From an uncultured Candidatus Saccharibacteria bacterium (GTDB taxonomy: Bacteria; Patescibacteria; Saccharimonadia; Saccharimonadales; UBA4665): a stretch of 64,000 nt of DNA. The translations under genes were made by a program, and so were the position numbers. A model generated the notes under the pieces. The model did not search any database, had not been told where the DNA came from, and saw nothing but the letters and a program-made list of their open reading frames with translations. Shown here one piece after another: positions 1 to 64,000 of this stretch (position 1 is the stretch's first letter; each line of letters opens with the position of its first letter). Where the stretch lies: positions 496,001-560,000 of the forward strand of contig CAMLQK010000001.1 of the NCBI GenBank assembly GCA_946482285.1. The letters run 5' to 3'.

Positions 1-1446
1 ATTCTACAAGTTATATTCGCGGCTTGTCCTGTGGCGCTTTATGTACTCATCCGCCAATATGCCGGCAAGCTTGGTGCGCTTACAGGTGTCCTGCTATTTA
101 TTAGCTACCCAACGTTTATTAATGATTCGGCGATGCTGACTCGGCAAGGCGTAGCGTATGTTTTTTTTGCGCTATCACTGCTTATCCTGTCCAATAAAGC
201 CCAGCACCCGCGCTACAAACTACTGTTTATTCTCTGCGCTATGGGGGCGATCTGGTCGCATTACTCGACAGCTTACATGTTTGTCGGCCTATTCACTATT
301 GCTGTTATCTGCAAGCGAAGCATCATGTGGTGGCAGAGCAGGGACGGCGGGCAAATAACAGTGATAACAAATACCGTTCTGTCGCCGCTGTTCGCTACAC
401 TGCTGGTGCTTATGACATTTGTTTGGTACAACCAAGTTACCGAGACATCTGGGGGATTGACCAAGACGTTACACGCTTCTGTTGTGAATATTCCCAAGTT
501 GTTTTCGGGGGATACCAACGACAAGTCGTCGGACGTATCAAGTGCATTGCTTTTTTCCGGGAGCAAAACGCAAGTCGATTTGTATACGATGTATCTGGAA
601 AAATCCCGTACTGTTGGTAATGCGGATGATCTTCGCTATACGCCGACGCTTACAAGCGATGACTTGCCCCTGACGCCAGTGGGAAAGGCTGTATATTCGA
701 TGGGGTTTAACCCGGCATACATTGCGGTGCTGCGCCAAAATTTTGCCAAAATTTTGCAGTTACTAGCGTTGGCTGGCGTTGTGTTTGTCGTATACCGGGC
801 ATGGCGTAAACGCCCGGGGGTGATTGATTTTGACTATATTTGCTTGAACGTCGCTGGTCTGTTTTTGCTGGCGCTTATCGTTGTATTGCCGATCCTTTCT
901 ATTAATTATGGGATTCTAAGAGCCTTCCAGCAGTCGCTGATCTTTTTGATATTGCCTATAACACTGTTTCTGGTGTGGCTTGGGCGACGGCTTACCCCCC
1001 GTTTGCGGGTGATGTGCGCGACATTTGGAATATCGTCTTTATTTTTGCTGTTTACCGGTTTCTTTGCCCAGGTACTGGGCGGTAATAGCCCGCCGCTCAC
1101 ACTCAATAACAGCGGCTTGTATTATGGCCTATACCACTCGTCACTGGCAGACTCGCAGTCGTTCGCATGGCTTAAGAACTACTTGCCGCCAGCAGGTGAT
1201 GTGCGTGCCGCAAACTTTAACAGGGCCACCATGCACGACCCAGACTACCCCTTCAAAACACCCGGCATCCTGCCCACCCAGTTAAAAGATGAAAGCTATG
1301 TGTACTTGGACGAGGCCCAAGTACAAAAGCACCGGATGTATACCTATTACGATAGCAGCCCGCTTGTCATGACATTTCCTTTGGATTTTTACGATGACAC
1401 AATGAACCGTATTTACAGCACCGGCACGACAAGGGTGTATAAATGA
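1..1446 (+). CDS. Multi-pass membrane protein, probable glycan assembly (5' partial)
   Basis: The reading frame is open to the first base of the window, so the gene begins upstream; the first internal start available is GTG at 31. The visible 471 residues hold about ten hydrophobic segments followed by a soluble C-terminal tail of about 110 residues. This layout fits GT-C type glycosyltransferases or polysaccharide polymerases, but I see no diagnostic catalytic motif. The stop overlaps the next gene (flippase-like) by ATGA, so the two are co-translated and probably act together in surface polysaccharide assembly. The family assignment is inference from topology and neighbour. Confidence 0.6.
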   Translation: MLQVIFAACPVALYVLIRQYAGKLGALTGVLLFISYPTFINDSAMLTRQGVAYVFFALSLLILSNKAQHPRYKLLFILCAMGAIWSHYSTAYMFVGLFTIAVICKRSIMWWQSRDGGQITVITNTVLSPLFATLLVLMTFVWYNQVTETSGGLTKTLHASVVNIPKLFSGDTNDKSSDVSSALLFSGSKTQVDLYTMYLEKSRTVGNADDLRYTPTLTSDDLPLTPVGKAVYSMGFNPAYIAVLRQNFAKILQLLALAGVVFVVYRAWRKRPGVIDFDYICLNVAGLFLLALIVVLPILSINYGILRAFQQSLIFLILPITLFLVWLGRRLTPRLRVMCATFGISSLFLLFTGFFAQVLGGNSPPLTLNNSGLYYGLYHSSLADSQSFAWLKNYLPPAGDVRAANFNRATMHDPDYPFKTPGILPTQLKDESYVYLDEAQVQKHRMYTYYDSSPLVMTFPLDFYDDTMNRIYSTGTTRVYK

Positions 1447-2681
1447 AAAGCATCTGGCAGATATTACGTGCCGACACATTGATGAAGAATGCCTTCTACT
1501 TAATGCTGTCAACTTCAGTGATGGCGGCTACGGGCTTTATATTTTGGATTTTCATAGCACGCAGCTATGACCCTCAGACAGTGGGGCTTGCCACCACTCT
1601 CCTATCTGTTTCGGGATTACTTTCGCTTTTGGGTATGGCTGGCTTTGATACTACCTTTGTACGGTTTTTGCCACATTCCGACCGCAAGCAAGAATATATT
1701 AATAGCGGGTTTATTGTTGTTGCATTGGTAAGTGCGGCATTATCCATTGCTGCTGCTCTCGTGCTGCCGCTATTCTCATCCCACTTGGTACTTTTGCGGG
1801 ACGCCGTGCCATTCGCTGCGTTTATATTGTTTACTGTTGTAGCTTCGCTTAATTTGCTTGCGAATACAGTATTTTTGGCCCACAAGCGCGCAAGGGCAAT
1901 ACTTTTTTCTAATATTATTTTCGGTGTCCTTAAAATTGGGTTTGCGCTGTTGGTGGTGCAAGGCAATGCCGTGACAATTTTTGTGCTTATCGGCTTGTCT
2001 CAGCTGTGCGCGCTACTAGGCAGTCTGCTTATTATCAGGTTCAGATTGGGCCATATGTTTATGCCGCAGTTACGCCGGGATATATTACGGACAAGCAAGA
2101 AATACTCGTTTGCTGTATATATGTCGAGCATTTTGAATCTTTTGCCACCTACGCTCCTGCCGGTAATCATTGTTCGCCAATTAGGGCCCGAACATGCCGC
2201 CTACTACTACATGGCCTTTACCATTGCCGGTGCGCTCTACACTATTTCATACGCTTCAATGCAGTCTGCGTTTGCAGAAAGCTCCCACAATGAACCAGCC
2301 ATACGCAGCCATATTGCAAAAGCCGCTAAGCTCGTTGCATTTTTATTGGTGCCAACGGCGATGGCAACGGCTGTGTTTGGCGCATCCGTTTTGAGGATTT
2401 TTGGCGACAGCTATGCTGCCCATGCCAGCTCGCTACTCCAGTTATTCGCGATTGCCGCAATACCAGTCGCTGTGTATTCGGCAATGGGGGCAGTGTTTAA
2501 GGTAGTGCAGAATTTACGGGGCATTATCGCAATGAATGCGGCGTATGCCGCCACAATTATATGTTTAAGCTATCTGTTTGTTCCGCGCTTTGGGATTGTG
2601 GCTATTGGCTGGAGTTGGTTGGCTGGAAATCTGGGTGCAATCGGAGTTGGGTTAGTTGTCCCTAGAAGAAACGATGAGTAA
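1443..2681 (+). CDS. Polysaccharide flippase-like membrane protein (MATE/Wzx type)
   Basis: The 412-residue protein has about 12 hydrophobic segments spread over its whole length and an N-terminal region typical of the Wzx/MurJ/MATE superfamily (amphipathic start, then IARSYDPQTVGLATT near residues 39-53). Such proteins flip lipid-linked oligosaccharides across the cytoplasmic membrane. It overlaps the upstream membrane gene by 4 nt and ends 15 nt before a beta-helix protein, so all belong to one surface-glycan transcription unit. Its substrate cannot be told from the sequence. Confidence 0.75.
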   Translation: MKSIWQILRADTLMKNAFYLMLSTSVMAATGFIFWIFIARSYDPQTVGLATTLLSVSGLLSLLGMAGFDTTFVRFLPHSDRKQEYINSGFIVVALVSAALSIAAALVLPLFSSHLVLLRDAVPFAAFILFTVVASLNLLANTVFLAHKRARAILFSNIIFGVLKIGFALLVVQGNAVTIFVLIGLSQLCALLGSLLIIRFRLGHMFMPQLRRDILRTSKKYSFAVYMSSILNLLPPTLLPVIIVRQLGPEHAAYYYMAFTIAGALYTISYASMQSAFAESSHNEPAIRSHIAKAAKLVAFLLVPTAMATAVFGASVLRIFGDSYAAHASSLLQLFAIAAIPVAVYSAMGAVFKVVQNLRGIIAMNAAYAATIICLSYLFVPRFGIVAIGWSWLAGNLGAIGVGLVVPRRNDE

Positions 2682-2828
2682 CGTAAAGGAAAAAACATGG
2701 CAAGACTACCAGTACCAGGCAGTGACAATGACATATGGGCAGAACTACTAAACGAGTTCCTCAGAGTCTCCCATAACGAAGACGGAACACAAAAAGTAGA
2801 CAGTATTCCACCCCATTCAGTGGAGCTG
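2681..2828 (+). repeat. 148-bp direct repeat, copy 1
   Basis: Identical to 4744-4891. It spans the ribosome-binding region (GTAAAGGAAAAAAC), the start codon and the first 44 codons of the twin beta-helix genes. Divergence resumes abruptly at 2829/4892. Confidence 0.97.
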
Positions 2829-4736
2829 GGTGACCTCGACGTAAAGAACCCACCTGACCAGCTAATCCAAAACCTTGTGCTAACGAATGATAGTAAGCGG
2901 TTGGTGTGGCGCGGGGTGGGTGAGGTGATTCGCGATACGGTGAAAGTGCCGCTCAATCGGCTGCAAATCAACGTTGTCGACTTTGGCGCCAAGGGTGACG
3001 GCGTAACGGATGATACCAACGCAATACAGTCAGCTATCGACTATGCGGCACGGGGAGGAATAGTCCATATCCCAAGGGGGACTTACCGCGTGCGTGCGCT
3101 CAAGGTACGTAAGCATGGCATTACTATTACCGGCGAAGCGCGCTATGGGACTAGGTTGGTGCGGCATAGCGGCACCGAACCACTACTGGAATTAAACGGT
3201 ACGGCTTCGCTTGACGGGCATATCAAGTACTGTTCTATTACGAATATTACGCTGAATGGTAATTACAAGCCAGGTGTTTTGCTGCGATCAGTTTTTGCGG
3301 ATAATTTCATATATCGCGACGTAAGTTTTGTGAATTGTGATAGCTTATCGGCTGACTTTGTGGAGGTCTGGGACACGCGATTTTATAATTGCAGCTGGGA
3401 GGGTTGTGGCTCGGTGGAGGAGCCTGCAACGTTATTCCGCAACAGCATGCCACAGGGCGAATTTGGATATGGCGACGACAATACTAACCAAATCCACTTT
3501 TTGGGTTGCCGGTGGGAGAGCTTTAAGAACGGGGCTGTCAAACTCGATGGTGCTGCCAACAATTCCAAGCGACTGCTGAATGGCATTTTCTTTGTATCGT
3601 GCAAAATGGAAACCCGTTATGCGGCCGGGCCGGCCTTTCAAATCATGGACGGGACAACTATTGTATTTGTCAACCAAATGTATATTGCTTTGATGGCGGT
3701 CAGCCCGGATTTGGCAAAGCCATTAGACGCCATTGAAGATCGTGGTTCCCATATCTTTATGACGGATGTGTACGTGCAGTGGGGTGAGGAGCTGAGTATT
3801 GCCCGATCACTAGTGCACGTATACCGGAGTGGTCCGCACATGTACTACAAGCTGGACACCTACTATCCCCTGGAGGATCCAACGGAAGCGGCAATTATCG
3901 CTGAGCCGGAGGCTGAAGATGTCATGGTGTCGTGCAATGTCGTTAACCGCGGCAAGACAACGATTGGTGATGTGTCGTCGATTATGGTAGCAAGCCCGAG
4001 CAAAGGCGTGACCATACCGCTCGATTCGACAGGTATTTTCAGGATTACATCGAATGCCATCAAAAAAGATATATTCAAGATCGACAACAACACTACCCGG
4101 CCTGCTGTACATATGCTGAACGGTATGGATACCGTAGGCTTTTCCGATAGTTATGTTACTGAAAAATGGCGTATCATCGGTGCTTCAGGCGCAGCACGCT
4201 TTGCAGGCGGCAAGTTCCAGATTGAAGGAACTAAAGGGTATGTAGGGCTTAATACGGCGCCATTTACAGGTATTGCCATGCTTATCCGTGCTGCCGCAGG
4301 TAGCGACCGGGGACTTGCCATAGTCAAACCTTCGAACACAGCATTCAATAGACTGTTGGAATTCCAGGATGAAAAGTACAGCATCCAAGGTATGGCTATT
4401 GATGCTAATGGCCGTCCACAGGCCGTCGGTACTCCTGCAAAAGTAAGCAAGGGGGTTCAAGTGAACTATGCAAACCCACGGATCCAGGTGCGCGATATTG
4501 CCGGAAATGTCACTGCCGTTGTTCGTCCTAATCCAACTGCGCCAGGTACGGTTGCGACAATTACATTTTCTAAACCGTACGCCGATGTGCCGCTGACCAT
4601 TTCTATTGACGACCAGTCAACTACGAATGCGGAATTATACGTGTCAGCGCGAAGCGCAAGCAGTTTTACCGTATCTACCCGTATTGCCCTGACACCAGGG
4701 ATGACCATTAATTTTGATTATTTAGTGATAGCGTAA
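2697..4736 (+). CDS. Pectate-lyase-superfamily beta-helix protein, twin 1
   Basis: The 679-residue protein starts with a soluble module (MARLPVPGSDNDIW, residues 1-45) that I associate with tail-fibre-like and beta-helix proteins. A Pectate_lyase_3 opening follows (VDFGAKGDGVTDDT, about 94-107), then a long right-handed beta-helix with GTYRVRALKVRKHGITITG turns, and a C-terminal beta-rich module (about 600-679). There is no signal peptide or membrane segment, so the export route is unclear. The ribosome-binding site is AAGGA. The next gene is a full-length paralogue starting 24 nt downstream. Adjacent flippase and pyruvyl transferase genes suggest action on, or attachment to, surface glycan; enzymatic activity is unproven. 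Confidence 0.75.
   Translation: MARLPVPGSDNDIWAELLNEFLRVSHNEDGTQKVDSIPPHSVELGDLDVKNPPDQLIQNLVLTNDSKRLVWRGVGEVIRDTVKVPLNRLQINVVDFGAKGDGVTDDTNAIQSAIDYAARGGIVHIPRGTYRVRALKVRKHGITITGEARYGTRLVRHSGTEPLLELNGTASLDGHIKYCSITNITLNGNYKPGVLLRSVFADNFIYRDVSFVNCDSLSADFVEVWDTRFYNCSWEGCGSVEEPATLFRNSMPQGEFGYGDDNTNQIHFLGCRWESFKNGAVKLDGAANNSKRLLNGIFFVSCKMETRYAAGPAFQIMDGTTIVFVNQMYIALMAVSPDLAKPLDAIEDRGSHIFMTDVYVQWGEELSIARSLVHVYRSGPHMYYKLDTYYPLEDPTEAAIIAEPEAEDVMVSCNVVNRGKTTIGDVSSIMVASPSKGVTIPLDSTGIFRITSNAIKKDIFKIDNNTTRPAVHMLNGMDTVGFSDSYVTEKWRIIGASGAARFAGGKFQIEGTKGYVGLNTAPFTGIAMLIRAAAGSDRGLAIVKPSNTAFNRLLEFQDEKYSIQGMAIDANGRPQAVGTPAKVSKGVQVNYANPRIQVRDIAGNVTAVVRPNPTAPGTVATITFSKPYADVPLTISIDDQSTTNAELYVSARSASSFTVSTRIALTPGMTINFDYLVIA
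4128..4225 (+). repeat. 98-bp identical island, copy 1
   Basis: Identical to 6176-6273 in the paralogue, although flanking sequence is clearly diverged. A third island near the 3' ends (4635-4683 and 6683-6731) has one mismatch in 49 bases. Confidence 0.95.
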
Positions 4737-4743
4737 GTTTAAG

Positions 4744-4891
4744 ACGTAAAGGAAAAAACATGGCAAGACTACCAGTACCAGGCAGTGACAATGACATATG
4801 GGCAGAACTACTAAACGAGTTCCTCAGAGTCTCCCATAACGAAGACGGAACACAAAAAGTAGACAGTATTCCACCCCATTCAGTGGAGCTG
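4744..4891 (+). repeat. 148-bp direct repeat, copy 2
   Basis: Second copy of 2681-2828, again covering the ribosome-binding site and the first 44 codons of a beta-helix gene. Confidence 0.97.
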
Positions 4892-6784
4892 TGGGACTTG
4901 GACGTCAAAAATAATTCGGACCAGCCCATCGACAATCTAGTGTTGACTAATGCCGATAACCGGCTGGTATGGAAGGACCCGGGGGAAGTGCTACGGGCAA
5001 AATCCAAGCTGCGCATTAATGTGGCGGATTATGGCGCCAAGGGTGACGGCGTAACGGATGATACAGCGGCTATTCAGAATGCAATTGATGCCGCCGAAAA
5101 CGGGGGTATTATAGAAATTCCACGTGGCACATACAAAGTGCGCGGGCTTAAAGTACGAAAACACGGCATTACCATTACCGGCGAAGCGCGTTTTGGCACC
5201 CGCCTAGCACGGCATAGCGGCACAGAGCCTTTGTTGGACCTGAGCGGCACGGGTTCGCTCGATTACCATTTAAAATTTTGCTCGATTACCAATATTACAC
5301 TTACGGGAGATTATAAAAATGGCGTCTTGTTGCGGTCATACTTTGCCGACAATTTTGTCTTCCGAGATGTTAGTTTTCGATACTGTGACGGTCTGGCCAC
5401 TGACTTTGTCGAGGTCTGGGATACTCGGTTTTACAACTGTAGTTGGGAGAATTGTGGCTCCTTGGAAGAACCAGCTTCCTTATTCCGCAACAGCATGCCA
5501 CAGGGTGAATTTGGCTACGGCAATGATAATACCAACCAAATCCACTTTTTGGGTTGCCGGTGGGAAAGCTTCAAGAACGGGGCAGTCCGCCTTGATGGAG
5601 GAGCCAACGGCTCACCGCATTTGTTAAACGGGTTTTTCTTTGTATCCTGCAAAATGGAAACCCGACACGCGTCTGGCCCAGCCTTCCAGATTATGACTGG
5701 TTGCACGTTGATATATGTTAACCAGCTATACATAGCCATCATGGCCGCCGAACCGGATATTGTAAAGCCACTCGACGCTATCGACGACTGGGGCAGCCAT
5801 ATTTTCATGACTGATATTTATGTGCAGTGGGGTGCCGAAGTCAATATTGCGAACTCGCTGGTACATGTGCAGCGCAGCGGCCCCCACATGTACTATAAGT
5901 TAAGTACGTACTACCCCAGCCAAGATCCTGTCGAGGCAGCGGTAGTCGCCGAGCCAGGCTCATTCGACGTAATTGTGTCGTGTAATATTACAAACAGGGG
6001 TGCAGAATCAAAAGGTAACGTTACCGAGGTTATGCTCTCTAATCCGGATAAGGGGCTTACGTTGCCGCTAACGTCAACAGGTATGTTCCGAATTTTGAAC
6101 CACAATACTAAGCAGGATATTATTAAGCTCGATAATAATACTGTCCGGCCAGCCTTCCAGGTATTGGGCGGCGTAGATACCGTAGGCTTTTCCGATAGTT
6201 ATGTTACTGAAAAATGGCGTATCATCGGTGCTTCAGGCGCAGCACGCTTTGCAGGCGGCAAGTTCCAGATTGATGGTGCAAAAGGCCATGTGGGACTCAA
6301 CTCTACGCCCGTTGCTGCTATCGCAATGCTTATCCGTCCAGCTGCAGAGGGCGACCGGGGTATTGCAATTGTTCGCCCATCTAGTACGGCGACAAATCGG
6401 CTTATGGAGTTCCAGGACGAGACGTATAACATTCAAGGGATGGCGATTGACTCTAACGGCCGGCCACTGGCCGTGGGGACGCCGCCAAGGGTAACAAAAG
6501 GCGACCAAGTAAGCTACGCAAACCCGCTGCCACAGGTGCGCGATGTCGCTGGCATGATCAACGCAGCTGTTAAGCCCAGCCCAACCGCTCCGGGTACGAT
6601 CGCAACAGTCACATTTTCCCGGCCTTACGCAACAACCCCCTTATCGATTACTATCAACGACCATTCTGCTGTGGACGCTGACTTATACGTGTCAGCGCGA
6701 AGCGCAAGCAGCTTTACCGTATCTACCCGTAAAGCGATTCAGGGCGGATCTATCCTAAATTTTGACTATTCTGTTTTGGGTTAA
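4760..6784 (+). CDS. Pectate-lyase-superfamily beta-helix protein, twin 2
   Basis: The 674-residue paralogue of the preceding gene has the same order: N-terminal MARLPVPGSDNDIW module, VADYGAKGDGVTDDT opening (about 92-106), beta-helix body and C-terminal beta module ending in SILNFDYSVLG. Like its twin it has no signal peptide. The central helix has diverged while islands at the 5' end, at 6176-6273 and near the 3' end are identical or nearly so. Its stop overlaps the stop of the convergent pyruvyl transferase gene at 6781-6784. The two proteins probably differ in ligand or surface specificity (inference). Confidence 0.75.
   Translation: MARLPVPGSDNDIWAELLNEFLRVSHNEDGTQKVDSIPPHSVELWDLDVKNNSDQPIDNLVLTNADNRLVWKDPGEVLRAKSKLRINVADYGAKGDGVTDDTAAIQNAIDAAENGGIIEIPRGTYKVRGLKVRKHGITITGEARFGTRLARHSGTEPLLDLSGTGSLDYHLKFCSITNITLTGDYKNGVLLRSYFADNFVFRDVSFRYCDGLATDFVEVWDTRFYNCSWENCGSLEEPASLFRNSMPQGEFGYGNDNTNQIHFLGCRWESFKNGAVRLDGGANGSPHLLNGFFFVSCKMETRHASGPAFQIMTGCTLIYVNQLYIAIMAAEPDIVKPLDAIDDWGSHIFMTDIYVQWGAEVNIANSLVHVQRSGPHMYYKLSTYYPSQDPVEAAVVAEPGSFDVIVSCNITNRGAESKGNVTEVMLSNPDKGLTLPLTSTGMFRILNHNTKQDIIKLDNNTVRPAFQVLGGVDTVGFSDSYVTEKWRIIGASGAARFAGGKFQIDGAKGHVGLNSTPVAAIAMLIRPAAEGDRGIAIVRPSSTATNRLMEFQDETYNIQGMAIDSNGRPLAVGTPPRVTKGDQVSYANPLPQVRDVAGMINAAVKPSPTAPGTIATVTFSRPYATTPLSITINDHSAVDADLYVSARSASSFTVSTRKAIQGGSILNFDYSVLG
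6176..6273 (+). repeat. 98-bp identical island, copy 2
   Basis: Second copy of 4128-4225 inside the paralogous beta-helix gene. Confidence 0.95.
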
Positions 6785-8058
6785 CGGTCTTGTTGCTCCG
6801 CAGCGTAATGGTCTGCGACAAGGTGGATCGTTTGCTTGGCTTGCGCTATATATTGAGGCAGCCGGCGACGCAACTGCCGGCGATACCTCGCCCTCTCGCC
6901 CAGTAACTCATGCATTTTTTTAGTCAATATGGCCGCTGTAACGTCTTCTATGCGGACTACCCAGCGCTTAAGGTGCAGGTCGTGCATTATGCCGCTCGTT
7001 TTATGCTCGTATTCTATGGCAAGTACAGGGACGTGCGAGGTGAGCGAAAAAATAACAGAATGGAACCGAGTTCCGATTAGAGCGTCAAGCCCAGCGTACA
7101 TGGCTTTAATCATGTGATGGTCGGGCGTCTCATGTACGACGGTCGCTATGGTTCGGTTGCGCATCAGTGCATGTACGCGACTGCTGACAATACGGTCGTC
7201 GTCGCCTTTGGCTGCAGTAACCTGGGGAATGAAAAGAAAATGTATGTTCAGGGTTCGCCCGAGGTTATCCAGCGCCTGGGCAACCGCTCTTTCATAAGTC
7301 TGTTGCGCTGAACCTTCCAGCCACGAACGTACTGTTACGCCTACGACAAGCGTATCGAGTGAAATGGCGTACTTTTTACGCAGGTCCTCCGTATGTAAAC
7401 TAGTTAGCAAAAATCCGGAGTCAACTGCTCGCATCACATTCTTGGTCACGCCCATCCGTGCTAGCAACTGCTGGGATGTATCTTCGCGCAGTAAAATAAG
7501 TGTCATGCGCCTGAGCGTATATGCTACCATGGCTGACTCCAGCCAGCCATGGAACGGGCCTACTGATTGCGAATATAATATCGTTGGTTTACCTAATAGA
7601 TATCCAAAAAGCAGTGGATGCAACAGTAGCGGGATATTCCAGCGGTTGAGTAACCCTTTACGGCTGCGGATATATCCGCCGCCCACTGGAATGATGAGGT
7701 CAGCCTGTGCGTATATTGCGGCAGTTTCCCGCAGGTGCTTAGGCAAGGGCAGGGATGCGTGAGTGCGACGGTGCCATGCTGCCCACAGCATTGTAGAGGG
7801 TAACATAAAAAGTGTGTACGCCAGCTTACCAACGGGGTTCGCGTAGTGGTTAAGTGCGTGATGCATAAAGCTCGGCTTTTCGGGTACGCCCTCGAAATAC
7901 TCAACAGTGCCGCCATGCTCCAGTTTTAATATGATGATTTTTGCTTTGGGAAAAGCACGTTTGATATCTTTAATTAAGACGCTTGTAAGTGCCGCATCAC
8001 CTTTGTTGTCGCTAGAATACACGTGTGAAATGACAATATTTTGCGGGTCTTTTACCAT
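6781..8058 (-). CDS. Polysaccharide pyruvyl transferase family protein
   Basis: The 425-residue protein shows the family's N-terminal loop (HVYSSDNKGDAALTSVLIKD, about 12-31) and the C-terminal block IGTRFHSVIFSLTSHVPVLAIEY around residues 335-357. These features match WcaK/CsaB-type transferases that add pyruvyl ketals from phosphoenolpyruvate to sugars, a modification that in Gram-positives can retain S-layer proteins. It sits 15 nt downstream of the exosortase gene and is convergent with the beta-helix genes, consistent with surface-polymer decoration. The exact acceptor is unknown. Confidence 0.8.
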   Translation of the reverse strand: MVKDPQNIVISHVYSSDNKGDAALTSVLIKDIKRAFPKAKIIILKLEHGGTVEYFEGVPEKPSFMHHALNHYANPVGKLAYTLFMLPSTMLWAAWHRRTHASLPLPKHLRETAAIYAQADLIIPVGGGYIRSRKGLLNRWNIPLLLHPLLFGYLLGKPTILYSQSVGPFHGWLESAMVAYTLRRMTLILLREDTSQQLLARMGVTKNVMRAVDSGFLLTSLHTEDLRKKYAISLDTLVVGVTVRSWLEGSAQQTYERAVAQALDNLGRTLNIHFLFIPQVTAAKGDDDRIVSSRVHALMRNRTIATVVHETPDHHMIKAMYAGLDALIGTRFHSVIFSLTSHVPVLAIEYEHKTSGIMHDLHLKRWVVRIEDVTAAILTKKMHELLGERARYRRQLRRRLPQYIAQAKQTIHLVADHYAAEQQDR

Positions 8059-8073
8059 ACTATTCCTCCAGGG

Positions 8074-9003
8074 TTACTGCGGCTCTTTAATAACGAGGTG
8101 ACGGTAGGCGGCCCACCAAAAAAAGCCACTGTATATTATAAAGAAGATCATACCGGCATACGTGTGGAACAGGCTGAACGCAATATGAGGATTAATATAG
8201 TATCCGGTAATAATCAGACTAAATACACGTACAATATTAAGTCCAAATAACAATAAAAGTGCGAGTGGGAGAACACTAAAGTACCGTTGTTTGCGTAACC
8301 GGGGCCAATCCAGCAAGCCAACGACTGCATACAGGCTTGTAAAGAGCGCGATTGATTCAATCCCCGAACAATATTCGGCAATGGTAACGCCAAACTTATC
8401 AAAAAGCAATGTGTGCGGCGGCACAATTGCCACCGCTACGCCACTCATTTCGAGTAAGCCATGGACACCGGTGAGGACAACAGACGCAAGGGGTTTCCAC
8501 AGGGAGTATACGAATGACAAAAAGAGGTAAAATATGCCGGCAAACGCAGTAGCGGTAAGGATCTGCTGCTGGTAGGACTTCCACAGGAGCCTTATGTTGG
8601 CTTGTCCGAAACACCCAAGGGCGATGCAGGTAAGCCCGCCGATAATGCCACCATGGGCCAGGGCTAAATTTGCCACAGTTCTTTGATTTGCCAACAGGTT
8701 GTCGATGCCCCACCATGATATAGCCCATAATCCCAGGGCAGCGCCGATCCAAAGCAATAGCGGCTTCTGCCACGGAGCCAGCTGTACGCCTACGTCGGTG
8801 TGGCGCGCCAGGAGTATGAAAGCGATAAGCCCAAAGATTAGTGCCTTGCCAATGCTGCCATACAGGCTAAACCCATCGCGGAATAAAATGTCACTGCCGA
8901 TTATTTTGGGCCCAAGCAAGCCAGATACAATAATAAAGAACCCTAAAAAGACCACCACTCGCCCTTGGAGCGGAGTGGTGGTTATGCGTTGGTGTAATCT
9001 CAT
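8074..9003 (-). CDS. Exosortase/archaeosortase family protein
   Basis: The 309-residue, multi-pass membrane protein carries the exosortase catalytic signature: Cys212 in AEYCSGIESIALF, Arg259 in NIVRVFSLI and His280 in LFHTYAG, in the family's order and spacing. Exosortases are integral-membrane cysteine transpeptidase-like enzymes that process proteins with C-terminal PEP-CTERM-like signals. The gene directly follows a small secreted protein with a matching tripartite C-terminus (9009-9458, gap 5 nt), so the pair looks like a dedicated enzyme-substrate unit. The family is well known in Gram-negatives and archaea; its presence in this lineage is notable. Confidence 0.85.
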   Translation of the reverse strand: MRLHQRITTTPLQGRVVVFLGFFIIVSGLLGPKIIGSDILFRDGFSLYGSIGKALIFGLIAFILLARHTDVGVQLAPWQKPLLLWIGAALGLWAISWWGIDNLLANQRTVANLALAHGGIIGGLTCIALGCFGQANIRLLWKSYQQQILTATAFAGIFYLFLSFVYSLWKPLASVVLTGVHGLLEMSGVAVAIVPPHTLLFDKFGVTIAEYCSGIESIALFTSLYAVVGLLDWPRLRKQRYFSVLPLALLLLFGLNIVRVFSLIITGYYINPHIAFSLFHTYAGMIFFIIYSGFFWWAAYRHLVIKEPQ

Positions 9004-9008
9004 TGGGT

Positions 9009-9458
9009 TTACAATGCCAGTTGCTGCCGACGACGCAAGTATGCAATCATGCCAAGTCCGGCACCGCTGGCCGCCAATCCTCCGACAAGGCCATATTCAG
9101 GCACTTCAACATTCACAATTGCTAGGTTCAGCTTGGTTGTTACGCCTCGCACAGTGCCGCTCGACACTCCGCTCATACCATCTTTTTGGCCAGTTACTTT
9201 TACCGTGCTTCCGAATGGACAATCCGTTGCCAAGAAACTAACCAAGTATGAACCATGTGAGTCCGTCATGTCAGTCAATGTTTGGCCATTGCAGAGTACA
9301 TTCACAGAGGCGTTAGCAAGGGCCATATGCTGGTGTGTCACTACACCTGTTACATCCGTATGGCCGGGCGTTGCCGCGTTTACGTTTGCTGGTCCCAAGA
9401 CTGATATTGTAAATATTCCGACAGCCAGCCCTATCACTCGTTTTTTTATGTTTCCCAT
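9009..9458 (-). CDS. Secreted protein with VPEYG C-terminal sorting signal
   Basis: The 149-residue protein has a signal peptide (KKR then a hydrophobic stretch, ending NVNA near residue 28). A beta-sandwich region (about 33-115) resembles a carboxypeptidase-regulatory/Cna-B-like fold with two cysteines (56, 80). The C-terminus is tripartite: VPEYG at 119-123, hydrophobic segment about 124-140, and RRR at 142-144. That layout is the hallmark of exosortase substrates. It is transcribed just before the exosortase gene. The VPEYG variant is not one I recognise as a named class. Confidence 0.75.
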   Translation of the reverse strand: MGNIKKRVIGLAVGIFTISVLGPANVNAATPGHTDVTGVVTHQHMALANASVNVLCNGQTLTDMTDSHGSYLVSFLATDCPFGSTVKVTGQKDGMSGVSSGTVRGVTTKLNLAIVNVEVPEYGLVGGLAASGAGLGMIAYLRRRQQLAL

Positions 9459-9605
9459 GCCCGAATGTCCCCGCTTAAACTTATATTGTCCTCAATGTAG
9501 GTCCGTGGAATTAACTGGATATGAATTCAATATGCTTTTCAAAACCGACTTAATAAGCCCTTAATGATCTCGTTGTATTCTTATCAATAAGAGGATCAGT
9601 TTAGT

Positions 9606-10280
9606 ATGAAAATATTGTACATCGATGATAATCGGCTGCTGGTTGATAGTGTAAAAAAGCTCCTAAATACAAACTATGTCGTTGACTTTATGTGTACTGG
9701 AAGGGGTGGCATCGAAAAGGCAAGCGCCATACAATATAACTTAATCATGCTGGACTTGGGTTTGCCTGATATGGATGGTTTTGATGTTTGCCGTGAGTTA
9801 CGGGACGCTAAAATTACCGCTCCTATTTTGGTGCTTACTATCCAAAAAGATCCTGCTATTTCCGTGGAATTGCTTAACTCCGGTGCCGACGACTTTTTGA
9901 CAAAACCCTTTAATGCTGATGTGCTGAAGGCCCGTGTAGCAGCATTGCTTCGAAGAAGCCAACGTGTCCAGCTGGAGCATATTATTGAAATCAGTGACCT
10001 GACAATTAACGTCACCCGTCGTCAGGTGTTGCGCGCTGGCACGCCTATCGAATTGCGCCGCAAAGAATTTGATATTTTAGAGTATTTAGCAACAAACCAT
10101 GGGCGTGTACTCACGCGGGCCATGATCCTTGACCATGTTTGGGAATCGGGCACCGAGGGCTGGAACAATACAGTTGATGTCCATATTAAGCAGCTTCGGG
10201 ACAAGGTAGACCGTCCTTTCACGTTTCCTTTGATCAAAACAGCTTATGGTATCGGCTATATGCTCGACGATACCCGGTAG
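9606..10280 (+). CDS. OmpR-family response regulator
   Basis: The 224-residue protein has a receiver domain (1-about 118) with the acidic pair IDDN at 6-9, phospho-acceptor Asp50 in LIMLDLGLPDMDG, the switch Thr in VLTIQKD and Lys in FLTKPF. A winged-helix DNA-binding domain follows (about 128-222), with RRKEFDILEYLATNHGRVLTR and WNNTVDVHIKQLRDKV. It lies 68 nt upstream of a histidine kinase gene and is presumably its partner. The start follows an AAGAGGATC ribosome-binding site. Targets are unknown; the divergently transcribed exosortase pair is a plausible one (inference). Confidence 0.9.
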   Translation: MKILYIDDNRLLVDSVKKLLNTNYVVDFMCTGRGGIEKASAIQYNLIMLDLGLPDMDGFDVCRELRDAKITAPILVLTIQKDPAISVELLNSGADDFLTKPFNADVLKARVAALLRRSQRVQLEHIIEISDLTINVTRRQVLRAGTPIELRRKEFDILEYLATNHGRVLTRAMILDHVWESGTEGWNNTVDVHIKQLRDKVDRPFTFPLIKTAYGIGYMLDDTR

Positions 10281-10348
10281 CCGATTGTTCGCTCACATAG
10301 TGCGATAGGTATTGGATTAAGGTTCCAGGCTCTGCTACAGGAGGTCAC

Positions 10349-11701
10349 GTGCAACAACAATCAAACCGTGCGCTTCACAACTCTAATGTTGTTAGTAAGG
10401 TTGTACTTGATAGCACCTACGTCGTCGTGGTGCTGATGACTCTCTTAATGTTGGTAAGTTTTGACACCTCCCAGCCGTACTCACTCAATAGGTTAGGGGT
10501 ATGTGTGGCGGCCTTTGCGTACGTTTTTGCCACACACTTCCTGGCCCGAAGGGGGTGTCGTTCGCTTGTCGCCTACGCAATGGTGCTTTTCTACATGCTG
10601 CTCGCAACCGGCATATCGTGGTTCTGGGGTATTAATACGCCGCTTGGCGTGCTAATTTTTGGCCTTGCTATTATGGTTGCTGGAATATTATTGGCTGCCA
10701 GACATGCTATCTTCGCTGGTGTGATGGCAGCTGCCATAATAATGGGGATACAACTTGCACTGACACTTGAGTGGCACAGTGCCCATGATATGTGGTCTGA
10801 TAATGTATCTAGCCTTGGTGATGCGATGGCCTATTGCACTGTATTGGGGGCTCTGTCAATCATTTCGTGGCTGTATAACCGCGAAATGGAGCGCTCGCTA
10901 ACACAAGCAAAGCAGGCCGAACTAGCATTACTGCGTCAGAAGGCGGCGCTGCGCCAACATGTTAAAAGCCGTACATCTGAGCTGCGGAGGGTGCAGCTAG
11001 AAGAAATGCAGCAGATGTACCACTTTGCCGAATTGGGCCAATTGGGTGTTACATTGCTGCACGACCTAGCTAACCATTTGTCTGCTTTGAACTTAGAAAT
11101 AGAGGACTTACGCAAAAAGGAGCGTACTGAGTCGATCATCCGCATACAGCGAATTATTAACTACCTGGAGGGGGTAGTAGACCGTACCCGAGATCGGTTG
11201 CAAGGCAATACGCAAGAGCAGTCGTTTAATATTATCCGTAAAACCACAGAGACAGTGGCCTTCCTGCGTTATAAGGCAGCGAAGTCAGGGGTGATAATCG
11301 ACTGGCAGCCAGCGGGCCGGTCGTGGAAATACATAGGCGATCCCGACAGCTTTAACCAGATTATCGCAATTATTACGAGTAACGCTATTGATGCCTATGA
11401 TGGTGTTCCACGGCTGCCTACCGAGGCTCCTCCGCTTGTTACGGTGGCAGTAGGGCGGAACGATACGCACATTATTATAACAATTAGTGACTGGGGCCGA
11501 GGTATACCTAAAAGTGACCGCAAGCATTTGTTTAAGCCCTCACATAGTTCCAAGAAATCAGGTCTCGGTCTCGGTCTTTATATTGTTAAACAAATTGTAG
11601 AGATGCAGTTTTCTGGGACGATTGGTGTCAGTACTAAAGAGGGGACAGTGTTTACGATCTCACTGCCATTACAAAAACCTGCCGCCAAAACACCTGCATA
11701 A
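10349..11701 (+). CDS. Membrane sensor histidine kinase
   Basis: The 450-residue protein has about five or six N-terminal membrane helices (residues 20-170), a coiled linker (about 178-225), and a dimerisation helix with the probable phospho-acceptor His238 in LLHDLANHLSALN. A C-terminal HATPase domain follows, with N box IITSNAIDAYDG, G1 box DWGRGIP and G2 box SGLGLGLYIVKQI. The start is GTG, chosen because AGGAGGT lies 3-9 nt upstream. It is the likely partner of the response regulator just upstream. The sensed signal cannot be read from the membrane region. Confidence 0.88.
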   Translation: MQQQSNRALHNSNVVSKVVLDSTYVVVVLMTLLMLVSFDTSQPYSLNRLGVCVAAFAYVFATHFLARRGCRSLVAYAMVLFYMLLATGISWFWGINTPLGVLIFGLAIMVAGILLAARHAIFAGVMAAAIIMGIQLALTLEWHSAHDMWSDNVSSLGDAMAYCTVLGALSIISWLYNREMERSLTQAKQAELALLRQKAALRQHVKSRTSELRRVQLEEMQQMYHFAELGQLGVTLLHDLANHLSALNLEIEDLRKKERTESIIRIQRIINYLEGVVDRTRDRLQGNTQEQSFNIIRKTTETVAFLRYKAAKSGVIIDWQPAGRSWKYIGDPDSFNQIIAIITSNAIDAYDGVPRLPTEAPPLVTVAVGRNDTHIIITISDWGRGIPKSDRKHLFKPSHSSKKSGLGLGLYIVKQIVEMQFSGTIGVSTKEGTVFTISLPLQKPAAKTPA

Positions 11702-11706
11702 TTTGG

Positions 11707-11712
11707 TATAGT
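11707..11712 (+). promoter_or_regulatory. -10 box TATAGT, leaderless start
   Basis: Ends 6 nt before the ATG of the MazG-like gene, so the expected transcription start falls on the start codon; no ribosome-binding site is visible. Confidence 0.6.
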
Positions 11713-11718
11713 TCGGAT

Positions 11719-12105
11719 ATGAATACTTACCTTCTCAATAAACTTGTACGTGACAACATTCCAACACACCAACAGCAAACCAACCAAAACCCTGTTTTCC
11801 GCCGTCTTTCACCGGAAGAGCACAAGCGCGCACTATTGCAGAAAGTAATAGAAGAAGCCAATGAAATTCCATTAGACGACGCTTTGGAGGCGGCGAAGGA
11901 ATTGGCCGATGTCCAACAGGCGTTAGATGACTTGGCCGAAGTACTGCAAATTGCTAAAGAGGATATTGCGGCTGCCCAAGCGAAAAAGCAGGAGCGAAAC
12001 GGTGCCTTCAGGAGCGGGTTGTACGTTGAGTCAGTGTCAGTGGAGCCTGGTAGTGAATGGGACGTATATTACGGTAGTGATCCGGTGCGCTTTCCCAAAC
12101 GATAG
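11719..12105 (+). CDS. MazG-like nucleotide pyrophosphohydrolase
   Basis: The 128-residue protein begins LNKLVRDNIP, a common opening of MazG-like/phosphoribosyl-ATP pyrophosphatase-like proteins. It carries the metal-binding pattern KVIEEANE (about 43-50) followed by ELADVQQALDDL (about 64-75), where acidic residues bind Mg. Members hydrolyse non-canonical or excess NTPs to the monophosphate. The promoter is leaderless-type. A 15-bp tandem duplication covers its stop region. Substrate is unknown. Confidence 0.75.
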   Translation: MNTYLLNKLVRDNIPTHQQQTNQNPVFRRLSPEEHKRALLQKVIEEANEIPLDDALEAAKELADVQQALDDLAEVLQIAKEDIAAAQAKKQERNGAFRSGLYVESVSVEPGSEWDVYYGSDPVRFPKR

Positions 12106-12126
12106 CCTGAGAAACGATAGCCTGAG
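12097..12126 (+). repeat. 15-bp tandem duplication at a stop codon
   Basis: Two adjacent copies of AAACGATAGCCTGAG; the first contains the TAG stop of the MazG-like gene. It looks like a recent slippage or duplication event. Confidence 0.9.
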
Positions 12127-12155
12127 ATAAGCCGGCTGGATGTCAAACTACACGG

Positions 12156-12905
12156 TTAGGCGGCTTTGCCACCCTTTTGCCACGGTACATTTTGTAAAAA
12201 TGGTGCAAATAAATCTTCCTCAAGAGGAATAGTAGTTTCGGCTAGCTCTTCGCTGTTGGGCGTGCGGTCTTGGAATTCGACAAAGGACACATCCGTGATG
12301 ATGGCAAGCGGTGTTTGTTCTGCGCCTTCGCCCATTTGCAAAACGGCAGCCGCTGTTAAGCCTCCCGCAACATCAGCTTGCGAGACACTAAAAGGCTTAC
12401 CAAATAGGTCGGGTTGGCCAATATAGTTTTTGAGCGCTTTAAACCCGCAGTAGGCAAGGGTGATGCCCATCGTGCCACGACGCATGGGATGGCAGGTGCT
12501 ATCAGTAATGATGACGCCCACGTTCTGTACGCCAAACCGGGTACGTAGATAATGCCATGCAGCCACGGCAGTCGCTTGGGGATCTTTGGGCCAGAGCACA
12601 TAGTCGCCGCCTCCGTTCGAGGCATCAATACCAGCGGCTGGAATTAGTGTGTTGTTCGTGATAGTAAAGTGGTGGCCATACTTGCTATGCTCTACGGGCA
12701 AGTAATATGAAGATTCCTGCACGATCAGCTGCTCGCGGTCGGCTGTGGCTGCCGGGATAACGCTGCCTTCGCATAGCGAAACAACCTTGGAAGTAATAGC
12801 GACAATACTGCCTTCCTCTAGTGTGTTGATTGCCGTATCAAGCAGGTTTGTCAGGCTGGTCGAACCTGCAGTAATTATGTCTGTTCTTACACTGGTGACT
12901 ATCAT
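12156..12905 (-). CDS. CofE-like gamma-glutamyl ligase family protein
   Basis: The 249-residue protein matches the F420-0:gamma-glutamyl ligase fold family. It shows an early VAITSKVVSLCEG block (about 34-46), a GIDASNGGGDYVLWPKDP block (about 93-110), and IITDSTCHPMRRGTMGITLAYCGFK, the conserved Asp/Ser/Arg region. In F420 producers CofE adds glutamates to F420-0. No other F420 gene is in this window, and reduced CPR genomes usually lack that cofactor, so a folate-type or other gamma-glutamylation role is possible (inference). The promoter TATAGT lies 8 nt upstream. Confidence 0.78.
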   Translation of the reverse strand: MIVTSVRTDIITAGSTSLTNLLDTAINTLEEGSIVAITSKVVSLCEGSVIPAATADREQLIVQESSYYLPVEHSKYGHHFTITNNTLIPAAGIDASNGGGDYVLWPKDPQATAVAAWHYLRTRFGVQNVGVIITDSTCHPMRRGTMGITLAYCGFKALKNYIGQPDLFGKPFSVSQADVAGGLTAAAVLQMGEGAEQTPLAIITDVSFVEFQDRTPNSEELAETTIPLEEDLFAPFLQNVPWQKGGKAA

Positions 12906-12913
12906 ATGCCGCT

Positions 12914-12919
12914 ACTATA
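12914..12919 (-). promoter_or_regulatory. -10 box TATAGT for the CofE-like gene
   Basis: Reads TATAGT on the minus strand and ends 8 nt before the ATG, giving an almost leaderless transcript. Confidence 0.55.
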
Positions 12920-12977
12920 CCATGGGACTCTTTTAATGCGTGACCAAAAAGTGTACAATACTACTGTTAAAGCATTT

Positions 12978-13051
12978 GGCGCCATGGCGGAGTGGTTACG
13001 CAGAGGTCTGCAAAACCTTGTACACCGGTTCGAATCCGGTTGGTGCCTCCA
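12978..13051 (+). tRNA. tRNA-Cys (GCA)
   Basis: Full cloverleaf: acceptor GGCGCCA/TGGTGCC (one G:U), anticodon stem GAGGT/ACCTT with loop CTGCAAA (anticodon GCA), T arm ACCGG-TTCGAAT-CCGGT, discriminator T and encoded CCA at 13049-13051. Confidence 0.97.
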
Positions 13052-13062
13052 TTGTATGTTTT

Positions 13063-13093
13063 AAAATAGTTCACTCGCAGGGTGGACTATTTT
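13063..13093 (+). terminator. Hairpin terminator after tRNA-Cys
   Basis: AAAATAGTTCAC pairs with GTGGACTATTTT (one T:G) around a 7-nt loop and ends in TTTT. Confidence 0.7.
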
Positions 13094-13130
13094 GCTATAC
13101 TAGAATAGAAAGTTAAACAGTCAGACTCAT

Positions 13131-14510
13131 ATGGACCCTCAAAATAACGCTTGGACGCCCAAGCCCTACCAACCAAAAAATGATACGCCGGCAGACCAGC
13201 CCGCTGCGCCGTCCAACACGCCTCCAGCCGACCCGTATGCTTGGCAGCGCCCAGAACCACAACAGCAAGTGCTACAGCAGCCTTCGTTTCCACAGCAAAA
13301 CCAAGCTCAGCAGAATCCGGGGCAGCCATTGCCGCCAGTGCAGCCTCAGCCCTGGAGTCCTCCCACGGCTCCTGTGACTCCTGCTCCGGTGCAGCACACC
13401 ACCGGCCAGCCGCTTGGGCCAACCCAGCAATTTGGCGGCCAGATGGCCGAATTGCCACCGCTAGGAGGTAACCAGCCACGACATACATCGCATAACCCCG
13501 AGAAAAGACAGCGATTAATTCTGTGGATTGTCGTAGCATTGTTGGTTATCCTGCCAGCAATCGGCATTGGCTTGTACCTGTATAGCAGCCTGTCAAAGGA
13601 CTCCAATAACCAAAAAACAACCCAGCAGCTCGAAAAACTTACCTATAACAACCAGGCTTTGGCAGATTTGGCAAAGGGCACTATTACCCAAGCACAGGTA
13701 GATAAGCTCGACAAAAAAGCCACCTTCTTTACCGCTTTCAAAAAAGCCGCCACAACCCAAACCGTCCAAACAAAGTGGGATGTATTCTATACCAAGCAAC
13801 AAGACGACGAGCGGGGCGACCAGTACACCCTGTATGACACAACCGTCGATTACAAGTCCAAGAAGTACGCATACGCCGAAAACACCTATAGCAACTTGGG
13901 CGTTTACCAAACCCGCTGTATAGAGGGCCGCCAATTTAACTTTAACGACAGTAAGTTAACCACCAGCCCAGCATGGCAACCCGCCAGCGACAGCACTGAT
14001 TGCAAGTTCAATACCGTTACCATGCATATGAACGATGGCATGAACACCGGCGGCTTGTCGGATAAGCAGGCAGATACTTTTATCCGCAAAATCCAAGGCT
14101 ACAATATGGTTGATGTAAAGTCTGTGGCTGTTGCCGAGCAGGCAGGCAAGCAGTATCTTAAGGTTGACGCTGAAGTTGCCCCGCGCAAACAGAGCGATGG
14201 CATTTACTGGGGTATGCAGCTATTTATGAACGCTTTCCAAAGCACTGGCGTGGACGCCGAAAAGCACCCGTATACCTACTTTGGATCGGGTCGTGAAGGT
14301 GCGTTGGTTACATACTATATCGACCCAGGCACCCAGTTGCCAGTGTATGCTGTCATGAAATCCACTGCCCCATTGGGCAAGGACGGTAAACCGGAGGCGG
14401 TGCAGTCGTGGAGTCATCGGTATATCGAATACGCGTACCCATCGGAAGTAGTCCAGTTTAAGCTGGAAGACAGTAAGTCAATTACGTTTAGTACTTGGCC
14501 AACCAACTAA
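13131..14510 (+). CDS. Membrane-anchored protein with Pro/Gln-rich N-terminus
   Basis: The 459-residue protein has a low-complexity Pro/Gln-rich segment (about 5-115), a basic patch HNPEKRQR, one membrane helix (about 128-150) and a soluble C-terminal domain of about 300 residues with a few cysteines (CIEGRQF, TDCKFNT). The charge pattern places the Pro-rich part inside and the C-terminal domain outside. I do not recognise the outer domain. It stands alone between two tRNA genes, with a TATACT box about 30 nt upstream. Membrane-anchored proteins of this shape are common in CPR genomes; function unknown. Confidence 0.75.
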   Translation: MDPQNNAWTPKPYQPKNDTPADQPAAPSNTPPADPYAWQRPEPQQQVLQQPSFPQQNQAQQNPGQPLPPVQPQPWSPPTAPVTPAPVQHTTGQPLGPTQQFGGQMAELPPLGGNQPRHTSHNPEKRQRLILWIVVALLVILPAIGIGLYLYSSLSKDSNNQKTTQQLEKLTYNNQALADLAKGTITQAQVDKLDKKATFFTAFKKAATTQTVQTKWDVFYTKQQDDERGDQYTLYDTTVDYKSKKYAYAENTYSNLGVYQTRCIEGRQFNFNDSKLTTSPAWQPASDSTDCKFNTVTMHMNDGMNTGGLSDKQADTFIRKIQGYNMVDVKSVAVAEQAGKQYLKVDAEVAPRKQSDGIYWGMQLFMNAFQSTGVDAEKHPYTYFGSGREGALVTYYIDPGTQLPVYAVMKSTAPLGKDGKPEAVQSWSHRYIEYAYPSEVVQFKLEDSKSITFSTWPTN

Positions 14511-14574
14511 AGTGGCGCTGACCTCTGGTGTTCGCCGACCGACTTTGCTACAATAGTCACATTGCCAATGGCAT

Positions 14575-14662
14575 GGGCGAGTGGCGGAATTGGTATACGC
14601 GGCGGACTTAAAATCCGCTGGCTGAATAAGCCTTGAGGGTTCGAGTCCCTCCTCGCCCACCA
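14575..14662 (+). tRNA. tRNA-Leu (TAA)
   Basis: Class II tRNA: acceptor GGGCGAG/CTCGCCC, anticodon stem GCGGA/TCCGC with loop CTTAAAA (anticodon TAA), long variable arm (TGGCTGAATAAGCCTT), T arm GAGGG-TTCGAGT-CCCTC, discriminator A and encoded CCA. Confidence 0.97.
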
Positions 14663-14698
14663 TCTAAAAATGACCTGGATTTCCAGGTCATTTTTAGA
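14663..14698 (+). terminator. Perfect hairpin after tRNA-Leu
   Basis: TCTAAAAATGACCTGG and its exact reverse complement flank a 4-nt loop (ATTT); the 3' arm supplies the T-run. It can work on both strands. Confidence 0.85.
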
Positions 14699-14769
14699 TC
14701 ATGCCGAAGATGGGGATGAGAACGAATAATAACAAAGTTGCCAGTGGCAAGTTTGCAATCAAACAGAAA

Positions 14770-14782
14770 CGAGTCCCTCCTC
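14770..14782 (+). repeat. 13-bp copy of the tRNA-Leu 3' segment
   Basis: CGAGTCCCTCCTC is identical to 14642-14654 in the T arm/acceptor of tRNA-Leu. It lies just before the orphan cassette region and may be a remnant attachment site. The remaining sequence from 14699 to 14818 shows nothing else I can name. Confidence 0.5.
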
Positions 14783-14818
14783 TGTAGCTATACAAGTGGC
14801 GGAAGTAACCCGTTATTG

Positions 14819-15001
14819 TATAATTACTATTGTTTTGTTGAGTTATTCGCTCCAAAGCACATTTACAGACAGCTAGAAGTAGCAAAACGAGAAGTTTGCC
14901 CATGCCACGTGGCCAAACTTCTCGTTTTGTGTTCAGGATACACAGCCTAGAAACGAATTTAGGTGGCACGTCACGCCAACGGGAAGAATGAGGAGCCACG
15001 T
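14819..15001 (+). promoter_or_regulatory. Cassette A promoter and structured leader
   Basis: -10 TATAAT at 14819-14824. First hairpin P1 at 14840-14852 (GAGT/GCTC). Conserved box AAGCACATT at 14855-14863. The 5' arm GACAGCTAGAAG at 14868-14879 is the exact reverse complement of 16124-16135 in the gene's own 3' UTR. Hairpin P2 is a perfect 16-bp stem, 14883-14898 with 14914-14929. Hairpin P3 at 14928-14944 is TGTGT/ACACA with loop TCAGGAT. A GAGGAG ribosome-binding site precedes ATG 15002. Confidence 0.85.
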
Positions 15002-16045
15002 ATGTGGGCTGTCATTTTTACAGCGCTGCTGATAGCAGGGGCTGTACTTGGATGTGTGGTGCTTATGCGCCGCACATCCAGCGTCGAAGCTGTTCCGGCG
15101 CCTGCACCACTGCCGGTGTCCAGTGTTGACATCGCTGCCCAGGCTACCAAGCTGGCAGTGCATGCCGACAAAATGGTGGTCGTACTGCCACGCTCAATGT
15201 CAGACCTCCATTTGCTGCTGCACTTCGTACTCGCCGACATTCTGCGCGAAGGTGCCTTCAAGGACCGGGGAGTTGCGGTATTTGCTCAAATGGACGGCGT
15301 GCTATTGCAGCGCATCCAGGTCCTTCGCGCTGCAACGGGCAAGCGAATGGCAGGTGTTATTCAGTATCGTGCATCCGCGTTCCAAGCCATGCAGCATGGT
15401 TCGCCCGAAGACCAGGCTCGCGCTACCCGCGAGTTCGTCAGGAGGCTTACGCCGGCTGACGCCCAGCTTTTGCTGTCGGCCTGTGTCGCTGGCTACCAGG
15501 TATTTGCGGATGTGCATCAAGCCTATGTACAAGCCGGGCTAGCGCAAGCAGGCAACATGCCGGAGCTGCCGTCGGCAACGATCATTCAGGATTTGTGCCA
15601 GCAGGCGAGCTGGAACGAGTTGTCGCTGGCGATATCCCACGACCTGAAGGTTCCGGCACAGGGTTGGCTGCATATGGCCCACTTCATGATGTGCCTGTTC
15701 GAGCGTACGTCGGAGCGTATTTTGCTTCCACCACTGCGCCAGGACATGACCCTGACCCTGGGCAACCTAGCCCGTCGTTTTTCTCGTGTTTACAGCGATG
15801 CTGAGATGGACGCGGGAAGTTCCTTTGGGGCACTGGTGCATGCGCTGGCGTTCCTGCCGGGCTTCCGGGTGCTGGTATGGAGTCATGCCGACTTCCTGCT
15901 GCAAGTGCTGAACCTGGCAATCCGCCAGCATCAGGGCATTGACGAAGAAGTGCGGAATGCCGAAGTCATCATGAGTCTTCTGGAACAGATCTCGGCAGTC
16001 CAATACGACGCAACTCATGACTATCGTCCTCAGGGCGATCTCTAA
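15002..16045 (+). CDS. Orphan cassette protein A, N-terminal membrane anchor
   Basis: The protein is 347 residues long. ATG 15002 is chosen over GTG 14963 because GAGGAG sits at proper distance and the protein then opens directly with its membrane helix (about 1-22, ending LMRR). The positive residues after the helix suggest an outside N-terminus and a cytoplasmic C-terminal domain. The rest is predicted helical, with no domain I recognise. Short patterns (QVLRAATGKRMAGVIQYRAS; HFMMCLFERTSER) faintly resemble cassette C. The coding sequence is visibly GC-richer than flanking genes. It has its own promoter, leader and 3' element. Function unknown. Confidence 0.75.
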   Translation: MWAVIFTALLIAGAVLGCVVLMRRTSSVEAVPAPAPLPVSSVDIAAQATKLAVHADKMVVVLPRSMSDLHLLLHFVLADILREGAFKDRGVAVFAQMDGVLLQRIQVLRAATGKRMAGVIQYRASAFQAMQHGSPEDQARATREFVRRLTPADAQLLLSACVAGYQVFADVHQAYVQAGLAQAGNMPELPSATIIQDLCQQASWNELSLAISHDLKVPAQGWLHMAHFMMCLFERTSERILLPPLRQDMTLTLGNLARRFSRVYSDAEMDAGSSFGALVHALAFLPGFRVLVWSHADFLLQVLNLAIRQHQGIDEEVRNAEVIMSLLEQISAVQYDATHDYRPQGDL

Positions 16046-16060
16046 CGGAGTCGCTCCCGA

Positions 16061-16141
16061 GGGACGGACATGTCAGATCGGTACAGAGCCGCACATGCCA
16101 GCTCTGCTGTGCTATCTCTGTATCTTCTAGCTGTCCGTCCC
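16061..16141 (+). promoter_or_regulatory. Cassette A structured 3' UTR element
   Basis: GGGACGGACA (16061-16070) pairs exactly with TGTCCGTCCC (16132-16141). Nested stems TACAGAG/CTCTGTA and GCACA/TGTGC lie inside. The segment 16124-16135 (CTTCTAGCTGTC) is the 3' arm complementary to leader arm 14868-14879 and overlaps the local closing stem, so the two pairings compete. Confidence 0.8.
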
Positions 16142-16214
16142 ACCCCTGTTTTGGTAGTAAAAAACCGCTATATGTCAAAACACAAGCAGTATTGCATTTA
16201 GCATTAAAAAGTGA

Positions 16215-16417
16215 TATAATTATAAGGTTTCGTTAGAGTGCAGTTTTAGTACTCCGAAGCACATTTCCAGATAGACAGAAAACTCAAGGTGAGGCATGCT
16301 GCCATAACAGATTGTGGCCGCTTTCCTCATCTTGTGTTCAGAATACACAGACACTCAGTTTTTTCGGACATTGTCCGAGAGTGTCGGGGAATCCCTGCAA
16401 TAAACACGGAGTGCACC
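16215..16417 (+). promoter_or_regulatory. Cassette B promoter and structured leader
   Basis: -35-like TTGCAT 17 nt before -10 TATAAT (16215-16220). P1 at 16236-16254 (GAGTGC/GTACTC). Box AAGCACATT at 16257-16265. The 5' arm CAGATAGACAGAA at 16268-16280 is the exact reverse complement of 17192-17204. P2 pairs 16285-16294 with 16325-16334 (one G:T). P3 at 16333-16349 is TGTGT-TCAGAAT-ACACA. A further hairpin at 16351-16384 contains CGGAC/GTCCG. The ribosome-binding site CGGAG precedes ATG 16418. Confidence 0.85.
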
Positions 16418-17062
16418 ATGTTGTCTCCCGATCCCATGATCAACGGGGGAGTACTCGCCTTCTGGGTGGTCTTCCTGCCGCTCGTCGCACTGTACTGCCG
16501 GCAGATCTACATCGCCAACCGCAACACACCGGCGCCGACGGAGCCCGAGCAGGTGGACCTGCAGACCGTTCCGCCTATCGCGGACACCCAGCGTGTTCTT
16601 GACCACGCCCGGACCATCCGGCTGCCGCTCAGCTGCAAGCAGCAAAGGGAGCTCCTGACCTTCGCCATTGCCCTTTGCGGCATCGGCAAGCTCGCCCAGC
16701 ACCCCGTCTTCAAGGCGATGCGCAGTACGCACGCCAAGGAGCTCCGCCTCTTCACCGCCGCGTTTTCCGACCGGCTGGTGGCACGTTTCGCCGGCATCCA
16801 CTTGCCGATCGACTACACCGATGCGGACGGCCGCCTCGACTTCACCACGGAGGATGACCGTACCGCCGGCGTCATCAACAAGGTACTCGACAACCCCGAG
16901 CTCACCAAGGTGCTCTGCGGCATCTGCAGCATCTGCAACTGGGAGCTGGTCTCGGTCTACCGCGACTACTGCGAGCAGCCCGGCCGCCCCCAACAGTTCA
17001 GCCTGATCGAGACCGGCGTCTTCGACGCGCTCTTCCGGCACGCTGGAGTCCCTGCTGCCTGA
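16418..17062 (+). CDS. Orphan cassette protein B, N-terminal membrane anchor
   Basis: The 214-residue protein starts at ATG 16418, placed 6 nt after GGAG and downstream of the leader hairpins; longer upstream frames run through the structured leader and are not used. A membrane helix spans about residues 10-30 (GVLAFWVVFLPLVALY) and is followed by a helical cytoplasmic region. Patterns QHPVF (compare AHPEF in C) and NPELTKVLCGICSICNWELVSVY (compare QPEIVGLLMEAADTI in C) hint at a divergent shared family. It has the strongest GC-rich codon use of the group by eye. No known domain recognised. Confidence 0.72.
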   Translation: MLSPDPMINGGVLAFWVVFLPLVALYCRQIYIANRNTPAPTEPEQVDLQTVPPIADTQRVLDHARTIRLPLSCKQQRELLTFAIALCGIGKLAQHPVFKAMRSTHAKELRLFTAAFSDRLVARFAGIHLPIDYTDADGRLDFTTEDDRTAGVINKVLDNPELTKVLCGICSICNWELVSVYRDYCEQPGRPQQFSLIETGVFDALFRHAGVPAA

Positions 17063-17115
17063 ATGCAATACCCAACCCACTAAACTGAGGTGGTGACACC
17101 CGCGAGCCTGGAGCT

Positions 17116-17204
17116 CAGATAGATAGAATGGTTATGAACCGTTTCAAGTCTGCCTGGGCATCCGCCTGCGCGTCTTAAACGTATTCTGACCTTCTGTCTA
17201 TCTG
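17116..17204 (+). promoter_or_regulatory. Cassette B structured 3' UTR element
   Basis: CAGATAGATAGAA (17116-17128) pairs with TTCTGTCTATCTG (17192-17204) with one wobble. Inside are hairpins GGTT-ATG-AACC and CGTTT/AAACG. The same 3' strand pairs perfectly over 13 bp with leader arm 16268-16280, so the local strand is a near copy of the leader arm (12 of 13). Confidence 0.85.
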
Positions 17205-17206
17205 AC

Positions 17207-17258
17207 TCCCTCCATAAACGCATAGTTATGCTGATGAGCTGTGGGACAGCGAAAGGGA
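17207..17258 (+). ncRNA. Hammerhead self-cleaving ribozyme (type III layout)
   Basis: All core parts are present in order. Stem III TCCCT (17207-17211) pairs with AGGGA (17254-17258). H17 is C at 17212. Stem I CATAA (17213-17217) pairs with TTATG (17226-17230). The catalytic core CTGATGA is at 17231-17237, stem II GCTGT-GGG-ACAGC at 17238-17250, and GAAA at 17251-17254. Predicted cleavage is between 17212 and 17213, 8 nt after the cassette B 3' element, which would give that transcript a defined 3' end. Stem III can extend with one mismatch. Confidence 0.9.
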
Positions 17259-17283
17259 ATTGGTAAGTATAAACTTTTTGTGG

Positions 17284-17467
17284 TATAATAATACCTAGTT
17301 TCAGTATGGCCAACCCATACTCGAAGCACATTAGCAGACAGAGCAACAGCAATTATGAGGGACCAGTCCATCTTCGGTGGTTTGGTCCCTCATAATTGTG
17401 TCAGATACACATTATTCTCTCGTATTGAGAGCGGCATCCTTGCCGGTGAGGAGAACGGAACGCATCC
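17284..17467 (+). promoter_or_regulatory. Cassette C promoter and structured leader
   Basis: Extended -10 TGGTATAAT with TATAAT at 17284-17289. P1 at 17303-17321 (AGTATGG/CCATACT). Box AAGCACATT at 17324-17332. The 5' arm GACAGAGCAACA at 17337-17348 is the exact reverse complement of 18505-18516. P2 is a perfect 16-bp stem, 17350-17365 with 17383-17398. P3 at 17397-17411 is TGTGT-CAGAT-ACACA. Two more small hairpins follow (CTCTC/GAGAG, CGGCA/TGCCG) before GTG 17468. Confidence 0.85.
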
Positions 17468-18424
17468 GTGTCCAGTCATTTGTTCGCCCTGATCTTCACC
17501 CTTGTTGTGGGCGGAGTGATCCTGTGCTTTGTCGGCCGCCGCCAGCTACGTTTGGACGCGCTGAAGGGTGCGGAGCTGTCGGAAGCCTCTGGCTTCAGCC
17601 CGCGCCACGGTTTTACCGTTCCGGACTACGTCCGCCAGAACATCGTCACGAATGTCAGTGAGGCTGAGCGCATCGCGCTCGCTCGCTTCATTCTGGTGTA
17701 CTGGGGGATGGTGCCGAGCAGCTGGCGTCCGACGCGCTTCTTCCGCGCCCAGCAGATGCAGGTCGAGATCGCAAAGGTCTTCGGCCCCATGACTGGTGCT
17801 GATGGAGCAACGCGCTTTGCCGCCGGCCAGCAGATTCGCATCCTCGCCGCTCACCCGGAGTTCCTGGCGTACAGCATCCGCTATGCGGACGTCATCGTCA
17901 AGGCCTACCGCCACTTCAACCACTTCCGTCCATTCCGTCTGGGCGCTTCCTGGCTGCCCGAGGACGCCACCATCATTGCCCTGCAGGGCTTCGCCAACGA
18001 GTGCGCCGCCGCTTCCAAGCTTCGGGATGAGGTGCACGCCGCGTACGGCACGTCCCACGAAGAGGCAGCCCTGCTGCTTCGCTACACCCTGGTGATGTGC
18101 TTCGGCTCGACCCGCGCCATGGCGCCCGTCATGTCCGAACTCTGGACCAAGCAGGTGCAGCACTTGGCATCACAGCTTGCTTGCATCATCGTGCAGCTGT
18201 TCGAGGTCAAAGCCTCTCGTTTCACGGCGGACGCGCTTGAACCCCACATCGACCAACTGGCTTACCAGCCGGAGATTGTAGGCCTGCTCATGGAAGCTGC
18301 GGACACCATTTCGCACCACTACGACCAGGTCTGTGACATCGCAGACTGGCACAACCTCGACCCGGGCACTGGCCTGATTGGCCGCCTGGTCGCCCACAAG
18401 TCGTTGGCCTACATGGGCGGCTGA
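17468..18424 (+). CDS. Orphan cassette protein C, N-terminal membrane anchor
   Basis: The 318-residue protein has a membrane helix at about 4-23 (LFALIFTLVVGGVILCFVG) followed by RR, suggesting a cytoplasmic C-terminal domain. That domain is helical and unrecognised. The start is GTG 17468; GAGGAG lies 14 nt upstream, longer than ideal, and no better in-frame start exists before the hairpins. Patterns IRILAAHPEFLAYSIRYAD and YTLVMCFGSTRAM resemble stretches of A and B weakly. Strongly GC-rich coding sequence. It has its own promoter, leader and 3' element. Confidence 0.72.
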   Translation: MSSHLFALIFTLVVGGVILCFVGRRQLRLDALKGAELSEASGFSPRHGFTVPDYVRQNIVTNVSEAERIALARFILVYWGMVPSSWRPTRFFRAQQMQVEIAKVFGPMTGADGATRFAAGQQIRILAAHPEFLAYSIRYADVIVKAYRHFNHFRPFRLGASWLPEDATIIALQGFANECAAASKLRDEVHAAYGTSHEEAALLLRYTLVMCFGSTRAMAPVMSELWTKQVQHLASQLACIIVQLFEVKASRFTADALEPHIDQLAYQPEIVGLLMEAADTISHHYDQVCDIADWHNLDPGTGLIGRLVAHKSLAYMGG

Positions 18425-18433
18425 CAGCTGGAC

Positions 18434-18525
18434 GGAGGAAACGAGAGAGGGATGCAGATCAGGCATTTGTGTTGTTGGCGCATGCCACCACATCGTCGTA
18501 TCTGTGTTGCTCTGTCGCTTTCTCC
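18434..18525 (+). promoter_or_regulatory. Cassette C structured 3' UTR element
   Basis: 18434-18449 pairs imperfectly with 18510-18525 (GGAG..AAACGA..GAG against CTCTGTCGCTTTCTCC). Internal stems CAGAT/ATCTG and TGGC-GCAT-GCCA are present. The arm TGTTGCTCTGTC (18505-18516) pairs perfectly over 12 bp with leader arm 17337-17348 and overlaps the local stem. Confidence 0.78.
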
Positions 18526-18604
18526 AAAGCATAAGAAATATAAGGTTCTTGTAACGTTGTCTTTCTACTTCTTTGAGTATTAGCAAAAACCAAGGAAAGT
18601 CCGC

Positions 18605-18686
18605 TATAATTACACCTGTTACACAGAACAATGTATGTTCCGTAGCACATTTCCCAAACAGAACACATTGAGACGAGGTGATGAGA
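18605..18686 (+). promoter_or_regulatory. Cassette D promoter and short leader
   Basis: -10 TATAAT at 18605-18610. P1 at 18626-18640 (GAACA/TGTTC). Box AGCACATT at 18644-18651. The 5' arm CCAAACAGAACACA at 18654-18667 is the exact reverse complement of 19886-19899 (14 bp). P2 and P3 are absent; instead the ribosome-binding site GAGGTGAT (18675-18682) follows almost at once. Confidence 0.8.
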
Positions 18687-19799
18687 GTGTCTAGTGCCTG
18701 GATCCAGCCCGCCCTGACTGTGCTGTATTTCGCACTGGCCATGGGCGGCGTGTTGTTCCTGGCTCGCCTGCGGTCGCGCAAACTTGCTGCAACAGCAAAG
18801 CAAGGGAGTGCGCCGGCTACAGACGTACTGATGCCCGCTCCTATCTGGGAATTCGCCGGAAGAGCTGTGGCAGGGTATTGCTCCGTGCTGCAGCAGTTCG
18901 GTGCACCCGATGCGTTCGAGCACTATAACGAAGATCGGGCGCCGGAGCTACCGATTTGGGCGACCAGATTGCGGCTTAGCCTGAGTGTTGACGCCCGAAT
19001 GGCCGTCATTAGTACGCTCTTGGCGACAGCTGGCATCGGCATGCACCGAGACCTGGTGGATCGTACTAAAGCCACCTACGAAGACGGCTTGCATGATCTG
19101 ACGGTGACCATCCGTAATCTCTACTTCGAGCATGCACCCTGCAAGTACAGCTATGAGTGGCTGTTGCAGGATCCAGCGGCCTTGTTTGGCCTGGTGCGCC
19201 ATGCGCGCGATTCCGAACTGGGCGACCGAATGGTTGCGGCTGCGGTTTACTACGCCGAGGTCTTCAACCATCTGGTTTTCGAGCAGAGCGAAGCGGGTGA
19301 CCCTGCAGAGCGATTCCGTATTGTCGGCGAAGAGACGCACGCGTACTTGCTGCTACTCAACAGCATTGCTCGGTCGCCCGACGAGCACGTGTCCGTTCCC
19401 CTTGAGGCTTGGCAGCAGCTTGCGCGTTTGACAGCGCAGTTGCAGCCCGTAGCGGATGATGCCGAGACTGGCAGGTTCTGTGCGCGCCGCGACGAGATCG
19501 TCTATCTGTACTTCGACGAAGAGCTGCCGGCTGATCGCCAGGAGGAACTGATTGAGCTGCTGACGGCCGACTTGTCTTTTCGGCTGTTGGCCCTGGATCA
19601 CTTGCGCTGCATCCTGGAAGTCGTCCAAGGCTACCGCGTGGCCTCGAGTGTCGCGTCATATTCGACGCTTCGACCGTTTGTCAGGCAGCTCAGGGATCTG
19701 GCAGGAATCCACGATACCTGTCGGTATGCCGTGGGCCTGGCTGAGTACGAGCAAGCCACCCGAACCGCACATGCACACGAGGAACGGTTCGATGCTTGA
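18687..19799 (+). CDS. Orphan cassette protein D, N-terminal membrane anchor
   Basis: The 370-residue protein is read from GTG 18687 because the perfect ribosome-binding site GAGGTGAT overlaps the earlier GTG/ATG at 18678-18683 and is correctly spaced only for 18687. A membrane helix spans about 6-26 (PALTVLYFALAMGGVLFLARL) and is followed by basic residues, then a long helical domain. No family recognised. Less GC-rich than B and C but more than flanking genes. It is last of the four cassettes; its 3' element lies 20 nt downstream of the stop. Confidence 0.72.
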   Translation: MSSAWIQPALTVLYFALAMGGVLFLARLRSRKLAATAKQGSAPATDVLMPAPIWEFAGRAVAGYCSVLQQFGAPDAFEHYNEDRAPELPIWATRLRLSLSVDARMAVISTLLATAGIGMHRDLVDRTKATYEDGLHDLTVTIRNLYFEHAPCKYSYEWLLQDPAALFGLVRHARDSELGDRMVAAAVYYAEVFNHLVFEQSEAGDPAERFRIVGEETHAYLLLLNSIARSPDEHVSVPLEAWQQLARLTAQLQPVADDAETGRFCARRDEIVYLYFDEELPADRQEELIELLTADLSFRLLALDHLRCILEVVQGYRVASSVASYSTLRPFVRQLRDLAGIHDTCRYAVGLAEYEQATRTAHAHEERFDA

Positions 19800-19819
19800 C
19801 GTGCAATCGCTGGTGGGTG

Positions 19820-19901
19820 GGCCGAACAGAGCTTCTAGAGCGGTAGAGGGTCAGTGGCCGCCGCCATTATCTCTTTATTATTCTCTGTGTTCTGTTTGGC
19901 C
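19820..19901 (+). promoter_or_regulatory. Cassette D structured 3' UTR element
   Basis: GGCCGAACAGA (19820-19830) pairs with TCTGTTTGGCC (19891-19901, one wobble). The arm TGTGTTCTGTTTGG (19886-19899) pairs perfectly over 14 bp with leader arm 18654-18667. As in A-C, the 3' strand is shared between local and end-to-end pairing. Confidence 0.82.
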
Positions 19902-19981
19902 TAACCCCGCTGTTATTTCCGGAAAATTGTTGTATACTATTAGTAATGAAGTACTGCCTACAGCACTCGATAATGCGTATG

Positions 19982-20006
19982 ATGCCCCGGCGGGCATAGT
20001 TTTTCT
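19982..20006 (+). terminator. Hairpin terminator upstream of metG
   Basis: ATGCCC-CGGC-GGGCAT followed by AGTTTTT. It may end the cassette D transcript or a short RNA from the TATACT box at 19933-19938. Confidence 0.65.
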
Positions 20007-20049
20007 CTTCTAAAATTCTTATAAATTGTAAACATTTCTGATAAACAGG

Positions 20050-20055
20050 TAGACT
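20050..20055 (+). promoter_or_regulatory. -10-like box TAGACT, leaderless metG
   Basis: Ends 6 nt before the metG ATG; no ribosome-binding site between them. Confidence 0.45.
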
Positions 20056-20061
20056 ATATTT

Positions 20062-21516
20062 ATGAACTATTTTGTTACAACCTCTATTCCGTATGTCAAC
20101 GGTGAGCCGCATATCGGCCACGCGCTTGAATTTGTGATGGCGGACGTTTTGGCGCGTACGGCACGCGAATCCGGTAAGCCAACAATTTTTAGTACCGGTG
20201 CAGATGAGCATGGCTCTAAAATTGCCGAAAAGGCGGCCAGCTTGGGCGTGACGCCGCAGCAGCTTACAAACGAGATGAGCGCCCATTTTCGTAAGCTTGC
20301 TGAAAACCTGAACATTAGCAACGACCGTTTTATCCGCACTACCGACAAGCCGCACGAACAGCGCGCACAACTTATTTGGAAGGCCTTGGAACATGATATT
20401 TACAAGGCGTCTTATACTGGTTGGTACGACGTCAAAGAAGAGGAGTTTGTGCCCGAGGCCAAGGCCGATAAAGCCCGGATGAATCCCGAGCATCCGCAGG
20501 CCTACCAAAAGCTAGAAGAAGAAAATTATTTCTTCAAGCTCAGCAATTACACCGACCAAATCCAGAAAGCCATCGAAACCGGCACATTCCAGATACTGCC
20601 GGAATCCCGTAAAAACGAAATCCTATCGGTTATTCGCGAAGGTCTGGAAGACATTAGTATTTCCCGGCCAAAAGACAAGCTGGAATGGGGTATTCCTGTG
20701 CCCGGTGACCCCAGCCAGGTAATGTATGTATGGTTCGAGGCGCTCATGAACTACATTACCGTGCTCGGATATCCAGAACATGATGATTTTAAGAAATTCT
20801 GGCCTGCGAATGTCCAGGTGATTGGCAAAGACATTTTGCGCTTCCACGCTGCTATTTGGCCTGGTATGCTTTTGTCGCTGAACCTGCCGCTACCCAAAAC
20901 ACTGTATGTCCACGGCTTTATGACTATCAACGGCGAAAAAATGAGCAAATCCATCGGCAACGTGGTGGCCCCATCTGAAGTTATCCAGAAATATGGCACC
21001 GATGGCTTGCGCTATTACTTGTTGCGCCACATTCCAAGCTATGATGATGGCGACTTTTCGATGGAAAAAGTGGAAACTGCATACAACAATGAGCTTGCTA
21101 ACGAGCTGGGTAATGCCGTCCAGCGTACTGCGGCTATGATCCAAAAATACCAGAATGGTATTATTGGCCAGACCCCAGAAGCCTCCCACGATAGCGAGCC
21201 GATTGCCCGTGCAGTAGAAGATTGTCGTTTTGACCGTGCTTTGGACGAAATTTGGAACCAAGTACGCGGCCTTAACCAATATATTGATGAAGAAAAGCCA
21301 TGGACGATTGCCAAAAGCGGCGACGAAGAGCACTTGCGTGAAGTATTAGCCTACCAGGCAAGTTGCTTGCTTGAAATTGCTGATTTGCTTTCTCCGTTTT
21401 TGCCCGAGACAGCTCAGAAGATTAAAAACGTTTTTATTGAAGGTGTTATCCGCCCCATTGAAGGTACGTTATTCCCCAAGCAAGAGAGTTTTGTGCCTGC
21501 TGACACGGCTAAATAA
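20062..21516 (+). CDS. metG: Methionyl-tRNA synthetase
   Basis: The 484-residue class I synthetase charges tRNA-Met. It has HIGH as PHIGH at 16-20 and KMSKS as EKMSKSIGN near 293-300, with ISRPKDKLEWGIPVPGD and VMYVWFEALMNYI in between. The connective-peptide region (about 125-170) lacks the CxxC zinc knuckles, so this is the zinc-free subtype. The C-terminal tRNA-binding domain of longer enzymes is absent, as is common in CPR. Its stop is 2 nt from tatD, so the two are probably co-transcribed. Confidence 0.95.
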   Translation: MNYFVTTSIPYVNGEPHIGHALEFVMADVLARTARESGKPTIFSTGADEHGSKIAEKAASLGVTPQQLTNEMSAHFRKLAENLNISNDRFIRTTDKPHEQRAQLIWKALEHDIYKASYTGWYDVKEEEFVPEAKADKARMNPEHPQAYQKLEEENYFFKLSNYTDQIQKAIETGTFQILPESRKNEILSVIREGLEDISISRPKDKLEWGIPVPGDPSQVMYVWFEALMNYITVLGYPEHDDFKKFWPANVQVIGKDILRFHAAIWPGMLLSLNLPLPKTLYVHGFMTINGEKMSKSIGNVVAPSEVIQKYGTDGLRYYLLRHIPSYDDGDFSMEKVETAYNNELANELGNAVQRTAAMIQKYQNGIIGQTPEASHDSEPIARAVEDCRFDRALDEIWNQVRGLNQYIDEEKPWTIAKSGDEEHLREVLAYQASCLLEIADLLSPFLPETAQKIKNVFIEGVIRPIEGTLFPKQESFVPADTAK

Positions 21517-21518
21517 TT

Positions 21519-22337
21519 ATGCAGCTGTTTGATACCCACTGCCATATCCACGAGTCTGCCGTCAGAATTGCCAATGATAACGATGCAACCCGCAGCCGCT
21601 GGGCTAAAATTGGCTACCCTGATCCGGATGATTTGATTGCTGACGCCGCCGAGCACGACGTGACGCGCCTGATGTTGGTTGGATGCAGCTTAGCCGACAG
21701 CCAGCGTGCCGTAGCATTGGCTGGAAGGCACGACATGGTGTGGGCAAGTATCGGCATTCACCCGCACGAAGCCGAAGAGCACTTGCGGCAGCCGGGTGCA
21801 CTCCAGGAATTTGCTGCGCTCGCTTCCAGCGGTAATGTAAAAGCGATTGGTGAGTGCGGCCTCGACTTTTACTACAACCACTCGCCAAAGGATGCTCAAA
21901 TTAAGGTACTACGTTTTCAACTGGAATTAGCTTTGGAACACAATCTCCCGGTTATTTTTCATGTTCGTGACGCTTTTGATGAGTTTTGGCCCATTCTGGA
22001 CGAATTTAAGGGTGTTAGGGGCGTGATTCACAGTTTTACGTCTACTACACAGGTTTTGGAGCAAATCGTGCAGCGCGGGCTGTATGTGGGTATAAACGGC
22101 ATTATAACATTTACTAAAGTGCCTGAGCAGCTTGCTATGGCTAAGGCCATTCCTCTCGAGAAATTAGTACTTGAAACCGATGCCCCCTTCTTGACACCAG
22201 CACCGTATCGTGGTACTATTTGTCTGCCAAAGCATGTGCGGACAACAGCTGAATTTATGGCTGATTTACGCGGTGAATCACTTACGGCTATCGCCGGCAG
22301 TACCACCCGTAACGCACGAATGCTCTTTGATGTTTAG
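21519..22337 (+). CDS. tatD: TatD-family metal-dependent DNase
   Basis: The 272-residue TIM-barrel hydrolase has the metal ligands of the family: DTHCHIH (5-11), the glutamate in AIGECGLDFYYN (about 108-119), H in VIFHVRDAFDEF, IHSFT near 169 and ETDAPFLTPAPYRG near 221-234. TatD proteins are 3'-5' exonucleases acting on DNA and tRNA ends. It starts 2 nt after metG and is followed 9 nt later by a small gene. Confidence 0.93.
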   Translation: MQLFDTHCHIHESAVRIANDNDATRSRWAKIGYPDPDDLIADAAEHDVTRLMLVGCSLADSQRAVALAGRHDMVWASIGIHPHEAEEHLRQPGALQEFAALASSGNVKAIGECGLDFYYNHSPKDAQIKVLRFQLELALEHNLPVIFHVRDAFDEFWPILDEFKGVRGVIHSFTSTTQVLEQIVQRGLYVGINGIITFTKVPEQLAMAKAIPLEKLVLETDAPFLTPAPYRGTICLPKHVRTTAEFMADLRGESLTAIAGSTTRNARMLFDV

Positions 22338-22346
22338 CGAGGTAAT

Positions 22347-22580
22347 ATGAACCTATTTGCAAAGACTGGTCGCGAATCGTACAAACCGCAGCAAACTGCT
22401 GAGCCATATGCAGCGCGCCGTGCTGTACGGTATGCCGCAGCCGATAACGCCCAAGCTGCCTTGCAACGCCAGTTTCCTGGTATGTCTTTTGTAACGCAAC
22501 AGGCGGTTTCGCAGCCAGCCGCCCAACAAATGCCACTAGCTGATGCAGGAGACGAAAATGTCGTTGCTCAAGCTGCTTAG
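22347..22580 (+). CDS. Small hypothetical protein (77 aa)
   Basis: Starts after GAGGTAAT, 9 nt downstream of tatD, and overlaps the next gene by 23 nt. The protein is Ala/Gln-rich and soluble (AADNAQAALQRQFPG), with no domain I recognise. The good ribosome-binding site and operon position support it as real. It may work with the overlapping 122-aa protein. Confidence 0.6.
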   Translation: MNLFAKTGRESYKPQQTAEPYAARRAVRYAAADNAQAALQRQFPGMSFVTQQAVSQPAAQQMPLADAGDENVVAQAA

Positions 22581-22926
22581 TGGCGCAAACGCCCAGGCCG
22601 AAGACCGTCTGGAGCAGTATCGGAACATCATCCGCCAAGAAGCCCAAGTTGGCGGCAAATTGTTTGGTCAGGTCAATCCTGGAGGCCGCCGGGAATTCTT
22701 TTGCTTGGATGAAAATACGTGGGTATGGCACGAAGAGTGGACCGATGAGCAAGGTTTACGCCACTCGGTAACCACTCGTTACGATGTGCGCCCTAACGGT
22801 ATCCTAAAAGCCCAGGACAAGCGCCCATATCAGTATATTGGCTACGACGAAGCTCAGCGTTTCTACCAAGCAGTTTCTATGTATAACAAGCAGGTTGATG
22901 CCGAATTGTATAGCCTGGCAGCCTAA
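22558..22926 (+). CDS. Conserved small protein (122 aa)
   Basis: ATG 22558 is chosen over ATG 22543 because GGAG lies 7 nt upstream of it. The soluble protein has REFFCLDENTWVWHEEW, DEQGLRHSVTTRYDVRPNGILK and KRPYQYIGYDEAQRFYQAV, a compact alpha/beta look without known catalytic motifs. Translationally coupled to the 77-aa gene. Function unknown. Confidence 0.65.
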   Translation: MSLLKLLSGANAQAEDRLEQYRNIIRQEAQVGGKLFGQVNPGGRREFFCLDENTWVWHEEWTDEQGLRHSVTTRYDVRPNGILKAQDKRPYQYIGYDEAQRFYQAVSMYNKQVDAELYSLAA

Positions 22927-22931
22927 AAGGG

Positions 22932-22937
22932 TATACT
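22932..22937 (+). promoter_or_regulatory. -10 box TATACT, leaderless
   Basis: Ends 6 nt before ATG 22944 of the cysteine desulfurase gene. Confidence 0.55.
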
Positions 22938-22943
22938 AAGCGT

Positions 22944-24077
22944 ATGGTTTACTTGGACTACGCTGCTGCAACACCGATGGACGAGTCGGTGTTTTTAGCG
23001 ATGAAGCCATATTTTACCGAGCGGTTTTTTAACCCGTCAGCAACTTATTTGGACGCCCAGGCAGTTAAAAAAGACCTCGAGACTGCGCGCGCCCGCGTGG
23101 CCCATTGGTTTGGCGCACGCCCCAGCGAAATAATCTTTACTGCTGGTACTACAGAGGCTAATAACCTAGTGGTCCAGGGTGTGATGCGCCAGTTCCCGGA
23201 GGCGCAATGTACTGTAGGCGCAATCGAACATGATTCTGTATTATTTGCAGCGCGACAGTTTAACCATGCTATCGCCCCCGTTAAACCAAATGGCCTGGTA
23301 GATTTGGACGCGCTAAAGGCCTTGATAACCGACACAACAGCCCTGGTGAGTATTATGTATGCCAACAACGAGGTTGGTGTGGTGCAGCCGATCAAACAGA
23401 TCGGCCAGATTATAGAAACCGTGCGCAAAGACCGTCGTAACCGCGGCGTGCCGCTGCCGCTATATCTGCATACTGATGCTGCGCAAGCGGCGAACTATCT
23501 TGATCTACACGCATCGAGGCTGCGGGCTGATTTTATTTCGGTAAATGGCGGTAAGATATATGGCCCAAAGCAAACGGGAGCTTTGTATGTTAATGGGCAC
23601 GCCCGACTGCAACCACAGATTCTTGGCGGTGGCCAGGAAAAAGGGCTGCGAAGCGGGACGGAAAATGTTGCTGGCAATATCGGCTTAGCTACAGCACTTG
23701 ATATGGCACAAACAATGCGCCATGAGGAGGCTCGCCGTTTGCAAGGTTTGCAACACCAGTTTTTTGCTCTTATAAAGCAACACATCCCTAGCGCAGTGGT
23801 TAATGGCTCCCGTGAGCAGCGTTTGCCGAACAATGTTCATATCACGGTGCCGGGTGCTGACAATGAACGCCTTTTAATGGCCTTGGATGAAGCAGGCATT
23901 TTGTGTGCTGCAGGCTCGGCTTGCAGCGCCAGTAACGAAGAGCCGTCGCATGTGTTGCGGGCTATGGGCATCAGTGAAGCTGACGCCCAGGCTAGCCTAC
24001 GCTTTACTATGGGACGCCAGACTACCCTGGCAGATATCGAAAAAACGGTTACCATACTCGCTTCATTAGTGGTGTAA
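22944..24077 (+). CDS. Cysteine desulfurase (NifS/IscS family)
   Basis: The 377-residue PLP enzyme takes sulfur from cysteine. It opens with VYLDYAAATPMDESV and has the AGTTEANN cofactor loop, HTDAAQAANYLDL, the Schiff-base lysine in SVNGGKIYGPKQTG (about 201-214) and the catalytic cysteine in LCAAGSACSASNEEPS (about 321-336). It probably supplies sulfur for tRNA thiolation by MnmA (36279-37325) and for Fe-S clusters; no scaffold protein gene is next to it. Confidence 0.93.
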   Translation: MVYLDYAAATPMDESVFLAMKPYFTERFFNPSATYLDAQAVKKDLETARARVAHWFGARPSEIIFTAGTTEANNLVVQGVMRQFPEAQCTVGAIEHDSVLFAARQFNHAIAPVKPNGLVDLDALKALITDTTALVSIMYANNEVGVVQPIKQIGQIIETVRKDRRNRGVPLPLYLHTDAAQAANYLDLHASRLRADFISVNGGKIYGPKQTGALYVNGHARLQPQILGGGQEKGLRSGTENVAGNIGLATALDMAQTMRHEEARRLQGLQHQFFALIKQHIPSAVVNGSREQRLPNNVHITVPGADNERLLMALDEAGILCAAGSACSASNEEPSHVLRAMGISEADAQASLRFTMGRQTTLADIEKTVTILASLVV

Positions 24078-24120
24078 ATTGCACAGCTTTTGCCCACTGC
24101 ATGGCGGTAACGGAGTCGTG

Positions 24121-24126
24121 TATACT
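24121..24126 (+). promoter_or_regulatory. -10 box TATACT for the ATPase-like operon
   Basis: Ends 8 nt before ATG 24135, the first gene of the F-type-like operon. Confidence 0.55.
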
Positions 24127-24134
24127 CTTAGGTA

Positions 24135-24980
24135 ATGGTTAAGCGTAAGCGTTTTTTTGATTATAGTTTTATTGTTTTGGGGCTTATCCTGTTTGTGGGG
24201 ACCGTTACAAAGGTACTTGCCCAAGATGTTGCTCAAGGATACCTAAGCGACAAGCCAATCCAGCTCGGTATTGTAGTGCAGCAAAAGCCTGGTGATCCAA
24301 CCCGCGTCCAACCATTGAGCCAGGAAGCCGAAGAAGAAATGTTGGGAGTTGTCGTTGCCCCTAACGATGCTCCTGTTTCGATATCGAACAGTGATGAAAA
24401 AGAGCAAGTATATGTTGCAACGTATGGCGAGTATGATGTTTTGGTGAGCAACCAAAACGGGCCAATCGCTGTAGGTGACACTATTGCAATTTCTGCGCTT
24501 GATGGCGTGGGTATGAGATCCGACGATGGGCGCGCGTCTATATTAGGCAAGGCTACTGAAGCATTTGATGGTAAAACCAAGATTCAAAGTACTGCCAGAC
24601 TCAAGAATTCCTTGGGCGGTACCCAAACAGTTACGTTGGCACGCGTTAAAGTCAATGTCAATGTTGCCCACAATCCTGCATACAACCCGCCGGTGGCTGC
24701 GCCCGACGGCGTGCCGTCGTTTTTGGCAGAGGCTGCCGATATTGTTACCGACAAGCCGGTTGGCGCACTTCGTATTTATGCCAGCTTGGCCGTACTTTTA
24801 TTGGCAGTGATCATTAGCGGCGTCTTGCTGTACTCGGGTGTTCGGACCAGCATGATCGCCATTGGCCGCAATCCGCTGGCAAAGAAGTCAATTATGCGGA
24901 ATCTGTTGCAGGTTATTTTAATAGCGATGATTATTTTAACAATCGGGGTAATTGCGGTATATTTATTACTGAAGATATAA
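24135..24980 (+). CDS. c-subunit-like membrane hairpin fused to an exported domain
   Basis: The 281-residue protein has a signal peptide (about 1-29, KVLA then Q) and an extracytoplasmic beta-rich domain (about 30-210). A C-terminal helical hairpin follows: TM1 about 212-234, cytoplasmic loop with IGRNPLAKKS (243-252), TM2 about 257-279. The loop closely resembles the Arg-Asn/Gln-Pro loop of F-type c subunits that docks to gamma/epsilon, and the topology matches c. TM2 has no Asp or Glu, so the ion-binding carboxylate is missing. It occupies the c position of an operon with b, delta, alpha, gamma, beta and epsilon genes. The c relationship is inference from motif, topology and position. Confidence 0.65.
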   Translation: MVKRKRFFDYSFIVLGLILFVGTVTKVLAQDVAQGYLSDKPIQLGIVVQQKPGDPTRVQPLSQEAEEEMLGVVVAPNDAPVSISNSDEKEQVYVATYGEYDVLVSNQNGPIAVGDTIAISALDGVGMRSDDGRASILGKATEAFDGKTKIQSTARLKNSLGGTQTVTLARVKVNVNVAHNPAYNPPVAAPDGVPSFLAEAADIVTDKPVGALRIYASLAVLLLAVIISGVLLYSGVRTSMIAIGRNPLAKKSIMRNLLQVILIAMIILTIGVIAVYLLLKI

Positions 24981-25016
24981 CGCTTTAGCTTATATAATGG
25001 GGTGGTAACATAACAT

Positions 25017-25640
25017 ATGACAATCTGGTGGCTAATCCTCATTCTCGGTTTCATCCTTATGGCGGGGTGTGCGTTCATATACGTTGTGCTAAAGTTGCAT
25101 GCCGTGCCTGGTGGCCGGGTACAAGGTCTTAGCGAGTCTGCGCTAAAAGCTGCAGAGGAAGATGTTGACCATATTTTTAACGAGGAATTCCGCGAAGAGC
25201 TGCGCAACCGCGGCCGTTTGCACTTCGAGAAAATTTTGGGCGAAAATGCTATGTTTTTGCAGCAAGACTTACGTTTGACAACCTCGCAACTCAACGAATA
25301 CATGAAAGAGGAAATTACACGGGAGCTAAAAGAGGCGTTTGCCAATTACGAAAATGCTATTGGTGACGCCAAGCAGCTGGCAGTGGAATCAATTGAAAAG
25401 ACAAAAGTTGCTATAGATGAGCAGCGCCAGGCAATGGGGGACCAGCTAGAAAAAGAAATCAGCGAGGAAAAGGCCCGTCGGGTTGAGTTGTTTGAGAATA
25501 ATATGGCGCAGGTTATCAACCACTATGTTCTGGCCTCTATCGGCAACCAGATCGACCTAAACGACCAGCTGGAATATATCTTAAGCGAGCTGGAATCGAA
25601 CAAAAAGGCAATTATCGAGGATATAACAAATGGCGCGTAG
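25017..25640 (+). CDS. F-type ATPase b-subunit-like stalk protein
   Basis: The 207-residue protein has one N-terminal membrane helix (about 4-26) and a long, highly charged helix to about residue 165 (for example EEITRELKEAFANYENAIGDAKQL), the layout of the b peripheral stalk. It overlaps the delta-like gene by 11 nt. Sequence drift from canonical b is large, so the call rests on architecture and operon position. It would tie the catalytic head to the membrane. Confidence 0.72.
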   Translation: MTIWWLILILGFILMAGCAFIYVVLKLHAVPGGRVQGLSESALKAAEEDVDHIFNEEFREELRNRGRLHFEKILGENAMFLQQDLRLTTSQLNEYMKEEITRELKEAFANYENAIGDAKQLAVESIEKTKVAIDEQRQAMGDQLEKEISEEKARRVELFENNMAQVINHYVLASIGNQIDLNDQLEYILSELESNKKAIIEDITNGA

Positions 25641-26124
25641 TGATGCCGAGTTTACGTTGCCAACACTCGTCTTTGGTATGGTGGAGGTGCGTCGTTTACA
25701 ACACGAGCTTGACCGTCTTGACGAATATTTGCGCCAAATGGCACTGCGTAAAGACGTTACGTTTGAAATGCCGCGCGTCAGTCGCATGTTGGATGCTTTG
25801 GCAGCCGAGAACCACTGTGACTTACTTAAGGGCACCGAGCGCACTCTGTTGATTGGGTTTTTAAAACGGATTGCGGCCAGCGCTCCTTCTATCCATATGA
25901 GTTTTGCGGCTGACCCTTCGGCGTCATTCATAGCAAAGATTGTGGGCTGGATGCGGGCAAATGTTCACCCGTTGGTGCTATTGCAAATTGGCTTGCAACC
26001 CACCATTGCGGCCGGTTGTGTAGTGCGCACCAATAATAAGGTATTTGACCTCAGTTTGCGCCAGCGTTTTAATGCCCAGCATAGCTTGCTCACGAATGCA
26101 CTGCAAGGGGACAAGCTAAAATGA
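25630..26124 (+). CDS. F-type ATPase delta-subunit-like protein
   Basis: The 164-residue protein ends with the delta signature NVHPLVLLQIGLQPTIAAGC followed by VVRTNNKVFDLSLRQRF (about 113-150), comparable to the canonical HPxVLLEIxVDPxLIGGxVVRVGDxVxDxSLR block. The N-terminal helical half is diverged. Delta links alpha to b. It overlaps alpha by ATGA. Confidence 0.75.
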   Translation: MARSDAEFTLPTLVFGMVEVRRLQHELDRLDEYLRQMALRKDVTFEMPRVSRMLDALAAENHCDLLKGTERTLLIGFLKRIAASAPSIHMSFAADPSASFIAKIVGWMRANVHPLVLLQIGLQPTIAAGCVVRTNNKVFDLSLRQRFNAQHSLLTNALQGDKLK

Positions 26125-27547
26125 GCGACAACCGCCATTTCGACCAGCTGATGGCAGGTGGAAAGCCAATCGGCGAGGTTATCGCTGTAGACCGATTTTT
26201 AGTGCGTGTAAAGGGCTTGCACCCTGTAACTCTGCACGCACTTGTCCTGTTCGAAGATGGCAGCAAAGGCTATGTCCATCATGTGTACGAAGACTATGTC
26301 GTTGTACTTCATTTAGGCACCCAAACGATGCGCGTCGGCACGGTAGTGGTCGTGCAACATGACAAGCTTGTAACTAAGGTCGGCAAAGATTTTATTGGAC
26401 GGGTTGTATCGGTTACGGGTGAACCTCTGGACGGCAAAGGGCCTATTGCTGCTGATGGCGTATGGCCAGTATTTAATTCGGCACCCTTGCTGTACGAACG
26501 TGAATCGCTGGACTCGCAACTAGAAACAGGCATTACCGCTATTGATACGCTCTTTCCCTTAATGCGTGGCCAGCGTATGGCATTATTGGGCGATGGTAAA
26601 TCAGGCAAAACAACCCTTGCAACCCAGCTGGCTCTGCATCAAAAGGATACCGATGTTGTAGTGGTATATGTTCTGATTGCCAAGCGCCGCAGTGATGTTG
26701 ATACTTTGCTGACCCGGCTGGAGGCCAATGATGCCCTCAAAAAATCTATCGTCATCGTATCTACAATGTCTGATTCGCTCATTATGAGCTATTTGGCACC
26801 ATATGTAGCATGCTCCATGGCAGAATATCTATGGCAAAAGGCCGACCAAGACGTAATGGTTATTTACGACGACTTGACGGCGCACGCCCATACCTATCGC
26901 GAAATCGCACTTCTTTCAGGCATGAGCCCTGGTCGTGACTCATTCCCTGGCGACATGTTTTATGTGCACTCTTCTTTGTTGGAGCGTGCTGGTAAATTGA
27001 ATCGCAATCACAAAACGCTCACAAGCATTCCGTTGGTGTTTGCTGCTGGTGGTGATATTACTGCATTTTTGCCGACCAACGTTATGTCCATAACCGATGG
27101 GCAGTGGATTTTGGATATGGATATTTTCCGCGATACCATGCGTCCGGCAGTTAATGTTGGCCTCAGCGTGTCACGCGTGGGTGGCCGTGGCCAGGACATG
27201 CGCCAGAAGTTGCTGAGCGGGCAGATGTTTAAAGCACTTACCACCTATGCTCAGGCACAGGAGTTTGCACACTTTGGAACTGAAATGGCAGTCAGCGCCA
27301 AACAAGACCTCATGAAGGGCAATTTGTTGTACAGTATGCTTAACCAAATCCCCGGTGAGCGATACAGTACGCTGCAGCAGACTCTGATGCTTGATATTAT
27401 TTTGAACCAGCTACAGGAGGGCGAAAAATTAAACATCGAAGCTCTTAAAAAGAATGTCGTTGAGGCTGCTGGGAATGTTAAGGGTGACAAAGACTTTGAA
27501 CCGGAACGTGACAAATTAAAAGCCAAAAGCCTTGTGGAGCTGAAAAA

Positions 27548-27551
<4 letters not shown>
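26121..27551 (+). CDS. F-type ATPase alpha-subunit-like protein
   Basis: The 476-residue protein has an N-terminal beta-barrel, P-loop GDGKSGKT (157-164; canonical alpha has GDRQTGKT), VIYDDLTAHAHTYREIALL, PGRDSFPGDMFYVHSSLLER and SITDGQWILDMDIF. It is about 30 residues shorter than usual: the N-terminal delta-binding helix is nearly gone, the sequence starting directly before the barrel. VGGRGQ replaces the usual VGSAAQ. It overlaps both neighbours by ATGA. Confidence 0.88.
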
Positions 27552-30028
<2,477 letters not shown>

Positions 30029-30032
<4 letters not shown>

Positions 30033-31063
30033 TTCATAATCATGTAATCAAAGCCAAAGGCTTGGCTGGCAGGAGCTGGATTGGTGGTACAGACGCTGAA
30101 ACTGCTGCTTGAACGGTTGACGTAGAAATTCAAACCAGCAGCCGCAGCGCCAATTGGCGTAGCAATAACGTGCGGCGTGCCATTGTACTGGCGTGCAAAA
30201 TTGATGGTTACAAAGCAGCCTGCACCCGGCGACCCGCCTGTATTGATTGCTATGGATCCGGAGGTGTCCGATCCGCTGACAGATGCCGTACCGCCTGCTC
30301 CCAGGGCAATGCCTTGGCTAAGGCCGGGGATAGGGCCGCCGCCAACAATATGGTTAGTGAGGATCAAGTTCCCATTCAGCTGTAGCGAGCCAGTTGTGAT
30401 TTGCGTGGCATTAACATTGCCGCTGAAATTGCTATTGCCATTTACACTTAGGCCGTTACGCGCGGTGAGTACGCCGTTTACTGTTGCTGCCCCCGACAAA
30501 TTAAGTGTCGTAGCTTGGATTTGGTTAAACGAGCTACTGCCCGATACCGTAATACCTGGCAAAGCCAAAGCCCCGTTTACTTTAATGCTTCCAGCAACTT
30601 CCAGGTCGTTTCGTACTAATACTGAGCCAGCAAAAATAGCATTTGATTCGATGTTCAGAATTTGCTTCGGGCCGCCGATAGTAGTATCGCTGCTGGCAAG
30701 TTGGTCGAGTGTTTCTTCGGTAAGACCTTGGGTGTTGATAGTGTTGGTAATTTCGTCTGTTTTTTGGCGGTCACGGATGGTTAGGAATACTACTACTGCC
30801 GTGGCAATAAGCATTACCAATATAAAGAGCAATAAGTAAATGTTGAGTCGTTGCCACGTCCGCTTGATAAAGCCGGGTCCTTTTGGCTGCTTAAGGGGCT
30901 GCAACGGTTCTACTGGCTGCCCGCTGCGGAGTGGCGATGTCCCAGCAGGGGGCGGTGTGACACCAGTTGGAATCGGCTGCTGGCCTTGTTCGACAATAGT
31001 GTCAGCACCCTCCAAAGAGTGTGCATCGTTATCAGAGTCGCGTTGTAGTGCTGATGGGTCCAT
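30029..31063 (-). CDS. Membrane-anchored beta-repeat surface protein
   Basis: The 344-residue protein has a Pro-rich cytoplasmic N-terminus (1-78), one membrane helix (about 90-112) and an outside region of short beta repeats (NGALALPGITVSGSSSFNQI, ATVNGVLTARNGLSVNGNSN). The C-terminal module (about 275-344) ends FGFDYMIMN. That module resembles the C-terminus of the twin beta-helix proteins (ending FDYLVIA and FDYSVLG). It looks like a trimeric or helical surface fibre; function unknown. Confidence 0.7.
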
Positions 31064-31084
31064 AACAATTGTGTATCTTATGTT

Positions 31085-31155
31085 TATAATACTAAAAAAT
31101 CCGCAAAAAGCGTAAACGGATTGTCATTGCGGCGCATTTGCCGCACAATACAAGT
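31085..31155 (+). promoter_or_regulatory. Promoter and two-hairpin leader
   Basis: TATAAT at 31085-31090, then hairpins AATCCG/CGGATT and TGCGGC-GCATTT-GCCGCA (31128-31145) upstream of ATG 31156. No clear ribosome-binding site. Confidence 0.5.
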
Positions 31156-31896
31156 ATGAAACGGCGACTTGGAATACTGCTGGCTACGATTGCTATGTTA
31201 GTGTTTGCTGTGTCGCCATTGGCGTATGCCCAGCAATCCCAGTCTACCAACTATCAGGTGAACGAGGTGTTTTTTGGTACTGGCGGTGAGCTGGAATCAT
31301 GCTCGACCATGTACTGCTCGCGCCAATCTGCTGGCGAAATGGGTGTGGGCAATACGTCTAGCACGAACTATTCGGCACAGGGAGGGTTTAACACTGACCG
31401 TGACCCGTTCATTGCCTTTATTGTCACTGGCGGGACGACTGACTTGGGTGTGCTGACTACGGCATCGGCTGCTACCGCCACAGCAACATTCTCGGTAAAA
31501 ACGTATATGTCCAGCGGATATGTGGTGCAGACAGTATCGGATCCACCCACGAACACGCTCCCAAACAGCCCTATGCTGAACGCACTAGCAACGCCTACCG
31601 CTTCGAGTCCGGGGACGGAGCAGTTCGGTATAAACTTGGTTGCAAACACCAGCCCGACGTCCTTTGGCGCCAACCCCATCCAGGTGCCTGACAATACCTT
31701 TAGCTTTGGTACCGTTGCCAGTGGCTACAACACTGCTAACTTGTTTAAATATGTCAAAGGCGACACCATTGCCCAGTCCACGCGCAGTACTGGCGAAACA
31801 GACTACACCATTTCATACCTATACAACATTTCCAATGTTACTCCTGCTGGTGAGTACCGTTTAGTGCACGACCTTGTTGCTACGGCCACGTACTAA
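31156..31896 (+). CDS. Secreted WxL-like surface protein 1
   Basis: The 246-residue protein starts at ATG 31156 (the upstream TTG runs through the hairpin). Signal peptide about 1-25 (PLAYA then QQ). The mature part is Ser/Thr-rich and beta-strand rich, with EQFGINLVANTSP and a C-terminal ISNVTPAGEYRLVHDLVATATY. The last block is shared with the next two genes, marking a three-member family resembling WxL surface proteins in layout, although the WxL tripeptides themselves are not conserved. Confidence 0.7.
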   Translation: MKRRLGILLATIAMLVFAVSPLAYAQQSQSTNYQVNEVFFGTGGELESCSTMYCSRQSAGEMGVGNTSSTNYSAQGGFNTDRDPFIAFIVTGGTTDLGVLTTASAATATATFSVKTYMSSGYVVQTVSDPPTNTLPNSPMLNALATPTASSPGTEQFGINLVANTSPTSFGANPIQVPDNTFSFGTVASGYNTANLFKYVKGDTIAQSTRSTGETDYTISYLYNISNVTPAGEYRLVHDLVATATY

Positions 31897-31998
31897 AGTA
31901 TTGCGGGCTAACCGTAAGCGTGATAGTATTTTCGTATACACTGTGCCTTAATCTAAAAACACTAAGAAAAATAGAAATATATATAGGAGATGCATTTC

Positions 31999-33096
31999 AT
32001 GAAATTCATAAGAAAAGGCGAAAAAAGGGCTGTCTACGGCTTTGCTGCGGCTTTTTTATTTGCAGCTACTACATTTGCCTTTCTAAGCCCTGGTACAGTG
32101 AGCGCGGCTCAGGTAACGTCGCGTAGTATTCAAATGAGCAGCTCCACGGCGGGCGCTACCGGCACGACATACCAAATTGCCTTTACTACTGCTACTACTG
32201 CAGTTATACAGGGTATCGTTGTGGATTTTTGTGACAACACGCCGCTTATTGGTGACGCAACATGTACTGCGCCAACTGGCTTTTCTATTACGGCATCACC
32301 TGCCATTGCCAACATGTCACTTTCTGGCACATGGACTGCGGGCCAGCGCAACTCCAACCGCACACTGACCGTCACTAACGCCAGTGGTGCAAGTGTTAAC
32401 TCTGGTGTTGCAATTAGCTTCGAACTAACGACGGCTACAAACCCAACTACCGACAACCACACATTCTATGCCCGTATCCTGACCTACACTACACCTGGCG
32501 GCGCTACAACAACATATGCACCGGGAAGCGAAGGTAGCTACACCGATTACGGTGGTTTGGCAATGAGTACTGGTAAGGTTATCAATATTACTGCCCGTGT
32601 CATGGAAAGTTTAGCTTTCTGTGTGTACGACGCTAGCTGTGGCGATGATCCTAGTATGACACTGGGTCACGGTGCAAACATGGTGTTGGACACTACTGCC
32701 GTTGATACGGATACAGCTACCTTTAGCCTTTCTACTAACGCCCAAACTGGTGCTGATGTGCGTCTAAAGGGCGGCACCCTTACAAGCGGCGCCAACGACA
32801 TTGATGCTGCAGGCGCGTCCGCTATTGCATTCTCTGCTGGTACCGAAAAATTTGGCGTCCGGGTGTCTACGTCTGGCACTAACATTACGCCTGACGCACC
32901 ATATAACGGGGCATCAGGCAACTACGGCTTGGACACCGCTAACACATCCAGCACGTATGGTGATGAAATCGCCGACATGAGCGGCCCTACAAACAGCTCT
33001 GTGACAGTTCTGACATACGCTGCTACTGCATCTAACACCACGGCTGCCGGTATTTATACAACAGCCCACCAATTAATCGCAACCGGCCGGTTCTAG
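31999..33096 (+). CDS. Secreted WxL-like surface protein 2
   Basis: ATG 31999 is used because AGGAG lies 9 nt upstream, while the earlier ATG 31990 abuts it. The 365-residue protein has a signal peptide (about 1-34, TVSAA), paired cysteines (DFCDNTP, ATCTAP, FCVYDASCG) and beta-rich sequence. It shares EKFGVRVSTSGTN and the terminal AAGIYTTAHQLIATGRF block with its neighbours. Likely cell-surface, with the DUF916-like gene product as membrane-bound partner (inference). Confidence 0.72.
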   Translation: MKFIRKGEKRAVYGFAAAFLFAATTFAFLSPGTVSAAQVTSRSIQMSSSTAGATGTTYQIAFTTATTAVIQGIVVDFCDNTPLIGDATCTAPTGFSITASPAIANMSLSGTWTAGQRNSNRTLTVTNASGASVNSGVAISFELTTATNPTTDNHTFYARILTYTTPGGATTTYAPGSEGSYTDYGGLAMSTGKVINITARVMESLAFCVYDASCGDDPSMTLGHGANMVLDTTAVDTDTATFSLSTNAQTGADVRLKGGTLTSGANDIDAAGASAIAFSAGTEKFGVRVSTSGTNITPDAPYNGASGNYGLDTANTSSTYGDEIADMSGPTNSSVTVLTYAATASNTTAAGIYTTAHQLIATGRF

Positions 33097-33113
33097 CCCT
33101 GTAGAAGGACATT

Positions 33114-34184
33114 ATGGCGCACAATGGGGTGGCTATACTCAAGGCTTGCGCACACAAAACAGTACTTTTCTCTGCAATGATCTCACTTCTTATGGGAGTG
33201 GGATCATTGTATGTTGGCAGGGCATATGCCGCCCAGCTAACTAATCGCAGCCTTATGCTGAGCTCTAATGCACCCGGTGAACATGATGTCGAATATCGAA
33301 TTGGCTTCACCCTGCCCACCAGCGGCATCCAGTCATTTAGAATTGAATTTTGTTCAAACTCGGCACTCATAGAAGATACTTGCACCCCGCCTTGGGGATT
33401 TGACGCACTCAACGCAACGGTAACTGCCCAAACTGGCACAAGCGGCTTTATGAAATCGCCAGCGTCAGGGGTTAATTCCATAATTCTTACCAATCCCGCA
33501 CTTGGGTCTGCTAATGCCGGTCCGGTAACGTTTAGCTTCGACACCATTACTAACCCTACCTCTGCCGAATCGTACTACGCAAAGATATTCACCTACTTCA
33601 ACAATAGCGCCAGCGGCTCGTCTGAGGACTTTGGAGCAGTTGCCTTCCCAATTGTAGACGGATTTAACGTTGACGCAGAAGTACCACCGTACCTCATATT
33701 TTGCCAGGGTGTCAGCATTAGCGGCTTTGATTGTAATACAGCCAGTGGCAACCAGGTTGGTTTGGGAGCATTGAGTTCGGCAGTCAGTAGTGTTGGCCAA
33801 TCGCAATTTATGGCAGCTACAAATGCCGAAAGCGGCTATGCAGTGTTTATGAACGGAGTGACAATGACGTCCGGTAACAATATAATTCCTGCGATTAAAA
33901 GCGAGCTGTCTAAGGTGGGTACTAGCCAGTTTGGTGTGAACGTTATATCCAACACCAGTCCCGATATTGGCCAAGATCCAGTTGGGCCGGGCACGGCTGC
34001 ACCAACTATGCTGTATAGCCAGCTCAATAGATTCAGATTCGTTAATGGCGAACGATTGGCGCTAGCAAGCGGTGTGCAAGACTATAAAAAGTTCACGGTG
34101 AGTTATCTCGTGAACGTCAGCCAGGACCAGCCGCCGGGTGTCTATTCTACAACGCTAACTTATACCTGTGTGGCCACATTTTAA
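33114..34184 (+). CDS. Secreted WxL-like surface protein 3
   Basis: The 356-residue paralogue of the preceding gene, 17 nt downstream. Signal peptide about 1-39 (RAYAA). Homologous opening AQLTNRSLMLSSNAPGEHDV against AQVTSRSIQMSSSTAGATGT, matching cysteine positions (EFCSNSALIEDTC), SQFGVNVISNTSP and C-terminal PPGVYSTTLTYTCVATF. Surface function unknown; probably co-transcribed with protein 2. Confidence 0.72.
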   Translation: MAHNGVAILKACAHKTVLFSAMISLLMGVGSLYVGRAYAAQLTNRSLMLSSNAPGEHDVEYRIGFTLPTSGIQSFRIEFCSNSALIEDTCTPPWGFDALNATVTAQTGTSGFMKSPASGVNSIILTNPALGSANAGPVTFSFDTITNPTSAESYYAKIFTYFNNSASGSSEDFGAVAFPIVDGFNVDAEVPPYLIFCQGVSISGFDCNTASGNQVGLGALSSAVSSVGQSQFMAATNAESGYAVFMNGVTMTSGNNIIPAIKSELSKVGTSQFGVNVISNTSPDIGQDPVGPGTAAPTMLYSQLNRFRFVNGERLALASGVQDYKKFTVSYLVNVSQDQPPGVYSTTLTYTCVATF

Positions 34185-34232
34185 TTATTTCTGTGCTAGT
34201 ATTAAGCTTAAGAAGTTTAAAAAGGGGAAGTG

Positions 34233-35234
34233 ATGAGACGAGGCAAAGTATTTGCACGTATCGGTATCGTGCTTAGCTCGTTGGCGATAGTTGCCAGCTC
34301 GACTGTTGTAGTATCGGCACAGTCGGCCAATCAAAACGGTACAGGTAACGCACTTAAAGTATCGCCGGTGCGCACAGATGCCGAGATCAAGCCGGGTAGT
34401 ACACAGACATTTGATGTCTATGTACAAAACCTTACTGGCAAATCAGCGGCATTGCGTGCTATTGTAAACGACTTTGTCGCCAGCAAAGACGAAAGCGGTA
34501 CGCCAAGTATCATTTTGGATGAAAAACAAGCCGCACCAGTCCGCAGCCTTAAAAGATACGTTGAAAAAATCCCAGACTTTACATTGCAGCCAAACGAGAC
34601 CAAAAACATAAAAGTAAAAATTAGCATTCCAAAGGATGCTGATGCCGGTGGTTATTTTGGTGCCGTGCGGTTTGCGCCAGCAGGCTCAAATTCCGACAAA
34701 ACACTTACCTTATCTGCCAGTGTAGGCTCCCTTATTTTGGTCAAAGTCCCTGGTGACCTCAAAGAGCAGGCTACTATCGAAACTCTGGATGTCCGTAAGG
34801 ATAACGATGCCAGTACGTTCTTTACCAGCGGGAAAGACCTGAACGGTACAGTTCGTATTAAGAATTCGGGCAATGTGCAAGTAGAGCCGTTTGGTAAAGT
34901 TGTACTCAAAAAAGGCGGCGAAACACTAGGTTCTTACGAAATCAATAACACTAAGCCGCGGGGCAATGTTTTGCCAGACAGTATCCGTCGCTTTGACTTT
35001 GCGCTTGGCGATAAAGTAGGAGCATTTGGCAAATACACCCTAGAGGCTAACTTGGGGTATGGCAGTAAAGGCCAACTAATAACAGCAAGTAACACATTTT
35101 ATATTGTGCCAGTTCCAGTGCTAGTTGTTGGTGGTGTTGTGCTGCTAGCGATCTTGTTTGCCATCTTCGCGTTGCCCAAGATGATTAAGAGCTATAACCA
35201 GCGCGTCATTAGTAAAGCGTCTGGCAAAAAATAA
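34233..35234 (+). CDS. DUF916-like membrane-anchored surface protein
   Basis: The 333-residue protein has a signal peptide (about 1-27) and an N-terminal beta domain LKVSPVRTDAEIKPGSTQTF with DVYVQNLTGKS, typical of DUF916/WxLIP proteins. A second beta domain containing DADAGGYFGAVRF follows, then a C-terminal membrane helix (about 290-312) and basic tail. In Firmicutes such proteins bind WxL proteins to the wall; three WxL-like genes lie directly upstream. ATG 34233 follows AAGGGGAAG. A strong terminator follows. Confidence 0.72.
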   Translation: MRRGKVFARIGIVLSSLAIVASSTVVVSAQSANQNGTGNALKVSPVRTDAEIKPGSTQTFDVYVQNLTGKSAALRAIVNDFVASKDESGTPSIILDEKQAAPVRSLKRYVEKIPDFTLQPNETKNIKVKISIPKDADAGGYFGAVRFAPAGSNSDKTLTLSASVGSLILVKVPGDLKEQATIETLDVRKDNDASTFFTSGKDLNGTVRIKNSGNVQVEPFGKVVLKKGGETLGSYEINNTKPRGNVLPDSIRRFDFALGDKVGAFGKYTLEANLGYGSKGQLITASNTFYIVPVPVLVVGGVVLLAILFAIFALPKMIKSYNQRVISKASGKK

Positions 35235-35252
35235 GGCTATACCAACCACATT

Positions 35253-35285
35253 AAAATGACGGCCTAAATAGCCGTCATTTTTTTC
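35253..35285 (+). terminator. Intrinsic terminator
   Basis: AAAATGACGGC pairs with GCCGTCATTTT around CTAAATA, followed by a T-run. Confidence 0.88.
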
Positions 35286-35329
35286 TAAAACTTGCCTAAG
35301 CATAAGCATCCACGCTAAAGTAAAAGGAA

Positions 35330-36229
35330 ATGAAATACATTGTGCAGAAAGTGGGTCTTAAGCTTGTTGGCTTATTGCTGGCTGTATTGATGGTTGCCAC
35401 GCCCTTTGCCGCACAGGCTGCTGCTCCGCCAGCCAATAACCCTCAGAGTGGGTCAACCGGTGTGACGGGTACTATCGGAAGTGCACCACCCACTAGAGGC
35501 GCTACTATTACAACGCCAACATCGGGCCAGACATTTACCAGTACGCCTATTCGGGTGGCTGGTCTGTGCCCCACTGGACTGCTCGTGAAGATTTTCAACA
35601 ACAATGTCTTTATGGGCTCTGTAATGTGCACCAATGGCAGCTACTCGCTGCAGATAGACCTTTTTAGCGGCCGGAACGACCTCGTGGCCCGTGTGTTTGA
35701 TTCACTAGATCAAGCCGGCCCGGATTCCAATATTGTTACGGTAACATTCAATGACCAACAGTTTAACCCCTCTGGTGGGGCACTGCTGTCCCTCACGAGT
35801 GACTTTGCCAGGCGCGGTGCTAATCCTGGTGATACATTGGTGTGGCCAATTATCCTCAGTGGTGGTACAGGGCCGTATGCCGTGAGTGTTGACTGGGGGG
35901 ACAGTAAGCCGTCAGACCTTATGAGCCGCCAGTTTACCGGTGAATTTGATATAAGCCACGTATACGATCAGGCCGGCATTTACACTATTACTATTAAAGC
36001 AACCGACCGGAATGGTCTGACGGCCTATTTGCAGCTAGTAGGGATTGCCAACGGCGCCATAACCTCCAACGCGCCCAGTGACGAGGATGAGCCGTCGATT
36101 ATAACAGTTACTAAAGTCATATGGTTGCCTGCCGCAATATTGTTGCCGCTGCTTTTAGTGGCGTTCTGGCTTGGCCGCAAGTACGAACTGGCAGCACTTA
36201 AAAAGCACCTGGCGCGTCTTAGCGGCTAG
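35330..36229 (+). CDS. Membrane-anchored surface protein with PKD-like domain
   Basis: The 299-residue protein has a signal peptide (about 1-31, AQAAA), a beta domain (about 55-140) and a PKD-like domain with SVDWGDSKPSDL and FDISHVYDQAGIYTITIKAT (about 185-235). A C-terminal membrane helix (about 265-285) and cytoplasmic basic tail follow. PKD domains mediate protein or carbohydrate contacts outside the cell. Probably an outer-surface adhesion or structural protein. Confidence 0.7.
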   Translation: MKYIVQKVGLKLVGLLLAVLMVATPFAAQAAAPPANNPQSGSTGVTGTIGSAPPTRGATITTPTSGQTFTSTPIRVAGLCPTGLLVKIFNNNVFMGSVMCTNGSYSLQIDLFSGRNDLVARVFDSLDQAGPDSNIVTVTFNDQQFNPSGGALLSLTSDFARRGANPGDTLVWPIILSGGTGPYAVSVDWGDSKPSDLMSRQFTGEFDISHVYDQAGIYTITIKATDRNGLTAYLQLVGIANGAITSNAPSDEDEPSIITVTKVIWLPAAILLPLLLVAFWLGRKYELAALKKHLARLSG

Positions 36230-36263
36230 GCTTTGCTATATAGTGTATAGCACTAATATTTGC

Positions 36264-36269
36264 TATAAT
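36264..36269 (+). promoter_or_regulatory. -10 box TATAAT for mnmA
   Basis: Ends 9 nt before ATG 36279; near-leaderless. Confidence 0.6.
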
Positions 36270-36278
36270 AAATAAGAT

Positions 36279-37325
36279 ATGTCCAAAAAAGTATTTGTTG
36301 GTATGAGCGGTGGCGTCGACAGTTCTGTGACAGCGGCGCTCCTAAAAGAGGCTGGTTACGATGTAACAGGCGTATATATGAAGAATTGGAGCCAGGACCT
36401 TCCAGGCTTTGATTGTCCATGGAAAGAAGATTATCAGGACGCCAAACGAGTTGCAGTACAGCTTGGCATCCCATTCAAGATGTACGACTTCGAAAAAGAA
36501 TATCGCCAAAAAGTCGTTGAATACATGCTAGACGAGTACAAAGCGGGCCGCACGCCAAATCCGGATATCATGTGTAACCAAGAAGTTAAATTTAAGCTCT
36601 TCTTGAATGCCGCTCTTGATGACGGTGCCGACATGATTGCTACAGGCCATTATGCGCGCAGCAAGGGTGGTAGCCTGCTTACCGGGGTTGATGGCAATAA
36701 AGACCAAAGCTACTTCCTGTACCGTGTCACCTCCGATGCTCTTGGTAAGTCACTGATGCCTATCGGCGAATATGAAAAGCCACAGATTCGTGAGCTGGCC
36801 AAAAAACTTGGCCTCGCTACCGCCGAAAAAAAGGACAGCCAGGGTATCTGTTTTGTTGGCAAGGTTGGTATTAAGGAATTCTTGCAACAATTTATTCCCG
36901 AAACCCAACCAGGCAGAATTATCGAGCAGCATGGCGCGGATGTTGGCGAACACGACGGCGCGTTATTTTATACCATTGGCCAGCGACATGGCCTGAACGT
37001 GGGCGGCGGCCTGCCATATTACGTTGTCGGCAAGGATATGGAAAAGAATGAAGTGTATGTTACTACCGATCTCCAAGATGGCCGCTTATGGAGTCGGCAG
37101 TTGGCCTTAACTGACCTTCACTGGATTAATGAAGCGCCAGCGGAAGGTGGTAATTACGCGGTGCGCACACGTTACAGAGCACCTTTAGTAGCTATTAGCA
37201 GCTTGTCGTACGATGGGAATAAGCTCAAAATTACTTTGGGCGAAGAGGTCCGGGCAATCACCCCTGGCCAGTCGGCCGTCATATACGATGGCGACCGAGT
37301 GGTTGGCGGCGGCATCGTTATATAG
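36279..37325 (+). CDS. mnmA: tRNA-specific 2-thiouridylase
   Basis: The 348-residue enzyme thiolates U34 of Lys/Glu/Gln tRNAs using ATP and persulfide sulfur. Diagnostic parts: ATP pyrophosphatase loop GMSGGVDSSVTA (8-19), CPWKEDYQDA, catalytic Cys in NPDIMCNQEVKF, GHYAR, KDQSYFLYRV, second catalytic Cys in KKDSQGICFVG, and FYTIGQRHGLNVGG. Full length. The cysteine desulfurase at 22944-24077 is a likely sulfur donor. Confidence 0.96.
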   Translation: MSKKVFVGMSGGVDSSVTAALLKEAGYDVTGVYMKNWSQDLPGFDCPWKEDYQDAKRVAVQLGIPFKMYDFEKEYRQKVVEYMLDEYKAGRTPNPDIMCNQEVKFKLFLNAALDDGADMIATGHYARSKGGSLLTGVDGNKDQSYFLYRVTSDALGKSLMPIGEYEKPQIRELAKKLGLATAEKKDSQGICFVGKVGIKEFLQQFIPETQPGRIIEQHGADVGEHDGALFYTIGQRHGLNVGGGLPYYVVGKDMEKNEVYVTTDLQDGRLWSRQLALTDLHWINEAPAEGGNYAVRTRYRAPLVAISSLSYDGNKLKITLGEEVRAITPGQSAVIYDGDRVVGGGIVI

Positions 37326-37365
37326 TTGACGTATAACGTGTGTAGGTATACAATGTAGCCATAAT

Positions 37366-37392
37366 CGCTAAGACCTTTAGCGGGTTTTATTT
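37366..37392 (+). terminator. Leader hairpin 1 before the GGDEF gene
   Basis: CGCTAA-GACCT-TTAGCG followed by GGTTTTATTT. It lies downstream of a promoter (TTGACG 37326-37331, TATACA 37347-37352), so it sits inside the next gene's leader. Its CTAAGA (37368-37373) can pair instead with TCTTAG at 37412-37417. Confidence 0.6.
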
Positions 37393-37398
37393 ATCAGT

Positions 37399-37433
37399 AA
37401 AAAGTCTAGTATCTTAGGGTGCTGGGCTTTTTT
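37399..37433 (+). terminator. Leader hairpin 2 before the GGDEF gene
   Basis: AAAAAGTC pairs with GGCTTTTT (one wobble) and ends in TTTTTT. Its loop holds TCTTAG, complementary to hairpin 1. Together they look like an attenuator. Confidence 0.6.
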
Positions 37434-37454
37434 GTTCCCAGATGGAAATTTATT

Positions 37455-38471
37455 ATGAGAGAATTTGACACAAGGCCTACGGATTTTGATATTTGGCTTC
37501 AGGATGGACTGGCTAACGCTACCGAAGAGCAGGCAGCCGAAGATCGCAGCCGTATTGGTGAATTGTTCGGTTTTGAAATCGAGGACGCCGAGGCTTACCG
37601 CATGCGGCTTTTAACGGATCGGTTGGCCCAAAAGGCTTATTACGGAGCCGTTTGGAACGCGGCAGCGTTGGAAAACGAACAATACGACAAGGAAACTGTG
37701 GATGAAAAAACACGCATCCTGAACGAAAAAGGTCTGCGCCGCTGGGTGACACGCCAATTTCAGATTGCCCCAGATGAAGAAGGTGATCGCCGTTTGTCGA
37801 ACGTAGAAACACGGGAGAGCCGGGCTGCTGTACTGTTTGGGGATCTGTGTAACTTCAAGCTTATTAATGATGTTTTTGGCCACAGTAATGCCGATGAGCT
37901 GTTGCGCGAGGCTGCTAAGCGGCTGCCGCAGCAAATTCGCTTCCGCCAGGTAGAACCACATGCTGTAGCACGTATCCATGGTGACGAATATGTTGCAGTA
38001 GTACAAGGTATTGACGCTGATGATGCGCAGCTGATGCTGGAGCGCTTGCAAGCTGTGCAACTTGAAAAATTAGCTTCACCAGAAGCCCAGTTATTTTGGA
38101 GTCGCTTGCGCAAGGTTGCAGCCGAAGAGGAGCAACACGAAGCCTTGCTCATCAAAGGGCAGGATGCGGATGGCCTGGAAGAAACTTACCTCAAGCTTGG
38201 TGATATTCAGATCACTGCAGATCAGGCCGCTGTCGTTTCACTAGGTATGAGCTACGGCGCTATTAAGTCCCCTTTGGATTTAAAGAACATGAAAGACGCT
38301 GCCGACGATACGCAGTCAGCTTCAAAAGAAGCCATTCATGAGGCAATGGGAGGGGCATATCGCTCCCATGAGGCAACTGATTTCCAGGCTGTCCCCGTAT
38401 CGGCACACAGGTTTGCATTGGGCGGCCTCAAAGCCTGGGCAATGCGCCACCGCAGGCACGGTAAGAACTAG
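37455..38471 (+). CDS. GGDEF-domain protein with degenerate HGDEY site
   Basis: The protein has 338 residues from ATG 37455; the longer GTG 37419 frame runs through the leader hairpin. An acidic helical N-terminal half (about 1-110) is followed by a GGDEF fold with FGDLCNFKLINDVFGHSNADELLREAAKRL and the active-site loop ARIHGDEYVAV, where H replaces the first G and Y the F. c-di-GMP synthesis is uncertain; it may be a sensor or degenerate cyclase. The sequence VSLGMSYGAIKSP later in the protein fits the end of the fold. No membrane segment. Confidence 0.75.
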   Translation: MREFDTRPTDFDIWLQDGLANATEEQAAEDRSRIGELFGFEIEDAEAYRMRLLTDRLAQKAYYGAVWNAAALENEQYDKETVDEKTRILNEKGLRRWVTRQFQIAPDEEGDRRLSNVETRESRAAVLFGDLCNFKLINDVFGHSNADELLREAAKRLPQQIRFRQVEPHAVARIHGDEYVAVVQGIDADDAQLMLERLQAVQLEKLASPEAQLFWSRLRKVAAEEEQHEALLIKGQDADGLEETYLKLGDIQITADQAAVVSLGMSYGAIKSPLDLKNMKDAADDTQSASKEAIHEAMGGAYRSHEATDFQAVPVSAHRFALGGLKAWAMRHRRHGKN

Positions 38472-38485
38472 TAGTATCTCCGAGC

Positions 38486-38515
38486 AAAAACAGCCCTCGG
38501 CAGGGGCCGTTTTTT
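38486..38515 (+). terminator. Intrinsic terminator
   Basis: AAAAACAGCCCT-CGGC-AGGGGCCGTTTTT hairpin with one bulge and one mismatch, then T-run. Confidence 0.8.
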
Positions 38516-38572
38516 ATATATTTGAGTAAAATTGCTAGTTTAGTAATCTTGCGCAAAACATATAAAAAAGTG

Positions 38573-38716
38573 AGTGTGCGGACAAGCGTCAGAGAACTCA
38601 AGTGTCGGGAGAAGCGGAAATGATCCAGAAGATGTCAAAAAAAGAAGGCAGCAATCCATACTGGTCAACGTCGCAATTCTGCAACCGTAACGAGTTCAAT
38701 CTGGAAATGTCCGCAC
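38573..38716 (+). ncRNA. Candidate structured RNA upstream of alaS
   Basis: A gene-free stretch. TATAAA box at 38561-38566, then GTGCGGACA (38576-38584), which pairs exactly with TGTCCGCAC (38708-38716). An inner stem GAACTC (38594-38599) pairs with GAGTTC (38692-38697), leaving 9- and 10-nt internal loops. The core is purine-rich with no open frame of note. Not recognised as a known RNA class; 38717-38829 shows only a possible bulged hairpin (CGTGGAGC/GCTCTACACG). Confidence 0.4.
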
Positions 38717-38829
38717 TAATGCATTAGTCGTGGAGCAAAGCTCGATAACTTCTGTTAGAGCCACCGCTCTACACGATTCTTCAAATTGTATCACACCATA
38801 TCGTATGTTGTCAAGACCCATACCTCTGT

Positions 38830-38835
38830 TATAAT
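38830..38835 (+). promoter_or_regulatory. -10 box TATAAT, leaderless alaS
   Basis: Ends exactly 6 nt before ATG 38842; no ribosome-binding site. Confidence 0.65.
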
Positions 38836-38841
38836 AGGGAT

Positions 38842-40746
38842 ATGAATGCACAACAAATCCGCACAGCTTACCTAGATTTTTTTAAACAACGTGGGCACGC
38901 GGTAATCCCACGGGCGTTGCTGGTGCCCCAAAATGACCCAACAACGTTGTTTACCGGGTCTGGCATGCAGCCCATGATCCCTTACTTGCTAGGCGAGGAC
39001 CACCCTGAAGGCTCCCGGATCGTCGACAGCCAGACTTGTTTGCGAGCCCAAGATATTCTGGAAATTGGAGACAACCGCCATACGACCTTCTTTGAGATGC
39101 TTGGGAACTGGAGCTTGGGTGACTACTTTAAAGCCGAGCAAGTGCCATGGATATTTGAATTCCTGACTGAAGTCGTTGGCTTAGATCCAAGCAGACTGTA
39201 TATTACCTGTTTTATCGGTGCGCCAGAGTACGATATCCCCAAAGACACCGAAGCTGCCGAATTGTGGCAAAAGCTGTTCGAAGCAAAAGGTTTAAGCACT
39301 GGTATTGCTGATATTGGCTCGGAAGAAGATGGCTACAAACGTGGCATCAAACCAGGCGAACGAATCTTTTATTACGATGGCAGTAAGAACTGGTGGAGCC
39401 GTAACGGCAGTCCTGAAAACACACCTATTGGCGACCCATGCGGCCCAGATAGCGAAATGTTTTATGACTTTGGCACGCCACACAACCCAGAATATGGTGA
39501 GCAATGTCACCCAAACTGTGATTGCGGCCGATTTATGGAGATCGGCAACAACGTGTTTATGGCGTACCGCAAAGAAGCCGAAGGCGTATTTGTGCCACTT
39601 GAAAAGCCAAGCATCGACCAAGGCTCGGGTTTGGAGCGTATTGCAGCTGCCGTATTGAATGACCCCGATGTGTTTAAAATCAGTCTGATGTGGCCAATTG
39701 TAGAAAAGCTGGAAGCAGTTTCAGGCAAGAAGTACGATAGTCACACTAATGACATGCGCGTTATTGCTGACCACCTGCGCGCCGCTGCTTTTTTGGCTGT
39801 TGATGGTATTGTGCCAAGCAACAAAGAGCAAGGCTATGTGATGCGCCGTCTGATGCGCCGTGCAATTATGAAATCATTCAACCTGGGTATCGAGCAGAAC
39901 TTCCTGCAAGAAGTCATTCCAACGATCGCCGATTTATACCACCAAGACTATCCAGAAGTCGCCGCTAAGCGAGACGAAGTCATTGCAGTGCTGGTTAAGG
40001 AGGAAAAAGTCTTCCGGCAGACGCTACGCAAAGGTCTGAGCGAACTACAGAAGTACGTCCAGAAGAGTGTTTCAGAGGGCGACGTAGTTGTGCCTGGAGA
40101 CATGGTATTTACCCTGTACGATACGTATGGGTATCCTATGGAGCTTACCGAAGAAGTTGTGGCTATGATGGAGGGCGCTGTGTTGGCCAGTGATTGGAAG
40201 GCTGTATTTGATGCCAAAATGGCCGAGCAACGCCAGCGTTCCAAGGGTGCTGCCAAAGGTGTGTTCAAGGGTGGTTTGGGCGGCCAAACCATGCAACACA
40301 AAAAGTACCACACGGCGACCCACCTGATGTATCAGGCGCTACGCGACACACTGGGCAGCCATGTTATCCAGCGTGGCTCTAACATCACAGAAGAACGTTT
40401 GCGGTTCGATTTTAGCCACGATGAAAAAATGACGCCTGACCAAATTGAACAGGTTGAGGGCATTGTGAACGCTCAGATCCAAAAAGACCTGCCGGTATTT
40501 TGGAAAGAATACCCCACAAAGGAAGCGTTGGCTATGGGCGCCCTTGGCGCTTTTGGTGACCGCTACGGCGAAACTGTTAAGATTTACCAGATGGGCGAAG
40601 GCGATGATCGCTTTAGCTTTGAGATTTGTGGTGGCCCACACGTTGACCATACTGGCCAACTTGCCGAAGACGGCAAGCGGTTCAAGATTGTCAAAGAGGA
40701 AGCGTCGAGCGCTGGTGTGCGCCGTATAAAAGCTGTTCTGCAATAG
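38842..40746 (+). CDS. alaS: Alanyl-tRNA synthetase, short form
   Basis: The 634-residue protein has the class II aminoacylation domain (FFKQRGHAVIPRALLVPQND, DNRHTTFFEMLGNWSLGDYF), the tRNA-recognition helical region with MRRLMRRAIM, and the editing domain with metal ligands HTATH and CGGPH. The sequence ends RRIKAVLQ, so the C-terminal oligomerisation/C-Ala domain found in about 870-residue enzymes is missing, as in several CPR. Start at ATG 38842 with a leaderless promoter. A terminator follows. Confidence 0.95.
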   Translation: MNAQQIRTAYLDFFKQRGHAVIPRALLVPQNDPTTLFTGSGMQPMIPYLLGEDHPEGSRIVDSQTCLRAQDILEIGDNRHTTFFEMLGNWSLGDYFKAEQVPWIFEFLTEVVGLDPSRLYITCFIGAPEYDIPKDTEAAELWQKLFEAKGLSTGIADIGSEEDGYKRGIKPGERIFYYDGSKNWWSRNGSPENTPIGDPCGPDSEMFYDFGTPHNPEYGEQCHPNCDCGRFMEIGNNVFMAYRKEAEGVFVPLEKPSIDQGSGLERIAAAVLNDPDVFKISLMWPIVEKLEAVSGKKYDSHTNDMRVIADHLRAAAFLAVDGIVPSNKEQGYVMRRLMRRAIMKSFNLGIEQNFLQEVIPTIADLYHQDYPEVAAKRDEVIAVLVKEEKVFRQTLRKGLSELQKYVQKSVSEGDVVVPGDMVFTLYDTYGYPMELTEEVVAMMEGAVLASDWKAVFDAKMAEQRQRSKGAAKGVFKGGLGGQTMQHKKYHTATHLMYQALRDTLGSHVIQRGSNITEERLRFDFSHDEKMTPDQIEQVEGIVNAQIQKDLPVFWKEYPTKEALAMGALGAFGDRYGETVKIYQMGEGDDRFSFEICGGPHVDHTGQLAEDGKRFKIVKEEASSAGVRRIKAVLQ

Positions 40747-40758
40747 TCATTGCTACAT

Positions 40759-40791
40759 AAAAAAACGACCCCAAGAAGGGTCGCTTTTTTA
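40759..40791 (+). terminator. Bidirectional terminator between alaS and the orphan gene
   Basis: AAAAAACGACCC-CAAGAA-GGGTCGCTTTTTT; A-run and T-run on both sides serve both convergent genes. Confidence 0.88.
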
Positions 40792-40884
40792 GATTTCATG
40801 GGGATGGGCTGGTTACTAGTGTGGCGGCCGGTGGTAGTCGGGGCCTATATCAATATTTTATTAAATAATGCCAGGTTGATAGGG

Positions 40885-40955
40885 CGTCGGGTGCAGTGGC
40901 ATAACAGGGATAGATGCGCTGGCTTGCGCAGTATATGTTATGTATGCACCCGACG
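40885..40955 (-). promoter_or_regulatory. Structured 3' UTR element of the minus-strand orphan gene
   Basis: CGTCGGGTGCA (40885-40895) and TGCACCCGACG (40945-40955) form a perfect 11-bp closing stem. Nested CATAAC/GTTATG and TGCGC-TGGCTT-GCGCA lie inside. Its size and nesting resemble the four cassette 3' elements. Confidence 0.65.
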
Positions 40956-40968
40956 GACCCGACCGTGG

Positions 40969-41424
40969 TCAGAGGATCATTGCCGCTCCCATCGTGATGA
41001 GCGATAGTCCAGTAGTGGCCAAATAGGCGATGCAGATTGCCATGTTCCAGCGTCGCTTGGCCGTGTTGTAGATGTCTAGTAGGCGGTAGGTATTGTTCGT
41101 GAACCATGCACATGCCGATCTGCCTATTACGCAGAGTGCAGTGATGATTGCTCCGGTCGTGATGATGTCACCCAGCGTTCCAACGCTGTTGGAAAGGGGG
41201 CTTCCGTCATTGATACATGCGTCGGCGATGGATCGATTGTCGGCGTGCCGAAGGCAGCTGAGCTCGACAAACATCTCCATGCACGGCTTTAGCAACAGGT
41301 AGACCACAGCGCCAGTAGCGGCCGACACGCAGAGCAGGAAAACTCCATTCAGCGTATTCAGGCCATAGATGTTGCGGAACCTGTCGAGCCGTGCACCGAG
41401 CACGATCGCAGTGCGGGTAGACAC
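40969..41424 (-). CDS. Orphan membrane protein, cassette-like
   Basis: The 151-residue protein starts at GTG 41424, chosen because GAGGAAC lies just upstream; the longer frame to 41514 would pass through AT-rich promoter sequence. Three hydrophobic segments (about 22-45, 80-103, 129-151) and two or three cysteines; no domain recognised. GC-rich coding sequence, AT-rich leader and a structured 3' element recall the 14.8-19.9 kb cassettes, but the AGCACATT box is absent and only a 7-bp leader/3' UTR match (CCCGACC/GGTCGGG) is seen. Confidence 0.6.
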   Translation of the reverse strand: MSTRTAIVLGARLDRFRNIYGLNTLNGVFLLCVSAATGAVVYLLLKPCMEMFVELSCLRHADNRSIADACINDGSPLSNSVGTLGDIITTGAIITALCVIGRSACAWFTNNTYRLLDIYNTAKRRWNMAICIAYLATTGLSLITMGAAMIL

Positions 41425-41576
41425 GGATAGTTCCTCGTTTGTTTGGAAAAGGTCGGGACTTTTAAATTTTACAACATAACTCAGGGTGGCGAAAGTATTT
41501 TTTAATATCTGCATGAAATGTCAAGCTAGCAAGGATAGGATGGATAGTAATTACTGGCGCCGGCTTGTAAGCGTGT

Positions 41577-41582
41577 TATAAT
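41577..41582 (+). promoter_or_regulatory. -10 box TATAAT for the ftsA-like operon
   Basis: Ends 11 nt before ATG 41594. Confidence 0.6.
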
Positions 41583-41593
41583 GAATTACGATT

Positions 41594-42928
41594 ATGCTTG
41601 ATCTTACTAAAGTCAAAAACCTAGGCCATTCAGTGGCGGACAAGCTAGCCAACAAGGCAGCGGAAGTGAATACTAAGGTAGGACAGCGCGCTCCTGCCCA
41701 GGACCAATTTATTGTTGGCCTTGATATTGGTACAGAATTTGTAAAGGCGCTCATAGGCAAAGTAACTCCGGACGGAGTTGAAATTATCGGTATGGGCCGC
41801 CAGCACCAAAGCCTCAGCGACATGCAGGCTGGTGCTATTGCTGATATTGGGCGGGTCGTGCAAAATTGTGACAAAGCTTTGGCCATGGCCGAACAGCAGG
41901 CAGGCGTCAGTGCCCGTACAACGGTCATTGGTATCGCTGGCGAGCTTGTAAAAGGCATGACAACCACAGTTCGCGTTACCCGTAAGGATGCCGAAAAGGC
42001 ATTGGACCTCGCAGAAGTCGAACGGATTATCAAACTCGTTCAGGAACGTGCACAGGCCAAAGCCAAACGGCAGCTTGCCTGGGAACTTGGCGGCAAAGAA
42101 GTTGAAATTCGTTTAGTCAACAGTGCGCTTGTTGGAATCGAAATTGATGGCTATAAAGTTACGAGTCCGGTAGGCTTCCAGGGCAAAGATGTTGTCGTGC
42201 AGCTGTATACAGCTTTTGCCCCGCTCATTCATATTGGTGCCCTGGAGCGAACAGCGCAACAGCTCGACCTTGATTTATTAGCGGTGGCTGCCGAACCGTT
42301 TGCTGTAGCACGCTCAGTCATCGGCGATGACACCAGCGCTAGCATGAGTGCTATTTTAATGGACATTGGTGGTGGAACAACGGACATTGCTGTTATTAAC
42401 GACGGCGGCGTGCAGGGTACCAAGATGTTCGGTATTGGTGGTCGTGCATATACCCGCGCTATCGAGCGGGAGCTGGGTGTCGAATTCGAGCAAGCTGAAG
42501 AGCTAAAAGTACATCTTGGCTCGCCGCATGTTTCCCAGCCCAAGGCTGCGGCCATCCAAGGCGCCCTGGATAATACGCTCGAAGTTTGGCTCAGTGGCGT
42601 TGAAGTAGCCTTGGGCGAATTTACCAAGCTAGATCACCTGCCACACCGAGTGTTGCTATGTGGCGGCGGTTCGAGCCTGGATAGCCTTATGGACACACTG
42701 GAGCAAACTGATTGGTACACCCATCTGCCTTTTACCCGAAAACCAATTGTCCAGCATATTCATCCAGAGCAGGTCATTGGCATTACTGACGCAACTGGGG
42801 CAGTGAATGACCATACGTTTATTACAGCCATGGGCTTGTTGCGTGTTGGCCTTGATACAATGCAATTTACAGGCAGCGGCCAAAATGGATCGGTGCGCGA
42901 GAAACTTGATAGGATGCTGAGAACATGA
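41594..42928 (+). CDS. FtsA/PilM-like actin-fold ATPase
   Basis: The 444-residue protein carries the actin-fold phosphate loops FIVGLDIGTEFVKALIG (about 39-55) and AILMDIGGGTTDIAVIND (about 252-269), an SHS2-type insertion (ARTTVIGIAGELVKGMTT), and LCGGGSSLDSLMDTLE near the end. This is the FtsA/PilM architecture. FtsA tethers FtsZ to the membrane; PilM acts in type IV pilus assembly. The neighbours are murein and repair genes, with no pil genes, so the FtsA-like role is slightly favoured. Overlaps the next gene by ATGA. Confidence 0.75.
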   Translation: MLDLTKVKNLGHSVADKLANKAAEVNTKVGQRAPAQDQFIVGLDIGTEFVKALIGKVTPDGVEIIGMGRQHQSLSDMQAGAIADIGRVVQNCDKALAMAEQQAGVSARTTVIGIAGELVKGMTTTVRVTRKDAEKALDLAEVERIIKLVQERAQAKAKRQLAWELGGKEVEIRLVNSALVGIEIDGYKVTSPVGFQGKDVVVQLYTAFAPLIHIGALERTAQQLDLDLLAVAAEPFAVARSVIGDDTSASMSAILMDIGGGTTDIAVINDGGVQGTKMFGIGGRAYTRAIERELGVEFEQAEELKVHLGSPHVSQPKAAAIQGALDNTLEVWLSGVEVALGEFTKLDHLPHRVLLCGGGSSLDSLMDTLEQTDWYTHLPFTRKPIVQHIHPEQVIGITDATGAVNDHTFITAMGLLRVGLDTMQFTGSGQNGSVREKLDRMLRT

Positions 42929-44655
42929 GTAGTACACCCGCAAAAGATGTTATTTACATTGATGTAGACGACGAAATTACTGCAATAATTGATAAAGTAC
43001 GTGCTTCGCAAAGTAAGATTGTGGCGCTTGTGCTACCTAAACGGGCAACAATGCTACAGAGCATTGTTAACATGAAGTTGCTCAAGCGCAGTGCCGACGA
43101 GCACGGTAAGCATCTTGTTCTGATAACTGCCGAGTCAGGCTTGCTGCCATTGGCTGCTAACGTCGGCATGTATGTTGCCAAAAACCTACAGACAAAGCCC
43201 GAAGTTCCCGAAGCTGCCCCAGCCATTTCAGATAGTGGTGATGACCAAGAAGAAGCAATTTCTATGGATGATGCTGCAATGGGGTCACTTGCCAGCAGAA
43301 ACCCTTTAAACCAGAATGCTCCTGTCGGCGATTTGGCCCGTGGCTCTATGCCGCCATCTATGCCAGATGACGATTCAATTACCCTCGATAACACAACGCC
43401 ATCTTCCCGGCCTGGCGTATATGGTCCGGCGGCCTCACCAGCTAAGGCAGGGGGCAAAGCACTTAAGCCCAAGAACAGCAAATTGAGCGTACCGAACTTC
43501 AACAAGTTCCGAATGTGGATTATTTTGGGTGTCGTAGCTTTGGTTGTGTTGATTTTGCTGTGGATTCTGTGCTTCAAGGTGCTGCCAAAGGCAGATATTT
43601 TGGTAAAGACTGATAGCACGGCCATCAGTGCCAACCTTGACCTTACCCTTAACACGAGCGCTTCACAGGTGATGAGCGACGCTGGCGTTGTGCCTGCGCA
43701 ATCGCAGCAAACCCAAAAAACATACACCCAGCAAGCTGCGGCTTCCGGCCAGAAAAACAATGGCGAAAAAGCCAGTGGCACCATGACCGTCATCAACTGT
43801 AACGATAATACTGTTACATTACCTGCGGGAACGGGCTTTAGCGCGGGAGGGTCGACATATGTTAGCTCATCCGCAGTAAAAGTACCGGGCAGCAACTTTA
43901 GCAGTGGTGGCGAATGTAAGAAAGATGGCCGTGAAACCGTTAAGGTCGTTGCGCAGAATCCCGGAGCTTCGTTCAATGCAGGTAGTCGCTCGTACTCAAT
44001 TGCAAATGGCCCATCTGGTGTTACTGCATCTGGCGGCGAAATGGCTGGCGGCACGGATGACATTACAAAGATTGTGCAGCAATCTGATATTGACAGTGCA
44101 AAACAGAAGATTGAATCGCAAGACCCCACGGCGGTCAAGCAACAGCTACAGAGTCAGTTAAATAACTTGGGTCTGTACGCTGTGACAGCTACGTTTACCT
44201 CGAGCTCCCCAAATGTCAGTTCGAACGTCCAGGCTGGCGATGAAGCGGATAGTGTTACTGTCACCCAGACTGTCACATATACTATGCTCGGTGCTAAACA
44301 GTCCGACCTAAAGACGGTCATTAACGACGCGGTTAAGGACAAAATTGATGAAAGCAAAGAAACCATCATTGACTACGGCCTGGGCAAAGCAAGCTTTACG
44401 ACTCAAAACGCAGGCAGTGGGGCGGTTAGGATGCAGGTAACGGCCATTGCTGGTCCCGACCTTAAGATTGCTGACCTCAAAAAGAAAGTAGCTGGCCAAA
44501 AAACCGGTGACGCTAAAAAGATTATCAAAGACAATCCTGGTGTAACAGATGTAACAGTAGAATATAGTCCGTTCTGGGTCACATCAATTCCGGGCGACCA
44601 AGGTAAAGTTTCGATTACTATCGACGAGCCGCAAGTTAAAAAGAATGCAGACTAA
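42925..44655 (+). CDS. Membrane protein with baseplate-J-like outer region
   Basis: The 576-residue protein has a cytoplasmic alpha/beta N-terminal domain (about 1-90: VIYIDVDDEITAIIDKVRAS, KHLVLITAESGLLPLAANVG) and an acidic/Pro linker. One membrane helix (about 192-214) and an outer domain follow, with ASGTMTVINC, LPAGTGFSAGGSTYVSSSAV and VVAQNPGASFNAGSRSY repeats resembling baseplate J/gp47-like folds seen in CPR proteins. Sandwiched between ftsA-like and ruvX genes with overlaps. Possibly envelope or division related (inference). Confidence 0.6.
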   Translation: MSSTPAKDVIYIDVDDEITAIIDKVRASQSKIVALVLPKRATMLQSIVNMKLLKRSADEHGKHLVLITAESGLLPLAANVGMYVAKNLQTKPEVPEAAPAISDSGDDQEEAISMDDAAMGSLASRNPLNQNAPVGDLARGSMPPSMPDDDSITLDNTTPSSRPGVYGPAASPAKAGGKALKPKNSKLSVPNFNKFRMWIILGVVALVVLILLWILCFKVLPKADILVKTDSTAISANLDLTLNTSASQVMSDAGVVPAQSQQTQKTYTQQAAASGQKNNGEKASGTMTVINCNDNTVTLPAGTGFSAGGSTYVSSSAVKVPGSNFSSGGECKKDGRETVKVVAQNPGASFNAGSRSYSIANGPSGVTASGGEMAGGTDDITKIVQQSDIDSAKQKIESQDPTAVKQQLQSQLNNLGLYAVTATFTSSSPNVSSNVQAGDEADSVTVTQTVTYTMLGAKQSDLKTVINDAVKDKIDESKETIIDYGLGKASFTTQNAGSGAVRMQVTAIAGPDLKIADLKKKVAGQKTGDAKKIIKDNPGVTDVTVEYSPFWVTSIPGDQGKVSITIDEPQVKKNAD

Positions 44656-45070
44656 CCTAACAACAGTTATAGCTTTGGACGTTGGCGCACAGCGCATAGG
44701 GGTTGCGAGTGCCAACAGCATAGCTCGGATTGCATCACCGCTCGTAACATTACCCAATACAGAGTCTGTCGTACAGGTTATAGCCAAGTTATTGACTGAC
44801 GAAACGGCGACTACGCTAGTGGTGGGCTTGCCCCGCAACTTGAATGGCGAAGACACCGCCCAAACAGAAACGGTGCGCCAGTTTGTTGAACGACTCAAGC
44901 CAGTTGTTTCGGTCCCAGTGGTCTTTCAGGACGAAGCGCTGACATCGCGGAAAGCCGAAGAGGAATTAACTGCCCGTGGCAAGCCATTTGAGAAAGGTGA
45001 TATCGATGCTTTGGCGGCAACCTACATCCTGGAAGATTATATGCAAGAGAATGATGGAGTATTCGCATGA
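44645..45070 (+). CDS. ruvX: RuvX/YqgF Holliday-junction resolvase family protein
   Basis: The 141-residue RNase H-fold protein has VIALDVGAQRIGVASAN (first acidic residue), VVGLPRNLNGED, FQDEALTSRKAEEEL and GDIDALAATYILEDYM (last acidic residue). The YqgF/RuvX family acts in pre-16S rRNA 5' processing and possibly junction resolution. Its start overlaps the preceding gene by 11 nt and its stop overlaps mltG by 4 nt. Confidence 0.9.
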   Translation: MQTNLTTVIALDVGAQRIGVASANSIARIASPLVTLPNTESVVQVIAKLLTDETATTLVVGLPRNLNGEDTAQTETVRQFVERLKPVVSVPVVFQDEALTSRKAEEELTARGKPFEKGDIDALAATYILEDYMQENDGVFA

Positions 45071-46116
45071 GATACAGTGAGCATGCACGCCAGCGCCGCT
45101 GGCCGCGCCGTTTAACAATCGTGATCCTTATTTTGATTGTACTTGTAGTTGGTACGACTGTTTTAGTTCGCCAGGTGTATTACAACAAGCTTGGGCCTGC
45201 TGGCACAAGTCAGACGACCCAGTTATTTACAGTAGAGCAAGGGGCTTCACTAGATGAGATTGCCCAGAATTTGGAAAGTGCCAAACTTATTCAAAGTTCG
45301 TGGGCTTTTAAGTTATATGTAAGCAGCAAACAAGTGCGTTCAGATCTGCAAGCTGGCACATACAGCTTTGCCCCCAGCCAGACAGTGGCACAGATTGTCA
45401 CCCAGCTAACTCATGGCAAAGTGGCAACGAATTCTGTCACTATATTGCCTGGCCTGCGGCTAGACCAGATTCGCACGTCGCTGATAAACCAAGGCTTCGC
45501 TGAATCGGAGGTGGATAAGGCATTGGATGTAAATCAATACGCAGGTAATTCTGCATTGGTAGACAAGCCTGCTGCTGCCAATTTGGAGGGTTACCTATAT
45601 CCTGATACCTTTGAAAAGAATAACAATACGACGGCGCAGGATATTGTAGAGCGTTCGTTGGCTGCTATGCAGGCACAGCTGACACCGGACATCCGGGCTG
45701 CATTTGCCAAGCAGGGACTTAGCACGTACCAGGGCATCGTTTTAGCATCATTAGTAGAGAAAGAAGCTTCAAAACAGTCCGACCGGCAAAAAGTTGCCCA
45801 AGTATTCTTGCTACGCTTGCAAAAAAATATGTCGCTTGGGTCAGACCCAACCGCTTTTTATGGTGCAATTATTGCTGGCCAGAAGGCAAGTGTGACCTAT
45901 GATTCGCCATACAATACGCTGTTATACAAAGGATTGCCCCCTACTCCTATTAGTAATGTTAGCAAGGCATCTTTGAGTGCCGTAGCCAATCCTGCCCAAA
46001 CTGATTGGCTCTATTTTGTCGCCGGCGACGATGGTACAGTGCATTACTCGCATACGCTGGAAGAGCATGAAGCTTTAGCTGATCAATATTGCCACAAATT
46101 GTGTGGCCGCCCATAG
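45067..46116 (+). CDS. mltG: Endolytic murein transglycosylase
   Basis: The 349-residue protein has one N-terminal membrane helix (about 14-36), a LysM-like subdomain (FTVEQGASLDEIAQNLESAK) and the YceG/MltG catalytic domain: LEGYLYPDTFE, ASLVEKEASKQSDRQKVAQV (catalytic Glu), SDPTAFYGA, SPYNTLLYKGLPPTPISN and YFVAGDDGTVHYSHTLEEH. MltG cuts nascent glycan strands and sets their length. Joined to ruvX by ATGA, a pairing common in bacteria. Confidence 0.94.
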   Translation: MRYSEHARQRRWPRRLTIVILILIVLVVGTTVLVRQVYYNKLGPAGTSQTTQLFTVEQGASLDEIAQNLESAKLIQSSWAFKLYVSSKQVRSDLQAGTYSFAPSQTVAQIVTQLTHGKVATNSVTILPGLRLDQIRTSLINQGFAESEVDKALDVNQYAGNSALVDKPAAANLEGYLYPDTFEKNNNTTAQDIVERSLAAMQAQLTPDIRAAFAKQGLSTYQGIVLASLVEKEASKQSDRQKVAQVFLLRLQKNMSLGSDPTAFYGAIIAGQKASVTYDSPYNTLLYKGLPPTPISNVSKASLSAVANPAQTDWLYFVAGDDGTVHYSHTLEEHEALADQYCHKLCGRP

Positions 46117-46168
46117 ACTACTAACAGGGGTAGTAAGCCATAAAAAGCTTGCAATGCAAAGCATTATT

Positions 46169-46329
46169 GGTATACTTGGATGTGAAGTGTGTCGGAATAC
46201 TGTTTTTCAGTAATTCTAAACACTTCCATGCGTGGACAGCATAACCCTTAGAGGCAAGATCGGTCGAAACTTTCTTGCAAATAATAGTAATAACGTTCAC
46301 CGTGCAGGCGTTTACGCCAGGAGAAAATT
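46169..46329 (+). promoter_or_regulatory. Promoter and structured leader of LysM-CHAP gene
   Basis: TATACT at 46169-46174. The leader holds a hairpin GAAGTGT/ACACTTC with an inner GAATACTG/CAGTAATTC stem, a second hairpin GCAAGA/CTTGC, and GGCG-TTTA-CGCC directly abutting the AGGAG ribosome-binding site (46319-46323). Not recognised as a known riboswitch. Confidence 0.5.
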
Positions 46330-47448
46330 ATTAGTCAATCTGTTACACAGACATTGGGCACGGCAAAGGCCAAGCCAAATGTGCGACAACGTCGGTTTGC
46401 CCGACTCCAAAAACGGTTCTCACGCTTTAGTAAACAGCGTAAAACTGTCCGATATACCATTATCGCTGGTAATTTTATATTGCTTGCAGGTATTCTTTCA
46501 TTTGTATTGTACGGCTCCAACAATAGCGGCCAGGCCGCCCAAGCCGCCTTGGCTGCGTCAGACGAAGCTGTTGTTAACCCGCTAGACCAGCTATCGTCTG
46601 CTGATATTGCTGCTAACCTCTCTCGGGCTGCCAATATGCCTGAGGCAACTGCGGTGACTAACCAGGCTGACACGGTAAGCGTAGAAATGACGCTTGCCGC
46701 AAGTGACAGCCTTGTTACAAAGCCTCAGATTGTGGCAACCGACCTCAAATCACGCCGTGATATCCAGAGCTATCTGGTAAAGGAAGGCGATACTGTCACA
46801 AATATTGCGTCTAAATTTAACGTTACATCCGATAGCGTCCGGTGGTCTAATAGCCTTAGCGGCGATACGGTAACTCCTGGTGCGACACTGTCGATTCCCC
46901 CGCTAAACGGTATTGTATATACCGTGGTAGCTGGCGACACCCCTCAAAGCTTGGCGGCTAAATACAATGCCAATGCTGATCAGATTATTGCCTTTAACGA
47001 CGCCGAAATCGGCGGCCTTAAACCGGGCACAAAAATTATCATCCCTAACGGCCAGATACATCAGCCGGTATACGTCTCACGCCCTGCTAGTTCTTCGTAC
47101 GGTTATTCATTTGGCAGTTCGGCAATTTATGGTTACAACGGTTACGACTGGGGATTCTGTACCTGGTATGTGGCCAACCGTATTGCAGTCCCATCCAACT
47201 GGGGTAACGCAAACACTTGGGATAACCTTGCCCCACGCAGTGGCTGGACGGTGAGTAGTACCCCGCGCCAGGGCGCTATTGCCCAGCACAACAGTGGTAC
47301 ATTCGGTCACGTTGCTTATGTTGAAGCTGTATCGCCTGACGGTACAATGATCAAGTATAGCGATATGAACGGTTTAGCTGGATTTGGCCGTGTTGGTTAT
47401 AGCGGCTGGGTACCTGCCTCTAAATTCCCAAACTACATCTACCGCTAA
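46330..47448 (+). CDS. LysM-CHAP peptidoglycan hydrolase, probable ATT start
   Basis: The protein has a basic N-terminus, a membrane helix (about 44-65), two LysM motifs (YLVKEGDTVTNIASKFNVTS; YTVVAGDTPQSLAAKYNANA) and a C-terminal CHAP domain with the catalytic cysteine in YDWGFCTWYVANR and histidine in FGHVAYVEAV. It cleaves peptidoglycan. No ATG/GTG starts the frame: TTG 46354 lies 30 nt after the ribosome-binding site, while ATT 46330 is ideally spaced from AGGAG. I therefore propose an AUU start; if wrong, the start is TTG 46354. Confidence 0.82.
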   Translation: MSQSVTQTLGTAKAKPNVRQRRFARLQKRFSRFSKQRKTVRYTIIAGNFILLAGILSFVLYGSNNSGQAAQAALAASDEAVVNPLDQLSSADIAANLSRAANMPEATAVTNQADTVSVEMTLAASDSLVTKPQIVATDLKSRRDIQSYLVKEGDTVTNIASKFNVTSDSVRWSNSLSGDTVTPGATLSIPPLNGIVYTVVAGDTPQSLAAKYNANADQIIAFNDAEIGGLKPGTKIIIPNGQIHQPVYVSRPASSSYGYSFGSSAIYGYNGYDWGFCTWYVANRIAVPSNWGNANTWDNLAPRSGWTVSSTPRQGAIAQHNSGTFGHVAYVEAVSPDGTMIKYSDMNGLAGFGRVGYSGWVPASKFPNYIYR

Positions 47449-47504
47449 TCCCTGCCAGCTTTTGGCACCGGAACGCTGATCTAGCATTAATTATATAAAC
47501 ATGA

Positions 47505-47510
47505 TATAAT
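47505..47510 (+). promoter_or_regulatory. -10 box TATAAT for obg
   Basis: Ends 13 nt before ATG 47524. Confidence 0.5.
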
Positions 47511-47523
47511 TACCTTAAGTATT

Positions 47524-48813
<1,290 letters not shown>

Positions 48814-48829
48814 CACAAAGAGGCACGGT

Positions 48830-49207
48830 ATGTTTGAGGTTCCAGTAACTAAACCTGATTTTGCCGATTCACCCTGTAATGGGTGTACCTCAGCCTGCTG
48901 CCGCGCAGGCGTAACACTGCAGCTAACCCGCCGCGAGGCACGGCAAATGGTGCGAGCGGGCGGTGAGCTGAAAAAATTGCCAAGGTCTGAATGGCCAGCA
49001 GAGCGGATTCCGCTTGCAGGTGCTATGTATACCTTTATGGAGGATTGCGTAAATCTGGATGCAGAAACGGGCGAATGCGCAAATTATGAAGAGCGCCCCT
49101 ATGCTTGCCGTGCGTTTACGGCCGAAAACGCCGTCTGTGAAACGATGCGTGAGCGCTTTCAGCAAACTGTCGAGCTTGGTATGCCGAAGCTCCGCGAAGG
49201 TGCCTAA
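48830..49207 (+). CDS. YkgJ-like zinc/iron-cluster protein
   Basis: The 125-residue protein starts at ATG 48830 after GAGG. It contains the cysteine set CNGCTSACC (17-25), then C in EDCVNLDAETGECANYEERP and YACRAF, the pattern of the YkgJ/UPF0153 zinc- or iron-chelating family. Biochemical role of the family is unclear. It lies 17 nt after obg and probably shares its transcript. Confidence 0.8.
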   Translation: MFEVPVTKPDFADSPCNGCTSACCRAGVTLQLTRREARQMVRAGGELKKLPRSEWPAERIPLAGAMYTFMEDCVNLDAETGECANYEERPYACRAFTAENAVCETMRERFQQTVELGMPKLREGA

Positions 49208-49222
49208 CGCCTCCGCATCTGT

Positions 49223-49228
49223 TACACT
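49223..49228 (+). promoter_or_regulatory. -10-like TACACT for exonuclease I gene
   Basis: Ends 8 nt before ATG 49237. Confidence 0.4.
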
Positions 49229-49236
49229 GGTAGTAT

Positions 49237-50685
49237 ATGAATGCTGCCAGTTTTTTCTTTTACGACCTTGAAACAAGTGGGATAAACAGCCGTGAGTCGC
49301 GGATTATGCAGTTTGCAGGCCAGCGGACTGATCTGAACCTAAAGCCAATGGGCGATCCAGAGAATATACATATCCGGATGACTCCCGATGTACTGCCCGA
49401 TCCAGACGCAGTGCTGCTGACCGGCATTACGCCACAGGCCACCTTGACCGAAGGTATTACCGAGGCGGAGTTCCTGAAGTACTTTAGTGAAGAAATTGCC
49501 ACGCCAGGCACGATATTTTTGGGTTTTAATACAGTGCGCTTTGATGATGAGTTTATGCGCTGTCTGCACTACCGCAACTTTTACGACGCCTATGAATGGC
49601 AGTGGCAGGATGGCAAAAGCCGCTGGGACATATTGGATGTGGTGCGTATGACGCGGGCACTCAGACCCGAAGGTATTGAGTGGCCGTTTGATACAAGCGG
49701 CAAGCCCACCAACCGTTTGGAATTATTGACAGCTTTGAATAAACTGAGCCATGAGCATGCCCACGATGCTTTAAGTGACGTGTATGCTACTATCGAAGTT
49801 GCCCGGCTTGTTCGCAACAAGCAGCCAAAAATGTTCGACTTTTTATGCAGCATGCGTGACAAGCGAAAGGTGTCCGACCTCGTGGGCGCTGGCCAGCCGT
49901 TTGTATATACGAGCGGCCGATTCCCGAGCGAGTTCCAGAAAACCGCTGTTGTTGAAAAGCTATTCGACCACCCTAAAAAGCAAGGTGCATTAGTATACGA
50001 CCTGCGGCTTGATCCGACACAGTTTAAAGATATGTCGGTAGAAAAGCTTGTGGATGCATGGAAATGGAAAAAAGACCGGGCTGAAGACGATATCAAATTG
50101 CCAGTTAAAACGCTACAGTACAATAAATGTCCGGCAGTAGCACCACTGGGCGTATTGAACGACAAAGCTTGGGAGCGGCTGGGTATATCACTTGGCGTAG
50201 TACAAAAGCATCGCGCAGCACTTAAGGCAATGCCGCAACTAACCAAGAAGATTGCTACCGCCTTGGATATTATCGAAGAGGGTTTTCAGACGACGCTGCT
50301 TGCCCGAGAAAAGCATGTGGACGGCATGCTGTATGACGGCTTTTTTGGAAACCAAGATAAACAATCTATGCGTGTGGTCCGCGCCGCAAATTCTGATGAG
50401 TTGAGCGACCTTAATTTGCATTTCCAGGATAAACGACTCACCGAAATGCTGCCGCTGTACAAAGCACGCAATTATCCAAAGTCATTAACTACCGAAGAGC
50501 GTGAGCAATGGGAAGCATATTGCAAAAAGCAGCTTATGGATGGCGGTGTGCACAGCCGTATGGCGCGTTTTTTGGCGCGACTGCAAGAAATCGCCGCAAA
50601 GGGCGATTTGACAGGACACCAAGAATACTTGCTTGAAGAGCTTAAACTGTACGCCGAAAGTATAATACCAGAACCAGAGTACTAA
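49237..50685 (+). CDS. sbcB: Exodeoxyribonuclease I
   Basis: The 482-residue DEDDh exonuclease has FFYDLETSGINSRESRIMQF (first acidic pair), NTVRFDDEFMRCLHYRNFYD and HAHDALSDVYATIEVARL (His and last Asp). An SH3-like and C-terminal helical domain matching E. coli ExoI complete it, at nearly the same length. It degrades single-stranded DNA 3' to 5' in repair and recombination. Its stop overlaps by 4 nt the stop of a convergent small gene. Confidence 0.92.
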   Translation: MNAASFFFYDLETSGINSRESRIMQFAGQRTDLNLKPMGDPENIHIRMTPDVLPDPDAVLLTGITPQATLTEGITEAEFLKYFSEEIATPGTIFLGFNTVRFDDEFMRCLHYRNFYDAYEWQWQDGKSRWDILDVVRMTRALRPEGIEWPFDTSGKPTNRLELLTALNKLSHEHAHDALSDVYATIEVARLVRNKQPKMFDFLCSMRDKRKVSDLVGAGQPFVYTSGRFPSEFQKTAVVEKLFDHPKKQGALVYDLRLDPTQFKDMSVEKLVDAWKWKKDRAEDDIKLPVKTLQYNKCPAVAPLGVLNDKAWERLGISLGVVQKHRAALKAMPQLTKKIATALDIIEEGFQTTLLAREKHVDGMLYDGFFGNQDKQSMRVVRAANSDELSDLNLHFQDKRLTEMLPLYKARNYPKSLTTEEREQWEAYCKKQLMDGGVHSRMARFLARLQEIAAKGDLTGHQEYLLEELKLYAESIIPEPEY

Positions 50686-50873
50686 AGCGTTTGGCGCCGC
50701 TGGGTTTCAATCATAATACTAGTTGCAATAACCCATGCTTGAAAGAATTTGGCGCGATAATTGGCGCGCATAATAGCGTAAGCAGTAATAAACGACGCAA
50801 TAACAACCCACACTACAAATGTTATTTGTAGGCTAGTGCCTGGAACGAGGCCAAGCACGATGAACTCAGACAT
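50682..50873 (-). CDS. Small membrane protein (63 aa)
   Basis: A very strong ribosome-binding site (GGAGGTGAT) precedes the ATG. One long hydrophobic segment (about 5-38) is followed by a basic, aromatic tail. No domain recognised. The ribosome-binding site makes expression likely. Confidence 0.65.
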   Translation of the reverse strand: MSEFIVLGLVPGTSLQITFVVWVVIASFITAYAIMRANYRAKFFQAWVIATSIMIETQRRQTL

Positions 50874-50988
50874 TAAATCACCTCCAATGATTCAATTAAC
50901 GTTTATATAAGATTTGAGTTCATTGTACTCTTAAGTTTGCAAAAACGTCAAATAAATTGTTTTTAAGCTTAAGCGTATCGCCAGTTGG

Positions 50989-51297
50989 TTACTTTTTAGG
51001 TGCTTCCAGGTCTGAATTTACGTTGGTGTCGGCCTCATTTTTACGCAATTTACGCCATTGTTTTTTGCTGTACGCAATAAGTAATTCAAGCTGGCCAACC
51101 AGCCAATCGCGGACTTTTTCGGCAAAGGCGAATTCGGTTGCTAGTATTGCAAAACCCAAGAATATAGCAGCCCAACCGGGGCCTGGGAGTGCTAGCATGG
51201 CAATACCCGCCACTACCACTGCAAAGCCAATCATAAAAATAAGCGGCTTTCGAATGCTCGCGGGGATTTTTTTCCACCACTTCTTGAGGGAATTCAT
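50989..51297 (-). CDS. PGPGW-domain transmembrane protein
   Basis: The 102-residue protein has two membrane segments with the hallmark LALPGPGWAAIFLGFAILATEF (about 35-56) of the PGPGW (Pfam PF09656) family, flanked by basic cytoplasmic ends. Function of the family is unknown. Confidence 0.8.
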   Translation of the reverse strand: MNSLKKWWKKIPASIRKPLIFMIGFAVVVAGIAMLALPGPGWAAIFLGFAILATEFAFAEKVRDWLVGQLELLIAYSKKQWRKLRKNEADTNVNSDLEAPKK

Positions 51298-51369
51298 AGT
51301 ACTATTATATCAGATAATACAATGATGCGGGTTGCAACTGCTAAGACGCACGGCTAAAATGGAGCGAGT

Positions 51370-52341
51370 ATGTCAGAAATTATAGGTCAAGTTTCAAATT
51401 TGTGTCTTTCACCAAGCGAAGTAGCGATGGGGGGTGTTGAGTCACACCGGCAATTCCTTGACGAGGTTGCTGTAGCCGCTTACGAGGGTGATGCTGGCTA
51501 CGACGGTGGCTACGAGATCACGCCTACGCGTGCGTTGGCTGCATCAATTCGATTTAACCAGTATACCGAAAGCGAAGCGGTGCGGGGCCTATACTCGTCG
51601 GTCCACCAAGGATGGGCAGAGGGCGGAAAATACGCAGTTGCGATGCAACGCACGCACGGGTCACTCAAAACCATAGAACGGCTTGGCCGCGGCCGCATGG
51701 ACGCGGTAGTGTTTGGGGACGCTCGCCACAAAGGCGAGCCTGTGAACTTTGGTGAGTATGCACTTGGAAGTCGTGGTGTGCAGATATCACCAGAAGTCTT
51801 TAGCGACTGGGGGATAGACCCTGTGGCATCCGATTATGATGCGATGGCTGGGCACATGGCTAAGCGTGGCTTGGATAGAATTGTGGTGGATCCGTTCCAT
51901 TTGTATCGTTCGCACCGTTCCAAACGCATGCGGATTGACCCCGAAAAAGTTTTAGATACTGCCGACAATGCAAAGATTCCCATTGACCGAGTGCACCTGC
52001 GTGCGGGCAATGGCGACCTTGGCGACGACGATGACAAGCGGCATACTGCCCAGGACTTAACAGCACTTATTAAAAGCCCTGAAGCTTTGAGTAAAAGCAG
52101 GATGGGCGAACTATTACTTGGTGCCTACGATATTTTTCTGCTTAGTAGTGCTGGCCCGGATGCCCGATTCCATTTCGTAACAGAAGTCACCGAGGCTGGC
52201 TTACGCCTATATCACGAGCGAGTGCAGGAAGACCGTAAGGCAAACCGCCTGCCAGTACTGCCTTTCACACAGGCTGCCCGTGCCCAATACCATGCTGCAA
52301 TGGCCTCAAATACTCGCCAGATGTTACGGAACCACGCCTAA
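51370..52341 (+). CDS. Hypothetical soluble protein (323 aa)
   Basis: The start at ATG 51370 has a weak GGAG upstream. The soluble alpha/beta sequence has stretches such as GLDRIVVDPFHLYR, NAKIPIDRVHLRAGNGDLGD and ARFHFVTEVTEAGLRLYHER, which could form a TIM-barrel-like fold resembling sugar-phosphate isomerase-like proteins, but no motif is decisive. It stands alone upstream of uvrA. Function unknown. Confidence 0.65.
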   Translation: MSEIIGQVSNLCLSPSEVAMGGVESHRQFLDEVAVAAYEGDAGYDGGYEITPTRALAASIRFNQYTESEAVRGLYSSVHQGWAEGGKYAVAMQRTHGSLKTIERLGRGRMDAVVFGDARHKGEPVNFGEYALGSRGVQISPEVFSDWGIDPVASDYDAMAGHMAKRGLDRIVVDPFHLYRSHRSKRMRIDPEKVLDTADNAKIPIDRVHLRAGNGDLGDDDDKRHTAQDLTALIKSPEALSKSRMGELLLGAYDIFLLSSAGPDARFHFVTEVTEAGLRLYHERVQEDRKANRLPVLPFTQAARAQYHAAMASNTRQMLRNHA

Positions 52342-52396
52342 CTGGATTACTGGCCAATTTTAGCGTATACTATATCTGTTTAAAGGGAGGTCGGCT

Positions 52397-55207
52397 ATGT
52401 CGGGCAAAATCGTTGTTAAAGGTGCACGCGAACACAACCTCAAAGATATTGATGTAGAACTGCCACGCGAAAAGCTGGTGGTTATTACTGGTTTGTCCGG
52501 CTCTGGCAAGTCAAGCCTTGCGTTTGACACGATTTACGCCGAAGGCCAGCGCCGCTATGTTGAGTCATTGAGCTCGTACGCGCGACAGTTTTTGGGCCTT
52601 ATGGAAAAGCCTGATGTCGATCAAATTGATGGGCTTTCGCCTGCGATTTCTATCGACCAAAAGTCTACCAGCCGCAACCCTCGCTCCACAGTTGCTACGG
52701 TAACTGAAATTTACGACTATCTACGTCTGTTGTTCGCGCGTATCGGCGTGCCACACTGTCCGGTTTGCGGCAAGCCGGTTACACGCCAGACAACGCAGAA
52801 CATCGTCGACCAGATTGCTGCTATCGACGAAGGTGCCCGGCTGTTGGTTTTAGCGCCAGTCGTAAAGGCTAAAAAAGGTGCGTTCGAGCACATTCCCGAG
52901 CAGTACATGCGTGCTGGTTTTGCCCGTGCTCGTGTTGATGGGGTGGTGTACGCTCTGGATGAATTCCCCGAACTCGACAAAAATTATAAGCACACTATTG
53001 AAGTAGTTATCGACCGCCTGGTAAATAACGAAGAAAGCCGTACCCGTTTGGCCCAGTCGGTAGAGCAGGCACTGGAAATTGCCGAGGGCAAGATCCGCGT
53101 TGTAAATGCTGACAACCAAGAAGAGTTTGATTACAGCCTGATGTACGCCTGTATTGACCATCCGGAAGTTGCCATTCCAGAACTGGAGCCCCGCACATTC
53201 AGCTTTAACAGTCCGCAGGGCGCGTGTCCGGTCTGCACCGGACTGGGTTCCCGATTGGAAGTTGACCCCGACCTAGTGATACCTAATGGCCGCCTAACCA
53301 TTGCAGAGGGCGCCATACGGCCGTTTAACCGTGTAAACGCTGATGCATGGTACATGAAAAAGATGCAGGCAGTAGCCGATGCCTATGGCTTTAGCTTGCA
53401 CGTGCCAACTGGCGAGCTAAAGGGCGAAGACCTGGAACGGATTTTGTATGGCACCGGCAGCCAGAAATATCGTGTCAGCCTGGGCAGTGGGCGTAGCTTT
53501 GAGACAACGTACGAGGGTGTTATTCCCAACCTCGAACGCCGGCACAAAGAAACCGACAGCGACTTTATGCGCACCGATATTGAGCGGTTTATGCAGGAAA
53601 AACCATGTTACAAATGTCATGGCTTGCGCCTGAAGCCTGAAGTACTGGCAATTACCATTGCCAAGCATTCAATTATGGATATTTGTGTGATGTCTATCGA
53701 CGATGCCGTTGATTATTTTAACGGTCTCAAGCTCAGCGAAAAAGACATGAACATTGCCAAGCTGGTCCTGAAGGAAGTTTGCGCCCGCTTGAGTTTTTTG
53801 CAAGATGTGGGCCTGAACTACCTGACTTTGCTGCGTTCAGCAACGACCTTATCCGGTGGCGAGGCCCAGCGTATTCGCTTGGCTACGCAAATTGGTTCTG
53901 GCTTGCAAGGCGTGCTGTACGTCCTGGACGAGCCGAGCATTGGGCTGCATCAGCGTGACAACGACCGCCTTATCCGTACGTTGAAGCACTTGCGTGACTT
54001 GGGCAATACCGTGCTGGTAGTGGAGCACGACGAAGATACTATCCGCACCGCAGACTATCTTCTGGACATTGGTCCAGGGGCGGGTGTGCATGGCGGCCAT
54101 GTGGTAGCTGCAGGTACTCCAGCTGAAGTAGAAAAGAACCCCAAGAGCATCACCGGCCAGTATATTTCCGGCAAAAAGAAAATCGAAGCGCCTAAAAAAC
54201 TACGCAAGGGAAACGGAAAGTCGTTGGTTATCCGTGGCGCCCGCGAAAACAATTTGCGTGACGTAGACGTTGAAATTCCGCTGGGGAAGTTGGTGGTCGT
54301 GAGTGGCGTGTCCGGATCCGGCAAATCGTCGCTTATTAATGATATTTTGGCCAAAGAGCTACAGGCCCGTTTACACCGTGCCAACACCGTACCCGGCAAG
54401 CACACCGATATCGAAGGCATCAAGGAGCTGGACAAAGCTATTATCATCGACCAGTCGCCCATTGGCCGTACGCCGCGCTCTAATCCGGCCACATATACTG
54501 GTTTGTTTACGCCCATTCGCGAGCTGTTCGCCCAAACGCCAGAAGCAAAACTGCGTGGCTATAACCCCGGCCGATTCAGCTTTAATGTAAAAGGCGGCCG
54601 CTGCGAAAACTGTGCAGGTGACGGTATTATCAAAATTGAAATGCACTTTTTACCTGACGTGTATGTGCCCTGTGAAGTCTGTCATGGTAAGCGCTACAAC
54701 CGCGAAGCTTTGGAGATTACCTACAAAGACAAAACCATTAGTGACGTTCTGGAAATGACCACCGAACAGGCACTGGAATTCTTTGGCAATATTCCGGCTA
54801 TTGCCCGCAAGCTGCAAACAATTGTGGATGTTGGCTTGGGATACATTAGTCTTGGCCAGCCCGCTACACAGCTGTCCGGTGGCGAGGCTCAGCGTATTAA
54901 GCTGGCTACAGAGCTTTCCAAGCGCCCTACAGGCCGCACGCTTTATATTTTGGACGAGCCAACCACTGGCTTGCATATGGCAGACGTAGACCGTTTGCTT
55001 CAGGTGCTGCACGCACTGGTTGACACCGGCAACAGTATGGTTATTATCGAACACAACCTGGATGTTATTAAGTCCGCTGACTGGATTATTGACATGGGGC
55101 CGGAGGGTGGTTCTGGCGGCGGCATGAAAGTTGCCGAAGGAACGCCGGCAGATGTTGCCAAGGTGCCTGGCTCGTACACCGGCCAGTTCCTAAAGAAGAT
55201 GCTGTAG
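52397..55207 (+). CDS. uvrA: Excinuclease ABC subunit A
   Basis: The 936-residue DNA-damage recognition ATPase has two ABC modules with Walker [13 protein letters not shown] (about 32-43) and [12 protein letters not shown] (about 636-647), both LSGGEAQRI signatures, and zinc-finger cysteines ([36 protein letters not shown]). The ribosome-binding site is GGGAGG. Full length. Confidence 0.97.
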
Positions 55208-55312
55208 CGCTGCTTGCTTTTGCGAGTGGCTGGCTTCTGTGGTTTTTAGCTTGTTTGGCAATCACGCGGATAGCAGCATACGTTGGCCTGAATGGAAGAG
55301 GAAGGCAACGAG

Positions 55313-55732
55313 CTAGCCTTGCCTTAAAAATAGCAAATAAGGCTTCTTTAAAAAGATTGAGAATCGTGCTTGCGGGCCATCAATTTTAATAAGATGAGTA
55401 TGCTGGTGCGGTACGGAGCGCCGTGGACTTTTTACGCCGCGTGCGTATATACTGTAGCCCTTTGCCTCGTAACGAGCTATCGTTTTGGCCATCTGTGTTC
55501 TTTCGGTGTCGGTAAAGTCGGAAATCTGTTCTATATGCCGCTTCGGGATTAGCAGCAGATGCTCTGCTACTCTGTGGAGTTCCCAAACGTCATAACTAGG
55601 CTTATTGGGGATTATGAAGAAATTAGAAAGGTCCTCTACATGAGTAGAGGTAACATTTTTATTGCAAAAAGGGCAGCCAGTTTGCCTTAGATTTTTGCGG
55701 TAAAGACGCATTGTTTTTCGAAAGTGATGCAT
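55313..55732 (-). CDS. HIT-family nucleotide-binding protein 1
   Basis: The 139-residue protein has a zinc-type CPFC pair near the N-terminus and the histidine triad HQHTHLIK near residue 110. HIT proteins hydrolyse or transfer nucleotidyl groups. It is a paralogue of 57862-58290 (shared YARGVKSPRRSVPHQHTHLI against YARGVNSPRRSMVHQHTHLI). Substrate unknown. Confidence 0.85.
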   Translation of the reverse strand: MHHFRKTMRLYRKNLRQTGCPFCNKNVTSTHVEDLSNFFIIPNKPSYDVWELHRVAEHLLLIPKRHIEQISDFTDTERTQMAKTIARYEAKGYSIYARGVKSPRRSVPHQHTHLIKIDGPQARFSIFLKKPYLLFLRQG

Positions 55733-55844
55733 ATGATGTCCAGTTGCTTGCGGAGGTAGTATAGCATATTGTCAGCAGTACATACTTGCATCTTAATACG
55801 TACATATGCCATACTGGCCTACACAATTACATATAGGAGGGTAT

Positions 55845-56387
55845 ATGAAAAAGTGGCAGGTTCTAAAATCGGTAAAAGTTTACGATCACCCCTTTTTAAA
55901 AGTACGCGCAGACCACGTTAAACTACCCAATGGCAAAGAGGTGGATGACTATACTTTATGGGAAAGTCAAAATGTAGCTCAAGTTGTGCCAGTTCGCAGT
56001 GATGGCAAATTCTTACTAGTAAGGCAATATAAGCACGGTGCTGGCGGTACTGTTATCGAATTTCCAGGTGGCTTTATTGATGAGGGTGAGAGCCCTGTGG
56101 AGGCCGCACGAAGAGAGCTGGGAGAAGAAACCAATCTTACGAGCGGCAACATAGAGGCCTTGACTACAGTGATGCATCATCCTACAAAAGAAACTGGCCG
56201 CACGTACTTATTTCTCGCTAGGGATGTTAGGCAGGCTAGGGTACGCCATGATATGGATGAGCTAGAGGATATTGAATTAGTATGGATGACTAAAGATGAG
56301 CTATTTGCAAACATTAGAAGCGGCGAAATTTTTCAAACCGGTACTATAGCTGCGGCTTTCTTAGCATGCGAGAGGATGTCGAAATGA
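55845..56387 (+). CDS. NUDIX hydrolase, ADP-ribose pyrophosphatase-like
   Basis: The 180-residue protein begins at ATG 55845 after AGGAGGG. The NUDIX box is GGFIDEGESPVEAARRELGE with ETN completing it (about 76-98), preceded by VVPVRSDGKFLLVRQYKHGA as in ADP-ribose/nucleotide-sugar pyrophosphatases. It overlaps the cupin gene by 4 nt. Confidence 0.88.
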   Translation: MKKWQVLKSVKVYDHPFLKVRADHVKLPNGKEVDDYTLWESQNVAQVVPVRSDGKFLLVRQYKHGAGGTVIEFPGGFIDEGESPVEAARRELGEETNLTSGNIEALTTVMHHPTKETGRTYLFLARDVRQARVRHDMDELEDIELVWMTKDELFANIRSGEIFQTGTIAAAFLACERMSK

Positions 56388-56794
56388 TTGAGCGTATTGA
56401 TCATAATGGCGAAGAAGTAGCGACGATTATACGTGCTAATCATATCGTCCACGGTGCTGAGTTTGTAAGTAGCAATGAAGATCCGCTGCAGGTGGGCATG
56501 CTTGAGCGCAGAAAAGGCGACGTGGCACAGCCTCATTGGCACCCTTACGAGCCGCAAACCATCAGCGCAATGCATGAAATCATTTTTGTAGTTAGGGGAA
56601 GGCTTAGGCTTACAATTTTTGACGAAGCTACAGAGGGTGAGATATATAAAACAGAACTACTACAGGGCGATTTGGTGGTGCATAAGAAGCATGGCCATGG
56701 CGTTGAGTTTTTAGAGGATTCACTTATATATGAGGTCAAACAGGGGCCATTTACGGGTGAAAAGTCAAAAGTTTTCTTACAACGGAAATACTAA
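56384..56794 (+). CDS. Cupin-domain protein
   Basis: The 136-residue protein starts at ATG 56384, overlapping the NUDIX stop. Cupin motifs: QPHWHPYEP with HEIIFVVRGRLRLTI, then KHGHGVEFL with its histidines. Small cupins of this kind include sugar-nucleotide isomerases and sensors. The adjacent nucleotide-sugar dehydratase and NUDIX genes suggest sugar metabolism (inference). Confidence 0.75.
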   Translation: MIERIDHNGEEVATIIRANHIVHGAEFVSSNEDPLQVGMLERRKGDVAQPHWHPYEPQTISAMHEIIFVVRGRLRLTIFDEATEGEIYKTELLQGDLVVHKKHGHGVEFLEDSLIYEVKQGPFTGEKSKVFLQRKY

Positions 56795-56860
56795 AGTGCA
56801 ATATAAGAACATCAATGGGCGCAAAGAGTCGCGTCTTAGTTTGTATAGGGGATTTTAAAA

Positions 56861-57865
56861 ATGAAAAAAGCTCTCATTGTTGGATTGGCTGCGCAGGATG
56901 GTTCGTACCTAGCCGACTTATTGCTAGAGAAGGGCTACCACGTGACTGGGACGATCCGACGTACTACCCACCACAACCACCCAAATATACAGCACCTCTA
57001 TGGCAAAGTTAACATTAGTGTTGCTGATTTAATTGATGGCGAAACTATAGAGAGGGTAATTAAAGAGCAAAAGCCTGATGAGATATATAACATTGCTGCA
57101 CAGTCCGTTCCGGCGGATAGCTGGTCGCACCCTCTATATACCGGCGAAGTGACTGCCCTGGGGCCAGTAAGAGTCTTTGAGGCTGCCCGAAAATTTTCCC
57201 CAAAGGCCAAAATATACCAAGCCACAAGCAGGGAGATACTGGGTAATATCGAAGCCGATACGGCCACTGAGTCAACGCCCATTGACGCAAACAATCCATA
57301 CGGAATAGCTAAAGCATATGCGCACATGATGGCCGGCTGCTACCGAGACTCATATGACATGTTTGTAGCTCGGGGCATCCTTTTTAACCATGAGAGCCCT
57401 CGTCGCTCACTGCATTTTGTTACACGCAAAATAACAGCAGGAGTGGCATGTATCAGGAATGGTGTCAAACATCCTCCGCTAAACGAGGCTGGTGAGCCTC
57501 TAATTGATGCAAATGGCAAATTGCACATGGGCGATATTTCAAACACTCGTGACTGGGGGTATGCTAAAGAATATGTAGAGGCTATGTGGTTAATGCTGCA
57601 ACAGAATGCACCAAAAGACTATGTCATTGGCACGAATACATCACATTCTGTCAAAGATGCGTTACGGGTAGCGTTTGCACATGTGGGCTTAAATTGGGAG
57701 GACCATACCATAGTTGACCAAAAATTTATAAGGCCAACCGAAATTAAGGACTTGAAAGGTGACTATACGTTGGCTAAGGAGGACTTGGGGTGGCAACCTA
57801 AGACTTACTTTGAAGATCTCATAAAATTGATGGTTGATGCTGACTTGCAGCGCTTTAAAGATTAG
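56861..57865 (+). CDS. GDP-mannose 4,6-dehydratase-like SDR enzyme
   Basis: The 334-residue extended SDR has a Rossmann start GLAAQDGSYLADLLLEKGYH, IYNIAAQSVPADSW, the catalytic YGIAK in DANNPYGIAKAYAHMMAGCY, and FNHESPRRSLHFVTRKI, diagnostic of GDP-mannose dehydratases. The usual YQASTSEMFG is YQATSREILG, so substrate specificity may differ. It makes 4-keto-6-deoxy sugars for surface glycans. A ribosome-binding site is not obvious. Its stop overlaps the convergent HIT gene. Confidence 0.82.
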   Translation: MKKALIVGLAAQDGSYLADLLLEKGYHVTGTIRRTTHHNHPNIQHLYGKVNISVADLIDGETIERVIKEQKPDEIYNIAAQSVPADSWSHPLYTGEVTALGPVRVFEAARKFSPKAKIYQATSREILGNIEADTATESTPIDANNPYGIAKAYAHMMAGCYRDSYDMFVARGILFNHESPRRSLHFVTRKITAGVACIRNGVKHPPLNEAGEPLIDANGKLHMGDISNTRDWGYAKEYVEAMWLMLQQNAPKDYVIGTNTSHSVKDALRVAFAHVGLNWEDHTIVDQKFIRPTEIKDLKGDYTLAKEDLGWQPKTYFEDLIKLMVDADLQRFKD

Positions 57866-58290
57866 CCGCGGAATAAGAAGTACGGCTTTTCCATAAACAG
57901 CATAAATTTGTTGCGCTTGCCGTGGATCTTAATAAGGTGTGTATGCTGGTGCACCATTGACCGGCGAGGGCTATTAACACCGCGAGCGTACACATTGAAT
58001 CCTTGACTTTCGTAGTCTGCCATAGCATCCATAATTTCTAACTTTTCTAGGGGCGTTAACTCTTTGAAATGGCGGACGTGGCGGTTGGGAATAACCATGT
58101 AGTGTTCTGATACGTCGTGGCCCTCCCAAGTGTCGTACTGGGTGCGGATGTTTACGATATAAGAATGTTTGTTTTGCTTGACTATCCGAGCACGTGTGTC
58201 GGCGTCGAGATCGCAAAAAGAGCACATGGTGGATGGCTCAATCTTGGATTTATACGCCTTATATTTTCTTCTGTAGTGCTGCATATTCAA
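57862..58290 (-). CDS. HIT-family nucleotide-binding protein 2
   Basis: The 142-residue paralogue of 55313-55732 has CSFCDLDADT, the DTWEGHDVSEHYMVIPNRHV region and the triad HQHTHLIK. Convergent with the dehydratase gene (4-nt overlap at stops). Substrate unknown. Confidence 0.85.
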   Translation of the reverse strand: MNMQHYRRKYKAYKSKIEPSTMCSFCDLDADTRARIVKQNKHSYIVNIRTQYDTWEGHDVSEHYMVIPNRHVRHFKELTPLEKLEIMDAMADYESQGFNVYARGVNSPRRSMVHQHTHLIKIHGKRNKFMLFMEKPYFLFRG

Positions 58291-58343
58291 AAGTACCTAA
58301 AAGATAATACAGACAATGCTGCACTTTGTCTAGTATATTTTAA

Positions 58344-58826
58344 CTATTTGTTAATAATTTCAAAGCCGCGTGCAATAGCTGCTACTTCGGGGTCGTCGGC
58401 CTGTTTTGTGGGCGTCATAATAGCCTGTAATTCGTCTTGTGCAATCCAAATGTACTCCGAATGGTCCTCGGGATGTAGCGTAATAGCTTCAGGCGGACTT
58501 GCCAGCGTAGCGGTGTAAATGATTTCTACCGAGTGTGATTTTTTGACCTCGTTAACGTATGTGAATGCCGCAAACGGCTCTTCAATGTGCACGTCCACCT
58601 CAAATTCCTCGCGGATTTCACGCTTAAGGGCAGGGACAAGCTCCTCGCCAAAATCCACATGTCCGCCTGGCAATTCATACACATTTGGCAGGAATTTTTT
58701 AGTACTTGCCCTGCGTGGCATGAAGACTTTTTTAACACCGCCAAAAGTGTGGTAAATAAGTGCGCAAACAGTGATTACCTGCTGGCCTTCGGCAAGAGTT
58801 TCACTGTCGTGAGAAATTTTTGTCAT
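58344..58826 (-). CDS. NUDIX hydrolase
   Basis: The 160-residue protein has the NUDIX box GGHVDFGEELVPALKREIRE followed by EF (about 53-74), preceded by FLPNVYELP. It also has FMPRRASTKKFLPN and the C-terminal HSEYIWIAQDELQAI. General nucleotide-diphosphate hydrolase; specificity unknown. Confidence 0.87.
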   Translation of the reverse strand: MTKISHDSETLAEGQQVITVCALIYHTFGGVKKVFMPRRASTKKFLPNVYELPGGHVDFGEELVPALKREIREEFEVDVHIEEPFAAFTYVNEVKKSHSVEIIYTATLASPPEAITLHPEDHSEYIWIAQDELQAIMTPTKQADDPEVAAIARGFEIINK

Positions 58827-58970
58827 AGCAAAGCTCCTTAGGCTTATATAGTAGCACTGCCAGGCTGTTCCAGGGTAGGGATCACTATAGAATTAATGAT
58901 TGCTGGTGATTGTATAATGTAAGTGATACTTTGTATAAATCAAAAAATACCTGTATGATACCTATTTCAA

Positions 58971-59951
58971 ATGTTAAGTACTAGCTTGAAGTCTCTAGAA
59001 AAGCCTATCGGTAGGCGCCGTTTGCACAGTATTCTTAACGACCTAAAAAATATAGTAGGCGAAGATTCTAATATTGAAGTGGTGCAAGGTGGCGTGGTGC
59101 ATCACGTTCTCCATGTTACATCGCCTAAGGGTTCGTTTTTTGCTAAGATCCGTGGAAGATCATTCGCAAAAGTACCACGCATAAAAATAAAGCCAGAAGA
59201 TATAGCTAGTGAAGCAGGAGCAATTGACATATTGACACCTGCAGCAAGTCGTTATATTCCGCAGTTAATTCATTACAATCAGGAATTGAAATACCTTCTA
59301 CTATCGGACGTAATGCCAGGGCAAGCTAATCTTGAGGAAGAGTATAATCGGCAAAACGTTTCTGAATCAGACATCCTGCATTTAGGCGGGGCCATTGGTG
59401 ACATCCATTGTCTAATGAGTAACATTAACCTAAGTATTAGGGGCGAAACAAACGAATTGGACTTTGCAAAGAAAGAGGTTGATTACAGAATTAGGCAAGA
59501 TGGATCGCCTTTCTTTAAACAGATTGCCGACGAACACGATAAGCGTACGGGACATTTAATACTGGGTGACGTATCACCTAAAAATATCTTCATCAAGGGC
59601 CCGGATGTTAAATTCTGTGACTTGGAAACTGTCAGAAAAGGAGCTGTTGAATTTGACCAGGCATGGTTGATTGCACATATAATGCTTCATGCTCCCGATG
59701 GATCATCAGCGCAACGACTTATTGAGGTTATGGCTATGGCCTATAGATCGAAATATGGCCTTGACCTGAGCGATCCCTTTCTCCTGGGGACTCTGGAGGC
59801 AATTTTAGCTCATCGTTTACGCGCAACACTTATACCGTATCCTCTAAATTTAACTCCTGGCCAGAGAAAGCATGCTGCAAAAAAAATTATCAATAATGCA
59901 GGTGTTGACATGAGTATACAAAAGATGGTAGCGTACTTGTTTATATCATAG
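58971..59951 (+). CDS. APH-like phosphotransferase family protein
   Basis: The 326-residue protein fits the aminoglycoside/choline/methylthioribose kinase-like fold: VVHHVLHVTSPKGSFFAKIR for the ATP-binding beta strands, catalytic loop HLILGDVSPKNIFI (D and N in the Brenner-type motif) and metal motif VKFCDLETVRKGAVEFDQAW (D in place of DFG/DFE). The substrate is unknown; the gene precedes an oxidoreductase and may act with it on a sugar or amino-alcohol. Confidence 0.75.
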   Translation: MLSTSLKSLEKPIGRRRLHSILNDLKNIVGEDSNIEVVQGGVVHHVLHVTSPKGSFFAKIRGRSFAKVPRIKIKPEDIASEAGAIDILTPAASRYIPQLIHYNQELKYLLLSDVMPGQANLEEEYNRQNVSESDILHLGGAIGDIHCLMSNINLSIRGETNELDFAKKEVDYRIRQDGSPFFKQIADEHDKRTGHLILGDVSPKNIFIKGPDVKFCDLETVRKGAVEFDQAWLIAHIMLHAPDGSSAQRLIEVMAMAYRSKYGLDLSDPFLLGTLEAILAHRLRATLIPYPLNLTPGQRKHAAKKIINNAGVDMSIQKMVAYLFIS

Positions 59952-60015
59952 TAAAATGTTAAAAAGAGCTTTTTTAAAGGAAGCTGCATTCTAAAGGTAG
60001 GATCAAGTACAGAGC

Positions 60016-61389
60016 ATGATGGTGCGCATTATTATTTTTGGTGGATCAGGGCATTGGGCCGAACAAAACCACTACCCAGCGATTCTTAAACTGAAATCCC
60101 AGGGGGTTGATGTGCGGGTTACCGCTATCTGTGATCCGACTGATCCATACAATACGAGGGAGTCTGATTTTCACGAAGGTCGGGCGAACCTTGGCAAAAT
60201 ATTGGCACTAGACAAACCGGTTTGGATAGATCCAAGTGATGATGTCGACTTACAGATTATTGAGACCATGAGGGCTACTAACGTTGCGATTATTGCTGCT
60301 AATCCCGTGTACCACATGAGGTATGCCGAGATTGCTTTAAAGACAGATAATCACATATTATGTGACAAGCCTATCTTAGTCCGACAAGACTCAAGCTGGG
60401 ACTTGCTGCAGGCACAAGGCATTATTAAAGATTTTAATAAACTTACAGATTTAGTCCGATATAAACGGCATAGTAAAAATTTACTCTTCTCAGTGCCGCT
60501 TCGCAGACGTAATCTGCCAGCCTTCAAAGAGATCATTGATGATTTAAGGGATGTTTATAAGTTGCACGGTCAACACATAACTCATTTGAATGCAATTGTG
60601 AATGGAGGGATCCATCGCTATCCTAGTGAGTTTCTAAAAGGTGGTGCACATGGCTACCTCGATGGCGTAGGTAGTCTTTCGCATTCATGCTACCATTACA
60701 TCGACTTTATTGCATGGCTTATCAGTTCCACGCCCGCAGGATTGGATGCAGCCAGTATATCAATCAGCAACATTAAGCGAGTGAGTGATTATTTAAGACA
60801 AGCTGAATACACGTCGTTAGCCAAAATTAATAACCATAAGGTGTCTTTATATAAAGAGTTGACTGCTAGCATACTTAATGCAGAGTTAGATTTCCATGTT
60901 GATATTAAGCTATATAAAGATAACGCTCAGGTAGGTCAGCTCTATCTTACTATAAACCATACTTCTTTTTCTCCGAGAACAATAGATACCTCAAGCGCTC
61001 CAGACCATGCGAATCAAGCTGGAGGCGGCCGAATGTCCCAGTTGATACTTGACGTCCACCAAGGAGCTTTGCAAAGCTGGCAGCTTATAAAAAATGATGC
61101 GGTTTTTCATGGTAATAACATTGTAGTTACCCATAGAACGCACCCTGGTTTAGGCCCGGTAGATTACGAGGTTAGGAAATACGCAGATGCATATGCTAGG
61201 GATGCAGACAATTCTATCAATCAGGTTGTCAACTTTGTAAAATGTGCCACAGGACTAGATAGGGAAAAAATTATCTCCCAAGATATTGAAGAACAGGTTT
61301 TTACCATGAGGTTATTCGCTGCTATGTATGAGAGTATTGCAGCCTCTTTTACGGGCCGGGATAATAAAATTCTACTCGACTTACGCTAG
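60016..61389 (+). CDS. Gfo/Idh/MocA-family oxidoreductase
   Basis: The 457-residue protein has an N-terminal nucleotide-binding part with FGGSGHWAEQNHYPAILKL and AICDPTD, then the family's lysine motif in HILCDKPILV. GGAHGYLDGVGSLSHSCYHY followed by IDFIAWL corresponds to the GGG..D.g.H..D sugar-binding region. Unusually long for the family. The reaction is probably NAD(P)-linked sugar or polyol oxidation or reduction; substrate unknown. Either ATG 60016 or 60019 could be the start. Confidence 0.8.
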   Translation: MMVRIIIFGGSGHWAEQNHYPAILKLKSQGVDVRVTAICDPTDPYNTRESDFHEGRANLGKILALDKPVWIDPSDDVDLQIIETMRATNVAIIAANPVYHMRYAEIALKTDNHILCDKPILVRQDSSWDLLQAQGIIKDFNKLTDLVRYKRHSKNLLFSVPLRRRNLPAFKEIIDDLRDVYKLHGQHITHLNAIVNGGIHRYPSEFLKGGAHGYLDGVGSLSHSCYHYIDFIAWLISSTPAGLDAASISISNIKRVSDYLRQAEYTSLAKINNHKVSLYKELTASILNAELDFHVDIKLYKDNAQVGQLYLTINHTSFSPRTIDTSSAPDHANQAGGGRMSQLILDVHQGALQSWQLIKNDAVFHGNNIVVTHRTHPGLGPVDYEVRKYADAYARDADNSINQVVNFVKCATGLDREKIISQDIEEQVFTMRLFAAMYESIAASFTGRDNKILLDLR

Positions 61390-61414
61390 ACTACCCTTAT
61401 AGCGCGTATTATTG

Positions 61415-61420
61415 TATAAT
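61415..61420 (+). promoter_or_regulatory. -10 box TATAAT of the tandem paralogue cluster
   Basis: Followed by a short leader and GGAAGGA ribosome-binding site before ATG 61446. The sequence ATTAT-TGT-ATAAT around it is an inverted repeat. Confidence 0.5.
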
Positions 61421-61445
61421 TAATTCTAGTAATCGGAAGGATATT

Positions 61446-62024
61446 ATGCTGGTCCACTTTATTGCGTCTAAATCTAGCTTGAGCAAAGAGATAGAATATT
61501 ATCGTCGTGTTCTTGCTGTTATCGAAAAGTCTGGTCACTCACTTACAAATAACTGGGTTGAGGAAGCTTACAGCATAGTCTCTACTGATAAGAACTTTGA
61601 GGAATTGGATTGGAACTCAATATATGCATCAAATATGGAGTCATTGGCAAAAACGGATTTAGTTATCGCTGATGTTACTGCTCGCAGCTTTGCCGTAGGA
61701 TTTCAGGTAGCCACAGCTCTTCAGCAGAAAAAACCCACACTCCTTCTTCAGCGTGATGACGAGGAACATAAGGCCTCCTTTTACCCTGCAAGTGCTAAAG
61801 ATAATCTATTGACGCACAAAATATATAATTCTGAGAATCTTGAGACGATCGTCGAAGCATTTATGAATGAGAACAGGATTGACAATAAAGATCTTCGTTT
61901 TAACTTCTTTATTGACCGTCAGATATATAATTACCTGCGGTGGGCTTCGTTTAAAACTGGTAAAACTAAGGCGGAAATCTTACGCGAATTAGTCCAACAC
62001 GAAATTCAAAAACAGGATATATAA
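61446..62024 (+). CDS. Deoxyribosyltransferase-like/RHH protein 1
   Basis: The 192-residue protein has an N-terminal Rossmann-like domain (1-about 135) with KTDLVIADVTARSFAVGFQV and ATALQQKKPTLLL, resembling nucleoside 2-deoxyribosyltransferases. A C-terminal ribbon-helix-helix unit follows (about 150-190: LRFNFFIDRQIYNYLR, KTKAEILRELVQHEI). The family's catalytic Glu position reads Q here, so catalysis is doubtful. First of four tandem paralogues; closest to the fourth. May be a nucleotide-sensing DNA-binding protein (inference). Confidence 0.68.
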   Translation: MLVHFIASKSSLSKEIEYYRRVLAVIEKSGHSLTNNWVEEAYSIVSTDKNFEELDWNSIYASNMESLAKTDLVIADVTARSFAVGFQVATALQQKKPTLLLQRDDEEHKASFYPASAKDNLLTHKIYNSENLETIVEAFMNENRIDNKDLRFNFFIDRQIYNYLRWASFKTGKTKAEILRELVQHEIQKQDI

Positions 62025-62067
62025 AGCTCAATCCGAATTGTATGTGCTGGGATACATTTGTATGTAC

Positions 62068-62080
62068 GAACAATATGTTC
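62068..62080 (+). promoter_or_regulatory. Inverted repeat, possible operator
   Basis: GAACA-ATA-TGTTC next to an AT-rich -10 region (TATAAG) upstream of paralogue 2; a plausible site for the cluster's own RHH domains. Confidence 0.35.
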
Positions 62081-62116
62081 TAATATAAGAGACATATTCT
62101 TAGTTGAGGAAACTTT

Positions 62117-62716
62117 ATGTTAGTACACCTTGGTGCTTGGTCGGAAGAGCCAGGCGACGCACTTGCGCAACTTGACGCGATAGTTGATGTGTTGCACGAG
62201 AACAATATTGGAATTGCTCGCAACTGGGTAGGGCAATATCAGTACCGTACCTCCAAAGAGGTCTTGGACAATCAGATGGACTGGAGGTATGCAGAAGATG
62301 AAAATGAGGCGTCGCTAGCAAGAGCTGACGCGTATATTGCCGAGGTGACCAGCTATAGGCTTTATCATGGTTACGAGCTTGCCAATGCTCTAAGCCAAAA
62401 TAAACCAGTTTTGTTATTAGCAAATAAACCATTTAAGCAGTTTGCGATTTCTGGAGTTGACAACAGGCTACTACACCTATACGAATATAAATCAATGCAA
62501 GACTTGCAGAGCGCAGTGGTTGATTTTATAAATAAAGTAAATGTACCACGGGACAGGAAAGAAGTGACTGTCCCAGTGAGTCAAGAACTGTACCATTATC
62601 TTGCTGATAAAAGCCGCCGTTCACACAAAACAGATGGCGAATTAATACAAGACCTCGCTGAAGATGGCTTGAAGCTGCAGAGATTACTGGCACTAAAGTC
62701 CGGAGGGGAAGTATGA
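62117..62716 (+). CDS. Deoxyribosyltransferase-like/RHH protein 2
   Basis: The 199-residue second paralogue has RADAYIAEVTSYRLYHGYEL and ANALSQNKPVLLL in the Rossmann-like domain, here with Glu at the position filled by Q or H in the others. The C-terminal RHH is VTVPVSQELYHYLADKSRRS with KTDGELIQDLAEDGL. Ribosome-binding site GAGGAAA. Overlaps paralogue 3 by 4 nt. Confidence 0.68.
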   Translation: MLVHLGAWSEEPGDALAQLDAIVDVLHENNIGIARNWVGQYQYRTSKEVLDNQMDWRYAEDENEASLARADAYIAEVTSYRLYHGYELANALSQNKPVLLLANKPFKQFAISGVDNRLLHLYEYKSMQDLQSAVVDFINKVNVPRDRKEVTVPVSQELYHYLADKSRRSHKTDGELIQDLAEDGLKLQRLLALKSGGEV

Positions 62717-63288
62717 TTATTCACCTAACAGGTGGTATGCGCCACGTTGGCGACGATTTACCATACTTACGCAAGATCAAAGAAGTTATTAATGCTAGCG
62801 GAGCCAGCGTAGCTCGCGACTGGGTCGATACGGCTGTTCTATCGTCATCGAGGCTAAATGATGATGAATTTGACTGGGAAGGTGTTTACGAAAAAAGCAT
62901 GATAGCCCTCCAGCGGTCAGATCTAATTATTATTGAGGTCACAACGTACAGCTTCTTCCAGGGTTTTCACCTTGCGAAGGCCTTGGACCTTGGCATGCCT
63001 GCGCTGTTAGTTTTTCGCGAAAATGTCCCAGGATTAATCTTTAACGGTATTCCTAGCCCCCTTATTTCATCGCACAAGTATGCTTCAGAAGAGGAACTTG
63101 GAGAAATCGTGAAGGCTTTCATCGAACAACACTCTTCTTACGTTAAAACTAAAGTAGAGGTAGATTTGAGCCTAAAACTCGATAATTTTTTGAAAGACCA
63201 ACGTGATCTTTCGCACAAAACAGATGGCGAGCTGCTTCGGGACTTGGCGGAAGACGGATTGAAGTATCGCCAGATCATTAAATGCTAG
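62713..63288 (+). CDS. Deoxyribosyltransferase-like/RHH protein 3
   Basis: The 191-residue third paralogue starts in an ATGA overlap with paralogue 2 (ribosome-binding site GGAGGGG). Rossmann-like motif RSDLIIIEVTTYSFFQGFHL and AKALDLGMPALLV; RHH tail VEVDLSLKLDNFL with KTDGELLRDLAEDGLKY, almost identical to that of paralogue 2. The pair may form heterodimers (inference). Confidence 0.68.
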   Translation: MIIHLTGGMRHVGDDLPYLRKIKEVINASGASVARDWVDTAVLSSSRLNDDEFDWEGVYEKSMIALQRSDLIIIEVTTYSFFQGFHLAKALDLGMPALLVFRENVPGLIFNGIPSPLISSHKYASEEELGEIVKAFIEQHSSYVKTKVEVDLSLKLDNFLKDQRDLSHKTDGELLRDLAEDGLKYRQIIKC

Positions 63289-63374
63289 CAATAAGTACAC
63301 ATCAACGGATGATACGTGCTATTTTCGGATCATTGACTCTCTTGTTATAATATAGTTTTAAAGAAGGCAAACTA

Positions 63375-63947
63375 ATGATCATACATCTTACAGGCAGCAC
63401 TACCAATCTCAAGAAGGATCTCCCATACTTGCGGGCAATCGTCAAAACGATTGCGGAAAATGATTCTGTACTGGCCCGCGATTGGATTGAATCCGCATAC
63501 CATGCTAAAGAGACTGGCAAACTGGCCGATAAAGACGTCGATTGGCGCCAAGTCATGGACGAAACGATGGATGCTATCCACCGTGCAGACATTACTATTA
63601 TCGAGAGCACGAACTACACATTCTCGCAGGGTTTTCAGGTTGCTGTTGCATTGCAGCAAAAGAAACCTACGCTGGTTGTTTCACGTAAACCCCTTAATGA
63701 GCGTATGATCTCCGGCTACCGCAACAAAATGCTGAGCATGAAGGAATACAAGACCGAAGAAGACTTAGCAGAGATTATCCGCCAGTTTATCCGTGATAAC
63801 ACTATTGCCACTAAAGACCTTCGCTTTAACATGTTCATCGACCGCCCTATTTACAACTACCTGCGCAGTGAATCGTACGAATCCGGTAAGAACAAGTCCG
63901 AAATCATTCGCGACCTTATCAACAAAGAAATCGAAAAGAAAAACTAG
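63375..63947 (+). CDS. Deoxyribosyltransferase-like/RHH protein 4
   Basis: The 190-residue fourth paralogue has its own TATAAT box at 63346-63351. Rossmann-like motif RADITIIESTNYTFSQGFQV and AVALQQKKPTLVV; RHH tail LRFNMFIDRPIYNYLRSESY with KSEIIRDLINKEI, nearly the same as paralogue 1. The rest of the window to 64000 shows nothing further. Confidence 0.68.
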   Translation: MIIHLTGSTTNLKKDLPYLRAIVKTIAENDSVLARDWIESAYHAKETGKLADKDVDWRQVMDETMDAIHRADITIIESTNYTFSQGFQVAVALQQKKPTLVVSRKPLNERMISGYRNKMLSMKEYKTEEDLAEIIRQFIRDNTIATKDLRFNMFIDRPIYNYLRSESYESGKNKSEIIRDLINKEIEKKN

Positions 63948-64000
63948 TCTCAGCGGAGGGCTTAGCAGCCCAACATAACTGCATTAGTTGCAAAAAACTA

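Follow-up and report, generated by a model that had tools for sequence, protein, structure and literature searches.

Saccharibacteria gene units with complementary transcript ends: an RNA architecture predicted to lock into a panhandle

The window, a 64,000-nucleotide stretch from an uncultured Candidatus Saccharibacteria bacterium, contains four consecutive gene cassettes (c1 to c4; Table 1) in which a -10 box is followed by a hairpin (P1), a 5′ arm (A), usually a second hairpin (H) and a strand (M), an ORF, the segments M′ and A′, and the 3′ end. Direct checking of the sequence confirmed the four A:A′ pairs of the preliminary description as exact reverse complements of 12, 13, 12, and 14 nt (c1 to c4), and in each cassette arm A starts 3–5 nt past the final base of AGCACATT, as had been reported. 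These are also the longest exact matches between each leader and its own 3′ UTR, whereas matches to the 3′ UTRs of the other three cassettes extend to only 6–8 nt, in keeping with the earlier statement that the arms are cassette-specific. The contention that such matches are not due to chance holds as well, the longest match in 500 mononucleotide shuffles per cassette being 10, 10, 9, and 10 nt, below every real arm pair. When the predicted full-length transcripts (986–1313 nt) were folded by partition function, they gave mean A:A′ pairing probabilities of 0.955, 0.981, 0.983, and 0.893.

Table 1. Features of the four cassettes (positions in the window).
Feature	Position	Strand	Basis or remark
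c1 -10 box TATAAT	14819..14824	+	sequence
c1 P1 hairpin, predicted 5′ end	14831..14859	+	fold
c1 5′ arm A	14868..14879	+	exact complement, shuffles
c1 hairpin H	14883..14929	+	fold, H covariation
c1 inner strand M	14935..14942	+	pairs 16119-16126 (M′, sharing 3 nt with A′), 8 bp, one G-U; M covariation
c1 ORF, 347 aa, hydrophobic N-terminal segment, no family	15002..16045	+	
c1 3′ arm A′	16124..16135	+	exact complement
c2 -10 box	16215..16220	+	sequence, box spacing over leaders
c2 P1 hairpin	16228..16259	+	fold
c2 5′ arm A	16268..16280	+	exact complement, shuffles
c2 hairpin H	16285..16334	+	fold, H covariation
c2 inner strand M	16338..16346	+	
c2 ORF, 213 aa counted from listed start	16421..17062	+	
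c2 M′	17181..17189	+	9 bp, all Watson-Crick
c2 3′ arm A′	17192..17204	+	exact complement
c2 type III hammerhead motif	17206..17258	+	descriptor; model R3 67.4 bits (not independent, c2 being among the 15 sequences used to build R3)
c2 hammerhead predicted cleavage	between 17212 and 17213	+	
c3 -10 box	17284..17289	+	sequence, box spacing over leaders
c3 P1 hairpin	17298..17327	+	fold
c3 5′ arm A	17337..17348	+	exact complement, shuffles
c3 hairpin H	17350..17398	+	fold, H covariation
c3 inner strand M	17402..17408	+	pairs 18498-18504
c3 ORF, 318 aa	17468..18424	+	one non-identical relative (62%)
c3 M′	18498..18504	+	directly adjoins A′
c3 3′ arm A′	18505..18516	+	exact complement
c4 -10 box	18605..18610	+	sequence
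c4 P1 hairpin	18617..18647	+	fold, no better than shuffles (z 0.71)
c4 5′ arm A	18654..18667	+	exact complement, shuffles
c4 ORF, at most 373 aa, with its start codon uncertain	18678..19799	+	
c4 3′ arm A′	19886..19899	+	exact complement

The arm pairs are one component of a larger RNA architecture, with elements beyond those first described: a second, nested helix M:M′ in c1 to c3, the hairpin H, and a type III hammerhead motif behind A′ of c2, the only one in the window. H and M are absent from c4 and some other units; in c4 a Shine-Dalgarno-like GACGAGG comes soon after arm A, and its leader is not matched by the leader model R2 at E ≤ 0.5. Neither a hammerhead motif nor, by eye, a terminator was found in c1, c3, or c4. 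Searches with the four encoded proteins gave no family match in Pfam or NCBIfam (E ≤ 1) or in PHROGs (E ≤ 0.01). The structure model of the c3 protein is weak (pLDDT 65.8) and all helical, and the PDB yielded nothing similar to this protein, whether compared by fold (E ≤ 0.001) or by sequence profile (E ≤ 1).

Model R2 identified leaders in 56 of 392 related genomes, with 102 matches in the genome-wide lists, and a detailed set of 104 leaders was drawn from 98 fetched sources. Upstream of the leader start in this detailed set, the motif TANNWT peaks at 12 nt (39) and 13 nt (20), compared with 0 at the same offsets when counted from a control point 300 nt past the leader, and a -10 box at this preferred distance suggests that the leader begins at a primary 5′ end. 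Against permutations that ignore relatedness, H covaries (8.43 vs. 4.81 permuted, 0 of 5000 permutations, n = 79), and P1 does so modestly (n = 90; 4.59 against a permuted value of 4.23).

A type III hammerhead motif lies just behind A′ in 56 of the 104 leader units, a tail being counted when it follows on the same strand before any further leader. In the genome-wide lists, a same-strand tail occurs within 2.5 kb downstream of 48 of 102 leaders, whereas 2.5 kb to both sides of the leaders held a single tail on the opposite strand. The features that define a type III hammerhead, namely the core CUGANGA...GAAA, a U-H cleavage site, and three stems opening at stem III, are borne out at the level of sequence: the hammerhead descriptor matched 20 times across the cassette loci and the window (358 kb together), c2 included, against one match in 1.41 Mb of MetRS loci and none in five shuffles. 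Across 15 tails the stems covary while the core is kept, the exception being one tail (L122) with a broken core and stem III. The Rfam gathering score was reached in none of 20 loci; one tail (L111) matched Hammerhead_3 with an E-value of 1.7e-6 and 38.1 bits against a gathering score of 48.5, and the c2 motif is absent from the Rfam listing at E ≤ 10. Hammerhead tails without an arm upstream also exist, 5 of the 11 tails examined having an arm above all shuffles, and some units carry terminator-like hairpins behind A′, as judged by eye. Because hammerheads and terminator-like hairpins sit behind, not before, A′, the 3′ arm is predicted to lie within the transcripts, and the hammerhead motif likely cuts the tail in many members.

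The pairing of mRNA ends proposed in the preliminary description finds support in the covariation of both helices across relatives. In the 56 hammerhead pairs, the arm helix of a leader with its own tail averages 10.4 nt, compared with 7.0 nt for other leader–tail pairs, and its summed length (584) was attained in 0 of 10,000 permutations (396, sd 12), which ignore relatedness. Arms that vary without compensating changes had been named at the outset as evidence against pairing; a consensus could accommodate 51 of the 56 pairs, and in these, compensated positions numbered 53 vs. 11.0 in shuffles (max 24) and uncompensated positions 78 vs. 128.8 (min 114), an excess of compensation. The 78 positions are nonetheless unpaired changes that count against end pairing, and an exact arm of at least 10 nt is present in only 32 of the 56 pairs. 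Leaders without a hammerhead have an exact own arm of at least 10 nt in 38 of 48 cases (cross frequency 0.106), with the proviso that the downstream stretch may extend into the next unit, as at L110. The inner helix M:M′ likewise covaries (6.91 vs. 5.45, 0 of 5000 permutations, again ignoring relatedness), whereas a control piece does not (4.96 vs. 4.95). Among 26 folded transcripts (35 were eligible), arm pairing probability exceeded 0.5 in 19 and was 0.5 or lower in 7.

The ORFs enclosed by these ends are coding, as differences between seven homologous pairs fall 392/319/500 by codon position, and mostly unrelated, with 83 of 104 being singletons; a hydrophobic 18-mer occurs in 27 of 101. 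Their GC3 is higher than that of neighboring genes in 24 of 27 cases. In a comparison of automatically picked ORFs across 12 genomes, cassette ORFs had C-ending and G-ending codon fractions of 0.82 and 0.77, compared with 0.68 and 0.48 in tuf and 0.50 and 0.45 in neighbors. High expression alone was rejected as the source of this bias, since tuf hardly raises G-ending codons and the cassettes raise both.

The units most likely share an mRNA wrapper whose ends lock together. On balance, and with some confidence, they are interpreted as one family, built with complementary 5′ and 3′ arms, whose transcripts would lock into a panhandle after the tail has been cut, in many cases probably by a hammerhead. 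Transcription would start at P1, an active hammerhead would let the transcript trim its own tail behind A′, and units that lack one would end close behind A′ by termination or processing. The A:A′ panhandle formed in the cell would then shield the ends and yield a stable message, while keeping the stop codon near the start for closed-loop translation. In c1 and c3 the pairing site of A′ lies about 100 nt or more upstream of the Shine-Dalgarno; the distance is also large in c2, and in c4 the site immediately precedes it. Pairing itself should therefore leave the ribosome site uncovered. If true, this would be a general mRNA format, a conserved 5′/3′ wrapper for many unrelated proteins and not a device that regulates a single gene, in which the ribozyme is one among several tail makers. 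Such a format would naturally suit bacterial messages that are long-lived. It would also give bacterial hammerheads, and perhaps RAGATH-10 too, a biological setting in reduced epibiont genomes, the functions of both being still unsettled.

Among the alternatives, the one that survives best, although it is considered unlikely, is a translational lock in which the end-paired full-length mRNA is stable but silent until 3′ trimming or cleavage turns translation on. Long-distance 5′–3′ pairing, conserved in related species, is described for hok and aapA mRNAs, which require 3′ processing for translation (PMC6733600). With the sub-threshold RAGATH-10 matches reported below, this precedent makes the initial claim that no such bacterial mRNA family had been described too strong. 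The units resemble hok/Sok and aapA/IsoA in that the mRNA 3′ end is complementary to the 5′ part, and the leaders of c1 to c3 are more stably folded than their own shuffles, as a lock would favor. However, the final hok and aapA fold hides the toxin Shine-Dalgarno until trimming, whereas here the arm lies away from it in all four cassettes, and a switch by the H 3′ strand was rejected for lack of covariation with the Shine-Dalgarno region (5.30 vs. 5.28 permuted, n = 79). The ORFs of the window (213–373 aa) are beyond the size of small hydrophobic toxins and in the family are mostly unrelated, about half of the tails carry a hammerhead motif, and the predicted cut behind A′ would leave the arm in place.

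Parts of the leader are sub-threshold matches to Rfam RAGATH-10 (RF03147), whose outer helix joins the H 3′ strand to a GAUGAGGAG-like stretch farther downstream, an arrangement that would also suit a lock. Nine matches at E ≤ 1 were obtained in 14 genomes; eight of them overlap R2 leaders, with none above the gathering score (best 33.5 vs. 41.2 bits); 5 of 14 control genomes likewise match at E ≤ 1, and therefore weak matches alone prove little. Pairing of the RAGATH-10 type to the downstream GAUGAGGAG showed no covariation excess over permutation here, and RAGATH-10 itself has neither the arms nor the ribozyme found in these units.

A mobile RNA element, in which arms and ribozyme would serve replication or transposition, is distinctly improbable. 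Hammerhead motifs and a coding unit of roughly 1 kb are shared with Obelisks, viroid-like RNAs, and retrozymes, and the units sit patchily: one lies between rluB-like and der-like genes at L114, where L110 has a 747-nt gap with no match, and an ancestral unit at the MetRS locus was rejected after 0 of 80 such loci in relatives gave a leader match. By contrast, every unit studied has a DNA copy, with -10 boxes before the leaders, and a viroid-like rod was rejected because the ORFs are on average no more folded than synonymous shuffles (26 ORFs, mean z -0.74, range -3.93 to 1.48, four below -2.4). No mobility gene was recognized by eye among 14 listed of 31 shared neighbor families, blastn of 14832–20000 against phages and plasmids gave no match, a strict DNA pattern had 0 matches in genome contigs and viral contigs, and two more exact patterns had 0 in viral contigs. 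Prophage hammerheads flank single genes of non-constant identity, for which single-gene mRNA processing was proposed, according to Perreault 2011 (PMC3088659). The present motifs are similarly found near genes of varying identity, but with a single type III motif to a unit, placed after an arm complementary to the leader, with a promoter box for each unit, and, in the loci looked at by eye, chromosomal housekeeping neighbors.

Still less favored is a circular mRNA, in which the hammerhead 3′ end is ligated to the adjacent 5′ end held by the panhandle, whose geometry would place both together. Hammerhead cleavage leaves a 2′,3′-cyclic phosphate that RtcB-type ligases can use. However, of 16 cassette genomes only one had RtcB, as against 9 of 14 controls; the distance of the -10 box from the leader points to a primary 5′ end; and an Rfam scan of the window region (E ≤ 10) listed no ribozyme at the leaders. 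The earlier word "closed" for these RNAs thus finds no support in its covalent sense.

Equally doubtful is the suggestion that the wrapper carries orphan-protein mRNA for delivery to, and translation by, a high-GC actinobacterial host, as C-ending and especially G-ending codons beyond the level of tuf might reflect. If true, end-locked ends would suit life outside the Saccharibacteria cytoplasm, around fast-changing orphan proteins. Chance or functionless local inverted repeats can practically be dismissed, for although single arm pairs are short, the matches are own-only, covary, and recur in the 56 genomes. Hammerhead tails also lie behind a dprA-like gene in both G029 and G030.

Each of the four cassettes (c1-c4) opens with a TATAAT box, followed by hairpin P1 at the predicted 5′ end and then by leader arm A, and AGCACATT is entered by the 3′ side of P1 ahead of arm A. 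Downstream of arm A, c1-c3 carry a long hairpin (H) and the motif TGTGT..CAG..ATACACA, part of which (M) forms an inner helix with a partner (M′) immediately 5′ of the 3′ arm A′; c4 has neither H nor M, and its Shine-Dalgarno sequence comes after arm A. Behind A′ in c2 lies a complete type III hammerhead motif, with predicted cleavage between 17212 and 17213, that is absent from the Rfam listing even at an E-value of 10. For c1, c3 and c4, a descriptor search found no hammerhead and inspection by eye no obvious terminator. A 12-nt segment from the 3′ portion of tRNA-Leu (window 14643-14654) is repeated 128 nt downstream (14771-14782), directly before cassette 1, and could be an attachment-site remnant.

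The preliminary description had proposed that each leader arm is exactly complementary to its own 3′ UTR, and direct sequence comparison bore out all four pairs and their positions. The longest matches of the c1-c4 leaders are 12, 13, 12 and 14 nt in their own 3′ UTRs and just 6-8 nt in those of the other three cassettes; across 500 mononucleotide shuffles for each cassette, the match was at most 10 nt. When the predicted transcripts were folded, the arms paired with probabilities of 0.955, 0.981, 0.983 and 0.893.

The closest relative of the methionyl-tRNA synthetase (MetRS) of the window, 77% identical, belongs to a Saccharibacteria MAG, which makes a Saccharibacteria origin of the window likely. 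Among 392 relatives of genome G001, a leader model built from c1-c3 (R1) matched 21, one built from 25 leaders including c1-c3 (R2) matched 56, with 102 matches listed, and one built from 15 hammerhead tails including c2 (R3) matched 91, with at least 150 tail matches. The best 9 or 10 first-look candidates were scored per genome, with rough E-values, so these counts are likely lower bounds. Seven of 379 sampled genomes of the phylum matched, all of them already encountered among the relatives. Genome-wide, among the matches listed, a tail on the same strand lies no more than 2.5 kb downstream of 48 of 102 leaders, and there is one opposite-strand tail within 2.5 kb on either side. A rerun of R2 and R3 on 98 retrieved sources, with three duplicate loci omitted, gave 118 and 77 matches at E ≤ 0.5. 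Removal of 8 matches opposite a leader, 1 duplicate and 5 further weak ones retained 104 leaders; removal of 2 duplicates, 2 tails cut at the locus end and 3 weak ones retained 70 tails. A tail follows without an intervening leader in 56 of the 104. The 80 MetRS loci of relatives contain no leader match; a hammerhead motif lies in one MetRS neighbourhood without one (L005 near 4625, +).

These 56 leader-tail pairs supported the further proposal that pairing is kept while sequence changes. The arm helix averages 10.4 nt within a unit (leader, ORF and 3′ end) versus 7.0 nt with other units' tails, and its sum was never reached in 10000 permutations, which, as in the tests of M:M′, H and P1, ignore common descent. 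A 13-nt consensus accommodated 51 of the 56 pairs; relative to it, 504 positions are unchanged, 53 carry two-sided changes that remain Watson-Crick, 28 are G-U and 78 unpaired, and shuffles gave 11.0 compensated (maximum 24) and 128.8 unpaired (minimum 114). Exact arms of at least 10 nt occur in 32 of the 56 hammerhead pairs, with 26 distinct sequences. With common descent likewise ignored and 0 of 5000 permutations reaching the observed value in each case, covariation was also found in M:M′ (6.91 versus 5.45 permuted; a control piece showed no excess over permutation), strongly in H (8.43 versus 4.81; 79 of the best 80 leaders) and modestly in P1 (4.59 versus 4.23; best 90 leaders).

Arm complementarity extends to units without a hammerhead. 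Searched over the next 300-2000 nt, 38 of 48 hammerhead-less leaders have an exact own arm of at least 10 nt, with a cross frequency of 0.106; in L110 the longest match falls inside the next unit. Terminator-like hairpins with T runs were seen by eye behind the arm in some units (e.g., L184, L201, L202 and L216). Of twelve hammerhead tails tried that lack a strong leader match, 11 were usable (for L218 the wrong flank was retrieved). Upstream of five of them (L154, L215, L221, L223 and L224) lies an arm of 11-14 nt that exceeds all 60 shuffles, four of these lacking H like c4; the other six have no such arm. A:A′ is the most constant part, with H, M and the hammerhead frequent yet optional.

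Positions and extents of individual features in cassettes of the window and of relatives
Feature	Location	Strand	Remark
M:M′ helix	c1		8 bp, one G-U, overlapping A′
M:M′ helix	c2		9 bp
M:M′ helix	c3		7 bp
Band_7/SPFH cassette ORF	L192:1357-2274	-	also phrog_200
DUF2807 cassette ORF	L174:1324-2265	-	

Before the 104 leader starts, TANNWT peaks at -12 (39) and -13 (20), with further matches at -17 (15) and -14 (9), and a GC-richer control position has none at -12 and -13; this spacing points to a primary 5′ end located at P1. The 3′ end would be set a few nt behind A′ by the hammerhead or another process. Of 35 eligible transcripts the first 26 were folded, and in 19 of these the arms pair with a probability above 0.5. 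The likely benefit would be protection of both mRNA ends together with a closed loop. RtcB circularisation is unlikely, RtcB being present in 1 of 16 genomes, and a Shine-Dalgarno switch was not supported by the covariation test. Pairing of 5′ and 3′ ends is used by the type I toxin mRNAs hok and aapA (extracts of PMC6733600).

Seven homologous ORF pairs, picked from nine small families (one apparently out of frame and one within-genome pair were left out), show 392/319/500 differences in total at the first, second and third codon positions, with a third-position excess in six, by which the cassette ORFs are judged to be coding. Singletons make up 83 of 104 ORFs, chosen automatically and some likely in the wrong frame. 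Among 5.8 billion proteins, searches with c1, c3 and c4 (two scoring the best 7998 and best 7997 candidates) found near-identical entries for all three and, beyond these, one 62% relative, of c3. A Pfam scan of 10 relatives' ORFs identified one Band_7 and one DUF2807 protein, and eight had no family at E ≤ 0.01. An AT-rich pair with short leaders lacking H (L124:9655, +; L125:8105, +) encodes a protein of 93 aa whose copies in the two genomes share 81% identity.

In 24 of 27 ORFs (L108-L127 and the window, c4 excluded), GC3 is higher than in the neighbouring genes (mean +0.176, Wilcoxon p = 1.3e-6), most extremely in L112 (0.95 versus 0.37). Across 12 genomes, C-ending and G-ending codons are both raised in cassette ORFs; in tuf, C-ending codons are raised and G-ending hardly, a pattern that optimisation for the cell's own ribosomes is insufficient to explain by itself. 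A foreign origin or an adaptation to some other translation system could account for it. Saccharibacteria in cultivation live as epibionts of Actinobacteria (abstract of PMC10633639). Read by eye, L110 and L114 share the gene order rluB-der-pth-dprA, and in each of them the dprA-like gene is followed by hammerhead tails; between the rluB-like and der-like genes L114 has a unit, and the 747-nt gap found there in L110 contains no match. Among 14 of 31 shared neighbour families inspected by eye, chromosomal functions were seen and no mobility genes recognised.

A literature search reaching few subscription papers found no description of hammerheads in Saccharibacteria, TM7 or Saccharimonadia, nor of RAGATH-10 (RF03147). 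Prophage genes flanked by hammerheads are described in the available part of PMC3088659; in that of PMC11061315, IS607 TnpB is guided by RAGATH-18 RNAs and most RAGATH members are of unknown function. At E ≤ 1, RAGATH-10 gave nine matches across 14 genomes; eight coincide with R2 leaders, every match is below the gathering score, and 5 of 14 control genomes have a match as well; RAGATH-10 is possibly a part of the cassette leader seen in isolation.
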